DNA from: Spirochaetes bacterium ADurb.Bin133 | Lineage (GTDB): Bacteria; Spirochaetota; GWE2-31-10; MWDO01 | Assembly (NCBI GenBank): GCA_002070605.1 | Contig: MWDO01000024.1 | Coordinates: 1 to 40,817, forward strand | Direction: 5' to 3' | DNA: 40,817 nt | Part shown: piece after piece, positions 1 to 40,817 of the stretch | Layout of the letters: the number at the start of each line of letters is the position of its first letter | Position numbering within the stretch: the first letter of the stretch is position 1 | Made by a program: the position numbers and the translations under genes | Notes under the pieces: generated by a model | Database searches by the model: none | Told to the model about the DNA's origin: nothing | The model's input: the letters and a program-made list of their open reading frames with translations, nothing else

Positions 1-257
1 ATCGCTTGTCTCAAAGTCAACAAGCCGGCGTTTACAAAACTAACCGCCATAACCGTCGTAGCGCTGCTCGATTGGATGATCGCCGTTATCGTTAATCCTA
101 CAAATATCCCAAGAAATCTGTTGGTAGTTAAAATATTCAGAATTTTCCTCAAACCGTCGCCGGCTACTTTCTGGAGACCTTCCGACATGATCTTCATGCC
201 CATAAGAAACAATCCGATTCCGCCTATAGTCTGCATAACTACCGTTTTCCAATCCAC
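1..257 (-). CDS. Na/Pi cotransporter family protein, N-terminal part (cut by window edge)
   Basis: Membrane transporter of the phosphate:Na+ symporter (PNaS, Na_Pi_cotrans) family. The minus-strand frame starting with GTG at 257 reads VDWKTVVMQTIGGIGLFLMG, then a segment with GLQKVAGDGLRKIL and the family's QSSSATT motif (about residues 62-68) inside a hydrophobic stretch. QSSS(A)T is the conserved substrate-site signature of this family. The start is supported by AAGGAG about 6 nt upstream. The frame is open to base 1, so only about 85 residues of a protein usually near 550 residues are present. Whether it has the C-terminal PhoU-like domain seen in many homologues cannot be told. Family assignment is secure; the transported ion is inferred from the family. 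Confidence 0.88.
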   Translation of the reverse strand, partial: MDWKTVVMQTIGGIGLFLMGMKIMSEGLQKVAGDGLRKILNILTTNRFLGIFVGLTITAIIQSSSATTVMAVSFVNAGLLTLRQA

Positions 258-368
258 GACGAACTCCTTACAAATTAAAATTTACGGAATAACTAAAAGT
301 TCATGCTTCAAACTTGTAAATCAGAACGCGGAGATGGTAGCATAATTTTAGAAAGTTTTAAAATAAAA

Positions 369-977
369 TTAATTATTTTTTGCCAGATAAGAGTCTACGA
401 TTTTTATTTTTCGTTCGAGGTCTTTTAGACGCATATCTATAATCGTATCGTAATCGTAATCGAATAAATTGTTTTCAATCTCGTAGTTGAGATCTTCTAT
501 CTGTTCCCAGCCTATATGCAACTTTTTACCGTAAGCAAGATTTGACCATTTTTTTGTCTCTTCCCAATAGCGCCGCGCTATCAAATACCTTGATTTAGCA
601 ATTTCAAAGCTGTTTTTTATCTCTTTCGCCCATTCGATATTATAAAATGCGATATCCCGTTTATCGTATTCCCATCCCCAATCTACATACTCCTTAGTCA
701 GAAGATAATGTATATGAAATCTCAATAAAAGTTTGTATTTTACGTACTCCTCCCAATCTTTTGTAACGACGATAGCCTGACTGGGATGAATATTCGGAAG
801 AGACAGACAATTTTCCAACCAAAATATATTTCTCTTATGATCGGTATGAGTCGTATGCAAGTTGGATTCGTAAAGCCGATATATCTGCTCGATAAAAATC
901 ATTCTTGTCGGTTTAGAGCTGATACATAAATTGAAAGAGACAGATATAACTATTAATAGAATAAATTTTCGATTCAT
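369..977 (-). CDS. hypothetical exported protein, 202 aa
   Basis: I do not recognise this protein. It begins with a basic, then strongly hydrophobic segment (MNRKFILLIVISVSFNLC, residues 1-18) that looks like a signal peptide; the Cys lacks a proper lipobox. The mature part is rich in Trp, Tyr and charged residues, looks mainly helical, and has no motif I can name. No clear Shine-Dalgarno sequence precedes the ATG at 977. It is transcribed away from the repeat island at 1038-1280, so its promoter must lie in or beside that island. Codon use resembles the neighbours, which supports a real gene. Confidence 0.65.
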   Translation of the reverse strand: MNRKFILLIVISVSFNLCISSKPTRMIFIEQIYRLYESNLHTTHTDHKRNIFWLENCLSLPNIHPSQAIVVTKDWEEYVKYKLLLRFHIHYLLTKEYVDWGWEYDKRDIAFYNIEWAKEIKNSFEIAKSRYLIARRYWEETKKWSNLAYGKKLHIGWEQIEDLNYEIENNLFDYDYDTIIDMRLKDLERKIKIVDSYLAKNN

Positions 978-1037
978 AACAATTAATATTTCGGATATAT
1001 TCTACTTTTATTTAGAATAATTTATAGTCGCTGAAAA

Positions 1038-1280
1038 TTGACGCATATGCGTCGCGCTGTTCCTCGACGAATATTGACGCATATGCGCCGCGCCCTAATA
1101 AAATAGGGAATTCCCGTTTTGAATATACTAAAATACTAAAGACTCTTTCATACCGGGACCTTATCGGGACTCGCGCCGCTCCTCGACGAATAATTTGACA
1201 CATATGCGCTACGCCGCTCCCCGACGAATATTGACGCATATGCGCCGCGTCGCTCCTCGATAAAAATCGACGCATATGGA
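1038..1280. repeat. CATATG repeat island 1, 36-bp period
   Basis: This fills the 370-bp gap between two divergent genes. Five CATATG cores lie at 1044, 1080, 1201, 1237 and 1273. The spacing is exactly 36 bp between 1044/1080, 1201/1237 and 1237/1273. Each unit begins TTGACGCATATG or TTGACACATATG and continues with a GC-rich spacer ending CTCCTCGACGAATA or a close variant. Between the second and third cores lies a different segment (1086-1151) that recurs near 12187. No inverted ends of the type seen in the other islands were found here. The spacers resemble one another, so this is not a CRISPR array. Confidence 0.85.
1086..1151 (+). repeat. 66-bp dispersed repeat, copy 1
   Basis: This segment runs from a GCGCCGCGCCCTAATAAAAT-like start through GGGAATTCCCG and the invariant GAATATACTAAAATACTAAA to a CTTTCAT end. 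It matches 12187-12252 closely; the 20-bp invariant core is identical. In copy 1 GGGAATTCCC is a perfect palindrome. It is embedded inside CATATG island 1. Both copies happen to be open on the minus strand (FSILVYSKREFP), but no start or ribosome-binding context supports translation. Confidence 0.75.
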
Positions 1281-1349
1281 ACAAATTTTTTAAATTATTT
1301 AATTTATAAACCGCCGTTGACGAAATTTATTTAAAAATGGGAAAAATTT

Positions 1350-2198
1350 ATGTTAGCGGTAACCAAATTACAAAACGGAGAAAAACTTACTCTAACAAAC
1401 GGCGGCGAGCTGTCGCTTTTTTTTATAGGAGTCGGATCCGCTTTTTCAAAGATACATAATCAGACAAATGTTTTAGCGATCAAAGGCTCGGATCACGTTT
1501 TGATCGACTGCGGAACTCTCTGCCCGAAAGCTTTGTGGAACTACGGATGTCCTATCGTAAACATTGATAACGTTATTATAACGCACAGTCATGCCGATCA
1601 TATAGGAGGCGTTGAAGAGTTGGCGCTAATGTCCCGATATGTTGCAAAAAAGAAGCCCAATCTCTATATACCCGCCGAATACAAAAGCGCTTTTTGGAAC
1701 TATTCGCTTAAAGGCGGGCTATCTTTCGGGGAATTGAAAGACGGCGAAAATCTGACGATAGAAGATATTTTTGAAGTCCGCCAAACCGCAAAAATGCCCG
1801 ACGCGCCTAGAACTATGTTTGAGGCTCAGATCGGCGGTCTAAATATAAAACTGTTTAGAACTATGCATATTCCCGATTCGGCAAACAGCTGGAGAGATTC
1901 TTTCTATTCATACGGAGTAATATTCGACGAAAGTATCCTTTTTACTTCGGATACAAGGTTTGACCGCGAAATTGTCGAAGTTATCGGAGCAAAATACAAT
2001 ATCAAATATTACTTCCACGATTGCCAGCTATTTACCGGCGGCGTTCACAGCTCCATCGAGGAACTCAAATCTTTCCCGCCGGACGTTAAAAAAAGAACGT
2101 ATCTATCTCACTACGGCGATAACTTCGGAAACTTTACGCCGGAAAAAGACGGTTTTGCCGGTTTCGCGCTGGAAGGGCATTTTTATTCTGTTTTTTAA
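1350..2198 (+). CDS. MBL-fold metallo-hydrolase
   Basis: A 282-residue metallo-beta-lactamase-fold protein. The zinc-binding signature HSHADHIGG lies at about residues 79-87. Further ligands follow in order: His in TMHIPDS (about 173), Asp in FTSDTRFD and His in YLSHYGD near residue 253. The fold is shared by RNase Z, phosphodiesterases and other hydrolases. The order and spacing look closest to the RNase Z / cyclic phosphodiesterase-like group, but I see no clear RNase Z exosite, so no substrate is assigned. The ATG at 1350 has only a weak GGGAAAAA upstream. Transcription starts next to repeat island 1. Confidence 0.88.
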   Translation: MLAVTKLQNGEKLTLTNGGELSLFFIGVGSAFSKIHNQTNVLAIKGSDHVLIDCGTLCPKALWNYGCPIVNIDNVIITHSHADHIGGVEELALMSRYVAKKKPNLYIPAEYKSAFWNYSLKGGLSFGELKDGENLTIEDIFEVRQTAKMPDAPRTMFEAQIGGLNIKLFRTMHIPDSANSWRDSFYSYGVIFDESILFTSDTRFDREIVEVIGAKYNIKYYFHDCQLFTGGVHSSIEELKSFPPDVKKRTYLSHYGDNFGNFTPEKDGFAGFALEGHFYSVF

Positions 2199-2217
2199 CT
2201 CTATTTAGCAAATTTAG

Positions 2218-2658
2218 TTACGAAATGTTCTTTTTTCTGCTTTTTTGGCTTTTTTGGCTTACCGCAGGGTATGGAATTCTCCTCGCTCTTCCGCTTTTAT
2301 CAAAAATAACCCCTTCTCCCCATCTTATCATATCGGGACAGTCGTCCCTGATCCACGCCTTCAATCTTTCGAGAGTCGTAGTAAATTTAGCGATAAGTTT
2401 CATAAGACGCAGTTCGTCGTCCTCGACGCCTTTTTGGTATATCTCTTCGTATTCAACTTCAGGATCTACAAGTAAAAAGGGGCAAAACAGAGAGATCTTT
2501 ATCTGTCTCAACGGGTACAACAACTTAGTCTCGATCGTAATCGGAACATTTTGATCCCCGATAAGATTAAAGGATACAATTTCGTAACACTCCTCTTTTC
2601 CCGCCAGCATCTCTTCGGTAATATCGTTTATTACCGATCTAATCCTATTGTAAAGCAT
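2218..2658 (-). CDS. hypothetical protein, 146 aa
   Basis: I do not recognise it. It is a small soluble protein with mixed predicted strand and helix; the middle is acidic (VDPEVEYEEIYQKGVEDDE). The C-terminal tail is basic, with tandem SQK units (SQKSQKSRKKN) made by a repeated TTTTTTGGC run at 2243-2261. AAGGG lies about 8 nt before the ATG at 2658. It converges on the MBL gene with a 19-bp gap. The repeated homopolymer-rich tail could slip in replication, but nothing shows phase variation. Confidence 0.7.
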   Translation of the reverse strand: MLYNRIRSVINDITEEMLAGKEECYEIVSFNLIGDQNVPITIETKLLYPLRQIKISLFCPFLLVDPEVEYEEIYQKGVEDDELRLMKLIAKFTTTLERLKAWIRDDCPDMIRWGEGVIFDKSGRARRIPYPAVSQKSQKSRKKNIS

Positions 2659-2794
2659 ATTAACCGCCCTTTAAATTCGACTTTTTATATTATAATAGAT
2701 TTTATTAATTTTTCAAAAATAAATTGCAAAAAATTTGTATTTTTAAATTTTATTATTATAATTAGCGCTATATTAAATTCCATAGGAGAGCTAT

Positions 2795-3370
2795 ATGAAA
2801 AAAATATTTTTTGTTTTTGTTTTGGTTTTGGCTTTTTTACAAACGACTTTTTCGCAGGATTTATCCAAATACAGCGTCGATCAAAAGGTAGTCATTTACG
2901 GCTATACGCTGATGTTAGATAAAGCCGCGGATACGATGGATTCGATATCCAACGACGAATTAAAACAGTTAAGCGAAATGTTAATTATGGCGGACGGCGA
3001 CTACGAACTGCTTTTAGACGATCTTATGTCTAACGCCGACCTAAAAGGGTATAAGCCGGAGAGTCTTTATATCAGATATGAGATTTTGAGAGATTTCAAA
3101 AGCAAAGCGGATATAAAATTGATCGACAGTATGGTTCAAAGTTTGATCAAAAAAGGGAAAAAGAGTAAAGCTATCGACGATACGGTATACAACATACTCT
3201 CGCTCTACGTAAAAGGTATAAATCCCAAATCAAAATACGCCGCCATACAAGACTCTATGGCTACGATATCGACTTTATTTAACAAACTGGAAGATTCGGC
3301 GGATATAACCAAAACTTTATATTACGTTTTGCAGGAGCCGGCTATTAAAAATTATATCTTAACGCATTAA
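2795..3370 (+). CDS. hypothetical periplasmic protein, 191 aa
   Basis: It has a typical signal peptide (MKKIFFVFVLVLAFLQTTFS, residues 1-20) with a likely signal peptidase I site before QDLSKYS. The mature part looks all-helical, acidic and repeat-like, perhaps a TPR-related or helical-bundle fold. No catalytic motif is visible. The start is well supported by TAGGAGAG about 6 nt upstream of the ATG. It stands just upstream of the two-receiver response regulator on the same strand, 31 bp apart, so the two may be co-transcribed. Function unknown. Confidence 0.8.
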   Translation: MKKIFFVFVLVLAFLQTTFSQDLSKYSVDQKVVIYGYTLMLDKAADTMDSISNDELKQLSEMLIMADGDYELLLDDLMSNADLKGYKPESLYIRYEILRDFKSKADIKLIDSMVQSLIKKGKKSKAIDDTVYNILSLYVKGINPKSKYAAIQDSMATISTLFNKLEDSADITKTLYYVLQEPAIKNYILTH

Positions 3371-3401
3371 TTTTGTATATAAGCCGAAATATTATTAAAT
3401 A

Positions 3402-4631
3402 ATGGCTAGCGACGAAATACTGATTATCGATAGATCGAATTTTGTTAAAGATTTTCTAAAAGAAAAGTTTTTACAGTCGGGATTTGACGTTCTTACTTCC
3501 AACGATTGTTTTGACGGCTTGATAAAGATGAAGAACCATTTTCCCGACGTCGTAATATTAGATTACGTTACGTTGAAATACGCCGACATTAACTTTTTAA
3601 AAGAGAAGCAAGATTATAAAGCGATTAGAGACATTCCGATAATTTTACTAGCTAATAAAATCAACACAAATACGGTTTATCAACTGGCTAAATACAACAT
3701 TACAAAGATATTCTCAAAACCTATAAAATTCGGCGATATAATGCGGTCTATATCCGAATTGTTGAATAAAACCGTAATAATTGACGAAACTCCGTGCCAA
3801 CTCGACGTTACTATCAATTACGATACGCTTTTTATAGATATTGCCCGCGGACTAAACGGAGATAGAATAGATTCGCTAAAATATAAGATTAGAGAGCTTA
3901 TGAATATTCACAGGATCGATCAGCTCAAAACTCTTCTGATTATGGTCGATATGAATTTGAGTTACAACAACGACTACAGGAAATTTCACAATCTTATACA
4001 TATTATCCTGGATACGGCAAAAACCGAGCCGAAATTCTTAAAAATTCTAACAAAATCCAAAGAAGTAAAGGATTTTCTCAAATTAAACAGCGCTTTCAAA
4101 GATATAGAAGTTACCGATAATATTGAGTCGACTTTGGAAAAGCTTAATATTAATAATATTAACGACTACATCGTTCCGGCGTCTAAAACCGGTAAAGAAG
4201 ACGTGTTTTTGTGGACTAACGAAATCTCTGAAAAAGGGGCGTACGGCATAGACGAAATAGAAAAGATAGTCAAAATAGCCGTCGTGGACGACGACGAATA
4301 TATTTTGGATTTCATTAAGGAAGTGTTGGCGCTAACGGGATATAAAATTTATACATATTCAAAAGCGGGCGATTTTTTGGAAAACGTGAAAAAGGAAAAG
4401 TTTGATCTTATTTTCCTCGACTTAATGATGCCCAAGATCAGCGGATTCGACGCTTTGCAGACGTTAAACAAGAGCGGCAATAAGATTCCTGTCATAATAT
4501 TTTCGGCTCTTTCTCAAAGAGAAACGGTTCAACGGGCTCTCTCTTTGGGAGTAAAAAGCTACTTGGTCAAACCGGTAGATTCAAGCGTTATTCTAAAAAA
4601 AGTCGCGGAAGTATTAAACGCAAATATTTAA
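3402..4631 (+). CDS. response regulator with two receiver domains
   Basis: A 409-residue protein with a receiver domain at each end. The N-terminal domain (about 5-117) keeps a phosphoacceptor-like Asp54 (VVILDYV) and the Lys in FSKPIK. It has only one Asp in the first acidic patch (LIIDRSN), so it may be degenerate. A helical linker (about 120-285) has no recognised output domain. The C-terminal receiver has the full set: VVDDDEYIL, FLDLMMPK and YLVKPVD. No DNA-binding domain is present, so output is probably by protein contact. No histidine kinase gene lies nearby. The ATG has a weak upstream ribosome-binding site. Confidence 0.9.
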   Translation: MASDEILIIDRSNFVKDFLKEKFLQSGFDVLTSNDCFDGLIKMKNHFPDVVILDYVTLKYADINFLKEKQDYKAIRDIPIILLANKINTNTVYQLAKYNITKIFSKPIKFGDIMRSISELLNKTVIIDETPCQLDVTINYDTLFIDIARGLNGDRIDSLKYKIRELMNIHRIDQLKTLLIMVDMNLSYNNDYRKFHNLIHIILDTAKTEPKFLKILTKSKEVKDFLKLNSAFKDIEVTDNIESTLEKLNINNINDYIVPASKTGKEDVFLWTNEISEKGAYGIDEIEKIVKIAVVDDDEYILDFIKEVLALTGYKIYTYSKAGDFLENVKKEKFDLIFLDLMMPKISGFDALQTLNKSGNKIPVIIFSALSQRETVQRALSLGVKSYLVKPVDSSVILKKVAEVLNANI

Positions 4632-4700
4632 TTTATTCGTAACATTTATTTACTCTTAGCGTTTTTTTTGTTATTATACAGACCGATTAAGGAGAAAGGT

Positions 4701-5336
4701 ATGGACGGAGTAGGTTGGAACTATTCGGACGTTGTAAAAGAGCATTTTATGCGCCCAAAAAATATACTGCAAGTTAGCGAAGAAGAGTATAAAGCCGACG
4801 GAGTAGGTTTTGTCGGAAGCCCGGCGTGCGGCGATATGATGAAAATTTTTATAAAAGTCAAAGAGGGGAGAATAATAGATCTTAAATGGCAGACTTTCGG
4901 ATGCGCAAGCGCAATCGGCTCTACTTCTATGTTAAGCGAGATGGTAACTCGCGACGGCGGTATGACTCTCGAAGAGGCGATTGAGATTACCCCCGAAGCG
5001 ATCATTAAAGAACTCGGCGGACTGCCCGCTAACAAGATACACTGCTCCGTTCTTGGAGACAAGGCTCTTCGCGACGCGATAAACGATTATTATAAAAAAA
5101 CCGGACAGACCGATAAAATCCCGAAAACCGAGGCAAAAATTGTATGCGAATGTCTCGAAGTAACCGACGAGGATATAAGAATGGAAGTTCTGGAAGGGGT
5201 AAAAGATTTCGATACTTTACAAAAACGGACAAAAGTCGGAACCAGTTGCGGAAAATGCGCCGATAACGTAAAAAAAATCTTAAACGATTTTGTAGAACAG
5301 TATTATAAATGTTCGATCTATACCGGAGAAAAATAG
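4701..5336 (+). CDS. nifU: NifU-type Fe-S cluster scaffold protein
   Basis: Scaffold on which [Fe-S] clusters are built with sulfur from the cysteine desulfurase encoded directly downstream. The IscU-like N-domain keeps Cys43 and Asp45 (PACGD), Cys68 (FGCAS) and Cys115 (KIHCS). A BFD-like [2Fe-2S] domain follows, with Cys149, Cys151, Cys183 and Cys186 (CEC ... CGKC). At 211 residues it lacks the third, Nfu-type domain of classic NifU, an arrangement known from anaerobes that use the NIF machinery for general Fe-S assembly. I start it at 4701 because AAGGAGAAAGG lies just upstream; an in-frame upstream ATG at 4668 has no such site. The stop abuts the nifS start. Confidence 0.95.
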   Translation: MDGVGWNYSDVVKEHFMRPKNILQVSEEEYKADGVGFVGSPACGDMMKIFIKVKEGRIIDLKWQTFGCASAIGSTSMLSEMVTRDGGMTLEEAIEITPEAIIKELGGLPANKIHCSVLGDKALRDAINDYYKKTGQTDKIPKTEAKIVCECLEVTDEDIRMEVLEGVKDFDTLQKRTKVGTSCGKCADNVKKILNDFVEQYYKCSIYTGEK

Positions 5337-6506
5337 ATGATTTATTTAGATTATAACGCCACAACCCCTTTGCATCCAAAAGTCAAAGAGAAGATTATAG
5401 ATTTTTTAAACGACTACGGCAATCCGAGTTCCGCGCACGAAACCGGTAGAAAAGTTAAATTTATGGTTGAGGACGCCCGCGAATCCGTCGCGTCGTTTCT
5501 AAACTGCCGCCCCGACGAAATTATATTTACGGCAAGCGGCTCGGAGGCGAACAACACCGTTATCAAAAGCGTCGGCAGATGCGCCAATTCGCTCTGCTAC
5601 TCTTCCGCCGGCAAATCTCACATTATATCGACGGTCGTAGAGCATCCGTCCGTCCTAAACACTTTAAAATGCGTCGAAAATCAAAATATCGATGTAACTT
5701 ACGTCAAAGTCGACGCTTTTGGCAGAGTATCGGCGTCCGACGTCGAAAAAGCGATAAGACCCGGCGTTACCTCTCTTATATCTACGATGTACGCTAATAA
5801 CGAGATCGGCGTTATTCAGCCTATCGAAGAGATAAGCGCCATAGCGCAAAAATACGATATCCCTTTTCACACGGACGCCGTTCAGGCTATCGGCAAAGTC
5901 CCTATCGATCTCAAAAAACTTAACGTCGATTATATGTCGATATCGGGGCACAAAATTTACGCTCCCAAAGGGATTGGCGTTTTGTATAAAAAGAAGGGGA
6001 CAAAAGCGCTCTGCCCGTTAATAAACGGAGGACATCAGGAGTTTTCATTTAGAGCCGGAACGGAGAATACTATAGGGATCGTCGCTATCGGAGAAGCCTT
6101 TAAACAGCTGAAAATAGAGATGGACGAAGAGATAATTCGTATAAAAAAACTTCGAGACAAGCTCGAAGCCGGGTTGTTCAAGACTATCCCAAACATCAAA
6201 CTAAACGGACATCCGACCGAACGGCTTCCGGGAACTTTAAATATCTCTTTTAAAAATATCGAGGGAGAATCGATTTTGCTTAGATTAGACCTTTTTGGGA
6301 TCGCCGTCTCGACGGGGAGCGCCTGTTCGTCGGGCTCTCTTGAACCAAGTTACGTCGTCTCTTCTCTGGGCGTCGAACCGGAGATCGCTCACAGTTCGAT
6401 CAGGTTTTCTTTAGGCAGGGAAAATACCGAAGAAGAGATCGATCAGACTATAGAAAAAGTCGGCGAGGTAGTAAGTTTTTTAAGAACGATGAGTCCTATA
6501 AAATGA
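5337..6506 (+). CDS. nifS: cysteine desulfurase NifS/IscS
   Basis: PLP-dependent aminotransferase-fold enzyme that takes sulfur from L-cysteine as a persulfide and passes it to NifU; it may also feed tRNA thiolation by MnmA (39491-40573). Visible signatures are the N-terminal YLDYNATTP, the PLP-site segment HTDAVQAIGK, the Schiff-base Lys206 in SGHKIYAPKG, RAGTEN, and the persulfide Cys330 in STGSACSSGSLEPS. Its 389 residues match the family. It starts directly after the nifU stop and its own stop overlaps the next ATG by 4 bp, so translation of the three genes is likely coupled. No IscR-type regulator is seen. Confidence 0.96.
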   Translation: MIYLDYNATTPLHPKVKEKIIDFLNDYGNPSSAHETGRKVKFMVEDARESVASFLNCRPDEIIFTASGSEANNTVIKSVGRCANSLCYSSAGKSHIISTVVEHPSVLNTLKCVENQNIDVTYVKVDAFGRVSASDVEKAIRPGVTSLISTMYANNEIGVIQPIEEISAIAQKYDIPFHTDAVQAIGKVPIDLKKLNVDYMSISGHKIYAPKGIGVLYKKKGTKALCPLINGGHQEFSFRAGTENTIGIVAIGEAFKQLKIEMDEEIIRIKKLRDKLEAGLFKTIPNIKLNGHPTERLPGTLNISFKNIEGESILLRLDLFGIAVSTGSACSSGSLEPSYVVSSLGVEPEIAHSSIRFSLGRENTEEEIDQTIEKVGEVVSFLRTMSPIK

Positions 6507-7399
6507 AACTAAAAATATTTTTTACGATACTGTTATTTCCGGCGCTTCTATCCGGTCTCAGCGTTAAAACCAAAAGTTCTATCGCCGACGACTATTATAT
6601 ATTGGGCAATCAATATTTCGAAATGGAAGATTACGCAAAGGCGGTTATATACTATCAAAAAGCGCTTGAAAACAACAAGAACTTGAAAGACGTAAATATA
6701 AACCTCATTCTGGCTTATCAAAAATCCAATAAATATGCCGAAGCCGAAAAGGTAATCGTAGCGGAATACAAAGAGACGCAAAACGAGTATAATCAAAAAT
6801 TATTACTGCTTTTGGGGAATAATTACTTTTATCAGAGCAAATTTGACATAGCGGCGAAAGTTTACGAGGCGTATTTTAAAAGTTATCCGTCGGACGTTAA
6901 CGGAATATTCAATCTTGCGCTTTCTTATTATAAACTCGGCGATGAAAAAAATTTTTTATTCTACCTAAACGAGGGGTATAAGATTAATAAAACATATGCG
7001 CCTATACTATTTAATCTTGGAGACTATTACTACAATAAAAAAGATTATAAAAGCTGTTTGATATACTATAAAGAGCTGATAGATATCGATAAGAATAATC
7101 CGGACGTTTTTGCAAAACTAGGCGAGATACTGTATCTTACCGGGGAGTACGAACTTGCCAAGGAGCAGTATGTAAAAAGTATAGAGTTAAACAACGCCGA
7201 TAGTTCTTATTATCTGGCTCTTGCAAAGATTTACGCAAAAGGCTACAACGATAAAAAAATGACTTTTGAAAACATTGAAAAAGCTCTGATTAACGGTTTT
7301 ACCGATCTCTCTTACTTACAAGCTCAGGAAGAGTTTGTTATTCTTGAAGAGTTTTCCGACTATAAAGAGTTGTTAAAAAAATATAAATTAATTAAATAA
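6503..7399 (+). CDS. exported tetratricopeptide-repeat protein
   Basis: A 298-residue protein with an N-terminal signal sequence (MKLKIFFTILLFPALLSG) followed by several TPR units. Clear examples are ADDYYILGNQYFEMEDYAKA, the units near YEAYFKSYPSDVNGIFNLAL and LFNLGDYYYNKKDYKSCLIY, and one near FAKLGEILYLTGEYELAKEQ. It overlaps nifS by 4 bp, so it is the third gene of that operon. TPR proteins act as scaffolds, and the signal peptide puts this one in the periplasm or on a membrane. Its place next to Fe-S assembly genes may only be genomic economy. Confidence 0.85.
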   Translation: MKLKIFFTILLFPALLSGLSVKTKSSIADDYYILGNQYFEMEDYAKAVIYYQKALENNKNLKDVNINLILAYQKSNKYAEAEKVIVAEYKETQNEYNQKLLLLLGNNYFYQSKFDIAAKVYEAYFKSYPSDVNGIFNLALSYYKLGDEKNFLFYLNEGYKINKTYAPILFNLGDYYYNKKDYKSCLIYYKELIDIDKNNPDVFAKLGEILYLTGEYELAKEQYVKSIELNNADSSYYLALAKIYAKGYNDKKMTFENIEKALINGFTDLSYLQAQEEFVILEEFSDYKELLKKYKLIK

Positions 7400-7526
7400 A
7401 ATTTTATAAATCTTGTATAATTATTTTTTTTATATTACAATGTCAGCTGTTACGGTTAAATAAAAAAGGATTATTCCGATACTATATTAAACGATATATT
7501 AAACGATTTGAAAAAGCGAGAGTTTT

Positions 7527-8750
7527 ATGGCAAACGGGAATTTGCAGTTAAATGTTGTAAATTACAACAAGGGAGCATACATTACTATAGAGGGTAAAGC
7601 TTCGAACAACTGTTTTTACATTATTAGGATGGGAAGCGTCCAGGTAACTAGAGAAGCTTTGAGAAACGAAACCGAAACTTTAAAAACGGGAGATTTCTTT
7701 GGCGTTATATCGGCTATGTCCGGTCATGATCATATCGAAACCAGCGTGGCGCTTACCGACGTATCTTTGATAATGGTCGTAAAAGATCAATTTCCGTTGC
7801 TTATTCAAAAAAATAATCCCGTCGCTATGAAGATTATTTTATCATTCTCGCGAAAACTAAGAGAACTGGATACCTCTATCGCCGAGTTGACTCTGAAGTC
7901 TATTTCGACTGAAGACGTAGTCAACTTGATGGATATAGGCGAGTATTATATGAAATTGAATCAATTCAATCAGGCGTTTTACGCATTTTATAGATTTATT
8001 CAGCATTGTCCGGATAATAGCAACGTCCCTAAAGCAAAACAATTCTTGCTTCAGATCAAACCAAAATCTAAAGCGGTATATTTAGACGCTAAAAATGAGT
8101 TTAAAAGGGTTTATCCCGACGATACTATGGTTTTCTGCGAACACGAGCCCGGCAACGAGTTGTATATTTTACAGTCGGGGAAGATAAAGATTACTAAAAT
8201 AATCGATAATAAAGAGGTGCTTCTCGCCGTTCTAAAAGAGGGGGATATTTTTGGAGAGATGGCGCTACTTGAAAATAAGCCGAGATCGGCTTCCGCTATA
8301 TCGTACGGCGAGTCTCATTTGATGGTCGTTAATAAAGAAAATTTCAAAAATATGATTTCAGGACAACCCCAACTTGTTACAAGACTGATTTGTCTTTTGG
8401 CGGAAAGAACGTGGGTTGTTTATAGGCAACTTTCGAATTTACAAATAAAGAGCAAATTAGGGCGAACTTACGACGTTCTGCTCCTTCAGCTTGAAAAGAA
8501 TAAAATTCCGATCAAATACGGCAGCGCGTATCTTTACGATTTTGGTCCGAAAGAACTTATCAATATGGTAGGGCTTAGCAAAGAGGAGGGGAGAGAGATA
8601 GCGCAGGAAATATTCAAGAATAGGAAATTCCAACTGGTTGATAACAAAATCTCGGTTACCGATATAGAGGAGATCAAAAAACAGGTGGATTACTTCAAGA
8701 AAATGGAAGCTATGGAGAGCAAAAGGAAAGCCGGAAAAGAGAGTTTCTAA
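7527..8750 (+). CDS. double cyclic-nucleotide-binding regulator with C-terminal winged-helix-like domain
   Basis: A 407-residue protein with two cNMP-binding (Crp-type beta-barrel) domains. The first (about 5-115) has LKTGDFFGVISAMSG. The second (about 185-300) has LKEGDIFGEMALLENKPRSA, which contains the canonical phosphate-binding-cassette Glu and Arg (GEMALL...RSA). The first cassette lacks these, so only the second is likely to bind a cyclic nucleotide. A helical insert lies between them. The C-terminal part (YDFGPKELINMVGLSKEEGR) resembles the Crp/Fnr DNA-binding domain. An AT-rich leader with TATAAT at 7416-7421 precedes the gene. Confidence 0.85.
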   Translation: MANGNLQLNVVNYNKGAYITIEGKASNNCFYIIRMGSVQVTREALRNETETLKTGDFFGVISAMSGHDHIETSVALTDVSLIMVVKDQFPLLIQKNNPVAMKIILSFSRKLRELDTSIAELTLKSISTEDVVNLMDIGEYYMKLNQFNQAFYAFYRFIQHCPDNSNVPKAKQFLLQIKPKSKAVYLDAKNEFKRVYPDDTMVFCEHEPGNELYILQSGKIKITKIIDNKEVLLAVLKEGDIFGEMALLENKPRSASAISYGESHLMVVNKENFKNMISGQPQLVTRLICLLAERTWVVYRQLSNLQIKSKLGRTYDVLLLQLEKNKIPIKYGSAYLYDFGPKELINMVGLSKEEGREIAQEIFKNRKFQLVDNKISVTDIEEIKKQVDYFKKMEAMESKRKAGKESF

Positions 8751-8754
8751 ACGC

Positions 8755-9207
8755 TTACTTCTTAGGTCTCAGTTTTCTATTTTCTTCCATCTCCTCTTTG
8801 ATCCTATACGGATCTTTGGCTTCTTCAATATCTTTTTTTGCCTTCTCTATTATGATATTCGATAATATAACGTATTTTTGGTACTCCTGTTTTTCGGCGT
8901 CGGTAAAAGGTTTCTCCTCGTAACTCTTTATGACCAGATTGAAATATCCGTTAGCGTCGTCGTATCTCTTTAATTTATAATAATTATAACCAATGTTGTA
9001 GTTAATTCCCATCAAATCGCCGTCGGGGAATTTTATAGCCGCCTCTTTCAACAAATCTATCGACTTAAGATACCTTTCGGCGGAGGTTAAATTTTGCGAC
9101 TCCATCATATATTTATTGAAATCCCATTTTTCTTCGTTTTTTTTCTGTTCGATCGTTTTACACCCAAACATTACAATCGTAATGCAAAATAACATAATTA
9201 CTCTCAT
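8755..9207 (-). CDS. small TPR-like lipoprotein
   Basis: A 150-residue protein with a lipobox (VMFGCK) at the end of a signal peptide. The body has TPR-like helix pairs (MGINYNIGYNYYKLKRYDDA) and a charged C-terminal tail. It lies 13 bp downstream of another minus-strand lipoprotein, and both mature proteins begin Cys-Lys-Thr, so they probably form an operon and may act together at a membrane. AGGGG precedes the ATG. It converges with the cNMP-binding gene, 4 bp away. Specific role unknown. Confidence 0.78.
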   Translation of the reverse strand: MRVIMLFCITIVMFGCKTIEQKKNEEKWDFNKYMMESQNLTSAERYLKSIDLLKEAAIKFPDGDLMGINYNIGYNYYKLKRYDDANGYFNLVIKSYEEKPFTDAEKQEYQKYVILSNIIIEKAKKDIEEAKDPYRIKEEMEENRKLRPKK

Positions 9208-9220
9208 TATTACCCCTATT

Positions 9221-9976
9221 TTATAATATTTCTTTTATTTTTATACTATTTATATATAAATAAATATAGTTCGCTATATCTTCGGAACATTTTAACAACC
9301 GCGCCCGCTCGATAGGATATTGAGAAGTTGCCGGAACTTTAAATTTCTTTATAAATTCTCTATCTATCTTATATTTTTTATTTTTTATCGATATTTTGAC
9401 CGTTATCTCCATCGGAATATTTGCGATTAAATTGAACTCTCCTATTTTGTATCGCAATATTTCGAAGTTACAAAAGGTCAAGCCGTCTCCGGTAACGTCG
9501 GCCGAATTATCCAAGACGGCGATTTTACTTTTTTCATATTTAGTCTGCAAACTCTTTATAATTGCCGACGAAAAAAAATCTTTATATCCGGCTATCTCGT
9601 TAAGTCTGATTTCCTCAAAAATAAAATTGTCCCTTACATACGCGTCCGTCGTATTATCTTCAACGTCGTCGGAAAGGTCCTCTACGGCTTCAATAACCTT
9701 ACTCTTTTTTTCAGAAACAGCGTCTGAAGTCTCATCCTCGGATTTATCTTCAACCTCTTTTTTTTCGTCTTTTTTTATTAAATATTTATCTGGATTAAAA
9801 AACCTATCGGCAAGATCGGAGCTCAAATCCAACAAATATTTATCGTTGACCTTGACCTCTTTGGCAAAACCGGCTCGTACATAAATCTCTTTAACATCTT
9901 TTAACGAGACAAACTCCGTAGTCTTGCACGAGAATAACAGAAAAAAAAACAAAATATAAAATAAGTTTTTCATCAT
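9221..9976 (-). CDS. hypothetical lipoprotein, 251 aa
   Basis: The signal peptide ends in a lipobox (LLFSCKTTE). The mature protein has a beta-rich first part, then a very acidic, low-complexity insert (about residues 70-115, Glu/Asp/Ser/Lys-rich) that is probably disordered. The C-terminal half looks structured (ITVKISIKNKKYKIDREFIK). I do not recognise the fold. It is the upstream gene of a two-lipoprotein operon. The acidic insert makes the opposite strand Ser-rich and open, but that reading is only a shadow. Confidence 0.72.
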   Translation of the reverse strand: MMKNLFYILFFFLLFSCKTTEFVSLKDVKEIYVRAGFAKEVKVNDKYLLDLSSDLADRFFNPDKYLIKKDEKKEVEDKSEDETSDAVSEKKSKVIEAVEDLSDDVEDNTTDAYVRDNFIFEEIRLNEIAGYKDFFSSAIIKSLQTKYEKSKIAVLDNSADVTGDGLTFCNFEILRYKIGEFNLIANIPMEITVKISIKNKKYKIDREFIKKFKVPATSQYPIERARLLKCSEDIANYIYLYINSIKIKEIL

Positions 9977-10137
9977 TGCTACTATTATAATTTATTTTCT
10001 ATGATTTTCATATAATTATATATCCGTCAAATAAATATTTATCATTTTTTTACATATTCCGCTATCTTTTTTGTTTATATTTATTTATTTTTATTCGATA
10101 TATGTAATAGAATATTTTTTTTTTTGAAAGGTTTGTT

Positions 10138-11970
10138 ATGAAACTATGTAAAGTTGTAAATATCGACGGCGATAAGTGCGTTAACTGCCATGCGTGTATC
10201 GCGTCGTGTCCCGTCAAATACTGTATGAAAGCCGACGGTAAAACTGTTGAAATAATCGACGATTTATGTATAGGATGCGGCAGATGTTTTTTTGCATGCA
10301 AACATGGCGCTATCAGTATAATAGACGATTTTCAGGAATTCCTCGACTCCACAAATAAGGGAGAAAAGACTTGTCTGATAACCTCTCCGGCGATAGTTAC
10401 GGCGTTCCCTTCAAAGCACAAAGAACTTCTTTACTGGTTAAAAGAGACCTGGGTATTTAAAGGAATTTTTGAAGAGGGACTTGGAGCGGAACTAATAACC
10501 GCCAAACACCTTTCGTTTATTAATAAAACGGGTATTGTTCCGATCATATCCCAACATTGTCCGTCGATCGTCGAATTTATTAAAATTTACTACCCCGAAT
10601 TAATAGACTATCTCTCTCCGTATCAATCTCCCGTCATTATTATGGCTAAGTATATCAGAGAGATACTCAAATACGACGGGAACATCGCTTATCTCGGTCC
10701 CTGTCTGGCAAAAAGAAGAGAATTCAGAGACCCCGATACGGACGGCGTAGTTCAGTTTAACCTTACTATATATAACTTAAAGAAATATATGGAACTTCAT
10801 AAAGTGGATCTGTCAAATTATAAACAAGGCAGATTTGAATGGGCTCCGGCGGAGAGCGGATCGGTATTTTGCAAACCGGGAGGATTTAAAAATATCGTCG
10901 ACGGGTATTATCAAAACGCTAATATTCAACATATCGAAGGGGAAATTATTTATAAAAAGTATCTTCCCGACGTCAGCAAAACGATAGAGAGAAAAAGCGC
11001 TAAAATGCCGCTTATGATCGATCTTATGAGTTGCATAGGCGGGTGTTTTAGAGGACCGGCGACAGTTACTAACTTAACGATGCTTGAAGAATCTATGTTA
11101 ATAGACGACAGAGAGCAAGAGGCGAAGAAATTTTACAGAGAAAAAAACAGAGCGCATAAAACTTTTGAAAAAATCCTGGACAATAATAAAAACATCGATA
11201 TAAATAGAGTGTATTTTTCAGAATCCGAAAAACCTATCGTTACTCTACCAAACGAAGAGTTGAAGCGCGAATACTCTCTTTTAAATAAAAAAAATGCGGA
11301 AGACTTTCTTAACTGTTCGTCTTGCGGATTTAATTCTTGTCAGAAATTCGCAACTTCTATGCGCTATAATCGAAATAATAAAATTAATTGCAGACGCTTT
11401 ATTGAGTCTACGCTTAAAAGCACCATCGCGGACAACAGCGAGATATCCGAAGGTATTGCGATTACGACGGAAGAGATGGAGGCGACTACAAGGTCCATTA
11501 TGAGTCTCTCCGAAAAGACCCTCGACGCTTTTAAAAATATTCACAGACACACGGACGTATCTAAAGAAATTAATACAGAATTGAAAAGTAAAGCGGACCT
11601 TTTTGCGCCCATCGTCGGGGCAATTTCAGAAATATCAGAGCAGATAAATCTACTCTCCCTTAACGCGGCGATCGAAGCAAGCAGAGCCGGAGAGATGGGC
11701 AAAGGATTTGCCGTCGTTTCTACCGAGATCAGAAAACTCGCCGATAAAACCAAATTGGAGACGGATAAAATTATCCCGATAATGCAAACGATGACCGAAG
11801 ATATAGACAAAATGAACAAAAATGTGGATAAACTGACGAGAGAGACTAGCGACTTTTCAGAAGCTATCGAAACGCTTTATAGGTCTATGTCCGAAGTAAA
11901 TACCGCTATATCCGAACTAGGCAGATCGGCGGATAAATTGGCGTCGTCCAGCAAAAGAGGGCTATTTTAG
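10138..11970 (+). CDS. [FeFe]-hydrogenase-like sensor fused to a chemotaxis signalling domain
   Basis: A 610-residue soluble protein with no membrane segment. In order: two 4Fe-4S ferredoxin motifs (Cys14-Cys24 and Cys44-Cys54); an [FeFe]-hydrogenase large-subunit-like domain (about 75-310); a Cys cluster typical of an Fe-S domain (Cys393, 396, 401, 418); then a methyl-accepting chemotaxis signalling domain with the conserved hairpin ([20 protein letters not shown], about 501-520). The four H-cluster ligand positions look kept: Cys141 (SQHCPS), Cys189 (LGPCLAK), Cys299 and Cys303 (MSCIGGC). The residue before Cys141, a proton-transfer Cys in catalytic enzymes, is His140. This suggests a redox or H2 sensor signalling through CheA/CheW. 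The stop codon abuts repeat element 2. Confidence 0.88.
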
Positions 11971-12290
11971 GTATTACGTCGGGTTTTTTGGGGGCGAAAG
12001 AAAATTTGACACATATGAGCTGCATAGCCGCCGCGTCGCTCCCCGATGAAAAATGACACATATGGAGATGCATACGCGGCGCGCTTCCTGATAGAAATTG
12101 ACACATATGCGCCCCTCGGGGCTTGATAAGAAAATTGGCGCATATGTGTCGAATTTTTCTACGACAATTGTCGCGCGCTATCGACCCGCCGCGTCCCGAT
12201 AAAAATGGGAATTCACGTTTCGAATATACTAAAATACTAAAACATCCTTCATATATGTCATTTTCCCACCCCAAAAAACCGACGGATTAC
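11971..12290. mobile_element. TIR-bounded CATATG element 2 (320 bp)
   Basis: The left end (11971-11995, GTATTACGTCGGGTTTTTTG) and right end (12268-12290, CCCCAAAAAACCGACGGATT) are imperfect inverted repeats of each other and match the ends of the elements at 14390 and 20017. Inside are CATATG cores at 12012, 12059, 12104 and 12141, a GCGACAATTGTCGC-type palindrome at 12161-12174, and the second copy of the 66-bp repeat (12187-12252). No flanking direct repeat is evident. It sits exactly after the TAG of the hydrogenase-like gene. No protein-coding gene is supported; short open frames across it come from the repeat itself. Confidence 0.75.
12187..12252 (+). repeat. 66-bp dispersed repeat, copy 2
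   Basis: This matches 1086-1151, with the identical 20-bp core GAATATACTAAAATACTAAA and a GGGAATTCACG start in place of the perfect palindrome of copy 1. It lies inside element 2, between the CAATTG palindrome and the right inverted end. Confidence 0.75.
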
Positions 12291-12366
12291 GAAACTATAA
12301 TATTTTGTTTGATTTTTGATAAATAAAATACTAACATTAATCTTATTTATATCTCTGGAGAATAGT

Positions 12367-13107
12367 ATGAATTTTGAAGAGAGCGGCAAGCCGGTTTCCA
12401 TTAATAACGGTTCCGACGTCGGTATACTTATAATTCACGGATTTACGTCGACCGTATCGTCTATGAAATATATGATTGAGGGCTTCAATAAGGCGCAATA
12501 TAACATAGAAGCGCCTAGACTTTCCGGACACGGAAGCAGGTGGGAAAACCTAAATAAGGTAAAATATACAGATTGGATATTAGACGCCGAAAACGCTTTG
12601 CTCAAACTCAAAAATATATCAAAAAAAGTCTTTGTTTTCGGCCTGTCAATGGGGGGAACGATATCGCTTTATTTGGCGGAAAATCATAAAGATTTATCCG
12701 GATTAATTCTCGTCAATAACGCTCTTATTTTCAAAGATCCGAGACTACATTTGCTACCGCTACTAAAATTATTAATTAGAGCGACTCCCGCTATTGGAGG
12801 CGATATTAAAGATCCGAACGAAACAGAAATAGCTTACGATAAGAATCCTACAAACGGACTTAACGAACTGATGAAACTGATAAAAATTGTGAAAAAAAAT
12901 ATCAAATCGGTAGAAATTCCCACTCTTATTTTTAAATCAAAAGAGGATCACGTAACGCCGATAGAGAGCGCCGTTTGGACTTACGAACATATATCGTCGA
13001 AAAATAAAAAATTTGAATGGCTGACAAATTCTTACCACGTCGCGACTTTGGACTACGATAAAGACCTGATAATTAAAAAATCAATAGATTTTATCAATGA
13101 AAACTAA
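12367..13107 (+). CDS. alpha/beta-hydrolase, Est30/YvaK-like carboxylesterase
   Basis: A 246-residue serine hydrolase. The nucleophile elbow is GLSMGG (Ser94), the acid is Asp194 (KEDHVTP) and the base is His224 (NSYHVATLDYD). The oxyanion-side IIHGFTST and the helical cap fit the small monoacylglycerol lipase/carboxylesterase group, which cleaves short-chain esters in the cytoplasm. I use the ATG at 12367, with TGGAG 6 nt upstream, rather than an in-frame ATG at 12316 whose extra residues look like translated leader. The gene lies just after repeat element 2 and ends before a strong bidirectional terminator. Confidence 0.88.
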   Translation: MNFEESGKPVSINNGSDVGILIIHGFTSTVSSMKYMIEGFNKAQYNIEAPRLSGHGSRWENLNKVKYTDWILDAENALLKLKNISKKVFVFGLSMGGTISLYLAENHKDLSGLILVNNALIFKDPRLHLLPLLKLLIRATPAIGGDIKDPNETEIAYDKNPTNGLNELMKLIKIVKKNIKSVEIPTLIFKSKEDHVTPIESAVWTYEHISSKNKKFEWLTNSYHVATLDYDKDLIIKKSIDFINEN

Positions 13108-13137
13108 CGTTTTGTTTTAAGTTGTTGCTAAAATAAA

Positions 13138-13172
13138 AAAAAGAGACCGTTCCCGCGAACAGTCTCTTTTTT
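13138..13172. terminator. bidirectional rho-independent terminator
   Basis: An inverted repeat AAAGAGACCGTTC / GAACAGTCTCTTT has a short CCGC loop, with A-rich sequence on the left and T-rich on the right. It lies between the convergent esterase and ABC ATPase genes and can terminate both. Confidence 0.9.
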
Positions 13173-13188
13173 ATTTCAAAAAGGTCAT

Positions 13189-14307
13189 TTAGATTATACA
13201 CTTTTCTTCTGTTTTTCCAACAGCGTCCGTTACCGGAACCGGATCAAAATAGTGAGATTTATCCGTCGCTACTCCCAACTCTACAACGTCCCCTACCTTA
13301 AATTTGTTGTGAGGATCGACTCGAGCGGTTAATTGCGAACCGTCGCTTGTAGATAGATATAAATATATCTCAGCGCCTAGCGGCTCGACTACGTCGACCG
13401 TAGCTTTCAATTTATTACCCTCTTTGCTTTCAGCCATCAAATCCTCCGGTCTGACTCCAAAAATAACGTCTTTGTCTTTATAATCTCTCAATTTATCTTG
13501 TTGATTTTGATTGGGAACTATCGTAAAATCTTTGTGCTCGGCTACTATTTTACCGTCTTTCTCTTTTATTTTTACATTTACGAAGTTCATCGGAGGCGAC
13601 CCTATAAAACCGGCAACAAATTTATTAACCGGAAAGTTATATAAATTCAACGGAGTATCCTGCTGTTGAATATGTCCGTTATACATAACTACGATTTTAT
13701 CCGCCATAGTCATAGCCTCAACCTGATCGTGAGTAACGTAAACCATCGTCGTCTGAAGTTTTGAATGAAGCCTCGATATCTCCGCTCTCATTGTTACTCT
13801 CAACTTAGCGTCAAGATTTGACAAAGGTTCGTCGAATAAAAATACTTTCGGTTTCCTTACGATAGCTCTACCCATCGCGACTCTCTGTCTCTGACCGCCT
13901 GAAAGCGCCTTCGGTTTTCTATCCAATAAATTTTCAATATGAAGGATACCCGCCGCCTCTCTTACTCTTTCGTCGATCTGGTTTTTTGGAAATTTTCTGA
14001 TCTTAAGACCAAAAGCCATATTATCATACACGCTCATATGCGGATAAAGAGCGTAATTTTGAAAAACCATAGCAATGTCTCTGTCTTTTGGAGGAACGTC
14101 GTTCATCAATTTGTCGTCGATAAAAAGTTCTCCGGCGGTAATCTCTTCCAAGCCGGCAATCATTCTTAAAGTTGTCGATTTACCGCAACCCGACGGTCCT
14201 ACAAAAACCACAAATTCCTTGTCCTGAATATCGATGTTGTTTTTAAAAACGACATGCACGTTACCCGGATAAATTTTGTCTACATCTTTTAGTACAACTC
14301 GAGCCAT
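13189..14307 (-). CDS. ugpC: ABC transporter ATP-binding protein, MsmK/UgpC type
   Basis: ATPase subunit of a carbohydrate or glycerol-3-phosphate importer (CUT1 type), 372 residues. The nucleotide-binding domain has Walker A GPSGCGKST, the Q-loop FQNYALYPHMSVY, the signature LSGGQRQRVA, Walker B VFLFDEPLSNLDAKLR and the switch THDQVEAM. A C-terminal TOBE/regulatory domain follows (GVRPEDL). The start at 14307 (MARVVLKDV) has AAGGAG upstream; a start at 14334 would lack one. No permease genes lie nearby. Such ATPases often serve several importers, and the lipoprotein upstream (14530-15750) is a candidate partner. The substrate cannot be told. Confidence 0.92.
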   Translation of the reverse strand: MARVVLKDVDKIYPGNVHVVFKNNIDIQDKEFVVFVGPSGCGKSTTLRMIAGLEEITAGELFIDDKLMNDVPPKDRDIAMVFQNYALYPHMSVYDNMAFGLKIRKFPKNQIDERVREAAGILHIENLLDRKPKALSGGQRQRVAMGRAIVRKPKVFLFDEPLSNLDAKLRVTMRAEISRLHSKLQTTMVYVTHDQVEAMTMADKIVVMYNGHIQQQDTPLNLYNFPVNKFVAGFIGSPPMNFVNVKIKEKDGKIVAEHKDFTIVPNQNQQDKLRDYKDKDVIFGVRPEDLMAESKEGNKLKATVDVVEPLGAEIYLYLSTSDGSQLTARVDPHNKFKVGDVVELGVATDKSHYFDPVPVTDAVGKTEEKCII

Positions 14308-14389
14308 TATTAACTCCTTTTTAATAATTAACAATAGCCCATTGTAATAGTTTTCTGTACATATGTCAATTTTTTTTTATTTATTTATT

Positions 14390-14528
14390 GTATCCCCGTC
14401 AGTTTTTTGGGAAATTAAAAGTATTTGTTTCATATGTGTCATTTTATTTGTCTCATATGCGTCGAATTTTTCATCAAAGAGCGCTTACGGCGCATATGCG
14501 TCATTTCCCCGCCCCAAAAAACTGACGG
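14390..14528. mobile_element. TIR-bounded CATATG element 3 (about 139 bp)
   Basis: The left end GTATCCCCGTCAGTTTTTTG starts at 14390; the right end CCCCAAAAAACTGACGG ends at 14528. A 13-bp direct repeat TTATTTATTTATT lies directly outside each end (14377-14389 and 14530-14542), as expected of a target-site duplication, though the AT-simple sequence weakens this. Inside are CATATG cores at 14431, 14454 and 14493. The right copy of the duplication contains the stop codon of the lipoprotein gene 14530-15750, so the insertion left that reading frame intact. A further CATATG (ACATATGTCAAT) lies outside at 14360. Confidence 0.75.
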
Positions 14529-14529
14529 A

Positions 14530-15750
14530 TTATTTATTTATTTCATTCGTCAAAAATTTCAAAAAATCTTTTTCGCCGACTTGACCTTTTGAGAAGGCGT
14601 CGACGGCGTCGTAATAACCTTGAAAAAATCTTTCTTGAATTTTGGAAGAATAGAAGTAAGGTTCGACTAGTTTCGTCAACTCGCGTTTTATATATTCCGA
14701 CGTTTTGGATTCTATCGAATCGTTCGTCGCGTCAAAAATTTCCGCGTAGATCGGAATATGAACGTATTCATAAAATTCTCTATGTTTTAAAGTTGTCTCG
14801 TATAAAAATTTCTGCGTTTCAAATCCAAGCAAATAATCGATAAATAAAAGAGATTTTCTGCTCGTAAACGAATTTTTTGAAACGGCGACTACTTTTTTTT
14901 TCAAAGAGCCGAATTGTTGATCTTCAATAAATACGATCTTATAATCTTTTCCGTAAGACAACGCTTTGGACAACCTGATAAAATCGTAATTCATAATCCG
15001 TTTTTTTACATAAAAACTTTTATCGACATTTTTATAATAATCAAAATACTTTTTAGTAATATCGATCCCCTTATTGTATAAATCGTCGTATTTGAAATAG
15101 AAATTATAAGCGAAGTTTTCCGCCTGTCCGTTAAAGCTATAATAACCGTTTTCCTTTTTTAGTTTTGCGTTAAGAATAAAAAGGTAGTCGAGTCCGTCGG
15201 TAATCGAACCTAACGGGCTATATGAAAGAGTAACGTAAGAGTTAGTATTTTCATCAAATACGCTGTTTTTTTTATTTATTTCTATAAATTCGTTTATATT
15301 CAAACTGTTAGGAGTATTATCGAATTCAACAGATGGAATTGCTTTTAATACAAAAAAATCTGAAGAATAAGGTATCGACAAATAACGGGAATTTGCTATA
15401 TAACTTTTTACCAGATTGGAAAAATTCTTGTTATCGATTATCTCTTTGTCGATTTTTTTATACTTTTTAGAATTTATAGGAACGTCTGCGTAATAACTTC
15501 CGGCGATTATATCTACGTTTTTCAAGTCGTTTGCGTTGTAAGTTTTAAAAATATTCCCCGATTTATCGTTAAAATATAGGACGTTTACGCGGCGTTCATG
15601 AAATGTTTTGTTATACTTTTCTACGACGTCGTACAGTATTACGTCGTCGGTTAACAAATTTACCTCTCCCGAATCGTAAAAACAACCGGAGAAAACTGCT
15701 ATCCCCATAACGGTTATCGCTATTTTTATAGTCGTCAAAAAATTTTCCAT
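14530..15750 (-). CDS. solute-binding-protein-like lipoprotein, 406 aa
   Basis: The signal peptide ends in a lipobox (VFSGCF). The body alternates strands and helices. Segments such as DVIAGSYYAD, the Tyr/Ser-rich RYLSIPYSSDFFVLK and PLGSITDGLDYLFILN recall family-1 extracellular solute-binding proteins, with a C-terminal helical region (QERFFQGYYDAVDAFSKGQV). This is fold-level resemblance, not a firm family match. It is followed on the same strand by the sugar-type ABC ATPase, with element 3 inserted between. The last codons and stop lie in the duplicated target site of element 3. Confidence 0.65.
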   Translation of the reverse strand: MENFLTTIKIAITVMGIAVFSGCFYDSGEVNLLTDDVILYDVVEKYNKTFHERRVNVLYFNDKSGNIFKTYNANDLKNVDIIAGSYYADVPINSKKYKKIDKEIIDNKNFSNLVKSYIANSRYLSIPYSSDFFVLKAIPSVEFDNTPNSLNINEFIEINKKNSVFDENTNSYVTLSYSPLGSITDGLDYLFILNAKLKKENGYYSFNGQAENFAYNFYFKYDDLYNKGIDITKKYFDYYKNVDKSFYVKKRIMNYDFIRLSKALSYGKDYKIVFIEDQQFGSLKKKVVAVSKNSFTSRKSLLFIDYLLGFETQKFLYETTLKHREFYEYVHIPIYAEIFDATNDSIESKTSEYIKRELTKLVEPYFYSSKIQERFFQGYYDAVDAFSKGQVGEKDFLKFLTNEINK

Positions 15751-15829
15751 AACGCTTTATACGCCTATTTTTCATTATTGTCAATTTTAGTAAAACAAAT
15801 ATTAGAAATATATCTAAAAGTTAAATATT

Positions 15830-15858
15830 TTGACAAATAGCTATTTTTTAAGTATATT
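15830..15858 (+). promoter_or_regulatory. sigma70-type promoter of clpC
   Basis: TTGACA (15830-15835), a 17-bp spacer and TATATT (15853-15858) lie about 40 bp before the clpC start. No CIRCE or CtsR-like operator was recognised beside it. Confidence 0.75.
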
Positions 15859-15897
15859 ATATTAATGATAATATTTTTTTTTACAAATGGAGCGTAA

Positions 15898-18336
15898 ATG
15901 TTTCAAAAATATTTAAGACTATGCACAGAAAAGGTTATTCACGGGATTAATATCGGCACTATGGAACTGGCCAATCTCAGACAATCTGTTTTTACCCCTG
16001 AATTTATTCTTTTAGGTCTTATCGAACAGGACGAGTCCATAGTATATAAAGTGCTTCAAGAAGCCACCAACGATCCTGTAAAGATGGCGGACAGTATTAC
16101 CGAGAAGATCTACGCCGTCCAACCCAAAAACGACGTTCCGCCCGACTCGATGAACATTACGCTCAGTCCGGATGTTGAGAAACTATTTGAAATAGCTCTG
16201 GACGAAACTAAAAAATTTAACGATAAATATATATCTACGGGCAGTCTATTCCTTGCCTTTTTCAATCCGTCTATTCAGCCCTCTTCGACTATTCTATACG
16301 ATTCGGGACTGAGATATAACGAATGCAAAGATATACTTGCAAATATAAAAAACGGCATGACGATGGATTCGCGCGACTCCGAAAGCAGAGAAGACGTACT
16401 TAAAGTTTACGGCAGCGATCTGACCGAGTTAGCTCAACTTGATAAACTTGATCCGGTCGTCGGACGAGAAACCGAAATAGCGCGAATTATAGAGATTCTT
16501 GCAAGAAGGACAAAAAACAATCCCATTATCATCGGTCAACCGGGGGTTGGTAAAACCGTACTTGTAGAAGGGCTCGCTCATCTTATATCCTCTTCAAAAG
16601 TTCCCGAAACTTTGTTAAATAAAAAACTACTTCAAATCGATATGACTCAGCTCACCGCCGGAGCTAAATTTAAAGGGGAATTTGAAGAGAGGATCAAAAA
16701 TCTCGTCAATTCTCTTATAAATTCTCAGGGTAAGGTTATATCGTTTATCGACGATATACACACATTGGTCGACGTTAACGGCGGCGGCAATCTGCGGGCG
16801 ATAGATATGCTTAAACCCGCTTTAGCGCGCGGCCAAATTCAGCTGATCGGAACAACCTCGACTGAAATTTATAAAAAAACTTTCGAGAAAGATAAAACGC
16901 TGTCGAGGAGATTTCAACCTATAAAACTGGAAGAGCCTTCCGTAGACGAGACCATTAAGATTTTAAACGGATTAAAGCCCAAATATGAAAAATATCACAA
17001 GATCAAATATACTAATGAAGCAATAGAAGCCGCCGCTAGGATGTCGCAAAGATACATAAACGACAGATATTCGCCTGATAAAGCGGTAGACCTTATGGAC
17101 GAGGCTGGAGCAAAAAAACATCTCTATCTTATAACTATCCCTCCGGAAGTGCAAGATCTGGAAAAAGAGAAAACTTCTATCCGTAGGGCTCAAACGGACG
17201 CTTTTGTCAAAAATAAAATTGAAGAGGTAGTAGACTATCAAAAGAAAATTAATAAGATAGAAAAAAAACTTACCGAGTTAAAAACCAAATGGACCGAATC
17301 CAAGAATAAAGCCGACAATAGTATTACCGAAGAGGATATTGCCGAAGTTATAAGCAGATCGACCGGAATACCTATAAATAAAATAGTCGAAACCGAAAGC
17401 GAAAAACTAAAGTTAATGGAAGAGAAGCTTCACAACAGGATCATAGGTCAAGACGCGCCTATTATCGCCGTATCCAACGCCATCAGGAGAAACAGAGCCG
17501 GACTAAAAGACGCCAACAGACCTATAGGCGCTTTCCTCTTTTTAGGACCGACCGGCGTCGGTAAGACGGAACTCGCCAAAGCGTTAGCGGAGTTTTTATT
17601 CGACGATGAAAATAAAATCATTCGTCTCGATATGTCCGAGTATATGGAAAAACACAGCATTTCAAAAATGATCGGCTCGCCTCCCGGATACGTCGGTTAC
17701 GACGAGGGGGGACAATTAACCGAAAGGGTAAGAAGATCGCCCTACTCTATCATACTTTTAGACGAGATCGAGAAAGCCCACGAGGACGTTTTCAACATCT
17801 TATTGCAAATTTTCGACGAAGGCCGACTTACGGATAGTCAGGGAGCGACGATTAGTTTCAGAAATTGTATCATCATAGGAACTTCAAATCTAGGATCGAC
17901 TCATATATTCGACGTCGATAAACGAATCGGTTTTTCCGACAATAGAGACGAAAATAAAAGCTACGAGCTTATCAGAGAAAAAATTCTTGAAGAAACAAAA
18001 AAATTCTTTAAGCCCGAATTTTTAAACAGAATCGACGATCTTATAGTATTTCATCAATTACAGATGGAGCATATAGTCGCTATATCCGAACTGCTAATCG
18101 GCAGACTAAGAGACAAAATTGAAAGCGTCGGATATAGCATTCAAATTTCAGACGAAGCAAAAGCCAAACTTTCAGAACTGGGATATTCTCCGGAATTTGG
18201 GGCTCGACCGCTTAGAAGAGTTATCGAAAATTATATTGAGAATCCTATAAGTCTAAAAATTATTTCTCATGAAATAAATAAAGGGGACGTCATAAAAATA
18301 GAATTAAAGGACGACAAAATTATAGTCAATAAATAG
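15898..18336 (+). CDS. clpC: ClpC-type AAA+ protease ATPase
   Basis: Hexameric unfoldase that feeds proteins to ClpP, 812 residues. The N-domain (1-150) is followed by AAA-1 (Walker A GQPGVGKT, 213-220), a short coiled middle region (about 415-475), then AAA-2 (Walker A GPTGVGKT, 550-557; Walker B LLDEIEKAH) and the C-terminal D2-small domain. The middle region is short as in ClpC/ClpA, not the long M-domain of ClpB. IGF at 677-679 is a ClpP-docking loop tripeptide, which argues for a protease partner. In AAA-1 the Walker B is FIDDIH: the usual catalytic Glu is Asp286. ATGGAG lies before the start. It overlaps convergent prmC by 11 bp. Confidence 0.92.
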   Translation: MFQKYLRLCTEKVIHGINIGTMELANLRQSVFTPEFILLGLIEQDESIVYKVLQEATNDPVKMADSITEKIYAVQPKNDVPPDSMNITLSPDVEKLFEIALDETKKFNDKYISTGSLFLAFFNPSIQPSSTILYDSGLRYNECKDILANIKNGMTMDSRDSESREDVLKVYGSDLTELAQLDKLDPVVGRETEIARIIEILARRTKNNPIIIGQPGVGKTVLVEGLAHLISSSKVPETLLNKKLLQIDMTQLTAGAKFKGEFEERIKNLVNSLINSQGKVISFIDDIHTLVDVNGGGNLRAIDMLKPALARGQIQLIGTTSTEIYKKTFEKDKTLSRRFQPIKLEEPSVDETIKILNGLKPKYEKYHKIKYTNEAIEAAARMSQRYINDRYSPDKAVDLMDEAGAKKHLYLITIPPEVQDLEKEKTSIRRAQTDAFVKNKIEEVVDYQKKINKIEKKLTELKTKWTESKNKADNSITEEDIAEVISRSTGIPINKIVETESEKLKLMEEKLHNRIIGQDAPIIAVSNAIRRNRAGLKDANRPIGAFLFLGPTGVGKTELAKALAEFLFDDENKIIRLDMSEYMEKHSISKMIGSPPGYVGYDEGGQLTERVRRSPYSIILLDEIEKAHEDVFNILLQIFDEGRLTDSQGATISFRNCIIIGTSNLGSTHIFDVDKRIGFSDNRDENKSYELIREKILEETKKFFKPEFLNRIDDLIVFHQLQMEHIVAISELLIGRLRDKIESVGYSIQISDEAKAKLSELGYSPEFGARPLRRVIENYIENPISLKIISHEINKGDVIKIELKDDKIIVNK

Positions 18337-19180
18337 AGGTTTTCTCAAACAAAACCGCTCTATCCAAACCGGCGAGGTCTTTGTAACAGAGCGGTTTATA
18401 ACCGTCCGAAAATATTTTCAACAAATCCTCTTTTTGATCAAATCCATGCTCCAATATGATCTTCCCGCCGTTTTTTAAGCGTCTATCTCCGATTTTTTTG
18501 ATAATTCTGTAAAATTTACATCCGTCTTCGCCGCCGTCAAGCGCGATCCGCGGGTCGTCTATCGTTTTACTCTTTAGCAGTCGCCTTGCGCGGTCGGTCG
18601 GGATATACGGCGGATTTGATACTATACAATCGTAATCGAATTTTGGATTAAATTTTAATATGTTTTTATGGTAGAAATTGATTTTATCCGGCGAAATATC
18701 GTTTAGCGCCATATTCTTCTTAGCGATTTTTATCGCTTTATAACTAACGTCTATCGAATCTATAACAACGTTATCGGTTTTGCTTGCGATTACGATAGGA
18801 ATTACGCCGCTTCCCGAGCCGATTTCAAGAACTCGCGCGCGATCGCCGCTTTTACAATTTTCAAGAAATATATCTATTATAAGTTCGGTATCGCTTCTTG
18901 GAATTAAGACGGCGCGAGAAACTATAAACTTCATTCCATAAAATTCTTTCTCGCCGACGAGTTCCGCTAAACTTTTCCCCCGCGCTCTTTTCTTAACAAT
19001 TTTAAATATTCTATCGACAAATTTTTTATCTACCTCTTTCTCGCCTCTTTGCGCTAAAAATTCTTCCGTAGAAATATTTAAGATTTTACAAATGAAAATT
19101 TTTGATTCGAGTTTGGGGGCGTCGATAAAAGGTTTATCGAGCAAATCGGCAATTTTAAGATACAGGTCGTTTAAACGCAT
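18326..19180 (-). CDS. prmC: peptide chain release factor N5-glutamine methyltransferase PrmC (HemK)
   Basis: SAM-dependent enzyme that methylates the Gln of the GGQ motif in release factors RF1/RF2. The N-terminal helical domain is followed by a Rossmann methyltransferase with VLEIGSGSGVIPIVIA (SAM binding), the catalytic NPPYIP, and family landmarks AVLIPRSDTE and GGEDGCKFYR. I start it at ATG 19180 (MRLNDLY), giving 284 residues, the usual length. A start at 19219 would add residues lying in the upstream gene. The start overlaps the end of the upstream hydrolase by 10 bp, suggesting coupled translation. Confidence 0.93.
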   Translation of the reverse strand: MRLNDLYLKIADLLDKPFIDAPKLESKIFICKILNISTEEFLAQRGEKEVDKKFVDRIFKIVKKRARGKSLAELVGEKEFYGMKFIVSRAVLIPRSDTELIIDIFLENCKSGDRARVLEIGSGSGVIPIVIASKTDNVVIDSIDVSYKAIKIAKKNMALNDISPDKINFYHKNILKFNPKFDYDCIVSNPPYIPTDRARRLLKSKTIDDPRIALDGGEDGCKFYRIIKKIGDRRLKNGGKIILEHGFDQKEDLLKIFSDGYKPLCYKDLAGLDRAVLFEKTSIY

Positions 19181-19932
19181 TTTTCGCAATTGTTTAAAAA
19201 AGTTTCGACGGCAAGACAAAATTCTTCCGGTTTATCCGCATGGACGTCGTGTCCGGCGCCCGGAATGACGCAAAACTGCGAGTTTTTCAATTTTTTCCGG
19301 GCGCAAAGAGGATGCTCTATATCAAAATAGAAATCCCTATCGCCGTTCATAATCAAAACCGGAATTTTAATATTTTTTATAGAATTGAGAATGTTGTAAT
19401 CCGGATTCATAATATAACCGTCTCTGTAAGTTCTTATCAAATCCCAGAATGTTTTAGAATAATCCTCGCCATGCATAGCGACCAAATAATCTCTAAGATC
19501 ATGGGGAATCTCGTCGTAAGGGCGAAAAGTCCAATCGGTTTTGATCTCTAGTTTATGATCCGAATAATATCCCACAGATTCGGCTATTATTTTACATACC
19601 CTATCCGGCTCTTTCAACGAATACAAAAGCGCTATAGCCCCGCCGAGACAGTGCCCAAGAAGATTGACCTTAGGCAAATTTAGCGCGTCGATAAATTCGG
19701 CTAACTCCTCTACCCCCTTATCGACAATATCGCCGTCGATAGAGCCGTATTTATCAGAACGTCCGTACCCGAATCTGTCGTAAACTATAGCTTTATTGTA
19801 TCTCGACAACCGTTTTACTACTCCGCTCCAAGTATACGAACTATAAAACCCGTTGTGGAGAAAAATAAGCGGCTCTCCCTCGCCGAATATTTCATAATAA
19901 ACGTTCCCGTTTTTCAATTTAATGTAAGACAT
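19171..19932 (-). CDS. alpha/beta-fold hydrolase with Cys nucleophile
   Basis: A 253-residue alpha/beta hydrolase. The oxyanion region is LIFLHNGF and the strand-4 landmark is YDRFGYGRSD. The nucleophile elbow reads GHCLGG, with Cys95 where Ser is usual; the acid is Asp198 or Asp200 (MNGDRDF) and the base His228 (GAGHDVH). Cys nucleophiles are known from dienelactone hydrolases and a few thioester-handling relatives, so an ordinary esterase role is uncertain. The start at 19932 has CGGAG upstream; the earlier in-frame ATG at 19956 does not. Overlap with prmC indicates an operon. Confidence 0.85.
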   Translation of the reverse strand: MSYIKLKNGNVYYEIFGEGEPLIFLHNGFYSSYTWSGVVKRLSRYNKAIVYDRFGYGRSDKYGSIDGDIVDKGVEELAEFIDALNLPKVNLLGHCLGGAIALLYSLKEPDRVCKIIAESVGYYSDHKLEIKTDWTFRPYDEIPHDLRDYLVAMHGEDYSKTFWDLIRTYRDGYIMNPDYNILNSIKNIKIPVLIMNGDRDFYFDIEHPLCARKKLKNSQFCVIPGAGHDVHADKPEEFCLAVETFLNNCEKCV

Positions 19933-20016
19933 CCGTTCTCCGTTTAAATAAAACATTATATACTATCATTATATACTATATAGAAGATTTTTGCAAAAGT
20001 AAATTATATATGTATT

Positions 20017-20248
20017 GTATCCCGTCAGTTTTTTGGGGAATAGAAAATATCTGTTTCATATGTGTCAATTTTATTCTTAACGTCATATGCGTTGAATTTT
20101 TATGCGACAATTGTCGCGCGTTATCGACGCGACGCATATGTGTCAATTTATATCGGGGAACGTCGCCGCGTCCCATATGTGTCAAATTCTCATCGACGAG
20201 CGCTGCGACGCATATGCGTCGAATTTCTCCCCCCCAAAAAACTGACGG
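20017..20248. mobile_element. TIR-bounded CATATG element 4 (232 bp) with 14-bp direct repeats
   Basis: The left end begins GTATCCCGTCAGTTTTTTGG at 20017; the right end is CCCCAAAAAACTGACGG ending at 20248. A perfect 14-bp direct repeat ATTATATATGTATT flanks them at 20003-20016 and 20249-20262. This is the best target-site duplication in the window. Inside are CATATG cores at 20057, 20084, 20135, 20174 and 20211 and the palindrome GCGACAATTGTCGC at 20104-20117. It lies in the promoter space between two divergent genes. No transposase or other gene is inside. Confidence 0.85.
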
Positions 20249-20284
20249 ATTATATATGTATTCTGTAAATATCCAAAATTCTTT

Positions 20285-20313
20285 TTGATTTATTTTAATA
20301 AATGGTATATTGT
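20285..20313 (+). promoter_or_regulatory. possible promoter of the DOMON gene
   Basis: TTGATT (20285-20290), a 17-bp spacer and TATTGT (20308-20313) lie just downstream of element 4 and 28 bp before the start codon. The match is moderate in AT-rich DNA. Confidence 0.4.
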
Positions 20314-20340
20314 ATTATAAACATAAAAAGGGAGATTATC

Positions 20341-20847
20341 ATGAAAAAATTTTTGATACTTACGCTAATTCTTTTATCGTTTAGCGTAGCATTTTCTCAG
20401 GATCAGGATTACGCCGTCGTTACAAAAGACGATTTTACGTTTTCTTGGAGAGTAGTAGACGGAACTATGGATATAATTCTTGAAGCGCCTACAACCGGGT
20501 GGATAAGCGTGGGTTTTGACCCTACCAAAAAAATGAAAGACGCCAATTATATTATCGGTTCGGTAGATAAAAATGGAGAGGTAACGATTCAAGACAATTT
20601 TGGAACGGGTCCTATATCTCACAAACCCGACGAAAAACTTGGCGGAGTTGATAATGTTGCAAATAAATTCGGCGAAGAAAAAGACGGTAAAACGACGCTT
20701 AAATTCTCGATACCTTTAGACTCCAAAGATAAGTTTGACGTTGTTTTAAATCCCGGTAAGCATACCGTTATTTTGGCAAGTTCTAAGAGCGATAAATTAA
20801 CGTCAAAGCATAATAAACTGGCAAAATTTGAAATTGAGATTAAATAA
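20341..20847 (+). CDS. exported DOMON-domain protein
   Basis: A 168-residue secreted protein. Residues 1-20 form a signal peptide with a likely cleavage after FS (AFS-QDQDYA). The rest matches the DOMON beta-sandwich: FTFSWRVVDGTMDIILEA, then GWISVGFDPTKKMKDANYII, the hallmark stretch with aromatic, Gly-Phe and Met positions. DOMON domains bind haem or sugars; the Met in KKMKDA sits where haem-binding members place a ligand, but binding cannot be shown here. GGGAG lies 6 nt before ATG 20341. Single gene, followed by the tRNA promoter. Confidence 0.85.
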   Translation: MKKFLILTLILLSFSVAFSQDQDYAVVTKDDFTFSWRVVDGTMDIILEAPTTGWISVGFDPTKKMKDANYIIGSVDKNGEVTIQDNFGTGPISHKPDEKLGGVDNVANKFGEEKDGKTTLKFSIPLDSKDKFDVVLNPGKHTVILASSKSDKLTSKHNKLAKFEIEIK

Positions 20848-20870
20848 ATAATAAATCAATTATTTTTTTA

Positions 20871-20899
20871 TTGACATTTGATCAATTATTTGCTATTTT
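20871..20899 (+). promoter_or_regulatory. promoter of the tRNA operon
   Basis: A consensus TTGACA (20871-20876), a 17-bp spacer and TATTTT (20894-20899) lie 18 bp upstream of the first tRNA. Confidence 0.85.
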
Positions 20900-20916
20900 T
20901 ATCAGCGTCGATTAGA

Positions 20917-20992
20917 CGGGATGTGGCCTAGTCCGGTTCAAGGCGTCTGCTTTGGGAGCAGAAAATCGGGGGTTCGAATCCCTCCATCCCGA
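20917..20992 (+). tRNA. tRNA-Pro (TGG)
   Basis: The acceptor CGGGATG pairs with CATCCCG. The anticodon loop TTTGGGA between TCTGC and GCAGA gives anticodon TGG. The T-loop GGTTCGAATCC is present. CCA is not encoded. First gene of a seven-tRNA cluster. Confidence 0.95.
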
Positions 20993-21060
20993 TATACCGA
21001 ACGCTTATCGGGATAGTTCTTTGTAAGATCTATATACTTAATTAGCGCTCAGATAAATGA

Positions 21061-21134
21061 GCGTCAGTAGCTCAGGTGGATAGAGCAACAGCCTTCTAAG
21101 CTGTGGGTCCCGAGTTCGAGTCTTGGCTGACGCA
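21061..21134 (+). tRNA. tRNA-Arg (TCT)
   Basis: The acceptor GCGTCAG pairs with CTGACGC. The anticodon loop CTTCTAA between ACAGC and GCTGT gives TCT. CCA is not encoded. Confidence 0.95.
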
Positions 21135-21139
21135 ATTAT

Positions 21140-21212
21140 GGTGGACGTAGTTCAGTGGTAGAGCGCCAGATTGTGGATCTGGTTGTCGAGGGTTCGAGTC
21201 CCTTCGTTCACC
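21140..21212 (+). tRNA. tRNA-His (GTG)
   Basis: The acceptor GTGGACG pairs with CGTTCAC. The extra 5' G at 21140 (G-1) faces C73, the histidine identity mark. The anticodon loop TTGTGGA between CCAGA and TCTGG gives GTG. Confidence 0.95.
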
Positions 21213-21224
21213 CATTGATAAAAC

Positions 21225-21298
21225 GCGTTCGTAGCTCAAGTGGATAGAGTAGCGGACTTCGAATCCGTTGGTTGCAGGTTCGAGTCCTGCCGGACGCA
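21225..21298 (+). tRNA. tRNA-Arg (TCG)
   Basis: The acceptor GCGTTCG pairs with CGGACGC (one G-U). The anticodon loop CTTCGAA between CGGA and TCCG gives TCG. CCA is not encoded. Confidence 0.94.
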
Positions 21299-21336
21299 AA
21301 TACTAACGTTTTTAACAAGCGTTAATGGCAATATTA

Positions 21337-21409
21337 GGGCCGTTAGCTCAGTTGGTAGAGCAGCAGACTCTTAATCTGCGGGTCAAAGGTTCGATCCCTT
21401 TACGGCTCA
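21337..21409 (+). tRNA. tRNA-Lys (CTT)
   Basis: The acceptor GGGCCGT pairs with ACGGCTC (one G-U). The anticodon loop CTCTTAA between GCAGA and TCTGC gives CTT. CCA is not encoded. Confidence 0.94.
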
Positions 21410-21429
21410 GTTTACGGAAGCGCTATCTT

Positions 21430-21511
21430 GCGAGCGTGGTGGAATTGGCAGACACGCTAGACTTAGGATCTAGAGCCGTGAGGCGTGGGGGTTCAAATCC
21501 CCCCGCTCGCA
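21430..21511 (+). tRNA. tRNA-Leu (TAG)
   Basis: The acceptor GCGAGCG pairs with CGCTCGC. The anticodon loop CTTAGGA between CTAGA and TCTAG gives TAG. A long variable arm (class II) is present, as expected for Leu. Confidence 0.95.
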
Positions 21512-21529
21512 CATAGATGTCTCTAAAAT

Positions 21530-21601
21530 GCGAGAATAGCTCAGTGGTAGAGCTCCACCTTGCCAAGGTGGATGTCGCGGGTTCGAGTCCCGTTTCTCGC
21601 T
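21530..21601 (+). tRNA. tRNA-Gly (GCC)
   Basis: The acceptor GCGAGAA pairs with TTCTCGC. The anticodon loop TTGCCAA between CCACC and GGTGG gives GCC. It is the last tRNA of the cluster, followed within 12 bp by a terminator. Confidence 0.95.
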
Positions 21602-21612
21602 CATTATACATT

Positions 21613-21639
21613 AACCTCAGGGACAACCTGAGGTTTTTT
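21613..21639 (+). terminator. rho-independent terminator of the tRNA operon
   Basis: A stem AACCTCAGG / CCTGAGGTT with a GACAA loop is followed by a run of T. It sits between tRNA-Gly and lgt. Confidence 0.93.
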
Positions 21640-21660
21640 ATTTATACGGAGGAAAAATTT

Positions 21661-22503
21661 ATGCTTCCTATTAATATCGATTTTCTTTTTATTCATCTTC
21701 ATAATTACGAAGGGATATTCTTCTTTATCGCAATCTTATCCGCCATTATTTATTTGGCTATTCTATGTAAAGATAATAATATCGACGTAGAAGTAATGTT
21801 TGAAGCGATCTTCATAAGTTTATTGGTCGCCTTAGCGAGCGGAAGATTGTTCTCTTTCCTTTTTTGGAATCCCAAATATTTTTTCTCAAACCCTTTGGTT
21901 TTTTTCAAGCCATGGGAAGGCGGGATTACCGTAACGGGGGGAGTGCTCGGCGGATTGATAACCGGATTTATTTACGCTAAAGTAAAAAAACTTGATTTCT
22001 TTTATCACATAAGGTTTTTTGTTCCGGCTATTTTGGTCGGACAGATCATAGGGAGATTCGGTTGTTTCTTAAACGGAGACGCCGCCGGAAAGCCGACAAG
22101 CCTTCCCTGGGGCGTAGTGTTTCATCCGGAGAGCGTCGCCTACAGTAACGCCGCGACGAATTTCTCAAAAGCTTATCCCGCGGTGGGGACGCCTCTCCAT
22201 CCAACCCAATTGTACGAGATATTTGGCAATTTGATACTACTAACTCTTATACTTGCAACCGGTAAAAACGAATGGATTACAAGGCGTAGGATAGTCTGGT
22301 ACGCGCTTGGATATAGTTTGATAAGATTTATTGTGGAGTTTTTTAGAAGCGACTCGGTCAAATGGTTTTCGGTTTTTACAACCGGTCATCAAATAACGAT
22401 TATAGGTTTTTCGATAGGAATACTTTTACTGATTTGGACGATAATTTTTGATAAAAAACTCGAACCGAACGAAGCGCGGATAGCCAGACCCAAAAAAAAA
22501 TAA
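21661..22503 (+). CDS. lgt: prolipoprotein diacylglyceryl transferase Lgt
   Basis: Inner-membrane enzyme that moves diacylglycerol from phosphatidylglycerol to the lipobox Cys of prolipoproteins, such as the several lipoproteins in this window. Its 280 residues contain about seven membrane segments. Signatures are the Lgt box GRFGCFLNGDAAGKPT (with Cys where many have Asn), PWEGGITVTGGVLGG and HPTQLYE. I use ATG 21661 with CGGAGG upstream; longer in-frame forms would run through tRNA-Gly and the terminator. The C-terminus ends RPKKK at the edge of repeat island 5. Confidence 0.94.
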   Translation: MLPINIDFLFIHLHNYEGIFFFIAILSAIIYLAILCKDNNIDVEVMFEAIFISLLVALASGRLFSFLFWNPKYFFSNPLVFFKPWEGGITVTGGVLGGLITGFIYAKVKKLDFFYHIRFFVPAILVGQIIGRFGCFLNGDAAGKPTSLPWGVVFHPESVAYSNAATNFSKAYPAVGTPLHPTQLYEIFGNLILLTLILATGKNEWITRRRIVWYALGYSLIRFIVEFFRSDSVKWFSVFTTGHQITIIGFSIGILLLIWTIIFDKKLEPNEARIARPKKK

Positions 22504-22680
22504 TCTACGCATATGCGTCGAATTTTCTATCGAGGAGCGACGCGGCGCGTATAGCTCCATATGTGTCATTTTTATGCGACAATTGTCGCGTCGTTCTCCG
22601 ACAAATTAATTTGACACATATGTGTCAAATTAATTTGCGATTAAACCCGTCGCATATGCGTCCAATTTACCGACGCGCGC
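22501..22680. repeat. CATATG repeat island 5
   Basis: This fills the gap between the convergent lgt and TPR-lipoprotein genes. CATATG cores lie at 22510, 22558, 22617 and 22653, with GCGACAATTGTCGC at 22576-22589. The spacer ATCGAGGAGCG followed by a CGCGGCG stretch at 22529-22546 recurs at 40701-40720 and, inverted, in island 1. No clear inverted ends of the element type were found. A 36-bp perfect palindrome lies inside (22602-22637). Confidence 0.82.
22602..22637. repeat. 36-bp perfect palindrome centred on CATATG
   Basis: Each 18-base half (22602-22619 and 22620-22637) is the exact reverse complement of the other. The core TTGACACATATGTGTCAA (22611-22628) is the full-length symmetrical form of the dispersed motif, extended on both sides by AT-rich arms. 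It could form a cruciform or bind a dimeric protein. It sits between convergent genes but lacks the T-run of a normal terminator. Confidence 0.92.
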
Positions 22681-22721
22681 AATAGTAGGCGGATTTTAGC
22701 GATCAGGCAATCGCGATTTAT

Positions 22722-23777
22722 TTAAAACATATCGCCGTAATATATCCCCGACCACTCCCATCCTCTATCTATTTTTTCGTCGATCGGATAATTTATCCTT
22801 TTAAAATAAAAATACCATGTTGTGATCTGAGGAAATCCCCAGTTAAAAGTTTTAATTATCGCTTCGTTTTCATTTGATTGGGGTTCGAGTTTGCCGGAAA
22901 ATACTATGTTCGTATACCAATATTTATGAATATCCAATTCCCAAAACGACCAGCTTTTTTTCTGGCTTGATTTCTGAGAAACATACGCTTCAAAATTGGT
23001 TTTTGAAGCGTATTTGTATAACAGATTTATATCTTTTAGTTTTATAGCGTTCTTTATGTCTCCTATTAACGTTTCAAGATCTTTATTTATCCAATTTTTC
23101 TTTAAGTAATAATAATCTAATTCGTATTTTACTTTTTTGAGATCGACACTTGACTCGAGAGACTTATTTGTTTTGAATTCTTCAATAATTTTTTTCAAAC
23201 AATCTATATATTTTTCAGATTCATAATTTTTTTTATATAAATTTGATATTTCGTAAAGAGTATAAGGGACGTCTATTAAGTCGCGGTAATTGTCTATCAA
23301 TATTTTATACATACTCTCTTTTAATTTGATATTTATTTCGCTTCCGATAAATCTTAACGCAATAGTATATCCTATGAATTGATTGTTGTATTTCAGATTA
23401 TAAGCCGACTGATCTACTTTATGCATAAAAAACAGCGCTTCGTCTTTGTTGTTTTCGTTCCAATGAATATTCGAAATTAAAAAATAAATATAATATTTGA
23501 AGGTCGGATCTTCGTTTTTTAATAAAATAGAATTATAATATTTTATCAATTCGGAAGATTTGTCCGCCTCGATAAAAAAATTGCAAACCTCGTCGGCCCA
23601 GAGTATTTTATCGTCGATAGAGGTCAGTTCTTCATACTGATTTTTATAATTAGCCCATTTTTCTTTTTCGTATAGCGCGCTGAAGATCTCATTTTCATAC
23701 TTTCTCGAACAACTAAACGACAATGTTAATAATATGAAAAAAACGCTAATTTTTAATATGAAAGAAATATTCGACAT
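22722..23777 (-). CDS. TPR-like lipoprotein, 351 aa
   Basis: The signal peptide ends in a lipobox (LSFSCS). The long central part is helical and Tyr/Asn/Lys-rich with TPR-like pairs (YTLYEISNLYKKNYESEKY). The C-terminal 80 residues are Trp-rich (SWSFWELDIHKYWYTN, WGFPQITTWYFYF, GWEWSGIYYGDMF) and probably a separate beta domain. I do not recognise a named family. The start overlaps the end of tlyA by 32 bp, with AAAGGGAA just before the ATG. It is the last gene of a run from ribH. Confidence 0.75.
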   Translation of the reverse strand: MSNISFILKISVFFILLTLSFSCSRKYENEIFSALYEKEKWANYKNQYEELTSIDDKILWADEVCNFFIEADKSSELIKYYNSILLKNEDPTFKYYIYFLISNIHWNENNKDEALFFMHKVDQSAYNLKYNNQFIGYTIALRFIGSEINIKLKESMYKILIDNYRDLIDVPYTLYEISNLYKKNYESEKYIDCLKKIIEEFKTNKSLESSVDLKKVKYELDYYYLKKNWINKDLETLIGDIKNAIKLKDINLLYKYASKTNFEAYVSQKSSQKKSWSFWELDIHKYWYTNIVFSGKLEPQSNENEAIIKTFNWGFPQITTWYFYFKRINYPIDEKIDRGWEWSGIYYGDMF

Positions 23778-24483
23778 TTCCCTTTGCCCCTTTTATTTTA
23801 CTCTCTTTTACGCCGGCTATTTTAACGCCGCTTTGTAGTAATTCATTCGAAACGTAAGCGACAATTTTTTCTCGTTCGTCAATATCCGCAACTACGCCGT
23901 TAAAATTACCGTCAAACTCCAAGATTTCCCTCAATCTCTCATATTCGAATTGAGGTTTAACAAGCGCAAGCGTCTCTTTTATCCCCAGCTCTTTCGTTAC
24001 GTAAATAACGATCGGCGTCGCGGAGGCAAAACTAACGTCCATTACCGCCAAATCGACGGCGACGCCTATATCCCCAATTTTGACGTCCTGAATTCTGATA
24101 TTCTCAAAGACGGTTACTCTTTTATCGGTTCTAAGTTTGTAATGAAGTTGATTTGAGCCAGAATCTACGCAAATAACCTTGCTAGCGCCTTTATCGAGCA
24201 ATACGTCGGTAAATCCCCCCGTCGAACTTCCAATATCGAGACATATAAAACTATCCGGATTGATATTGAACTCTTCAAGAGCTCCAATCAATTTAAGCGA
24301 AGCCCTCGATACAAATTTGCTCTTTTGTTTGATTCTTATATCGGACGATTCGTCGACCAACGTTCCGGTCTTTGTAATAGGAACGTCGTTTACCAACGCC
24401 CTTCCCGATAGCGTCAATCCCGCCGCCTCTTTTTCTGAAAGATTAAACTTTGAAACTAATAATTTAACTATATTCTTTTTCAT
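23746..24483 (-). CDS. tlyA: TlyA family rRNA 2'-O-methyltransferase
   Basis: A 245-residue protein made of an S4 RNA-binding domain (about 1-60, with LLVSKFNLSEKEAAGLTLSG) and an FtsJ-type methyltransferase (ICLDIGSSTGGFTDVLLDKG, then AVDLAVMDVSFASATP and LALVKPQFE). In the family it methylates C1409 of 16S rRNA and, in some species, C1920 of 23S rRNA, which affects capreomycin sensitivity. The first member described was called a haemolysin in Brachyspira; that role is doubtful. The start overlaps the ispA stop by 4 bp, and the end overlaps the TPR lipoprotein gene. Confidence 0.93.
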   Translation of the reverse strand: MKKNIVKLLVSKFNLSEKEAAGLTLSGRALVNDVPITKTGTLVDESSDIRIKQKSKFVSRASLKLIGALEEFNINPDSFICLDIGSSTGGFTDVLLDKGASKVICVDSGSNQLHYKLRTDKRVTVFENIRIQDVKIGDIGVAVDLAVMDVSFASATPIVIYVTKELGIKETLALVKPQFEYERLREILEFDGNFNGVVADIDEREKIVAYVSNELLQSGVKIAGVKESKIKGAKGNVEYFFHIKN

Positions 24484-25349
24484 TTAGCCCGGGATTCCAG
24501 AAAATCCAATAATTTAATAAAGAATTCTTTGTTTGAAGGAAGAGCGCCGATAAGCGCGAGCGCTTCCGCTTTAAATGTCAATAATACTTCGCGAGCTTTT
24601 TCAACTCCCAATACCAGCGGTAAAGAGGATTTGTTTTTATCGGAGTCGCTTCCCACTTTTTTACCCAACTCTTTTTGATCGCCTATTATATCAAGTATGT
24701 CGTCCTGTATCTGAAATATATGCCCTATTTTCTCCCCAATATTTTGCAACAATTCTAATTCCTCTTGCGACGCTCCGCCATTAATACCGCCCGATATAAA
24801 AGCAAGTTCTATCAACGAAGCCGTTTTGTTTTTATTGATAAGCAGTATCTCGTCGATCGATAATTTACGGTTTTCTCCCTCCATATCGAGGATTTGCCCT
24901 TTTATCATCCCTTTATCCCCGGATTTGGCGTAAAAAACGTCTAATATCGCGGGCAATCTATCCGTTTTGGAATACTCGGATAGCAATCCGAACGCTTTTG
25001 TAAGAAGAGCGTCGCCGACTAATACCGCGTAGGCTTCGTTTTTGAGCTTATGAAGCGTAGTCGCCCCCCTTCTAAAATCGTCGTCGTCCATACAGGGAAG
25101 ATCGTCGTGTACCAGCGAATAAGTATGTATTAATTCCAGCGAATTGGCAAGTATATACGAGTCGTCGTCTATTTCGTTAAAAACCAGATTTGATTCCAAC
25201 AACAGAAGAGGTCGAATTCTTTTTGAAGGGGATAGGGTAATATATTTCATCCCCCACTCGATAGAAAATTCCGGAGGATCGGGACTGAAAATTTTTTTTA
25301 CATTATCTTCAATCTTGAGCCGCTCAAATTCTTCTTTTATAAAATTCAT
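24480..25349 (-). CDS. ispA: polyprenyl diphosphate synthase (FPP/GGPP synthase)
   Basis: All-helical prenyltransferase of 289 residues that condenses isopentenyl diphosphate with allylic diphosphates. The first Asp-rich motif is DDLPCMD (82-88) with two extra residues between the Asp groups as in bacterial FPP synthases, followed by RRG. The second is QIQDDILD. K/R sites (KRIRP near residue 43) are present. Bacterial type-II spacing favours farnesyl or geranylgeranyl diphosphate as product; chain length cannot be settled. It overlaps the ymdB-like and tlyA genes by 4 bp each. Confidence 0.92.
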   Translation of the reverse strand: MNFIKEEFERLKIEDNVKKIFSPDPPEFSIEWGMKYITLSPSKRIRPLLLLESNLVFNEIDDDSYILANSLELIHTYSLVHDDLPCMDDDDFRRGATTLHKLKNEAYAVLVGDALLTKAFGLLSEYSKTDRLPAILDVFYAKSGDKGMIKGQILDMEGENRKLSIDEILLINKNKTASLIELAFISGGINGGASQEELELLQNIGEKIGHIFQIQDDILDIIGDQKELGKKVGSDSDKNKSSLPLVLGVEKAREVLLTFKAEALALIGALPSNKEFFIKLLDFLESRAK

Positions 25350-26125
25350 ATACTAAACCTGCCGATGCTGTTAGTTTTTTTTGAGGTAAGACTGATATTT
25401 GCTATGATACCTTGCAATTTGCAATTATCTTTGGACGGTTTAAAAGGAACCGTCGTCTGCGTAACGATTTTCTCAAGAATACCCTCTTTTTCCATTCCTA
25501 TCACGCTGTCTATACCGCCGCACATACCAAGGTCTGCGATAAATCCGGTCCCCTTCGGCAAAATCTTTTCGTCCGCCGTTTGAACGTGCGTATGAGTCCC
25601 GGCTAACAACGAAATCCTACCGTCAAACTCCATAGCCAAAGCCTGTTTCTCGGAGTTTGACTCCGCATGAAAATCCACTATAATCGCGTCGCAATTTTTA
25701 AGTTCGCTTTTTAGGAGTTTATTCAGCGTCTGAAAAGGGCAATCGATAGGCGTCATGAAGTATCTCCCCATCAGGTTGACTACTCCGATCTTTTTGTCGT
25801 TAATGGTTTTAATGAAATAACCTTTACCCGCCGCTTCGGGGTAATTTGCCGGTCTTAAAAGGTAGTCGTAATCGTTAAGAAGTTCCTCGGCGTCTCTGTT
25901 AGACCATATATGATTGCCGGACGTTATAACGTCGATACCGTAACTTATCATCGAACCGACAATCTGTTGAGTTATACCAAATCCGTCGTCCGAATTTTCC
26001 CCGTTGGCGATCGCAAGAGAAATCCTCTCTTTCTTCTTCAAATGGTTTAGTTTAACGAAAACTTGTTCCAGCCCGGGAGCTCCTATAACATCGCCGAGCA
26101 TTACAATATTCAATTCTTCTAACAA
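25346..26125 (-). CDS. ymdB: YmdB-family metallophosphoesterase
   Basis: A 259-residue calcineurin-like phosphoesterase of the family (TIGR00282 type) whose Bacillus member hydrolyses 2',3'-cyclic nucleotides and influences biofilm and motility choices. Metal-binding motifs are VMLGDVIG, ANGENSDDGFGI, TSGNHIWSN, VDFHAES and GTHTHVQTAD. The start is probably TTG at 26125, which has AAGGA at the right distance; TTG at 26131 is too close to it. It overlaps ispA by 4 bp and lies 12 bp after ribH. Confidence 0.9.
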   Translation of the reverse strand: MLEELNIVMLGDVIGAPGLEQVFVKLNHLKKKERISLAIANGENSDDGFGITQQIVGSMISYGIDVITSGNHIWSNRDAEELLNDYDYLLRPANYPEAAGKGYFIKTINDKKIGVVNLMGRYFMTPIDCPFQTLNKLLKSELKNCDAIIVDFHAESNSEKQALAMEFDGRISLLAGTHTHVQTADEKILPKGTGFIADLGMCGGIDSVIGMEKEGILEKIVTQTTVPFKPSKDNCKLQGIIANISLTSKKTNSIGRFSI

Positions 26126-26137
26126 ATACAATCCTTT

Positions 26138-26599
26138 TTACAAAACGCCGACGAGGTTGACCATCTCCAGAGCCGTCATCGCCGCTTCAAAACCTTTATT
26201 GCCCCCTTTGGCTCCCGATCTGATCTCAGCTTGCTCTATCGTATCGGTAGTCAAAACGCCGAATATTACTGGAACGCCCGTTTGAAGAGATACCGTCGCA
26301 AGCCCTTTGGATACTTCGGCGGCTACATAATCAAAATGAGGCGTATCTCCGCGAATTACCGCTCCAACGGCTATTATTGCGTCGTAAAGCTTCTTTTCGG
26401 CTAATTTCTTGCATATTAGCGGCATCTCAAAAGCGCCCGGAACTCTTACAATCGATATATCGCTATCCGCCGTATCGTGTCTGACAAGACAATCCACGGC
26501 GCCTTCAAGCAGTCTTTCGGTAAGAAAAGAGTTAAATCTCGATAAGACTATCGCAAATTTCTTCCCTTTCCCGTTAAGTTTTCCTTCTATGACATTCAT
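26138..26599 (-). CDS. ribH: 6,7-dimethyl-8-ribityllumazine synthase
   Basis: Penultimate enzyme of riboflavin synthesis, joining the ribityl-amino pyrimidine with 3,4-dihydroxy-2-butanone 4-phosphate. Its 153 residues match the family. Landmarks are the substrate-binding [55 protein letters not shown] and GGNKGFEAA. The start at 26599 (MNVIEG) has TGGAG upstream; the extra residues from 26653 look like leader. No other rib gene or FMN riboswitch is seen. It is the first gene of a five-gene minus-strand run. Confidence 0.95.
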
Positions 26600-26769
26600 T
26601 ACGTTAACTCCATTTTTAATAAATTTTGTAACACAATGTTTGTTTATTTTCAATAGTTTTTTTCTATTCTTAACTAAATAGTTAAATTTTAACGGTTCAG
26701 ATTTCGATATTTTAAATGCCGCTACAAAGGAATTCGGCGTTCAGATTTAACTTAAAAAAAAGGGATTTT

Positions 26770-28098
26770 ATGATAGAGCCTAGAGTTTTGAAAGGATTTA
26801 AAGATTCGCTTCCGGAAAATATGATCGATAAAAAAAACATCATCTATAAACTGGAGTCCGTCTTTGAGAGTTACGGATTCGTCCCGATTGATACTCCAGC
26901 TCTAGAATATACTGAGATTCTTCTTGGCAAAGGGGGCGGCGAGACCGACAAACAGATTTACAGGTTTAGAGATCACGGAAACCGGGACGTTTCGCTCCGG
27001 TACGATCTGACCGTTCCGCTCGCCAGATTTGTGTCGGAACATTTCAACGAACTGACTTTCCCTTTTAAAAGATACCACATAGCCCCCGTATGGCGCGGCG
27101 AAAACACTCAAAAAGGGAGGTATAGAGAATTTTATCAATGCGATTTTGATATACTCGGAAGCTCCTCAATCAACGCAGATATCGATATACTTTTGACGAT
27201 TAAAAGCGGTTTCGACGCGATCTCCGCGGGAGACTACGTTGTAAATATTAATCACCGCAAAGTTCTAAACGGATTTCTTGAGAAACTCGGAGTAAAAGAC
27301 AAGGCGTCGGATATCCTCAGAACCGTAGATAAAATTTACAAGATCGGAGCCGACAACGTCGTAAAAGAACTCGTCGAAACTCATAAAATTGACTCCGGAA
27401 TAACCGATTCAATAATTAAATTCCTAAATATAGAAAAAGCCGGCAAGGGTCGAGGGATAATCGGCGAAGAGATATTTAACGCAATAAACGACGCCGGAGG
27501 CGCAGTCGGCGAAGATACGTTGAAATACGTCGACGAACTGGAAACGGTTTTTAAGACCATTGCCGAATGCGGATATCTCGATCGGTTTTCATACAACCCC
27601 GCGATAACGAGAGGGCTCGATTATTACACCGGCATAGTTTTTGAAAGCTTTATAAAAGACGCTGTTGAATTCGGTTCGGTCTGCTCGGGCGGCAGATACG
27701 ATAACCTCGCGGGGCTTTATAGTAAAAACGAAGTCGTCGGAGTCGGAGCTTCGTTCGGACTGGATCGCTTGTTGGCGCTTATGGAGTCTAAAAATCTTTT
27801 ATCTAAAAAGAGCGCCAAGACGGAGATATTAATATTTAATATGGACAATAAATTCTATCCCAAATACCAGAAAATTTCAAGCGAACTGAGAAAAGAGAAT
27901 ATTAACGCAGAAGTTTTTCTTGAAAATAAGAAAATTCCGCAACAATTCAAATACGCCGAAAAAAAGACTATCAAATACGTTCTGTTCGCCGGCGAAAATG
28001 AAATTAATAATGACCGCTACGGCTTAAAAAATATCGTAGACGGCGTTGAAAAAAAAGGTCTCTCCATTCGCGATATAATCAAAGAATTGAAAGGATAA
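26770..28098 (+). CDS. hisS: histidyl-tRNA synthetase
   Basis: Class II aminoacyl-tRNA synthetase, 442 residues. Visible are the N-terminal PRVLKGFKDSLPE, motif 2 region FKRYHIAPVWRGENTQKGRY, histidine-site RGLDYYTGIVFE and GGRYDNLAGLY, motif 3 GVGASFGLDRLLAL, and a C-terminal anticodon-binding domain. The start at 26770 has AAAGGGA upstream; a longer frame from 26716 is unlikely. The next gene starts 1 bp after the stop. Confidence 0.95.
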   Translation: MIEPRVLKGFKDSLPENMIDKKNIIYKLESVFESYGFVPIDTPALEYTEILLGKGGGETDKQIYRFRDHGNRDVSLRYDLTVPLARFVSEHFNELTFPFKRYHIAPVWRGENTQKGRYREFYQCDFDILGSSSINADIDILLTIKSGFDAISAGDYVVNINHRKVLNGFLEKLGVKDKASDILRTVDKIYKIGADNVVKELVETHKIDSGITDSIIKFLNIEKAGKGRGIIGEEIFNAINDAGGAVGEDTLKYVDELETVFKTIAECGYLDRFSYNPAITRGLDYYTGIVFESFIKDAVEFGSVCSGGRYDNLAGLYSKNEVVGVGASFGLDRLLALMESKNLLSKKSAKTEILIFNMDNKFYPKYQKISSELRKENINAEVFLENKKIPQQFKYAEKKTIKYVLFAGENEINNDRYGLKNIVDGVEKKGLSIRDIIKELKG

Positions 28099-28099
28099 T

Positions 28100-28945
28100 A
28101 TGATAATAGACGCAATAAAAGAAATTTTAAACAACTATAGGAATAGTATATCCCTCGATAAACTCGATTCGATTCTTGCGGAAAAAAATATGCGCAACGT
28201 AGCGCTTGAAGAGATCTCGAAGTCGGAAATTATGAAGATAAGCAGCGGAATAGTTTTCTTAAAAAGCGCGCTCATAGAACAGAAAAAACTCATTTTTCAG
28301 GAACTGGAAGATTACCTAAAAGTAAAAATCATCGACGAAGTTTTGAGAGACGATATAATAAAAAACTTTAGTCAAAAAATTTCAGACAACTTCATAATCG
28401 AATGGATAGATATACCGCTTGAAAGAAAACTACGGATTTTCGACCTGATACTTTCGCTCGTTATGAAACCTAAAAAAACCTCGGATAAATTAAAAAAATT
28501 CTTCGATAAAATAGTGGATCTCTACGTAATAATAGCGATTTACTCGACCTTAATATTTAAAAATTTTGAATCTAATCTGGAATACGTCTTCAAAGTTATA
28601 GAAAACATAGAAAAATTCGAAGAACTGCTAAAATCGCACCTCTTCAATATCCTAACCGTTCCCGATCTAGTCGAAACTAAACTGGAAGAGTGGGAAGAAG
28701 AATTTGTCGAAGTTGAGAAAAAAATTAATAAAATTTTAGAAAACACCTTTATTGACAATAAAAAATTCTCTAAACTTCTATTTAAAAGAGTTTTTAACGA
28801 CGAACTTAATAATTTTGATATAAGCCTGATTCTTACAAGATACAATTTTAAAAGTTTCTACGAATGGACGCTCTTCTTAACCGACGAAAAAGAGACCCTG
28901 GAAGACATTAATCGAGATTTATTTGAAGACCTTGGAATAAATTAA
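28100..28945 (+). CDS. hypothetical helical protein downstream of hisS, 281 aa
   Basis: I do not recognise it. It looks almost entirely helical, Lys/Ile/Glu-rich, with no signal peptide or membrane segment. The acidic stretch KLEEWEEEFVEVEKKINKIL is likely coiled coil. The start ATG is 1 bp after the hisS stop, so translation is probably coupled. The long open frame with codon use like its neighbours supports a real protein. Confidence 0.75.
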   Translation: MIIDAIKEILNNYRNSISLDKLDSILAEKNMRNVALEEISKSEIMKISSGIVFLKSALIEQKKLIFQELEDYLKVKIIDEVLRDDIIKNFSQKISDNFIIEWIDIPLERKLRIFDLILSLVMKPKKTSDKLKKFFDKIVDLYVIIAIYSTLIFKNFESNLEYVFKVIENIEKFEELLKSHLFNILTVPDLVETKLEEWEEEFVEVEKKINKILENTFIDNKKFSKLLFKRVFNDELNNFDISLILTRYNFKSFYEWTLFLTDEKETLEDINRDLFEDLGIN

Positions 28946-28954
28946 TACGTATTA

Positions 28955-28975
28955 ACGCATATGGAGCATATGCGT
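28955..28975. repeat. CATATG hairpin (island 6)
   Basis: A 9-bp perfect stem ACGCATATG / CATATGCGT with a GAG loop joins two CATATG cores (28958 and 28967). It lies 10 bp after the stop of the helical protein gene and 122 bp before the double-RHH-like gene at 29098. No T-run follows, so it is not a classic terminator. Confidence 0.8.
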
Positions 28976-29097
28976 ATCTGTCTTTCTAATTAATCCCCTC
29001 ATAAAAAAATATTTAAAATATTTCTTCGAATTTGTAAAGCAAAAAAAATATTTATTGTTATTTATATATAGATTCAAATAATTTTTAGGAGCGTCAA

Positions 29098-29601
29098 ATG
29101 ACTAAATCAAACCGTCTTTTTCATTTTATCGTATCGAAAAATATTAATTGTCGCATAGACTTTTTAAGAGAAAACCTCAATATCAAGAGTAATTGCGAAT
29201 TATTCGATTATATCATCGAGAAAATATCAAAAAATATGCCAAAATTAAAAGAAATTATTGGAGATCATAAATCTGAATACGATTTTATAGATACGGAAGA
29301 TAGATCAAGAATAGATAAATACGTAAGATTAAATGAGAATAAATACAAAACATTGAAAAAATGGCATTATTTGTTCAATGAATATGGAATATCTGTAATT
29401 TTAAGAGATATTATTAAATTTTTCTATGAAGGAATAGTTAAATACGGAGCGGATAAATTTCTGGATTTGATAGATAAAAATTTGAATTTGCATAAGATTA
29501 AATATGCTATGAAAAATATTTTGACACATATGATGAAAATCTCCATAAAAAAAAGGCTCCTTTATTCCACAGTAGTCCAAAATTTACTAGACTATTCGTA
29601 A
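29098..29601 (+). CDS. double ribbon-helix-helix-like DNA-binding protein, copy A
   Basis: A 167-residue protein, roughly 40% identical by eye to the product of 38124-38639. The N-terminal part reads as strand (LFHFIVS), helix (CRIDFLRENLN), turn, helix (ELFDYIIEKIS), the ribbon-helix-helix pattern. A second such unit seems to follow near residues 80-118: strand KYVRL, helix YKTLKKWHYLFNEYG, helix LRDIIKFFYEG. Conserved linker: IIGDHKSEY. The fold is my reading from pattern and must be tested. Unusually, its coding sequence contains the repeat motif TTGACACATATG at 29521-29532. AGGAG precedes the ATG. Confidence 0.7.
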   Translation: MTKSNRLFHFIVSKNINCRIDFLRENLNIKSNCELFDYIIEKISKNMPKLKEIIGDHKSEYDFIDTEDRSRIDKYVRLNENKYKTLKKWHYLFNEYGISVILRDIIKFFYEGIVKYGADKFLDLIDKNLNLHKIKYAMKNILTHMMKISIKKRLLYSTVVQNLLDYS

Positions 29602-29803
29602 TAAAATACGATTCTACGATAGAAAAGAGACTCATAAGGATATAAACGGTAATTTTTAGGATTTGGGAATTAATCAGAGTTTTTTTATAATTATTTATTT
29701 AAATGAAATATTAATATTTTAGTTGCATTATTGGTCGTATTTTATTATGCTTTTGTAACAGGCGGCAATATATCGCTTGAATATTTTTTGCTAGGAGAGA
29801 TTT

Positions 29804-30253
29804 ATGGCAAAGGCGGTTAAAACGAGATTTATTAGAATTATTTCAGCAGTTTTGGGCGGGATATTGTCTCTTTTCGGTATATCCGCATATTGTATGCTCG
29901 CCGAATACGGTTGTCCTACCGCCGAATATACGTTCAAAGGTAAAGTTACGTCAAGCTTGACAGGAAAGCCGATCCCCGGAGTTAAAGTTACGGTGGACTC
30001 AACCTCCGCATATATAAAATCTATCATAACGGATGAAAACGGCGACTATGAAATACTTAAAGATTACGGCGGCGCGCCCGATGGGAAAGTAGTATATATA
30101 CGCGCTAAAGACGTCGACGGAGAACTTAACGGAAACTTTAAAGACGCCGAGAAGTCTCATACAATAAAAAAGACGGATTTCAGCGGCGGCGACGGAAGGT
30201 GGAACGAAGGCTCGGCTACCGCGACTATAAATATTCAAATGGAGCCGCTTTAA
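29804..30253 (+). CDS. radical SAM-associated small exported protein (putative lipoprotein)
   Basis: A 149-residue partner of the radical SAM enzyme encoded 30 bp downstream. It has a basic N-terminus and hydrophobic segment, then ISAYCMLAEYGCPTAEYTFK. This YGxPxAxY(x)xKG stretch followed by a carboxypeptidase-regulatory-like beta-sandwich (GKVTSSLTGKPIPGVKVTV ... SIITDENGDYEI) is the known pattern of the rSAM/lipoprotein pairs of Bacteroidetes (TIGR04134-type, from memory). The Cys of SAYC is not in a canonical lipobox because Tyr precedes it, so lipidation is uncertain. TAGGAGAG precedes the ATG. Confidence 0.82.
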   Translation: MAKAVKTRFIRIISAVLGGILSLFGISAYCMLAEYGCPTAEYTFKGKVTSSLTGKPIPGVKVTVDSTSAYIKSIITDENGDYEILKDYGGAPDGKVVYIRAKDVDGELNGNFKDAEKSHTIKKTDFSGGDGRWNEGSATATINIQMEPL

Positions 30254-30283
30254 TTAATATTCTATACAAACGGCGTTATTACA

Positions 30284-31363
30284 ATGAAAAATATCGGTTT
30301 CTTTAAGAAATTGGGTCTAAATAGTTTTGCGCTATATAAAAATATCCAAAAAGAGTTGCATGACCTGAACTATCTTTTCTGGGAATGTACTCTCAAGTGT
30401 TCTCTATCCTGTAAACATTGCGGAAGCGACTGTAAAACCGACGCAAAGGTTAAGGATATGCCCTTATGCGATTTTACGACGGTTCTAAAGTCTGTTTCCA
30501 AAAAATACAATCCCAACAAGGTAATGCTGGTTTTGTCCGGCGGCGAACCTCTCCTAAGAAACGATCTGGAAGAGTGCGGTAGAACGTTTTACAATATGGG
30601 CTTCCCATGGGGAATTGTGTCAAACGGTTACGCTCTAAATCAGAGCAGGTTCGACGCGCTGATAAACGCCGGCATGAGGTCGATAACGATTAGTCTCGAC
30701 GGATTAAAAGAGAGTCATAACTGGCTAAGAGGTAAAAAAGATTCGTTTGATAGAGCAGTTCGATCGATAGAGATAATAAACAAAAACCGCGAGGTCGTAT
30801 CCGACGTTGTAACGTGCGTAAATTCCAGAAATATTTCAGAATTAGACTCTTTCAAAACGCTACTTCTGGAGAAGGGCGCTCGAAACTGGCGGCTTTTTAC
30901 TATTTTCCCTAGAGGAAGGGCGAGAGACGACGAAGAACTAAAATTATCAAACGCAGATTTTAGAATTCTTATGGAGTTTATTGTAAAAACAAACGGCGAA
31001 GGACTAATCCGGTCGAGTTACGGTTGCGAGGGCTTTCTAGGAAAGTATGAGAACGTCGTAAGAAACGGGTATTTTTTCTGTAGAGCGGGCGTCAACATAG
31101 GATCGGTACTAGCCGACGGCTCGATATCGGCTTGCCCGAGTCTGCGGGGCGACTTCATTCAGGGGAATATCTACAAAGAGGATTTTCTAGACGTCTGGGA
31201 AAACCGGTACTCCATTATGAGAGACAGGAAATGGACGCGCAAAGACCAATGCGCCGATTGCGACGTATATAAATGGTGCGAAGGCAACGGGCTTCATCTC
31301 TGGGACGAAGAGACCAAGACGCTATGCAAATGCCACTACAAAGATTTATTTGAGAGCGCATAA
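30284..31363 (+). CDS. radical SAM/SPASM enzyme of the rSAM/lipoprotein system
   Basis: A 359-residue radical SAM protein. The SAM-cluster motif is Cys39-x3-Cys43-x2-Cys46 (KCSLSCKHCG), with LSGGEPLLR as the SAM-binding GGE motif and TISLDGLKESHNWLRG further on. The C-terminal SPASM region has several Cys (FFCRAGVNIGS, ISACPS, CADCDVYKWC, LCKCH) for one or two extra [4Fe-4S] clusters. SPASM enzymes modify peptides or proteins. Its position directly after a small exported protein fits the TIGR04133-type rSAM/lipoprotein system, in which the paired protein is the presumed target; the modification is not known. Convergent with the beta-barrel gene (2 bp gap). Confidence 0.92.
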   Translation: MKNIGFFKKLGLNSFALYKNIQKELHDLNYLFWECTLKCSLSCKHCGSDCKTDAKVKDMPLCDFTTVLKSVSKKYNPNKVMLVLSGGEPLLRNDLEECGRTFYNMGFPWGIVSNGYALNQSRFDALINAGMRSITISLDGLKESHNWLRGKKDSFDRAVRSIEIINKNREVVSDVVTCVNSRNISELDSFKTLLLEKGARNWRLFTIFPRGRARDDEELKLSNADFRILMEFIVKTNGEGLIRSSYGCEGFLGKYENVVRNGYFFCRAGVNIGSVLADGSISACPSLRGDFIQGNIYKEDFLDVWENRYSIMRDRKWTRKDQCADCDVYKWCEGNGLHLWDEETKTLCKCHYKDLFESA

Positions 31364-31365
31364 CG

Positions 31366-32832
31366 CTAGAATTCCAATTTAAAATCAAGCCCTATACAGA
31401 TCTCTTGCGCTCCAAGTTCTTTGATAAGCGCTTCCAGTCCTTTCACCCCAATCTCCATCTCGACCGGACCTAAATATAGCCCGATACCCGTCGAGAAAGA
31501 CGGCGCGTTGACTTGCGTGTTATAATTAAACGCCGCTCTTATCGGAATCTCAATAAAAGCAACTTTTGGATTGATCTCCATCCCGATTGATAAATTAAAC
31601 GTCGGATAATCGCCTATCAACATTCTGTTGAGATCCGACAAGGACAAGTCGGCGGCGATAATCATATCAAAATACCGGCTTCTAACCGGCAATATCCCGA
31701 CTCCGGTTCTAATGGAGGTATTGGGAAGCCAAAATTCGTACGCTATCGTCTCGCCGCCCGAATTAACCGACGTTTGCAATCCGGAAATTAGGTCGTTACT
31801 GATTTTTGTAAAGTCGAAAGTCGCGCCTGAAGAGGGGTCAAACGTTACGTCCATATAAATATCGGCCGATATTCTCGAAGATTGCGGAAAGATAATAAAT
31901 CCCAGATCGGTAACGGAGAATCCGGCTCGGACGTATTTATTAAACTGAACAATAAATCCCATATCAAATCCGACTCCAAAGCCAAAACTACCGCTGTTAG
32001 TAACAAAAGATTGAAGATTAAAGCCGGCGAGATCGCGATTAACTACGTTCGTCGCTTTAACCGGCTCGGTTATGATCAAATTCATATTAGTCTGAATATT
32101 TCCTTTCAATTTTACTCTGTATCCGTATAATCCGTAAGAATTATCCCACGCAAACGCGCTTAAGCTGGATTCGTCTAACTTAGCTTTCACAAAAACCGTC
32201 GGCAAATAAAAATGCCCCGTTAGTCCGATATATATTGCCTCAACGGGCATATATTTTTCTAACGTCTTGGCTCTACCGCTTAAAACAAAATTGAAATCGA
32301 CGTATTGGAAAAAAGTCGAATTTATTTTAAAAGTCAGTTCGTTTTGTAAACTTAACTCTTGAAAAAGATATACAAAAAGATTTTTGTCTATCGTTATAGT
32401 AAAATTTGTTTTCGGTAAAATTGAGAAACCGAGACTGAAATCTGCATATTTAAAATAGGTCATAAAATTCGGCAAACTAACGTCGAATCCCATATCAAAT
32501 CCCGTAACCGGCATCCCCGCTATGATAGTAGACAGTAAATTTGTAGCATTCTGATCGTTAATACGCATTTCTAACAGTTTTAAAACATCGTCCGTCGATA
32601 TAGAATTGTTGTAATATCTGAATCCATAAGTCCCAAAGAGGTTTAGTCCGTATTTCGACGGAGACATAAACAATCCCGCAGGATTGTATAGCATAGATTC
32701 AAACCCCTCGGATACGGACGTATAAGCGCCGTTCCAGCTTATCGATTCGGCGGTAGTTATATAATTTAGAGCGTAAGAGTTATGACAAATAACGAGGACA
32801 ATTAGTAATAATACGCTCTTTTTTATTTTCAT
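31366..32832 (-). CDS. FadL-like outer-membrane beta-barrel protein
   Basis: A 488-residue exported protein with a signal peptide (MKIKKSVLLLIVLVICHNSYA) and many alternating amphipathic strands, ending in a charged/Phe terminus (GLDFKLEF) as barrels often do. The early segment AYTSVSEGFESMLYNPAGLF carries the NPAG motif of the FadL/OmpP1-type family, which carries hydrophobic solutes across the outer membrane. Family-level call only; it could also be a related PorV- or TraF-like protein. It lies 13 bp downstream of a giant lipoprotein gene, and the two probably work together at the outer membrane. Confidence 0.75.
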   Translation of the reverse strand: MKIKKSVLLLIVLVICHNSYALNYITTAESISWNGAYTSVSEGFESMLYNPAGLFMSPSKYGLNLFGTYGFRYYNNSISTDDVLKLLEMRINDQNATNLLSTIIAGMPVTGFDMGFDVSLPNFMTYFKYADFSLGFSILPKTNFTITIDKNLFVYLFQELSLQNELTFKINSTFFQYVDFNFVLSGRAKTLEKYMPVEAIYIGLTGHFYLPTVFVKAKLDESSLSAFAWDNSYGLYGYRVKLKGNIQTNMNLIITEPVKATNVVNRDLAGFNLQSFVTNSGSFGFGVGFDMGFIVQFNKYVRAGFSVTDLGFIIFPQSSRISADIYMDVTFDPSSGATFDFTKISNDLISGLQTSVNSGGETIAYEFWLPNTSIRTGVGILPVRSRYFDMIIAADLSLSDLNRMLIGDYPTFNLSIGMEINPKVAFIEIPIRAAFNYNTQVNAPSFSTGIGLYLGPVEMEIGVKGLEALIKELGAQEICIGLDFKLEF

Positions 32833-32845
32833 CGCCGATCCATTT

Positions 32846-34948
32846 TTATTTTAGTTTCGCAGAGATCATCCCAAGCGCGTCGACCTTAACGGAAAAATAG
32901 TTATCGTCCGACACTCTTACCGATACCTGATTGCCAAGAGAATCGATCGTCGGTAAAAGAGCGATTTTGAGTTTCATTTTTAGACTATTGCGCTCTTTCA
33001 AAAAAGACAAAAAACTTCCGTCGTATATATGTTCGCCGGTCGAATTGACGTACTTAAAATTCTCCCTGATGCCTAATACAAACTCCGATATCAAATCGCT
33101 TCCGATATAATACTCTCCGTTTAGCCCCAGAGTAAGATTGCCGTATAAAATATCCGCGCTATTGTCGGTATTATTCATTAAAAAAACCGTATCGGTGTCT
33201 ATAATATTTCCGGAGGCGTCCGTAACGTCGGAATAGAATATAAATTGCAGATTTACTCCGACCGGCAGATGATTGGTAAATTTTATTCTAAACCCGATCT
33301 CCTTAATATCGTCGAGCGGTATCTGATCCGTTCCTTGTTTAAACATATCGCCGGTCAAAGGAAAATCTGTAAATCCGACCGATTCCAATATATCGACGCC
33401 GTCTCTCCGCGCTCCAACTTTTATGGATATAGGTATAAACAGACCGGCTTGCATCGTCAATCCGCCGCCGTTTTGAAACATACCGACCTCGACGTCCTGC
33501 AATCCGACGGTATCGAAATTATTTATAAAAAAAAGCCCTCTCGGTCTTCTAAGATCCTCTCCGACAAATATTTTTTCTATAAAAGGATCGCCCATATTGG
33601 AATTCCCCGGATACAATACTACTTGAGTAACGGCCGGCTCTCCGCCACTCCACCCTTTTATAATTACGCTTTGCGGATCGTCAAACGATAGAATCTCAAA
33701 ACTGTCGGTAGTCGGGTCCCCCGTTAGATCGAAATACGATATTATTCCTCCATTCCCGGTCGATCCTATCGGAACCGGCGCAAACGGCGGATTAATAACG
33801 GCGTCCGTCGTCCGGTCAAACATCGAAGTTATATCGATAGACAAGGGAAGAGTGTTTATCGCTTTTAAGTATATCGCCGCGTTATCAAGAGATAAGGAGG
33901 ATATAAAATGGGACAACAATATTTCTACGCCGTCTGAAGACGGATCTACCTTCGTATCCAACTTCGAGACGTCTACCGGATGAACGCCGAGTTCAAAATT
34001 CATCGGATATATGTTGCCTACGATCTTGTATTTCGCCCCATAATTAATTATCGCCTCTATCTTAAGTTTAAAATTTCCGGATTCGGGTATCCCGCCGGAT
34101 TTCAGCGATAAACTCAGCCCTTCAAAATTGATCTTAGTTTTATCATGGCTCGCGTCTCCCGCAAAGTCGACGTAATAAGGGGGAGTCGTATCGGGACTCA
34201 GAAAATTCGACGAAGAAAAAAGAAGTCCGTCCGCTCCGACGACCGGAGGATCGAATACGTATTCCATCCCTTCAAATTTAATACTATTGATAGATACTTC
34301 GCTTGTCGAAGGAACAATTGTCGCGCCGTCCTTCTCGACCCAAACCCTCAAAGTCAGAGACGCGTCCTCGGAGATAATCCCGCATATATCCACGTCCGAC
34401 GAGCCGTCGCCGTTTATATCCATCAATACGCTCGACAAATCGAAATTTGCCAGATCGCCGGGGTCCAAAATCAAGTCTTTATCGACGGGAAGCGGCCAAA
34501 ACGGACTGTCAAAAGTAAAAATCAAGTTTTTATTAAAAAAACTATCTAAAGAGGTATCAAGCCCGCCCTTGCTTAAAAGCTCGTCGGTTCCCGGAAAATT
34601 CAGTTCAAAATTTATTATATAGTCCCCTTCCTTCAATCCAAAATTGTTGTAATCGGGATAGTAATATTTTCCGCCGGGACTAATCTCCTCAATATCCACT
34701 CTATCAAAGGAGGCATCCTTCATTCTTAACATCTCTTTTCCTATCTCCGATTCCGGGTCGAGAAGCTCGCCAAGATTTACCGTTTTTTCTAAAATCGGAA
34801 TATCAAATTTCAGATCCCACTTGGGGAAATTAATACTGTCGGGATTTTTAGTAATATTCAGTAAAGTTTCGATACTGCAGCTTAAAGTATAAATAAGCGC
34901 AAATAAAACCGTAAACGTAGTAATTAAATATGCTCTTTTTATATTCAT
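32846..34948 (-). CDS. large beta-rich lipoprotein, 700 aa
   Basis: The signal peptide ends in a lipobox (IYTLSCS). The mature part is Gly/Asp/Ser-rich with short beta strands and several repeated themes (LDPGDLANFDLSSVL, NSADILYGNLTLGLNGEYYI), suggesting stacked beta-sandwich domains on the cell surface or in the periplasm. It has few Cys, and a DINGDGSSD stretch near residue 175 that looks like a Ca2+-binding loop. I cannot name a family. It is followed by the FadL-like barrel gene, so an outer-membrane complex is plausible. The 181-bp gap upstream holds only AT-rich leader. Confidence 0.75.
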   Translation of the reverse strand: MNIKRAYLITTFTVLFALIYTLSCSIETLLNITKNPDSINFPKWDLKFDIPILEKTVNLGELLDPESEIGKEMLRMKDASFDRVDIEEISPGGKYYYPDYNNFGLKEGDYIINFELNFPGTDELLSKGGLDTSLDSFFNKNLIFTFDSPFWPLPVDKDLILDPGDLANFDLSSVLMDINGDGSSDVDICGIISEDASLTLRVWVEKDGATIVPSTSEVSINSIKFEGMEYVFDPPVVGADGLLFSSSNFLSPDTTPPYYVDFAGDASHDKTKINFEGLSLSLKSGGIPESGNFKLKIEAIINYGAKYKIVGNIYPMNFELGVHPVDVSKLDTKVDPSSDGVEILLSHFISSLSLDNAAIYLKAINTLPLSIDITSMFDRTTDAVINPPFAPVPIGSTGNGGIISYFDLTGDPTTDSFEILSFDDPQSVIIKGWSGGEPAVTQVVLYPGNSNMGDPFIEKIFVGEDLRRPRGLFFINNFDTVGLQDVEVGMFQNGGGLTMQAGLFIPISIKVGARRDGVDILESVGFTDFPLTGDMFKQGTDQIPLDDIKEIGFRIKFTNHLPVGVNLQFIFYSDVTDASGNIIDTDTVFLMNNTDNSADILYGNLTLGLNGEYYIGSDLISEFVLGIRENFKYVNSTGEHIYDGSFLSFLKERNSLKMKLKIALLPTIDSLGNQVSVRVSDDNYFSVKVDALGMISAKLK

Positions 34949-35129
34949 CTCTATTTTCCAAAGTATTCTGCCGTCGTCTCCGACAATATTCTATATACGC
35001 GCCTTTTATTATCTAAACGCGCCTCAACTTATATTATATCAATTATTTTCAAAAAAACAAAACTTACGTATTTATATTATCGAATTTTAACCGCGTAAAG
35101 AAGAATATTGATAATAAAATTTAAATAAT

Positions 35130-36176
35130 TTATTCTATTTTTGAATACGACTTCGGATCAATCGCCTCTCTGGTTCCTTCGCCTACAAACGCCGTTAGAA
35201 GCAGAGTCATAAAGAGAGCGACAAACGGATATACCGAAAGCCAATAGCACGAAAGATACTCCGTTCCCTGTTTGATAAGTTCGCCCCAACTCGGCGTCGG
35301 AGCGGGAAGTCCGAATCCCAAATAATCGAGCGACGATAGCGCCGATACGCCGCCGATTAGAGAAAACGGCGCAAACGTAACAATCGGAGTTAGCGCGTTT
35401 GGGAGCATCTCGGAAAACAGTATCGCCAAAGGATTCATACCGATCGCCCGCGCCGCTTCCACATATTGAAGTTGTTTTAATTTGAGGAATTCCGACCGGA
35501 TATAATACGACAAACCTATCCAGTTAAATATCCCCATGACGATAATAAGCGTCGCAAGTCCTTTACCCAAAACGGCGCCTAGCAATATCACTATGTAAAG
35601 GAAAGGAAGCGACGATAATATCTCGATAAGCCTCTGCGACGTTATATCAAATACGCCGCCAAGATACCCTTGAAGAGCGCCGATAAATACGCCTATCGCA
35701 ATCTCCAGTATAAGCAGTATTATAGAAAAGGTCATCGACACTCTAAATCCGTATAAAAGCCGCGTAAAAACGTCCCGTCCTCGATCGTCCGTCCCCAAAA
35801 TATGCTTTAAATCGGGCGGCGTCGGAGGAAATCCCTCGAGATCCTCAAGATTTGAAGAGTATGGGCTATACGGTATCGGCGGGAACATCATAAAATTTTT
35901 GGGATTTTGCGTAAATCGGTCGGTTTTGGCAATTTCTTTGTACTGGGCTTCCGTCTTATACTTTCCGCCGAACTCAATATCCGAGTAAAACTTAAACGCG
36001 GCAAAGAAATAGTATCTCCCTTCGTATCTGATAACTATAGGTTTATCGTTGGCTATAAATTCGCTGAAAAGAGATATAAAATATACCGACGCAAGAATTA
36101 TTAACGATATCCAAGCCCGTTTTATTTTAAGAAAACTCTCTATTCTCCGTTTAGTAATCGGCGATATTTTAATCAT
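35130..36176 (-). CDS. ABC transporter permease, OppC/YejE type
   Basis: Inner-membrane permease of a peptide/opine-type importer, 348 residues. An N-terminal membrane segment is followed by a long extracytoplasmic loop (about 35-135) with GKYKTEAQYKEI and ILGTDDRGRDVFTRLLYG, then the permease domain with the EAA loop EAARAIGMNPLAILFSEMLP. The long loop is typical of YejE. No YejB, ATPase or binding protein lies in the window, which is unusual for this family. I use ATG 36176 with AAAAGG upstream; a TTG at 36182 is possible. It lies 23 bp after the epimerase gene. Confidence 0.85.
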   Translation of the reverse strand: MIKISPITKRRIESFLKIKRAWISLIILASVYFISLFSEFIANDKPIVIRYEGRYYFFAAFKFYSDIEFGGKYKTEAQYKEIAKTDRFTQNPKNFMMFPPIPYSPYSSNLEDLEGFPPTPPDLKHILGTDDRGRDVFTRLLYGFRVSMTFSIILLILEIAIGVFIGALQGYLGGVFDITSQRLIEILSSLPFLYIVILLGAVLGKGLATLIIVMGIFNWIGLSYYIRSEFLKLKQLQYVEAARAIGMNPLAILFSEMLPNALTPIVTFAPFSLIGGVSALSSLDYLGFGLPAPTPSWGELIKQGTEYLSCYWLSVYPFVALFMTLLLTAFVGEGTREAIDPKSYSKIE

Positions 36177-36199
36177 AAACAAAAACCTTTTTTATTTTG

Positions 36200-37243
36200 T
36201 TAAAAGAATAATTTTGCTATTTTCAATACGCCCTGTTTCCACGGAACGCGATGCGTCTCGCCCGAGCTGTTTTTAAACTTATCCAAATTTTCAATATACC
36301 ACTTATAATTTCTCAATAGAGCGTCCTTATTGGAATACTTCGGCTTCCACCCCAATAATCTCTCCGCCTTTTCAATAGAAACAAACGAATCCTTCGACGC
36401 CGTCTCATATACCCACTTGTATAGCGGCGACAACTTTAGAGTTTCCAAGATACGAAGCGTAATTATAAGAGGCGCCGCGGGAAACCCCTTAATTTTTTTA
36501 CCCTTCCCTACGTAGTCCAAAACTGCTTGGTAATCCTCTTTCATAGTAGTAAACTCTTTCGCCCCTATATTGAAAGTATCGTTAACCGTCGCGCTAGGTT
36601 TGGTCATACAGAGATATATCGCTTCGCAAAGATCTTCTACGTCCAAAAGTTGATACCTGTTTGCGCCGCTGCCGATCATCGGGAATCCTCTGCCGTCTTT
36701 TGCCCAATCGTAGAATATGGCGAACACCCCCAATCTTTCCGGTCCTATAAAAGATTTGGGTCTGATTATCGGAACGCATAGCCCTTTTCCTCTGAATTTT
36801 TCGCACTCTTTTTCAGCCAAAATTTTCGCTTCGCCGTAAGGTCCGACTCCGTCGAGTTTATCGGTTTCATAGAGCGGATGACGATCCGGTATCCCGTAAA
36901 CCGCCGTAGATGAAATATGAATAAATCTGCTTATGTTATTCTTAAAACCGGCTTCCAATAACAATCTTGTTCCGTTTACGTCCGTCGAAAAGATGTCCTC
37001 TTTTTTATATAGCGGCAAAGCCGCCGCGGTATGAATCGCAATGTCCATACCTCTTACGGAATTATCCACGACGTCTATATCTCTTATATCCCCCTCGACT
37101 ACCTCGACTCTATCCCTCTCCGGATAATCAAAAGGAAGCAAATCCAGCGATCTGATTTTATAATAATCTTTTTTGAGAAGGTATCTGATAAGATTAATCC
37201 CAAGAAATCCCGAACCGCCCGTAACCAAAACGTTTATAGACAT
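36200..37243 (-). CDS. NAD(P)-dependent epimerase/dehydratase (extended SDR)
   Basis: A 347-residue short-chain dehydrogenase of the extended type. The dinucleotide motif is TGGSGFLG; the acidic patch is EGDIRD; catalytic Ser is in ISSTAVYG, and Tyr/Lys in PYGEAK (Y-x3-K). The substrate half has DVEDLCEAI, and the terminal part resembles nucleotide-sugar epimerases or 3-beta-hydroxysteroid dehydrogenase-like enzymes. The substrate is not predictable. It forms a small minus-strand operon with the TPR protein upstream and the permease downstream. Confidence 0.88.
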   Translation of the reverse strand: MSINVLVTGGSGFLGINLIRYLLKKDYYKIRSLDLLPFDYPERDRVEVVEGDIRDIDVVDNSVRGMDIAIHTAAALPLYKKEDIFSTDVNGTRLLLEAGFKNNISRFIHISSTAVYGIPDRHPLYETDKLDGVGPYGEAKILAEKECEKFRGKGLCVPIIRPKSFIGPERLGVFAIFYDWAKDGRGFPMIGSGANRYQLLDVEDLCEAIYLCMTKPSATVNDTFNIGAKEFTTMKEDYQAVLDYVGKGKKIKGFPAAPLIITLRILETLKLSPLYKWVYETASKDSFVSIEKAERLLGWKPKYSNKDALLRNYKWYIENLDKFKNSSGETHRVPWKQGVLKIAKLFF

Positions 37244-37260
37244 TCGCGCTCCTAAAAAAA

Positions 37261-37836
37261 CTAAAAATAGAGGTCGTTCCTTTTTTTATAATTACTATAC
37301 CACGACCTGATTTTCTTTAAATAGTAATAACTTTGAGGTAAATCGGAGTTTCTGATAAAATCTAAAAGGAATTTGTCCAATTTACGCTCTTCGCTTATAT
37401 CCAGAGAATCCAAAGAGTATCCAAGTTTTAATCTCTTAAACGCGCGCCGTACGTCGCCGAGTTTCCACAATATCCGCGCCGATTTAACGATAAAATCCAC
37501 GTTATAGCCGTCCTCTCTCAAAGCGGCTCTATAAACGGCGTCGGCGTCTTCATATTTCTCCAAGGAGTAGTATAGCCCTCCCAATATATCCAAAATTTTC
37601 GGATTATTAAGAGACTCGGCGACAGACTCCAGCAAAGCCCTCTCCGCCAGATCAAACTCCTTAGTTTTAATATAATTCATGCCTATTAACATAAGACATC
37701 TCGCTTTATAAGAGTTATCCTGCCACATATCGGTCGTATTCTTCAGCAATAAAAGCGATTCTATATAACTTCCCTTAACATAAAGATCTTTAGCTTTACT
37801 ATAAAGCGACTTTAAAAGAATTTGAAATTTTTCCAT
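37261..37836 (-). CDS. cytoplasmic TPR protein, 191 aa
   Basis: A helical protein with at least three TPR-like units: ARCLMLIGMNYIKTKEFDLA, the KILDILGGLYYSLEKYEDAD unit and VDFIVKSARILWKLGDVRRA. No signal peptide. It probably binds another protein; the partner is unknown. It lies 17 bp before the epimerase gene on the same strand, and its upstream region faces repeat element 7. No strong Shine-Dalgarno is seen beyond GGGGGAGGGC at 37842-37851. Confidence 0.78.
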   Translation of the reverse strand: MEKFQILLKSLYSKAKDLYVKGSYIESLLLLKNTTDMWQDNSYKARCLMLIGMNYIKTKEFDLAERALLESVAESLNNPKILDILGGLYYSLEKYEDADAVYRAALREDGYNVDFIVKSARILWKLGDVRRAFKRLKLGYSLDSLDISEERKLDKFLLDFIRNSDLPQSYYYLKKIRSWYSNYKKRNDLYF

Positions 37837-37910
37837 AGCCCTCCCCCGTTTTCCCGAAAAAATATTAACATCGAATAGTTAAATTGTCAAACAAAAAAAA
37901 ATTATTTTGC

Positions 37911-38672
37911 GCGTCCGCGGTTTTTTGGGGCGGAAGCAAATTGACACATATGATGTTAAGGATGAAATTGACACATATGAGACGCGTCAACAACGCGCGA
38001 CAATTGTCGCATAGAAATTGACACATATGAAATATTTTTTTTATTTTTTTAAAATTATGCAAATTTTTGTATAACGTTTTCTACTTTTAGTTGTTATATA
38101 TATAAAAAAAAGGAGAAAATTTTATGAAAAACAAAAAACATCTATTTCATTTTATAGTATCCGAATCTATGAATAACAACGTCATAGATTTTTTACTAAA
38201 AGAGTTCAAAATTAATACATTTAGCGAGTTATTTGAAACTATGTTTCGCCTTATTGACAAAAAAATCTCAAAAATGAAGAGAGTAATCGGAAATCATCGC
38301 TCTGAATACGCCGTTATAGATAATACAGACGATAAAAGGGTGGATAAATACCTTAGAATCAGGGAAGCGGATTATCTCAAAATTAAAAGATGGCATTCTT
38401 TGTATAACGAATTCGGTATGGCTTCGACGGTTCGAGATATTATACTGTTTTTCTATAACGGCGTTATGAAGTACGGGTTGGAAGGATTTCTTGAGATTGT
38501 TGGAAAGGAATTAAGGATTGATAAATTGAAAAACGACTTTTTGGGTAAAATGACACAACTGTTAAATATAACCGCCCGAAAACAGCTATTATACGAACTC
38601 GTAATTGAAAATTTTCCCGAATACGTCTACTGTACGTAAGATTATTACCATTCCCCCAAAAAAACTGCCGGG
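37911..38672. mobile_element. TIR-bounded CATATG element 7 carrying a double-RHH-like gene
   Basis: The left end GCGTCCGCGGTTTTTTGGGG (37911-37930) and right end CCCCCAAAAAAACTGCCGGG (38653-38672) are diverged versions of the inverted ends of elements 2-4. A 9-bp direct repeat TTATTTTGC is found at 37902-37910 and 38677-38685, close to the ends. Inside, near the left end, are CATATG cores at 37947, 37974 and 38024 and GCGACAATTGTCGC at 37997-38010; then comes the gene 38124-38639. It is the only element in the window with a gene inside, so it may be the full-length form from which the shorter ones derive. Confidence 0.65.
38124..38639 (+). CDS. double ribbon-helix-helix-like DNA-binding protein, copy B
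   Basis: A 171-residue paralogue of 29098-29601. First RHH-like unit: strand LFHFIVS, helix NNNVIDFLLKEFK, turn INTF, helix SELFETMFRLI. Second: strand KYLRI, helix ADYLKIKRWHSLYNEFG, helix TVRDIILFFYNGVM. Most conserved between copies are LFHFIVS, IGNHRSEY, RWHSLYNEFG and RDII.FFY. RHH proteins bind palindromic operators as dimers; two units in one chain could act as a pseudo-dimer. It sits inside a TIR-bounded element next to three CATATG sites, which suggests autoregulation. AAGGAG precedes the ATG. It has no nuclease or HUH motif, so it is not a recognisable transposase. Confidence 0.72.
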   Translation: MKNKKHLFHFIVSESMNNNVIDFLLKEFKINTFSELFETMFRLIDKKISKMKRVIGNHRSEYAVIDNTDDKRVDKYLRIREADYLKIKRWHSLYNEFGMASTVRDIILFFYNGVMKYGLEGFLEIVGKELRIDKLKNDFLGKMTQLLNITARKQLLYELVIENFPEYVYCT

Positions 38673-38688
38673 TTATTTATTTTGCTAC

Positions 38689-38717
38689 TTGACTTAAATA
38701 TCCGGATGATATAATAA
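38689..38717 (+). promoter_or_regulatory. possible promoter of the FdhD-like gene
   Basis: TTGACT (38689-38694), a 17-bp spacer and TAATAA (38712-38717) lie directly outside the right end of element 7, 20 bp before the start codon. An overlapping TATAAT at 38710-38715 would give a 15-bp spacer. Confidence 0.5.
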
Positions 38718-38736
38718 GAAGATAGGGGAAATTATA

Positions 38737-39501
38737 ATGAACTACAAAGAGATAAAAGCGTTCCAATATAAAAACGGTATAACAAGTCAAATAAACGAGA
38801 AACTCATAAAGGAAGAGTTTCTGCGAGTATATATTAATAATATCCATATCGAGGATATTTTGACAATAGAGGAGGATATCGAACTGTTGGCGCTGGGCAA
38901 CTATTTTCATTGTATAGATAGCGCGCCCGATACTATTCTAAATAACGTAAGAATATCCGATAAAGCGGCTAATATAACTTTAGAATCGGCGGACTTAGAC
39001 GATAAAACTTATAAGAGAAACCTCTCATGCTCCGACGGCTTAAACGCCGAAAATAAAAACATATTCCGCCTGAATTGCCGGGAAACAACTCTATATCCCG
39101 ATATTATATTTAAAATTAAGTCTAAATTTGAAGAGATGTCGCGCCTTTTCAAGGAGACCGCCGGGGTTCATAGCGCTTCGATATTTGACGAAAACGGAGA
39201 TAATCTGGGATTTTTCATAGACATTGCGCGGCGCAACTGTTTGAGTAAAGCGACGGGGTATCTTATAAAGAATAAGGATCAAATAAAAGATAAAAGTCTA
39301 TGTATAATGATATCAAGCAGAGTCAACTCCGAGACTATAAAAATGTTTGATAAACTCGGCGTATCTACGCTTATAACAAAAGCCGCCCCGTCGTTTGATA
39401 GCGTTATCGAATCTGAAAAAAGAGATATCACGCTGATCGGTTTTTTAAAAGAGGATAGATTTACCGTTTTTTGCGGAAACGGCAGAGTAATCACTCGATA
39501 A
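38737..39501 (+). CDS. fdhD: divergent FdhD-like sulfurtransferase
   Basis: A 254-residue homologue of FdhD, which passes sulfur from a cysteine desulfurase to the molybdenum cofactor of formate dehydrogenase. The C-terminal half matches well: GVHSASIFDENGDNLGFF, then IDIARRNCLSKATGYL (usually EDVGRHNAVDK), SSRVNSETIKMFDKLGVSTL, ITKAAPSFDSVIESEKRDIT and LIGFLKEDRFTVF. The CxxC that normally carries the sulfur is not present: the matching region reads LSCSDG with only Cys98, and Cys114 stands alone further on. No formate dehydrogenase gene is nearby. AGGGG precedes the start. It overlaps mnmA by 11 bp, convergent. Confidence 0.82.
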   Translation: MNYKEIKAFQYKNGITSQINEKLIKEEFLRVYINNIHIEDILTIEEDIELLALGNYFHCIDSAPDTILNNVRISDKAANITLESADLDDKTYKRNLSCSDGLNAENKNIFRLNCRETTLYPDIIFKIKSKFEEMSRLFKETAGVHSASIFDENGDNLGFFIDIARRNCLSKATGYLIKNKDQIKDKSLCIMISSRVNSETIKMFDKLGVSTLITKAAPSFDSVIESEKRDITLIGFLKEDRFTVFCGNGRVITR

Positions 39502-40573
39502 ATCCGGCGCCTACGACGACGTCGCCGTCGTAGATGACCGCTGCCTGTCCCGGCGTTATCGCTTTTTGCGGATTATCAAAACGGACTTTGATTGAGCCGT
39601 CCTCTTCGGGGTATATCGTTGCGCCGGATTCTGTATGCCTGTATCTTATCCTGACTTTTGCCTTGATCGGTTCTTTTAAGTTCTCTATGGAAATCCAGTT
39701 TAGGTCTCTTACGATCATATTATCCTGAAAAAGTCCCTTTTCATAATCGACGGTTACTTCGTTTGTATCTTTGTCAAGTTTTACGACATAAAGAGGCGCG
39801 TTTGAAGAGACGCCGAGACCTCTTCTCTGACCGATAGTGAAGTTGACAATCCCGTCGTGAGTTCCCAATATCTTACCGTCAGTATCGACGATATTTCCGC
39901 GCTTTACGCCGCGCTCGATCAAGTCTCTATAATCCCCTTCGTAGAAATCCTGACTCTCCTCTTTGTCCATCGTAAAAAGACCGATACTGCGGGCGAGCGC
40001 TCTTACTTCTGGCTTTGTATAGCCGCCGAGGGGCAGTAATATCTGCGACAATTGTTTTTGAGATAAAAATGAAAGAAAGTAGGATTGATCTTTTTCGACA
40101 AAAAGCGCCTTCTTTAGAAGATACCGCCCGATATTATCGTCGTACTCTACTCTAGCGTAATGCCCGGTTGCAAAACAATCAAACTCAACGCCTAATTTAA
40201 GAGACTCTTCAAGAAGCAGACCGAACTTAACTTTTTGGTTGCACTTTATGCAGGGATTGGGCGTTCTTCCGGCAAGATACTCATCTTGAAAATATTTAAG
40301 AATATTTTCTTGATAGTAACTCGACAGATCGATTATATGAAAAGGGATATTGTAACGCTTGGCGACATTTTCGGCGTCGATCAAATCTTTTTTATCGTCC
40401 CCGCCAAAACATCCCGATTTTGCCCCGGCGGTTTTAACAAGATTCGGATATTTTTTCTCGTCGTATATTTTCATAGTAACCGCGGTAATCTCGCAACCGC
40501 TATTTACAAGAATATCCGCCGCTACCGAAGAATCGACGCCGCCGCTAAGTCCGATCAACACCTTTTTTTTCAT
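39491..40573 (-). CDS. mnmA: tRNA-specific 2-thiouridylase MnmA
   Basis: ATP-dependent enzyme that thiolates U34 of tRNA-Lys, -Glu and -Gln, 360 residues. Motifs are the PP-loop GLSGGVDSSVAAD, GRTPNPCIKCN (Cys108, Cys111), FATGHYAR, VEKDQSYFL, TIGQRRGLG and the C-terminal beta-barrel ending PGQAAVIYDGDVVVGAG. The region that normally carries the persulfide Cys (SQ-x-C-F or STGICFIG) reads ESQDFYEGDY (206-215), so that Cys is absent. Cys-x2-Cys at 108-111 replaces the Asp-x2-Cys of the E. coli enzyme. I use ATG 40573 with AGGGG upstream. Sulfur could come from the NifS here. Confidence 0.95.
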   Translation of the reverse strand: MKKKVLIGLSGGVDSSVAADILVNSGCEITAVTMKIYDEKKYPNLVKTAGAKSGCFGGDDKKDLIDAENVAKRYNIPFHIIDLSSYYQENILKYFQDEYLAGRTPNPCIKCNQKVKFGLLLEESLKLGVEFDCFATGHYARVEYDDNIGRYLLKKALFVEKDQSYFLSFLSQKQLSQILLPLGGYTKPEVRALARSIGLFTMDKEESQDFYEGDYRDLIERGVKRGNIVDTDGKILGTHDGIVNFTIGQRRGLGVSSNAPLYVVKLDKDTNEVTVDYEKGLFQDNMIVRDLNWISIENLKEPIKAKVRIRYRHTESGATIYPEEDGSIKVRFDNPQKAITPGQAAVIYDGDVVVGAGFIE

Positions 40574-40646
40574 ATTTCCCCTCTTATCAAGGGACATATT
40601 CTAACATTTATTATAATATTATTCAAGCGCTTGATTGTCTGGAGGC

Positions 40647-40740
40647 GTAACTCGCCGGCTTTTTGGGACGTGGGAATCGACGCATATGTGTCAATTTTTC
40701 ATCGAGGAGCGCCGCGGCGTATATAGCCCCATATGATGCT
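40647..40740. repeat. CATATG repeat island 8 (one inverted end seen)
   Basis: It begins with a left-end-like GTAACTCGCCGGCTTTTTGG (40647-40666), then CATATG cores at 40683 and 40730 with the shared GC-rich spacer ATCGAGGAGCG (40701-40711). No matching right end is found before the window stops. The second core reads CATATGATGCTAAGG, close to CATATGATGTTAAGG in element 7 (37947-37961). Confidence 0.7.
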
Positions 40741-40752
40741 AAGGTAAAAGTA

Positions 40753-40817
40753 TTGATTAAATCTGCTAAAGCGGTTATAATTGAACCAAGTTTGGTTAAG
40801 TACGATGAAAGATTGTT
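40753..40817 (+). CDS. possible start of a gene running out of the window
   Basis: From a TTG at 40753, with AAGG 8 nt upstream, the frame reads LIKSAKAVIIEPSLVKYDER and stays open to the edge. The residue mix looks like real protein, but about 21 codons are too few to name it. The same frame stays open further upstream into repeat island 8, so the true 5' end may have been replaced by the repeat. Confidence 0.35.
   Translation, partial: MIKSAKAVIIEPSLVKYDERL

Follow-up and report, generated by a model that had tools for sequence, protein, structure and literature searches.

The locus and its features

The window examined here is a stretch of 40,817 bp from Spirochaetes bacterium ADurb.Bin133 (contig MWDO01000024.1). 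Near its middle, the 14-mer ATTATATATGTATT occupies positions 20003–20016 and again 20249–20262, around a 232-bp segment (20017–20248) carrying the inner inverted ends CCGTCAGTTTTTTGGGG (20022–20038) and the reverse complement CCCCAAAAAACTGACGG (20232–20248). Sequence and coordinates of these perfect repeats around what is here called element 4 are as given in an initial annotation, which also reported a 13-bp repeat at a second element, element 3; this repeat, TTATTTATTTATT, does stand on both of its flanks. The repeats had been taken as the mark of an insertion with a target-site duplication of 13–14 bp. The following features were assigned (positions in the window):

11973–12290 (outer limits approximate), unstranded: related element with less well-kept ends (left GTCGGGTTTTTTGGGG, right CCCCAAAAAACCGACGGATTAC)
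14381–14389, forward strand: left 9-bp duplication TTATTTATT of element 3
14390–14533, unstranded: element 3, MITE-like, of the same family as element 4
14534–14542, forward strand: right 9-bp duplication TTATTTATT of element 3
20008–20016, forward strand: left 9-bp target-site duplication copy ATATGTATT of element 4, from the position-by-position match profile of family copies
20017–20038, forward strand: left terminal inverted repeat of element 4, GTATC followed by CCGTCAGTTTTTTGGGG (GTAAT and GTATC are the commonest tips among 104 copies)
20017–20253, unstranded: element 4, 237 bp, MITE-like, without transposase and with internal CATATG palindromes, from sequence and single-strand fold
20232–20253, reverse strand: right terminal inverted repeat of element 4, CCCCAAAAAACTGACGG followed by ATTAT (consensus tip ATTAC)
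20254–20262, forward strand: right 9-bp target-site duplication copy ATATGTATT of element 4, from the same match profile
29098–29601, forward strand: diverged ORF171 homologue (167 aa, 42% identical), outside any recognised inverted-repeat element
37902–37910, forward strand: left copy of TTATTTTGC, the 9-bp duplication that flanks the coding element
37911–38676, forward strand: coding family member, 766 bp, with no counterpart at the orthologous sister-species site
38124–38639, forward strand: ORF171, a 171-aa gene for a predicted tandem ribbon-helix-helix DNA-binding protein
38677–38685, forward strand: right copy of TTATTTTGC, the 9-bp duplication that flanks the coding element

Family ends and the unit of duplication

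With up to three mismatches allowed, the end motif occurs six times in the window against an expectation of 0.07. Across the 2.99-Mb genome the pattern CCCCAAAAAACNGNCGG has 132 exact matches, compared with none for the reversed control, and exact copies of the inverted-repeat core number 148 in this genome and zero in 12 relatives. From the window and from further stretches of the same genome we assembled 104 non-redundant paired-end copies, whose left and right flanks were compared at all offsets, with shuffled flanks as the control.

A single clear optimum emerged, with the edge of the element 5 bp beyond CCGTC and nine duplicated bases directly outside it. The inverted repeat reaches 5 bp further out than the inner ends (GTAAT or GTATC followed by CCGTCAGTTTTTTGGGG in the paired copies), giving terminal inverted repeats of 22 bp, of the GTAATCCGTCAGTTTTTTGGGG type, with the ends GTAATCCGTCAG. 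At this tip offset (5/5), a 9-bp repeat was exact in 22 of the 104 copies, compared with 0.23 for shuffled flanks, and exact or with one mismatch in 29, compared with 0.44. The edges of the duplication are sharp in those copies, positions 1–9 matching in 93–100% of cases and positions 0 and 10 in 14%, and the duplicated bases are 77% A+T.

In-register repeats of at least 8 bp were seen in 40 copies (8 bp in 12 copies, 9 bp in 20, 10 bp in four, 11 bp in one, 13 bp in two and 14 bp in one), half of which were exactly 9 bp long; the other 64 copies, with no such repeat, are old or mispaired. A fixed length is thus what the alignment of genome copies, proposed in the initial annotation, brought out, at 9 bp and not at the 13–14 bp that had been claimed. 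Only three of the 104 copies reach 13–14 bp, and each time the surplus bases fall within the tip of the right inverted repeat. In elements 3 and 4 this tip is ATTAT, matched by chance against a left flank rich in A and T. The 14-bp repeat of element 4 consists of an inner duplication of 9 bp and of an outer ATTAT that is not duplicated: by chance, the right inverted-repeat tip equals the 5 bp to the left of the target. Among 3,000 random pairings of left and right flanks, none gave a 14-bp repeat and three gave 13 bp, so the repeat as a whole is not a chance match, yet it is not the unit of duplication either. Because the right tip of elements 3 and 4 ends in T and not C, the duplication there may be 10 bp.

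Copies of the family range from 83 to 1203 bp, most of them from 83 to 420 bp. They are short, dispersed in large number and without a transposase gene, and have terminal inverted repeats and a duplication of fixed length, as expected of MITEs. We found no description of this family in the literature.

Empty sites in a sister species

No exact family end occurs in G001, a congeneric sister species with about 87% identity where the two genomes align; its ORF171 records match the MAG Go_SlDig_bin_318. For two members of the family its orthologous sites hold a single copy of the target, the outcome that the initial annotation had named as a check on insertion. One is a 100-bp copy in stretch L075, flanked by ATTTATTT on both sides in the filled site; the sister sequence reads AAGAATA ATTTATTT ATAAAATTTTAT (the last beginning ATAAAA), with one target copy, which supports a duplication of 8 bp, or of 9 bp with one change. 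The other is the coding element at 37911–38676, where the sister species has AATTCTTTTGTCGCTTGAC, with one diverged copy of TTATTTTGC and no element. Together with the 9-bp repeats fixed over many copies, these two empty sites bear out the reading as insertions with target-site duplication. For a cluster in stretch L073, the comparison with the sister species gave no clean empty site.

The gene to the left of element 4 was not found in the sister genome, and the empty site of element 4 was therefore not found there either. The evidence from the family supports a 9-bp reading of element 4, which implies an empty site of the form ...TTATATATGTATTCTGTAA... with one ATATGTATT (locus 19950–20300). 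With few gene copies and no exact family ends, the sister species shows roughly the ancestral state, so that the expansion of the family can be dated and tested.

The ORF171 homologue at 29098–29601 sits in a 3-kb stretch that is 87% identical to the sister species. Elsewhere (L140 1–1159 and L147 3036–4195), both species have an ORF171 element next to shared flanking DNA, but its side or its orientation is reversed between them, owing either to inversion or to independent insertion.

ORF171, the gene of the longer members

ORF171 has 55 near-full-length copies in the genome, including the one in the window, and sits inside family elements wherever ends can be recognised. All copies but one (54/55) are free of stop codons, a state that a simple neutral simulation predicts for about 3% of copies at this divergence. 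Over 28 copies dN/dS was 0.11 at a mean dS of 0.45; between nearest neighbours among them, dS was 0.17–0.41 and dN/dS about 0.15. Since neutrality predicts so few stop-free copies, resident copies appear, from their sequences, to be under purifying selection, which is unusual for the cargo of a mobile element. Alternatively, the genes may stay intact because a few active copies keep replenishing the family while dead ones are quickly lost. A clear duplication survives in few coding copies (TTATTTTGC in the window, GGAGTAAA in L096 and, judged by eye, AGAAATCAG in L132), and most coding copies are accordingly older than the short ones.

Structure prediction, based on an alignment with distant homologues, gave two strand-helix-helix units (strand 5–13, helices 14–28 and 33–55; strand 72–80, helices 81–93 and 99–127) with a mean pLDDT of 73.8, rising to 94 in the first unit and about 90 in the second. 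On this model, the protein would be a tandem ribbon-helix-helix and probably binds DNA. Structural matches were weak, the best being AcaB and chains of the F-plasmid relaxosome (PDB 6n8a, 9f0x; E 0.06 and above), and the family had no convincing match in Pfam, NCBIfam, PHROG or PDB sequences.

CATATG palindromes crowd the interiors of the elements: TGACRCATATGNGTC occurs 35 times in the window within two mismatches, against 0.24 expected, many of these hits being a single site counted once per strand. Of the ORF171 homologues in the sister species, the seven that were examined all carry GACRCATATG 120–190 bp upstream of the start. This supports, without proving, that ORF171 proteins bind the GACRCATATG palindrome, with TTGACRCATATGYGTCAA as a candidate site. 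Folded as a single strand, element 4 forms a strong branched hairpin (−89.4 kcal/mol, z −7.4).

Search for a transposase

None of the family copies read contains a recognisable transposase gene. The genome, which is 95.6% complete, has no matches to models for DDE_Tnp_1 (IS4/IS5), rve, IS66 or IS1, and no transposase with the family ends was found in a search covering five families. Nor did clustering of 567 open frames disclose a multicopy transposase near the ends: it returned ORF171, the only gene recurring inside family ends, and one other family, which did not look transposase-like. The transposase may lie in the missing part of the assembly, may have been lost, or may belong to another family.

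An IS256-type parent was considered and rejected, the candidates being a short N-terminal remnant with other ends and a doubtful C-terminal match with no family ends nearby. The remnant (L198 1429–1700; G000 C36) has GAGACTGTAAATAACTTTGTG upstream and none of the family ends; GAGACTGTAAATAACTTTGTG, which differs from those ends, is apparently the remnant's own left end.

We likewise rejected a phage origin. The 17-mer end occurs in five viral contigs, but unpaired and without the palindrome, and we therefore attribute these matches to chance; for ORF171, searches of phages, plasmids and viral contigs gave no match.

Origin of the repeats and relation to known systems

Element 4 is very probably a non-autonomous, MITE-like element mobilised in trans, with a 9-bp target-site duplication, in a family that has ORF171 as a cargo or regulatory gene. 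Most likely, the element was excised or copied by a DDE-type transposase supplied in trans; it would then have been joined to AT-rich intergenic DNA at a staggered cut of 9 bp, and gap repair would have left the two copies of ATATGTATT around it. On this reading, ORF171 would not be the transposase but cargo or a regulatory gene, and its product would bind DNA at the family's GACRCATATG palindromes. We read the family as a whole as trans-mobilised MITEs, or mobile cassettes, with a maintained DNA-binding passenger gene.

A true duplication of 13–14 bp, made by an unusual transposase, would fit the perfect repeats of elements 4 and 3 (14 and 13 bp), but it is highly improbable, given how few copies reach that length, the position of their extra bases in the right tip, and a match of 14% for the base just outside position 9. 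We find it equally hard to credit that the repeats stem from REP/BIME-like amplification of palindromes and are no transposition scar. CATATG palindromes do form the interiors of the elements as well as free arrays, and the single-strand fold is strong; against this stand direct repeats of a fixed 9 bp next to defined tips, as well as clean empty sites, and REP units are not known to have such an anatomy.

ORF171 might itself be a new small transposase, or the obligatory partner of one, with elements 3 and 4 as deletion derivatives of the ORF171 element. No other gene recurs inside family ends, its copies are nearly all free of stops and under strong purifying selection, and the coding element at 37911–38676 has a 9-bp duplication and is missing at the sister site. 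We nevertheless regard this as unlikely: the two predicted ribbon-helix-helix units leave no catalytic domain in the model, homologues in the sister species lie mostly outside such ends, one per locus, and resident copies apparently remain under selection, for which a transposase gene would have no need. More broadly, a mobile family without a transposase might be spreading a DNA-binding gene along with the sites at which its protein binds, the protein serving as transposition partner, family silencer or chromosome organiser. We consider this rather unlikely; if true, a selfish element would have rebuilt a genome-wide network of protein and sites, with some 55 intact, selected genes and very many GACRCATATG sites in a 3-Mb genome.

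Returning to the reading of element 4 as a trans-mobilised MITE, the closest parallel is MITEAba12 of Acinetobacter, which is about 110 bp long, lacks a transposase and has inverted repeats, 9-bp duplications in AT-rich DNA and many copies (PMC6382973). A 9-bp duplication is therefore ordinary for bacterial elements, and its length does not point to an unusual transposase, as had been suggested for element 4. The proportion of copies with a visible duplication is also similar, at 40% of 90 copies for MITEAba12 (PMC6382973) and 38% of 104 (at least 8 bp) for the present family. The inverted repeats of MITEAba12 differ, being 16 bp and of the GGCTTTGTTG type, and the element is attributed to a resident parent, ISAba12 (PMC6382973). 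For our family, in contrast, no parent was found, lengths run up to 1203 bp, and a conserved gene is present in the long members.

Mobile insertion cassettes such as MIC231 hold cargo genes between insertion-sequence ends, lack a transposase and are moved in trans. The present family likewise has cargo between transposon ends without a transposase, as at 37911–38676, where ORF171 lies between such ends with a 9-bp duplication outside them; unlike MIC231, it has one gene family as its sole recurring cargo, with about 55 intact copies in one genome, and no parent was found. REP/RAYT systems combine many dispersed palindromes with a linked family of protein genes, and the present family shares both traits; it differs in its inverted ends, its 9-bp duplications and its multicopy protein gene, and no features of a Y1 transposase were seen. 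AcaB and TraY are ribbon-helix-helix proteins; unlike AcaB and the F-plasmid relaxosome chains, ORF171 has no conjugation context, and no sequence relation to them was found.

Taken by itself, the 14-bp repeat comes down to an ordinary 9-bp duplication, and it is the ORF171 gene family, not the direct repeat, that makes the locus of interest. Beyond that repeat there is a bacterial MITE family of large size, with about 55 intact, predicted DNA-binding genes and no transposase found. Since mobile elements of bacteria normally decay after insertion, the preservation of an intact cargo gene at this many sites calls for explanation, candidates being selection on the host, selection on the element and selection for silencing.

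Palindromes beyond the elements

Arrays of GACRCATATG also occur outside recognisable inverted-repeat elements, at 1033–1280, 22505–22662 and 40678–40724 of the window, with a spacing of about 36–46 bp and CGCGGCGCTCCTCGAT-like spacers. Within their coding sequences, the distant ORF171 homologues hold TTGACACATATG, which encodes Leu-Thr-His-Met and repeats the word of the putative operator; it lies at about +425, counted from the homologue start, in L150–L153 and at about 29520–29530 in the window.
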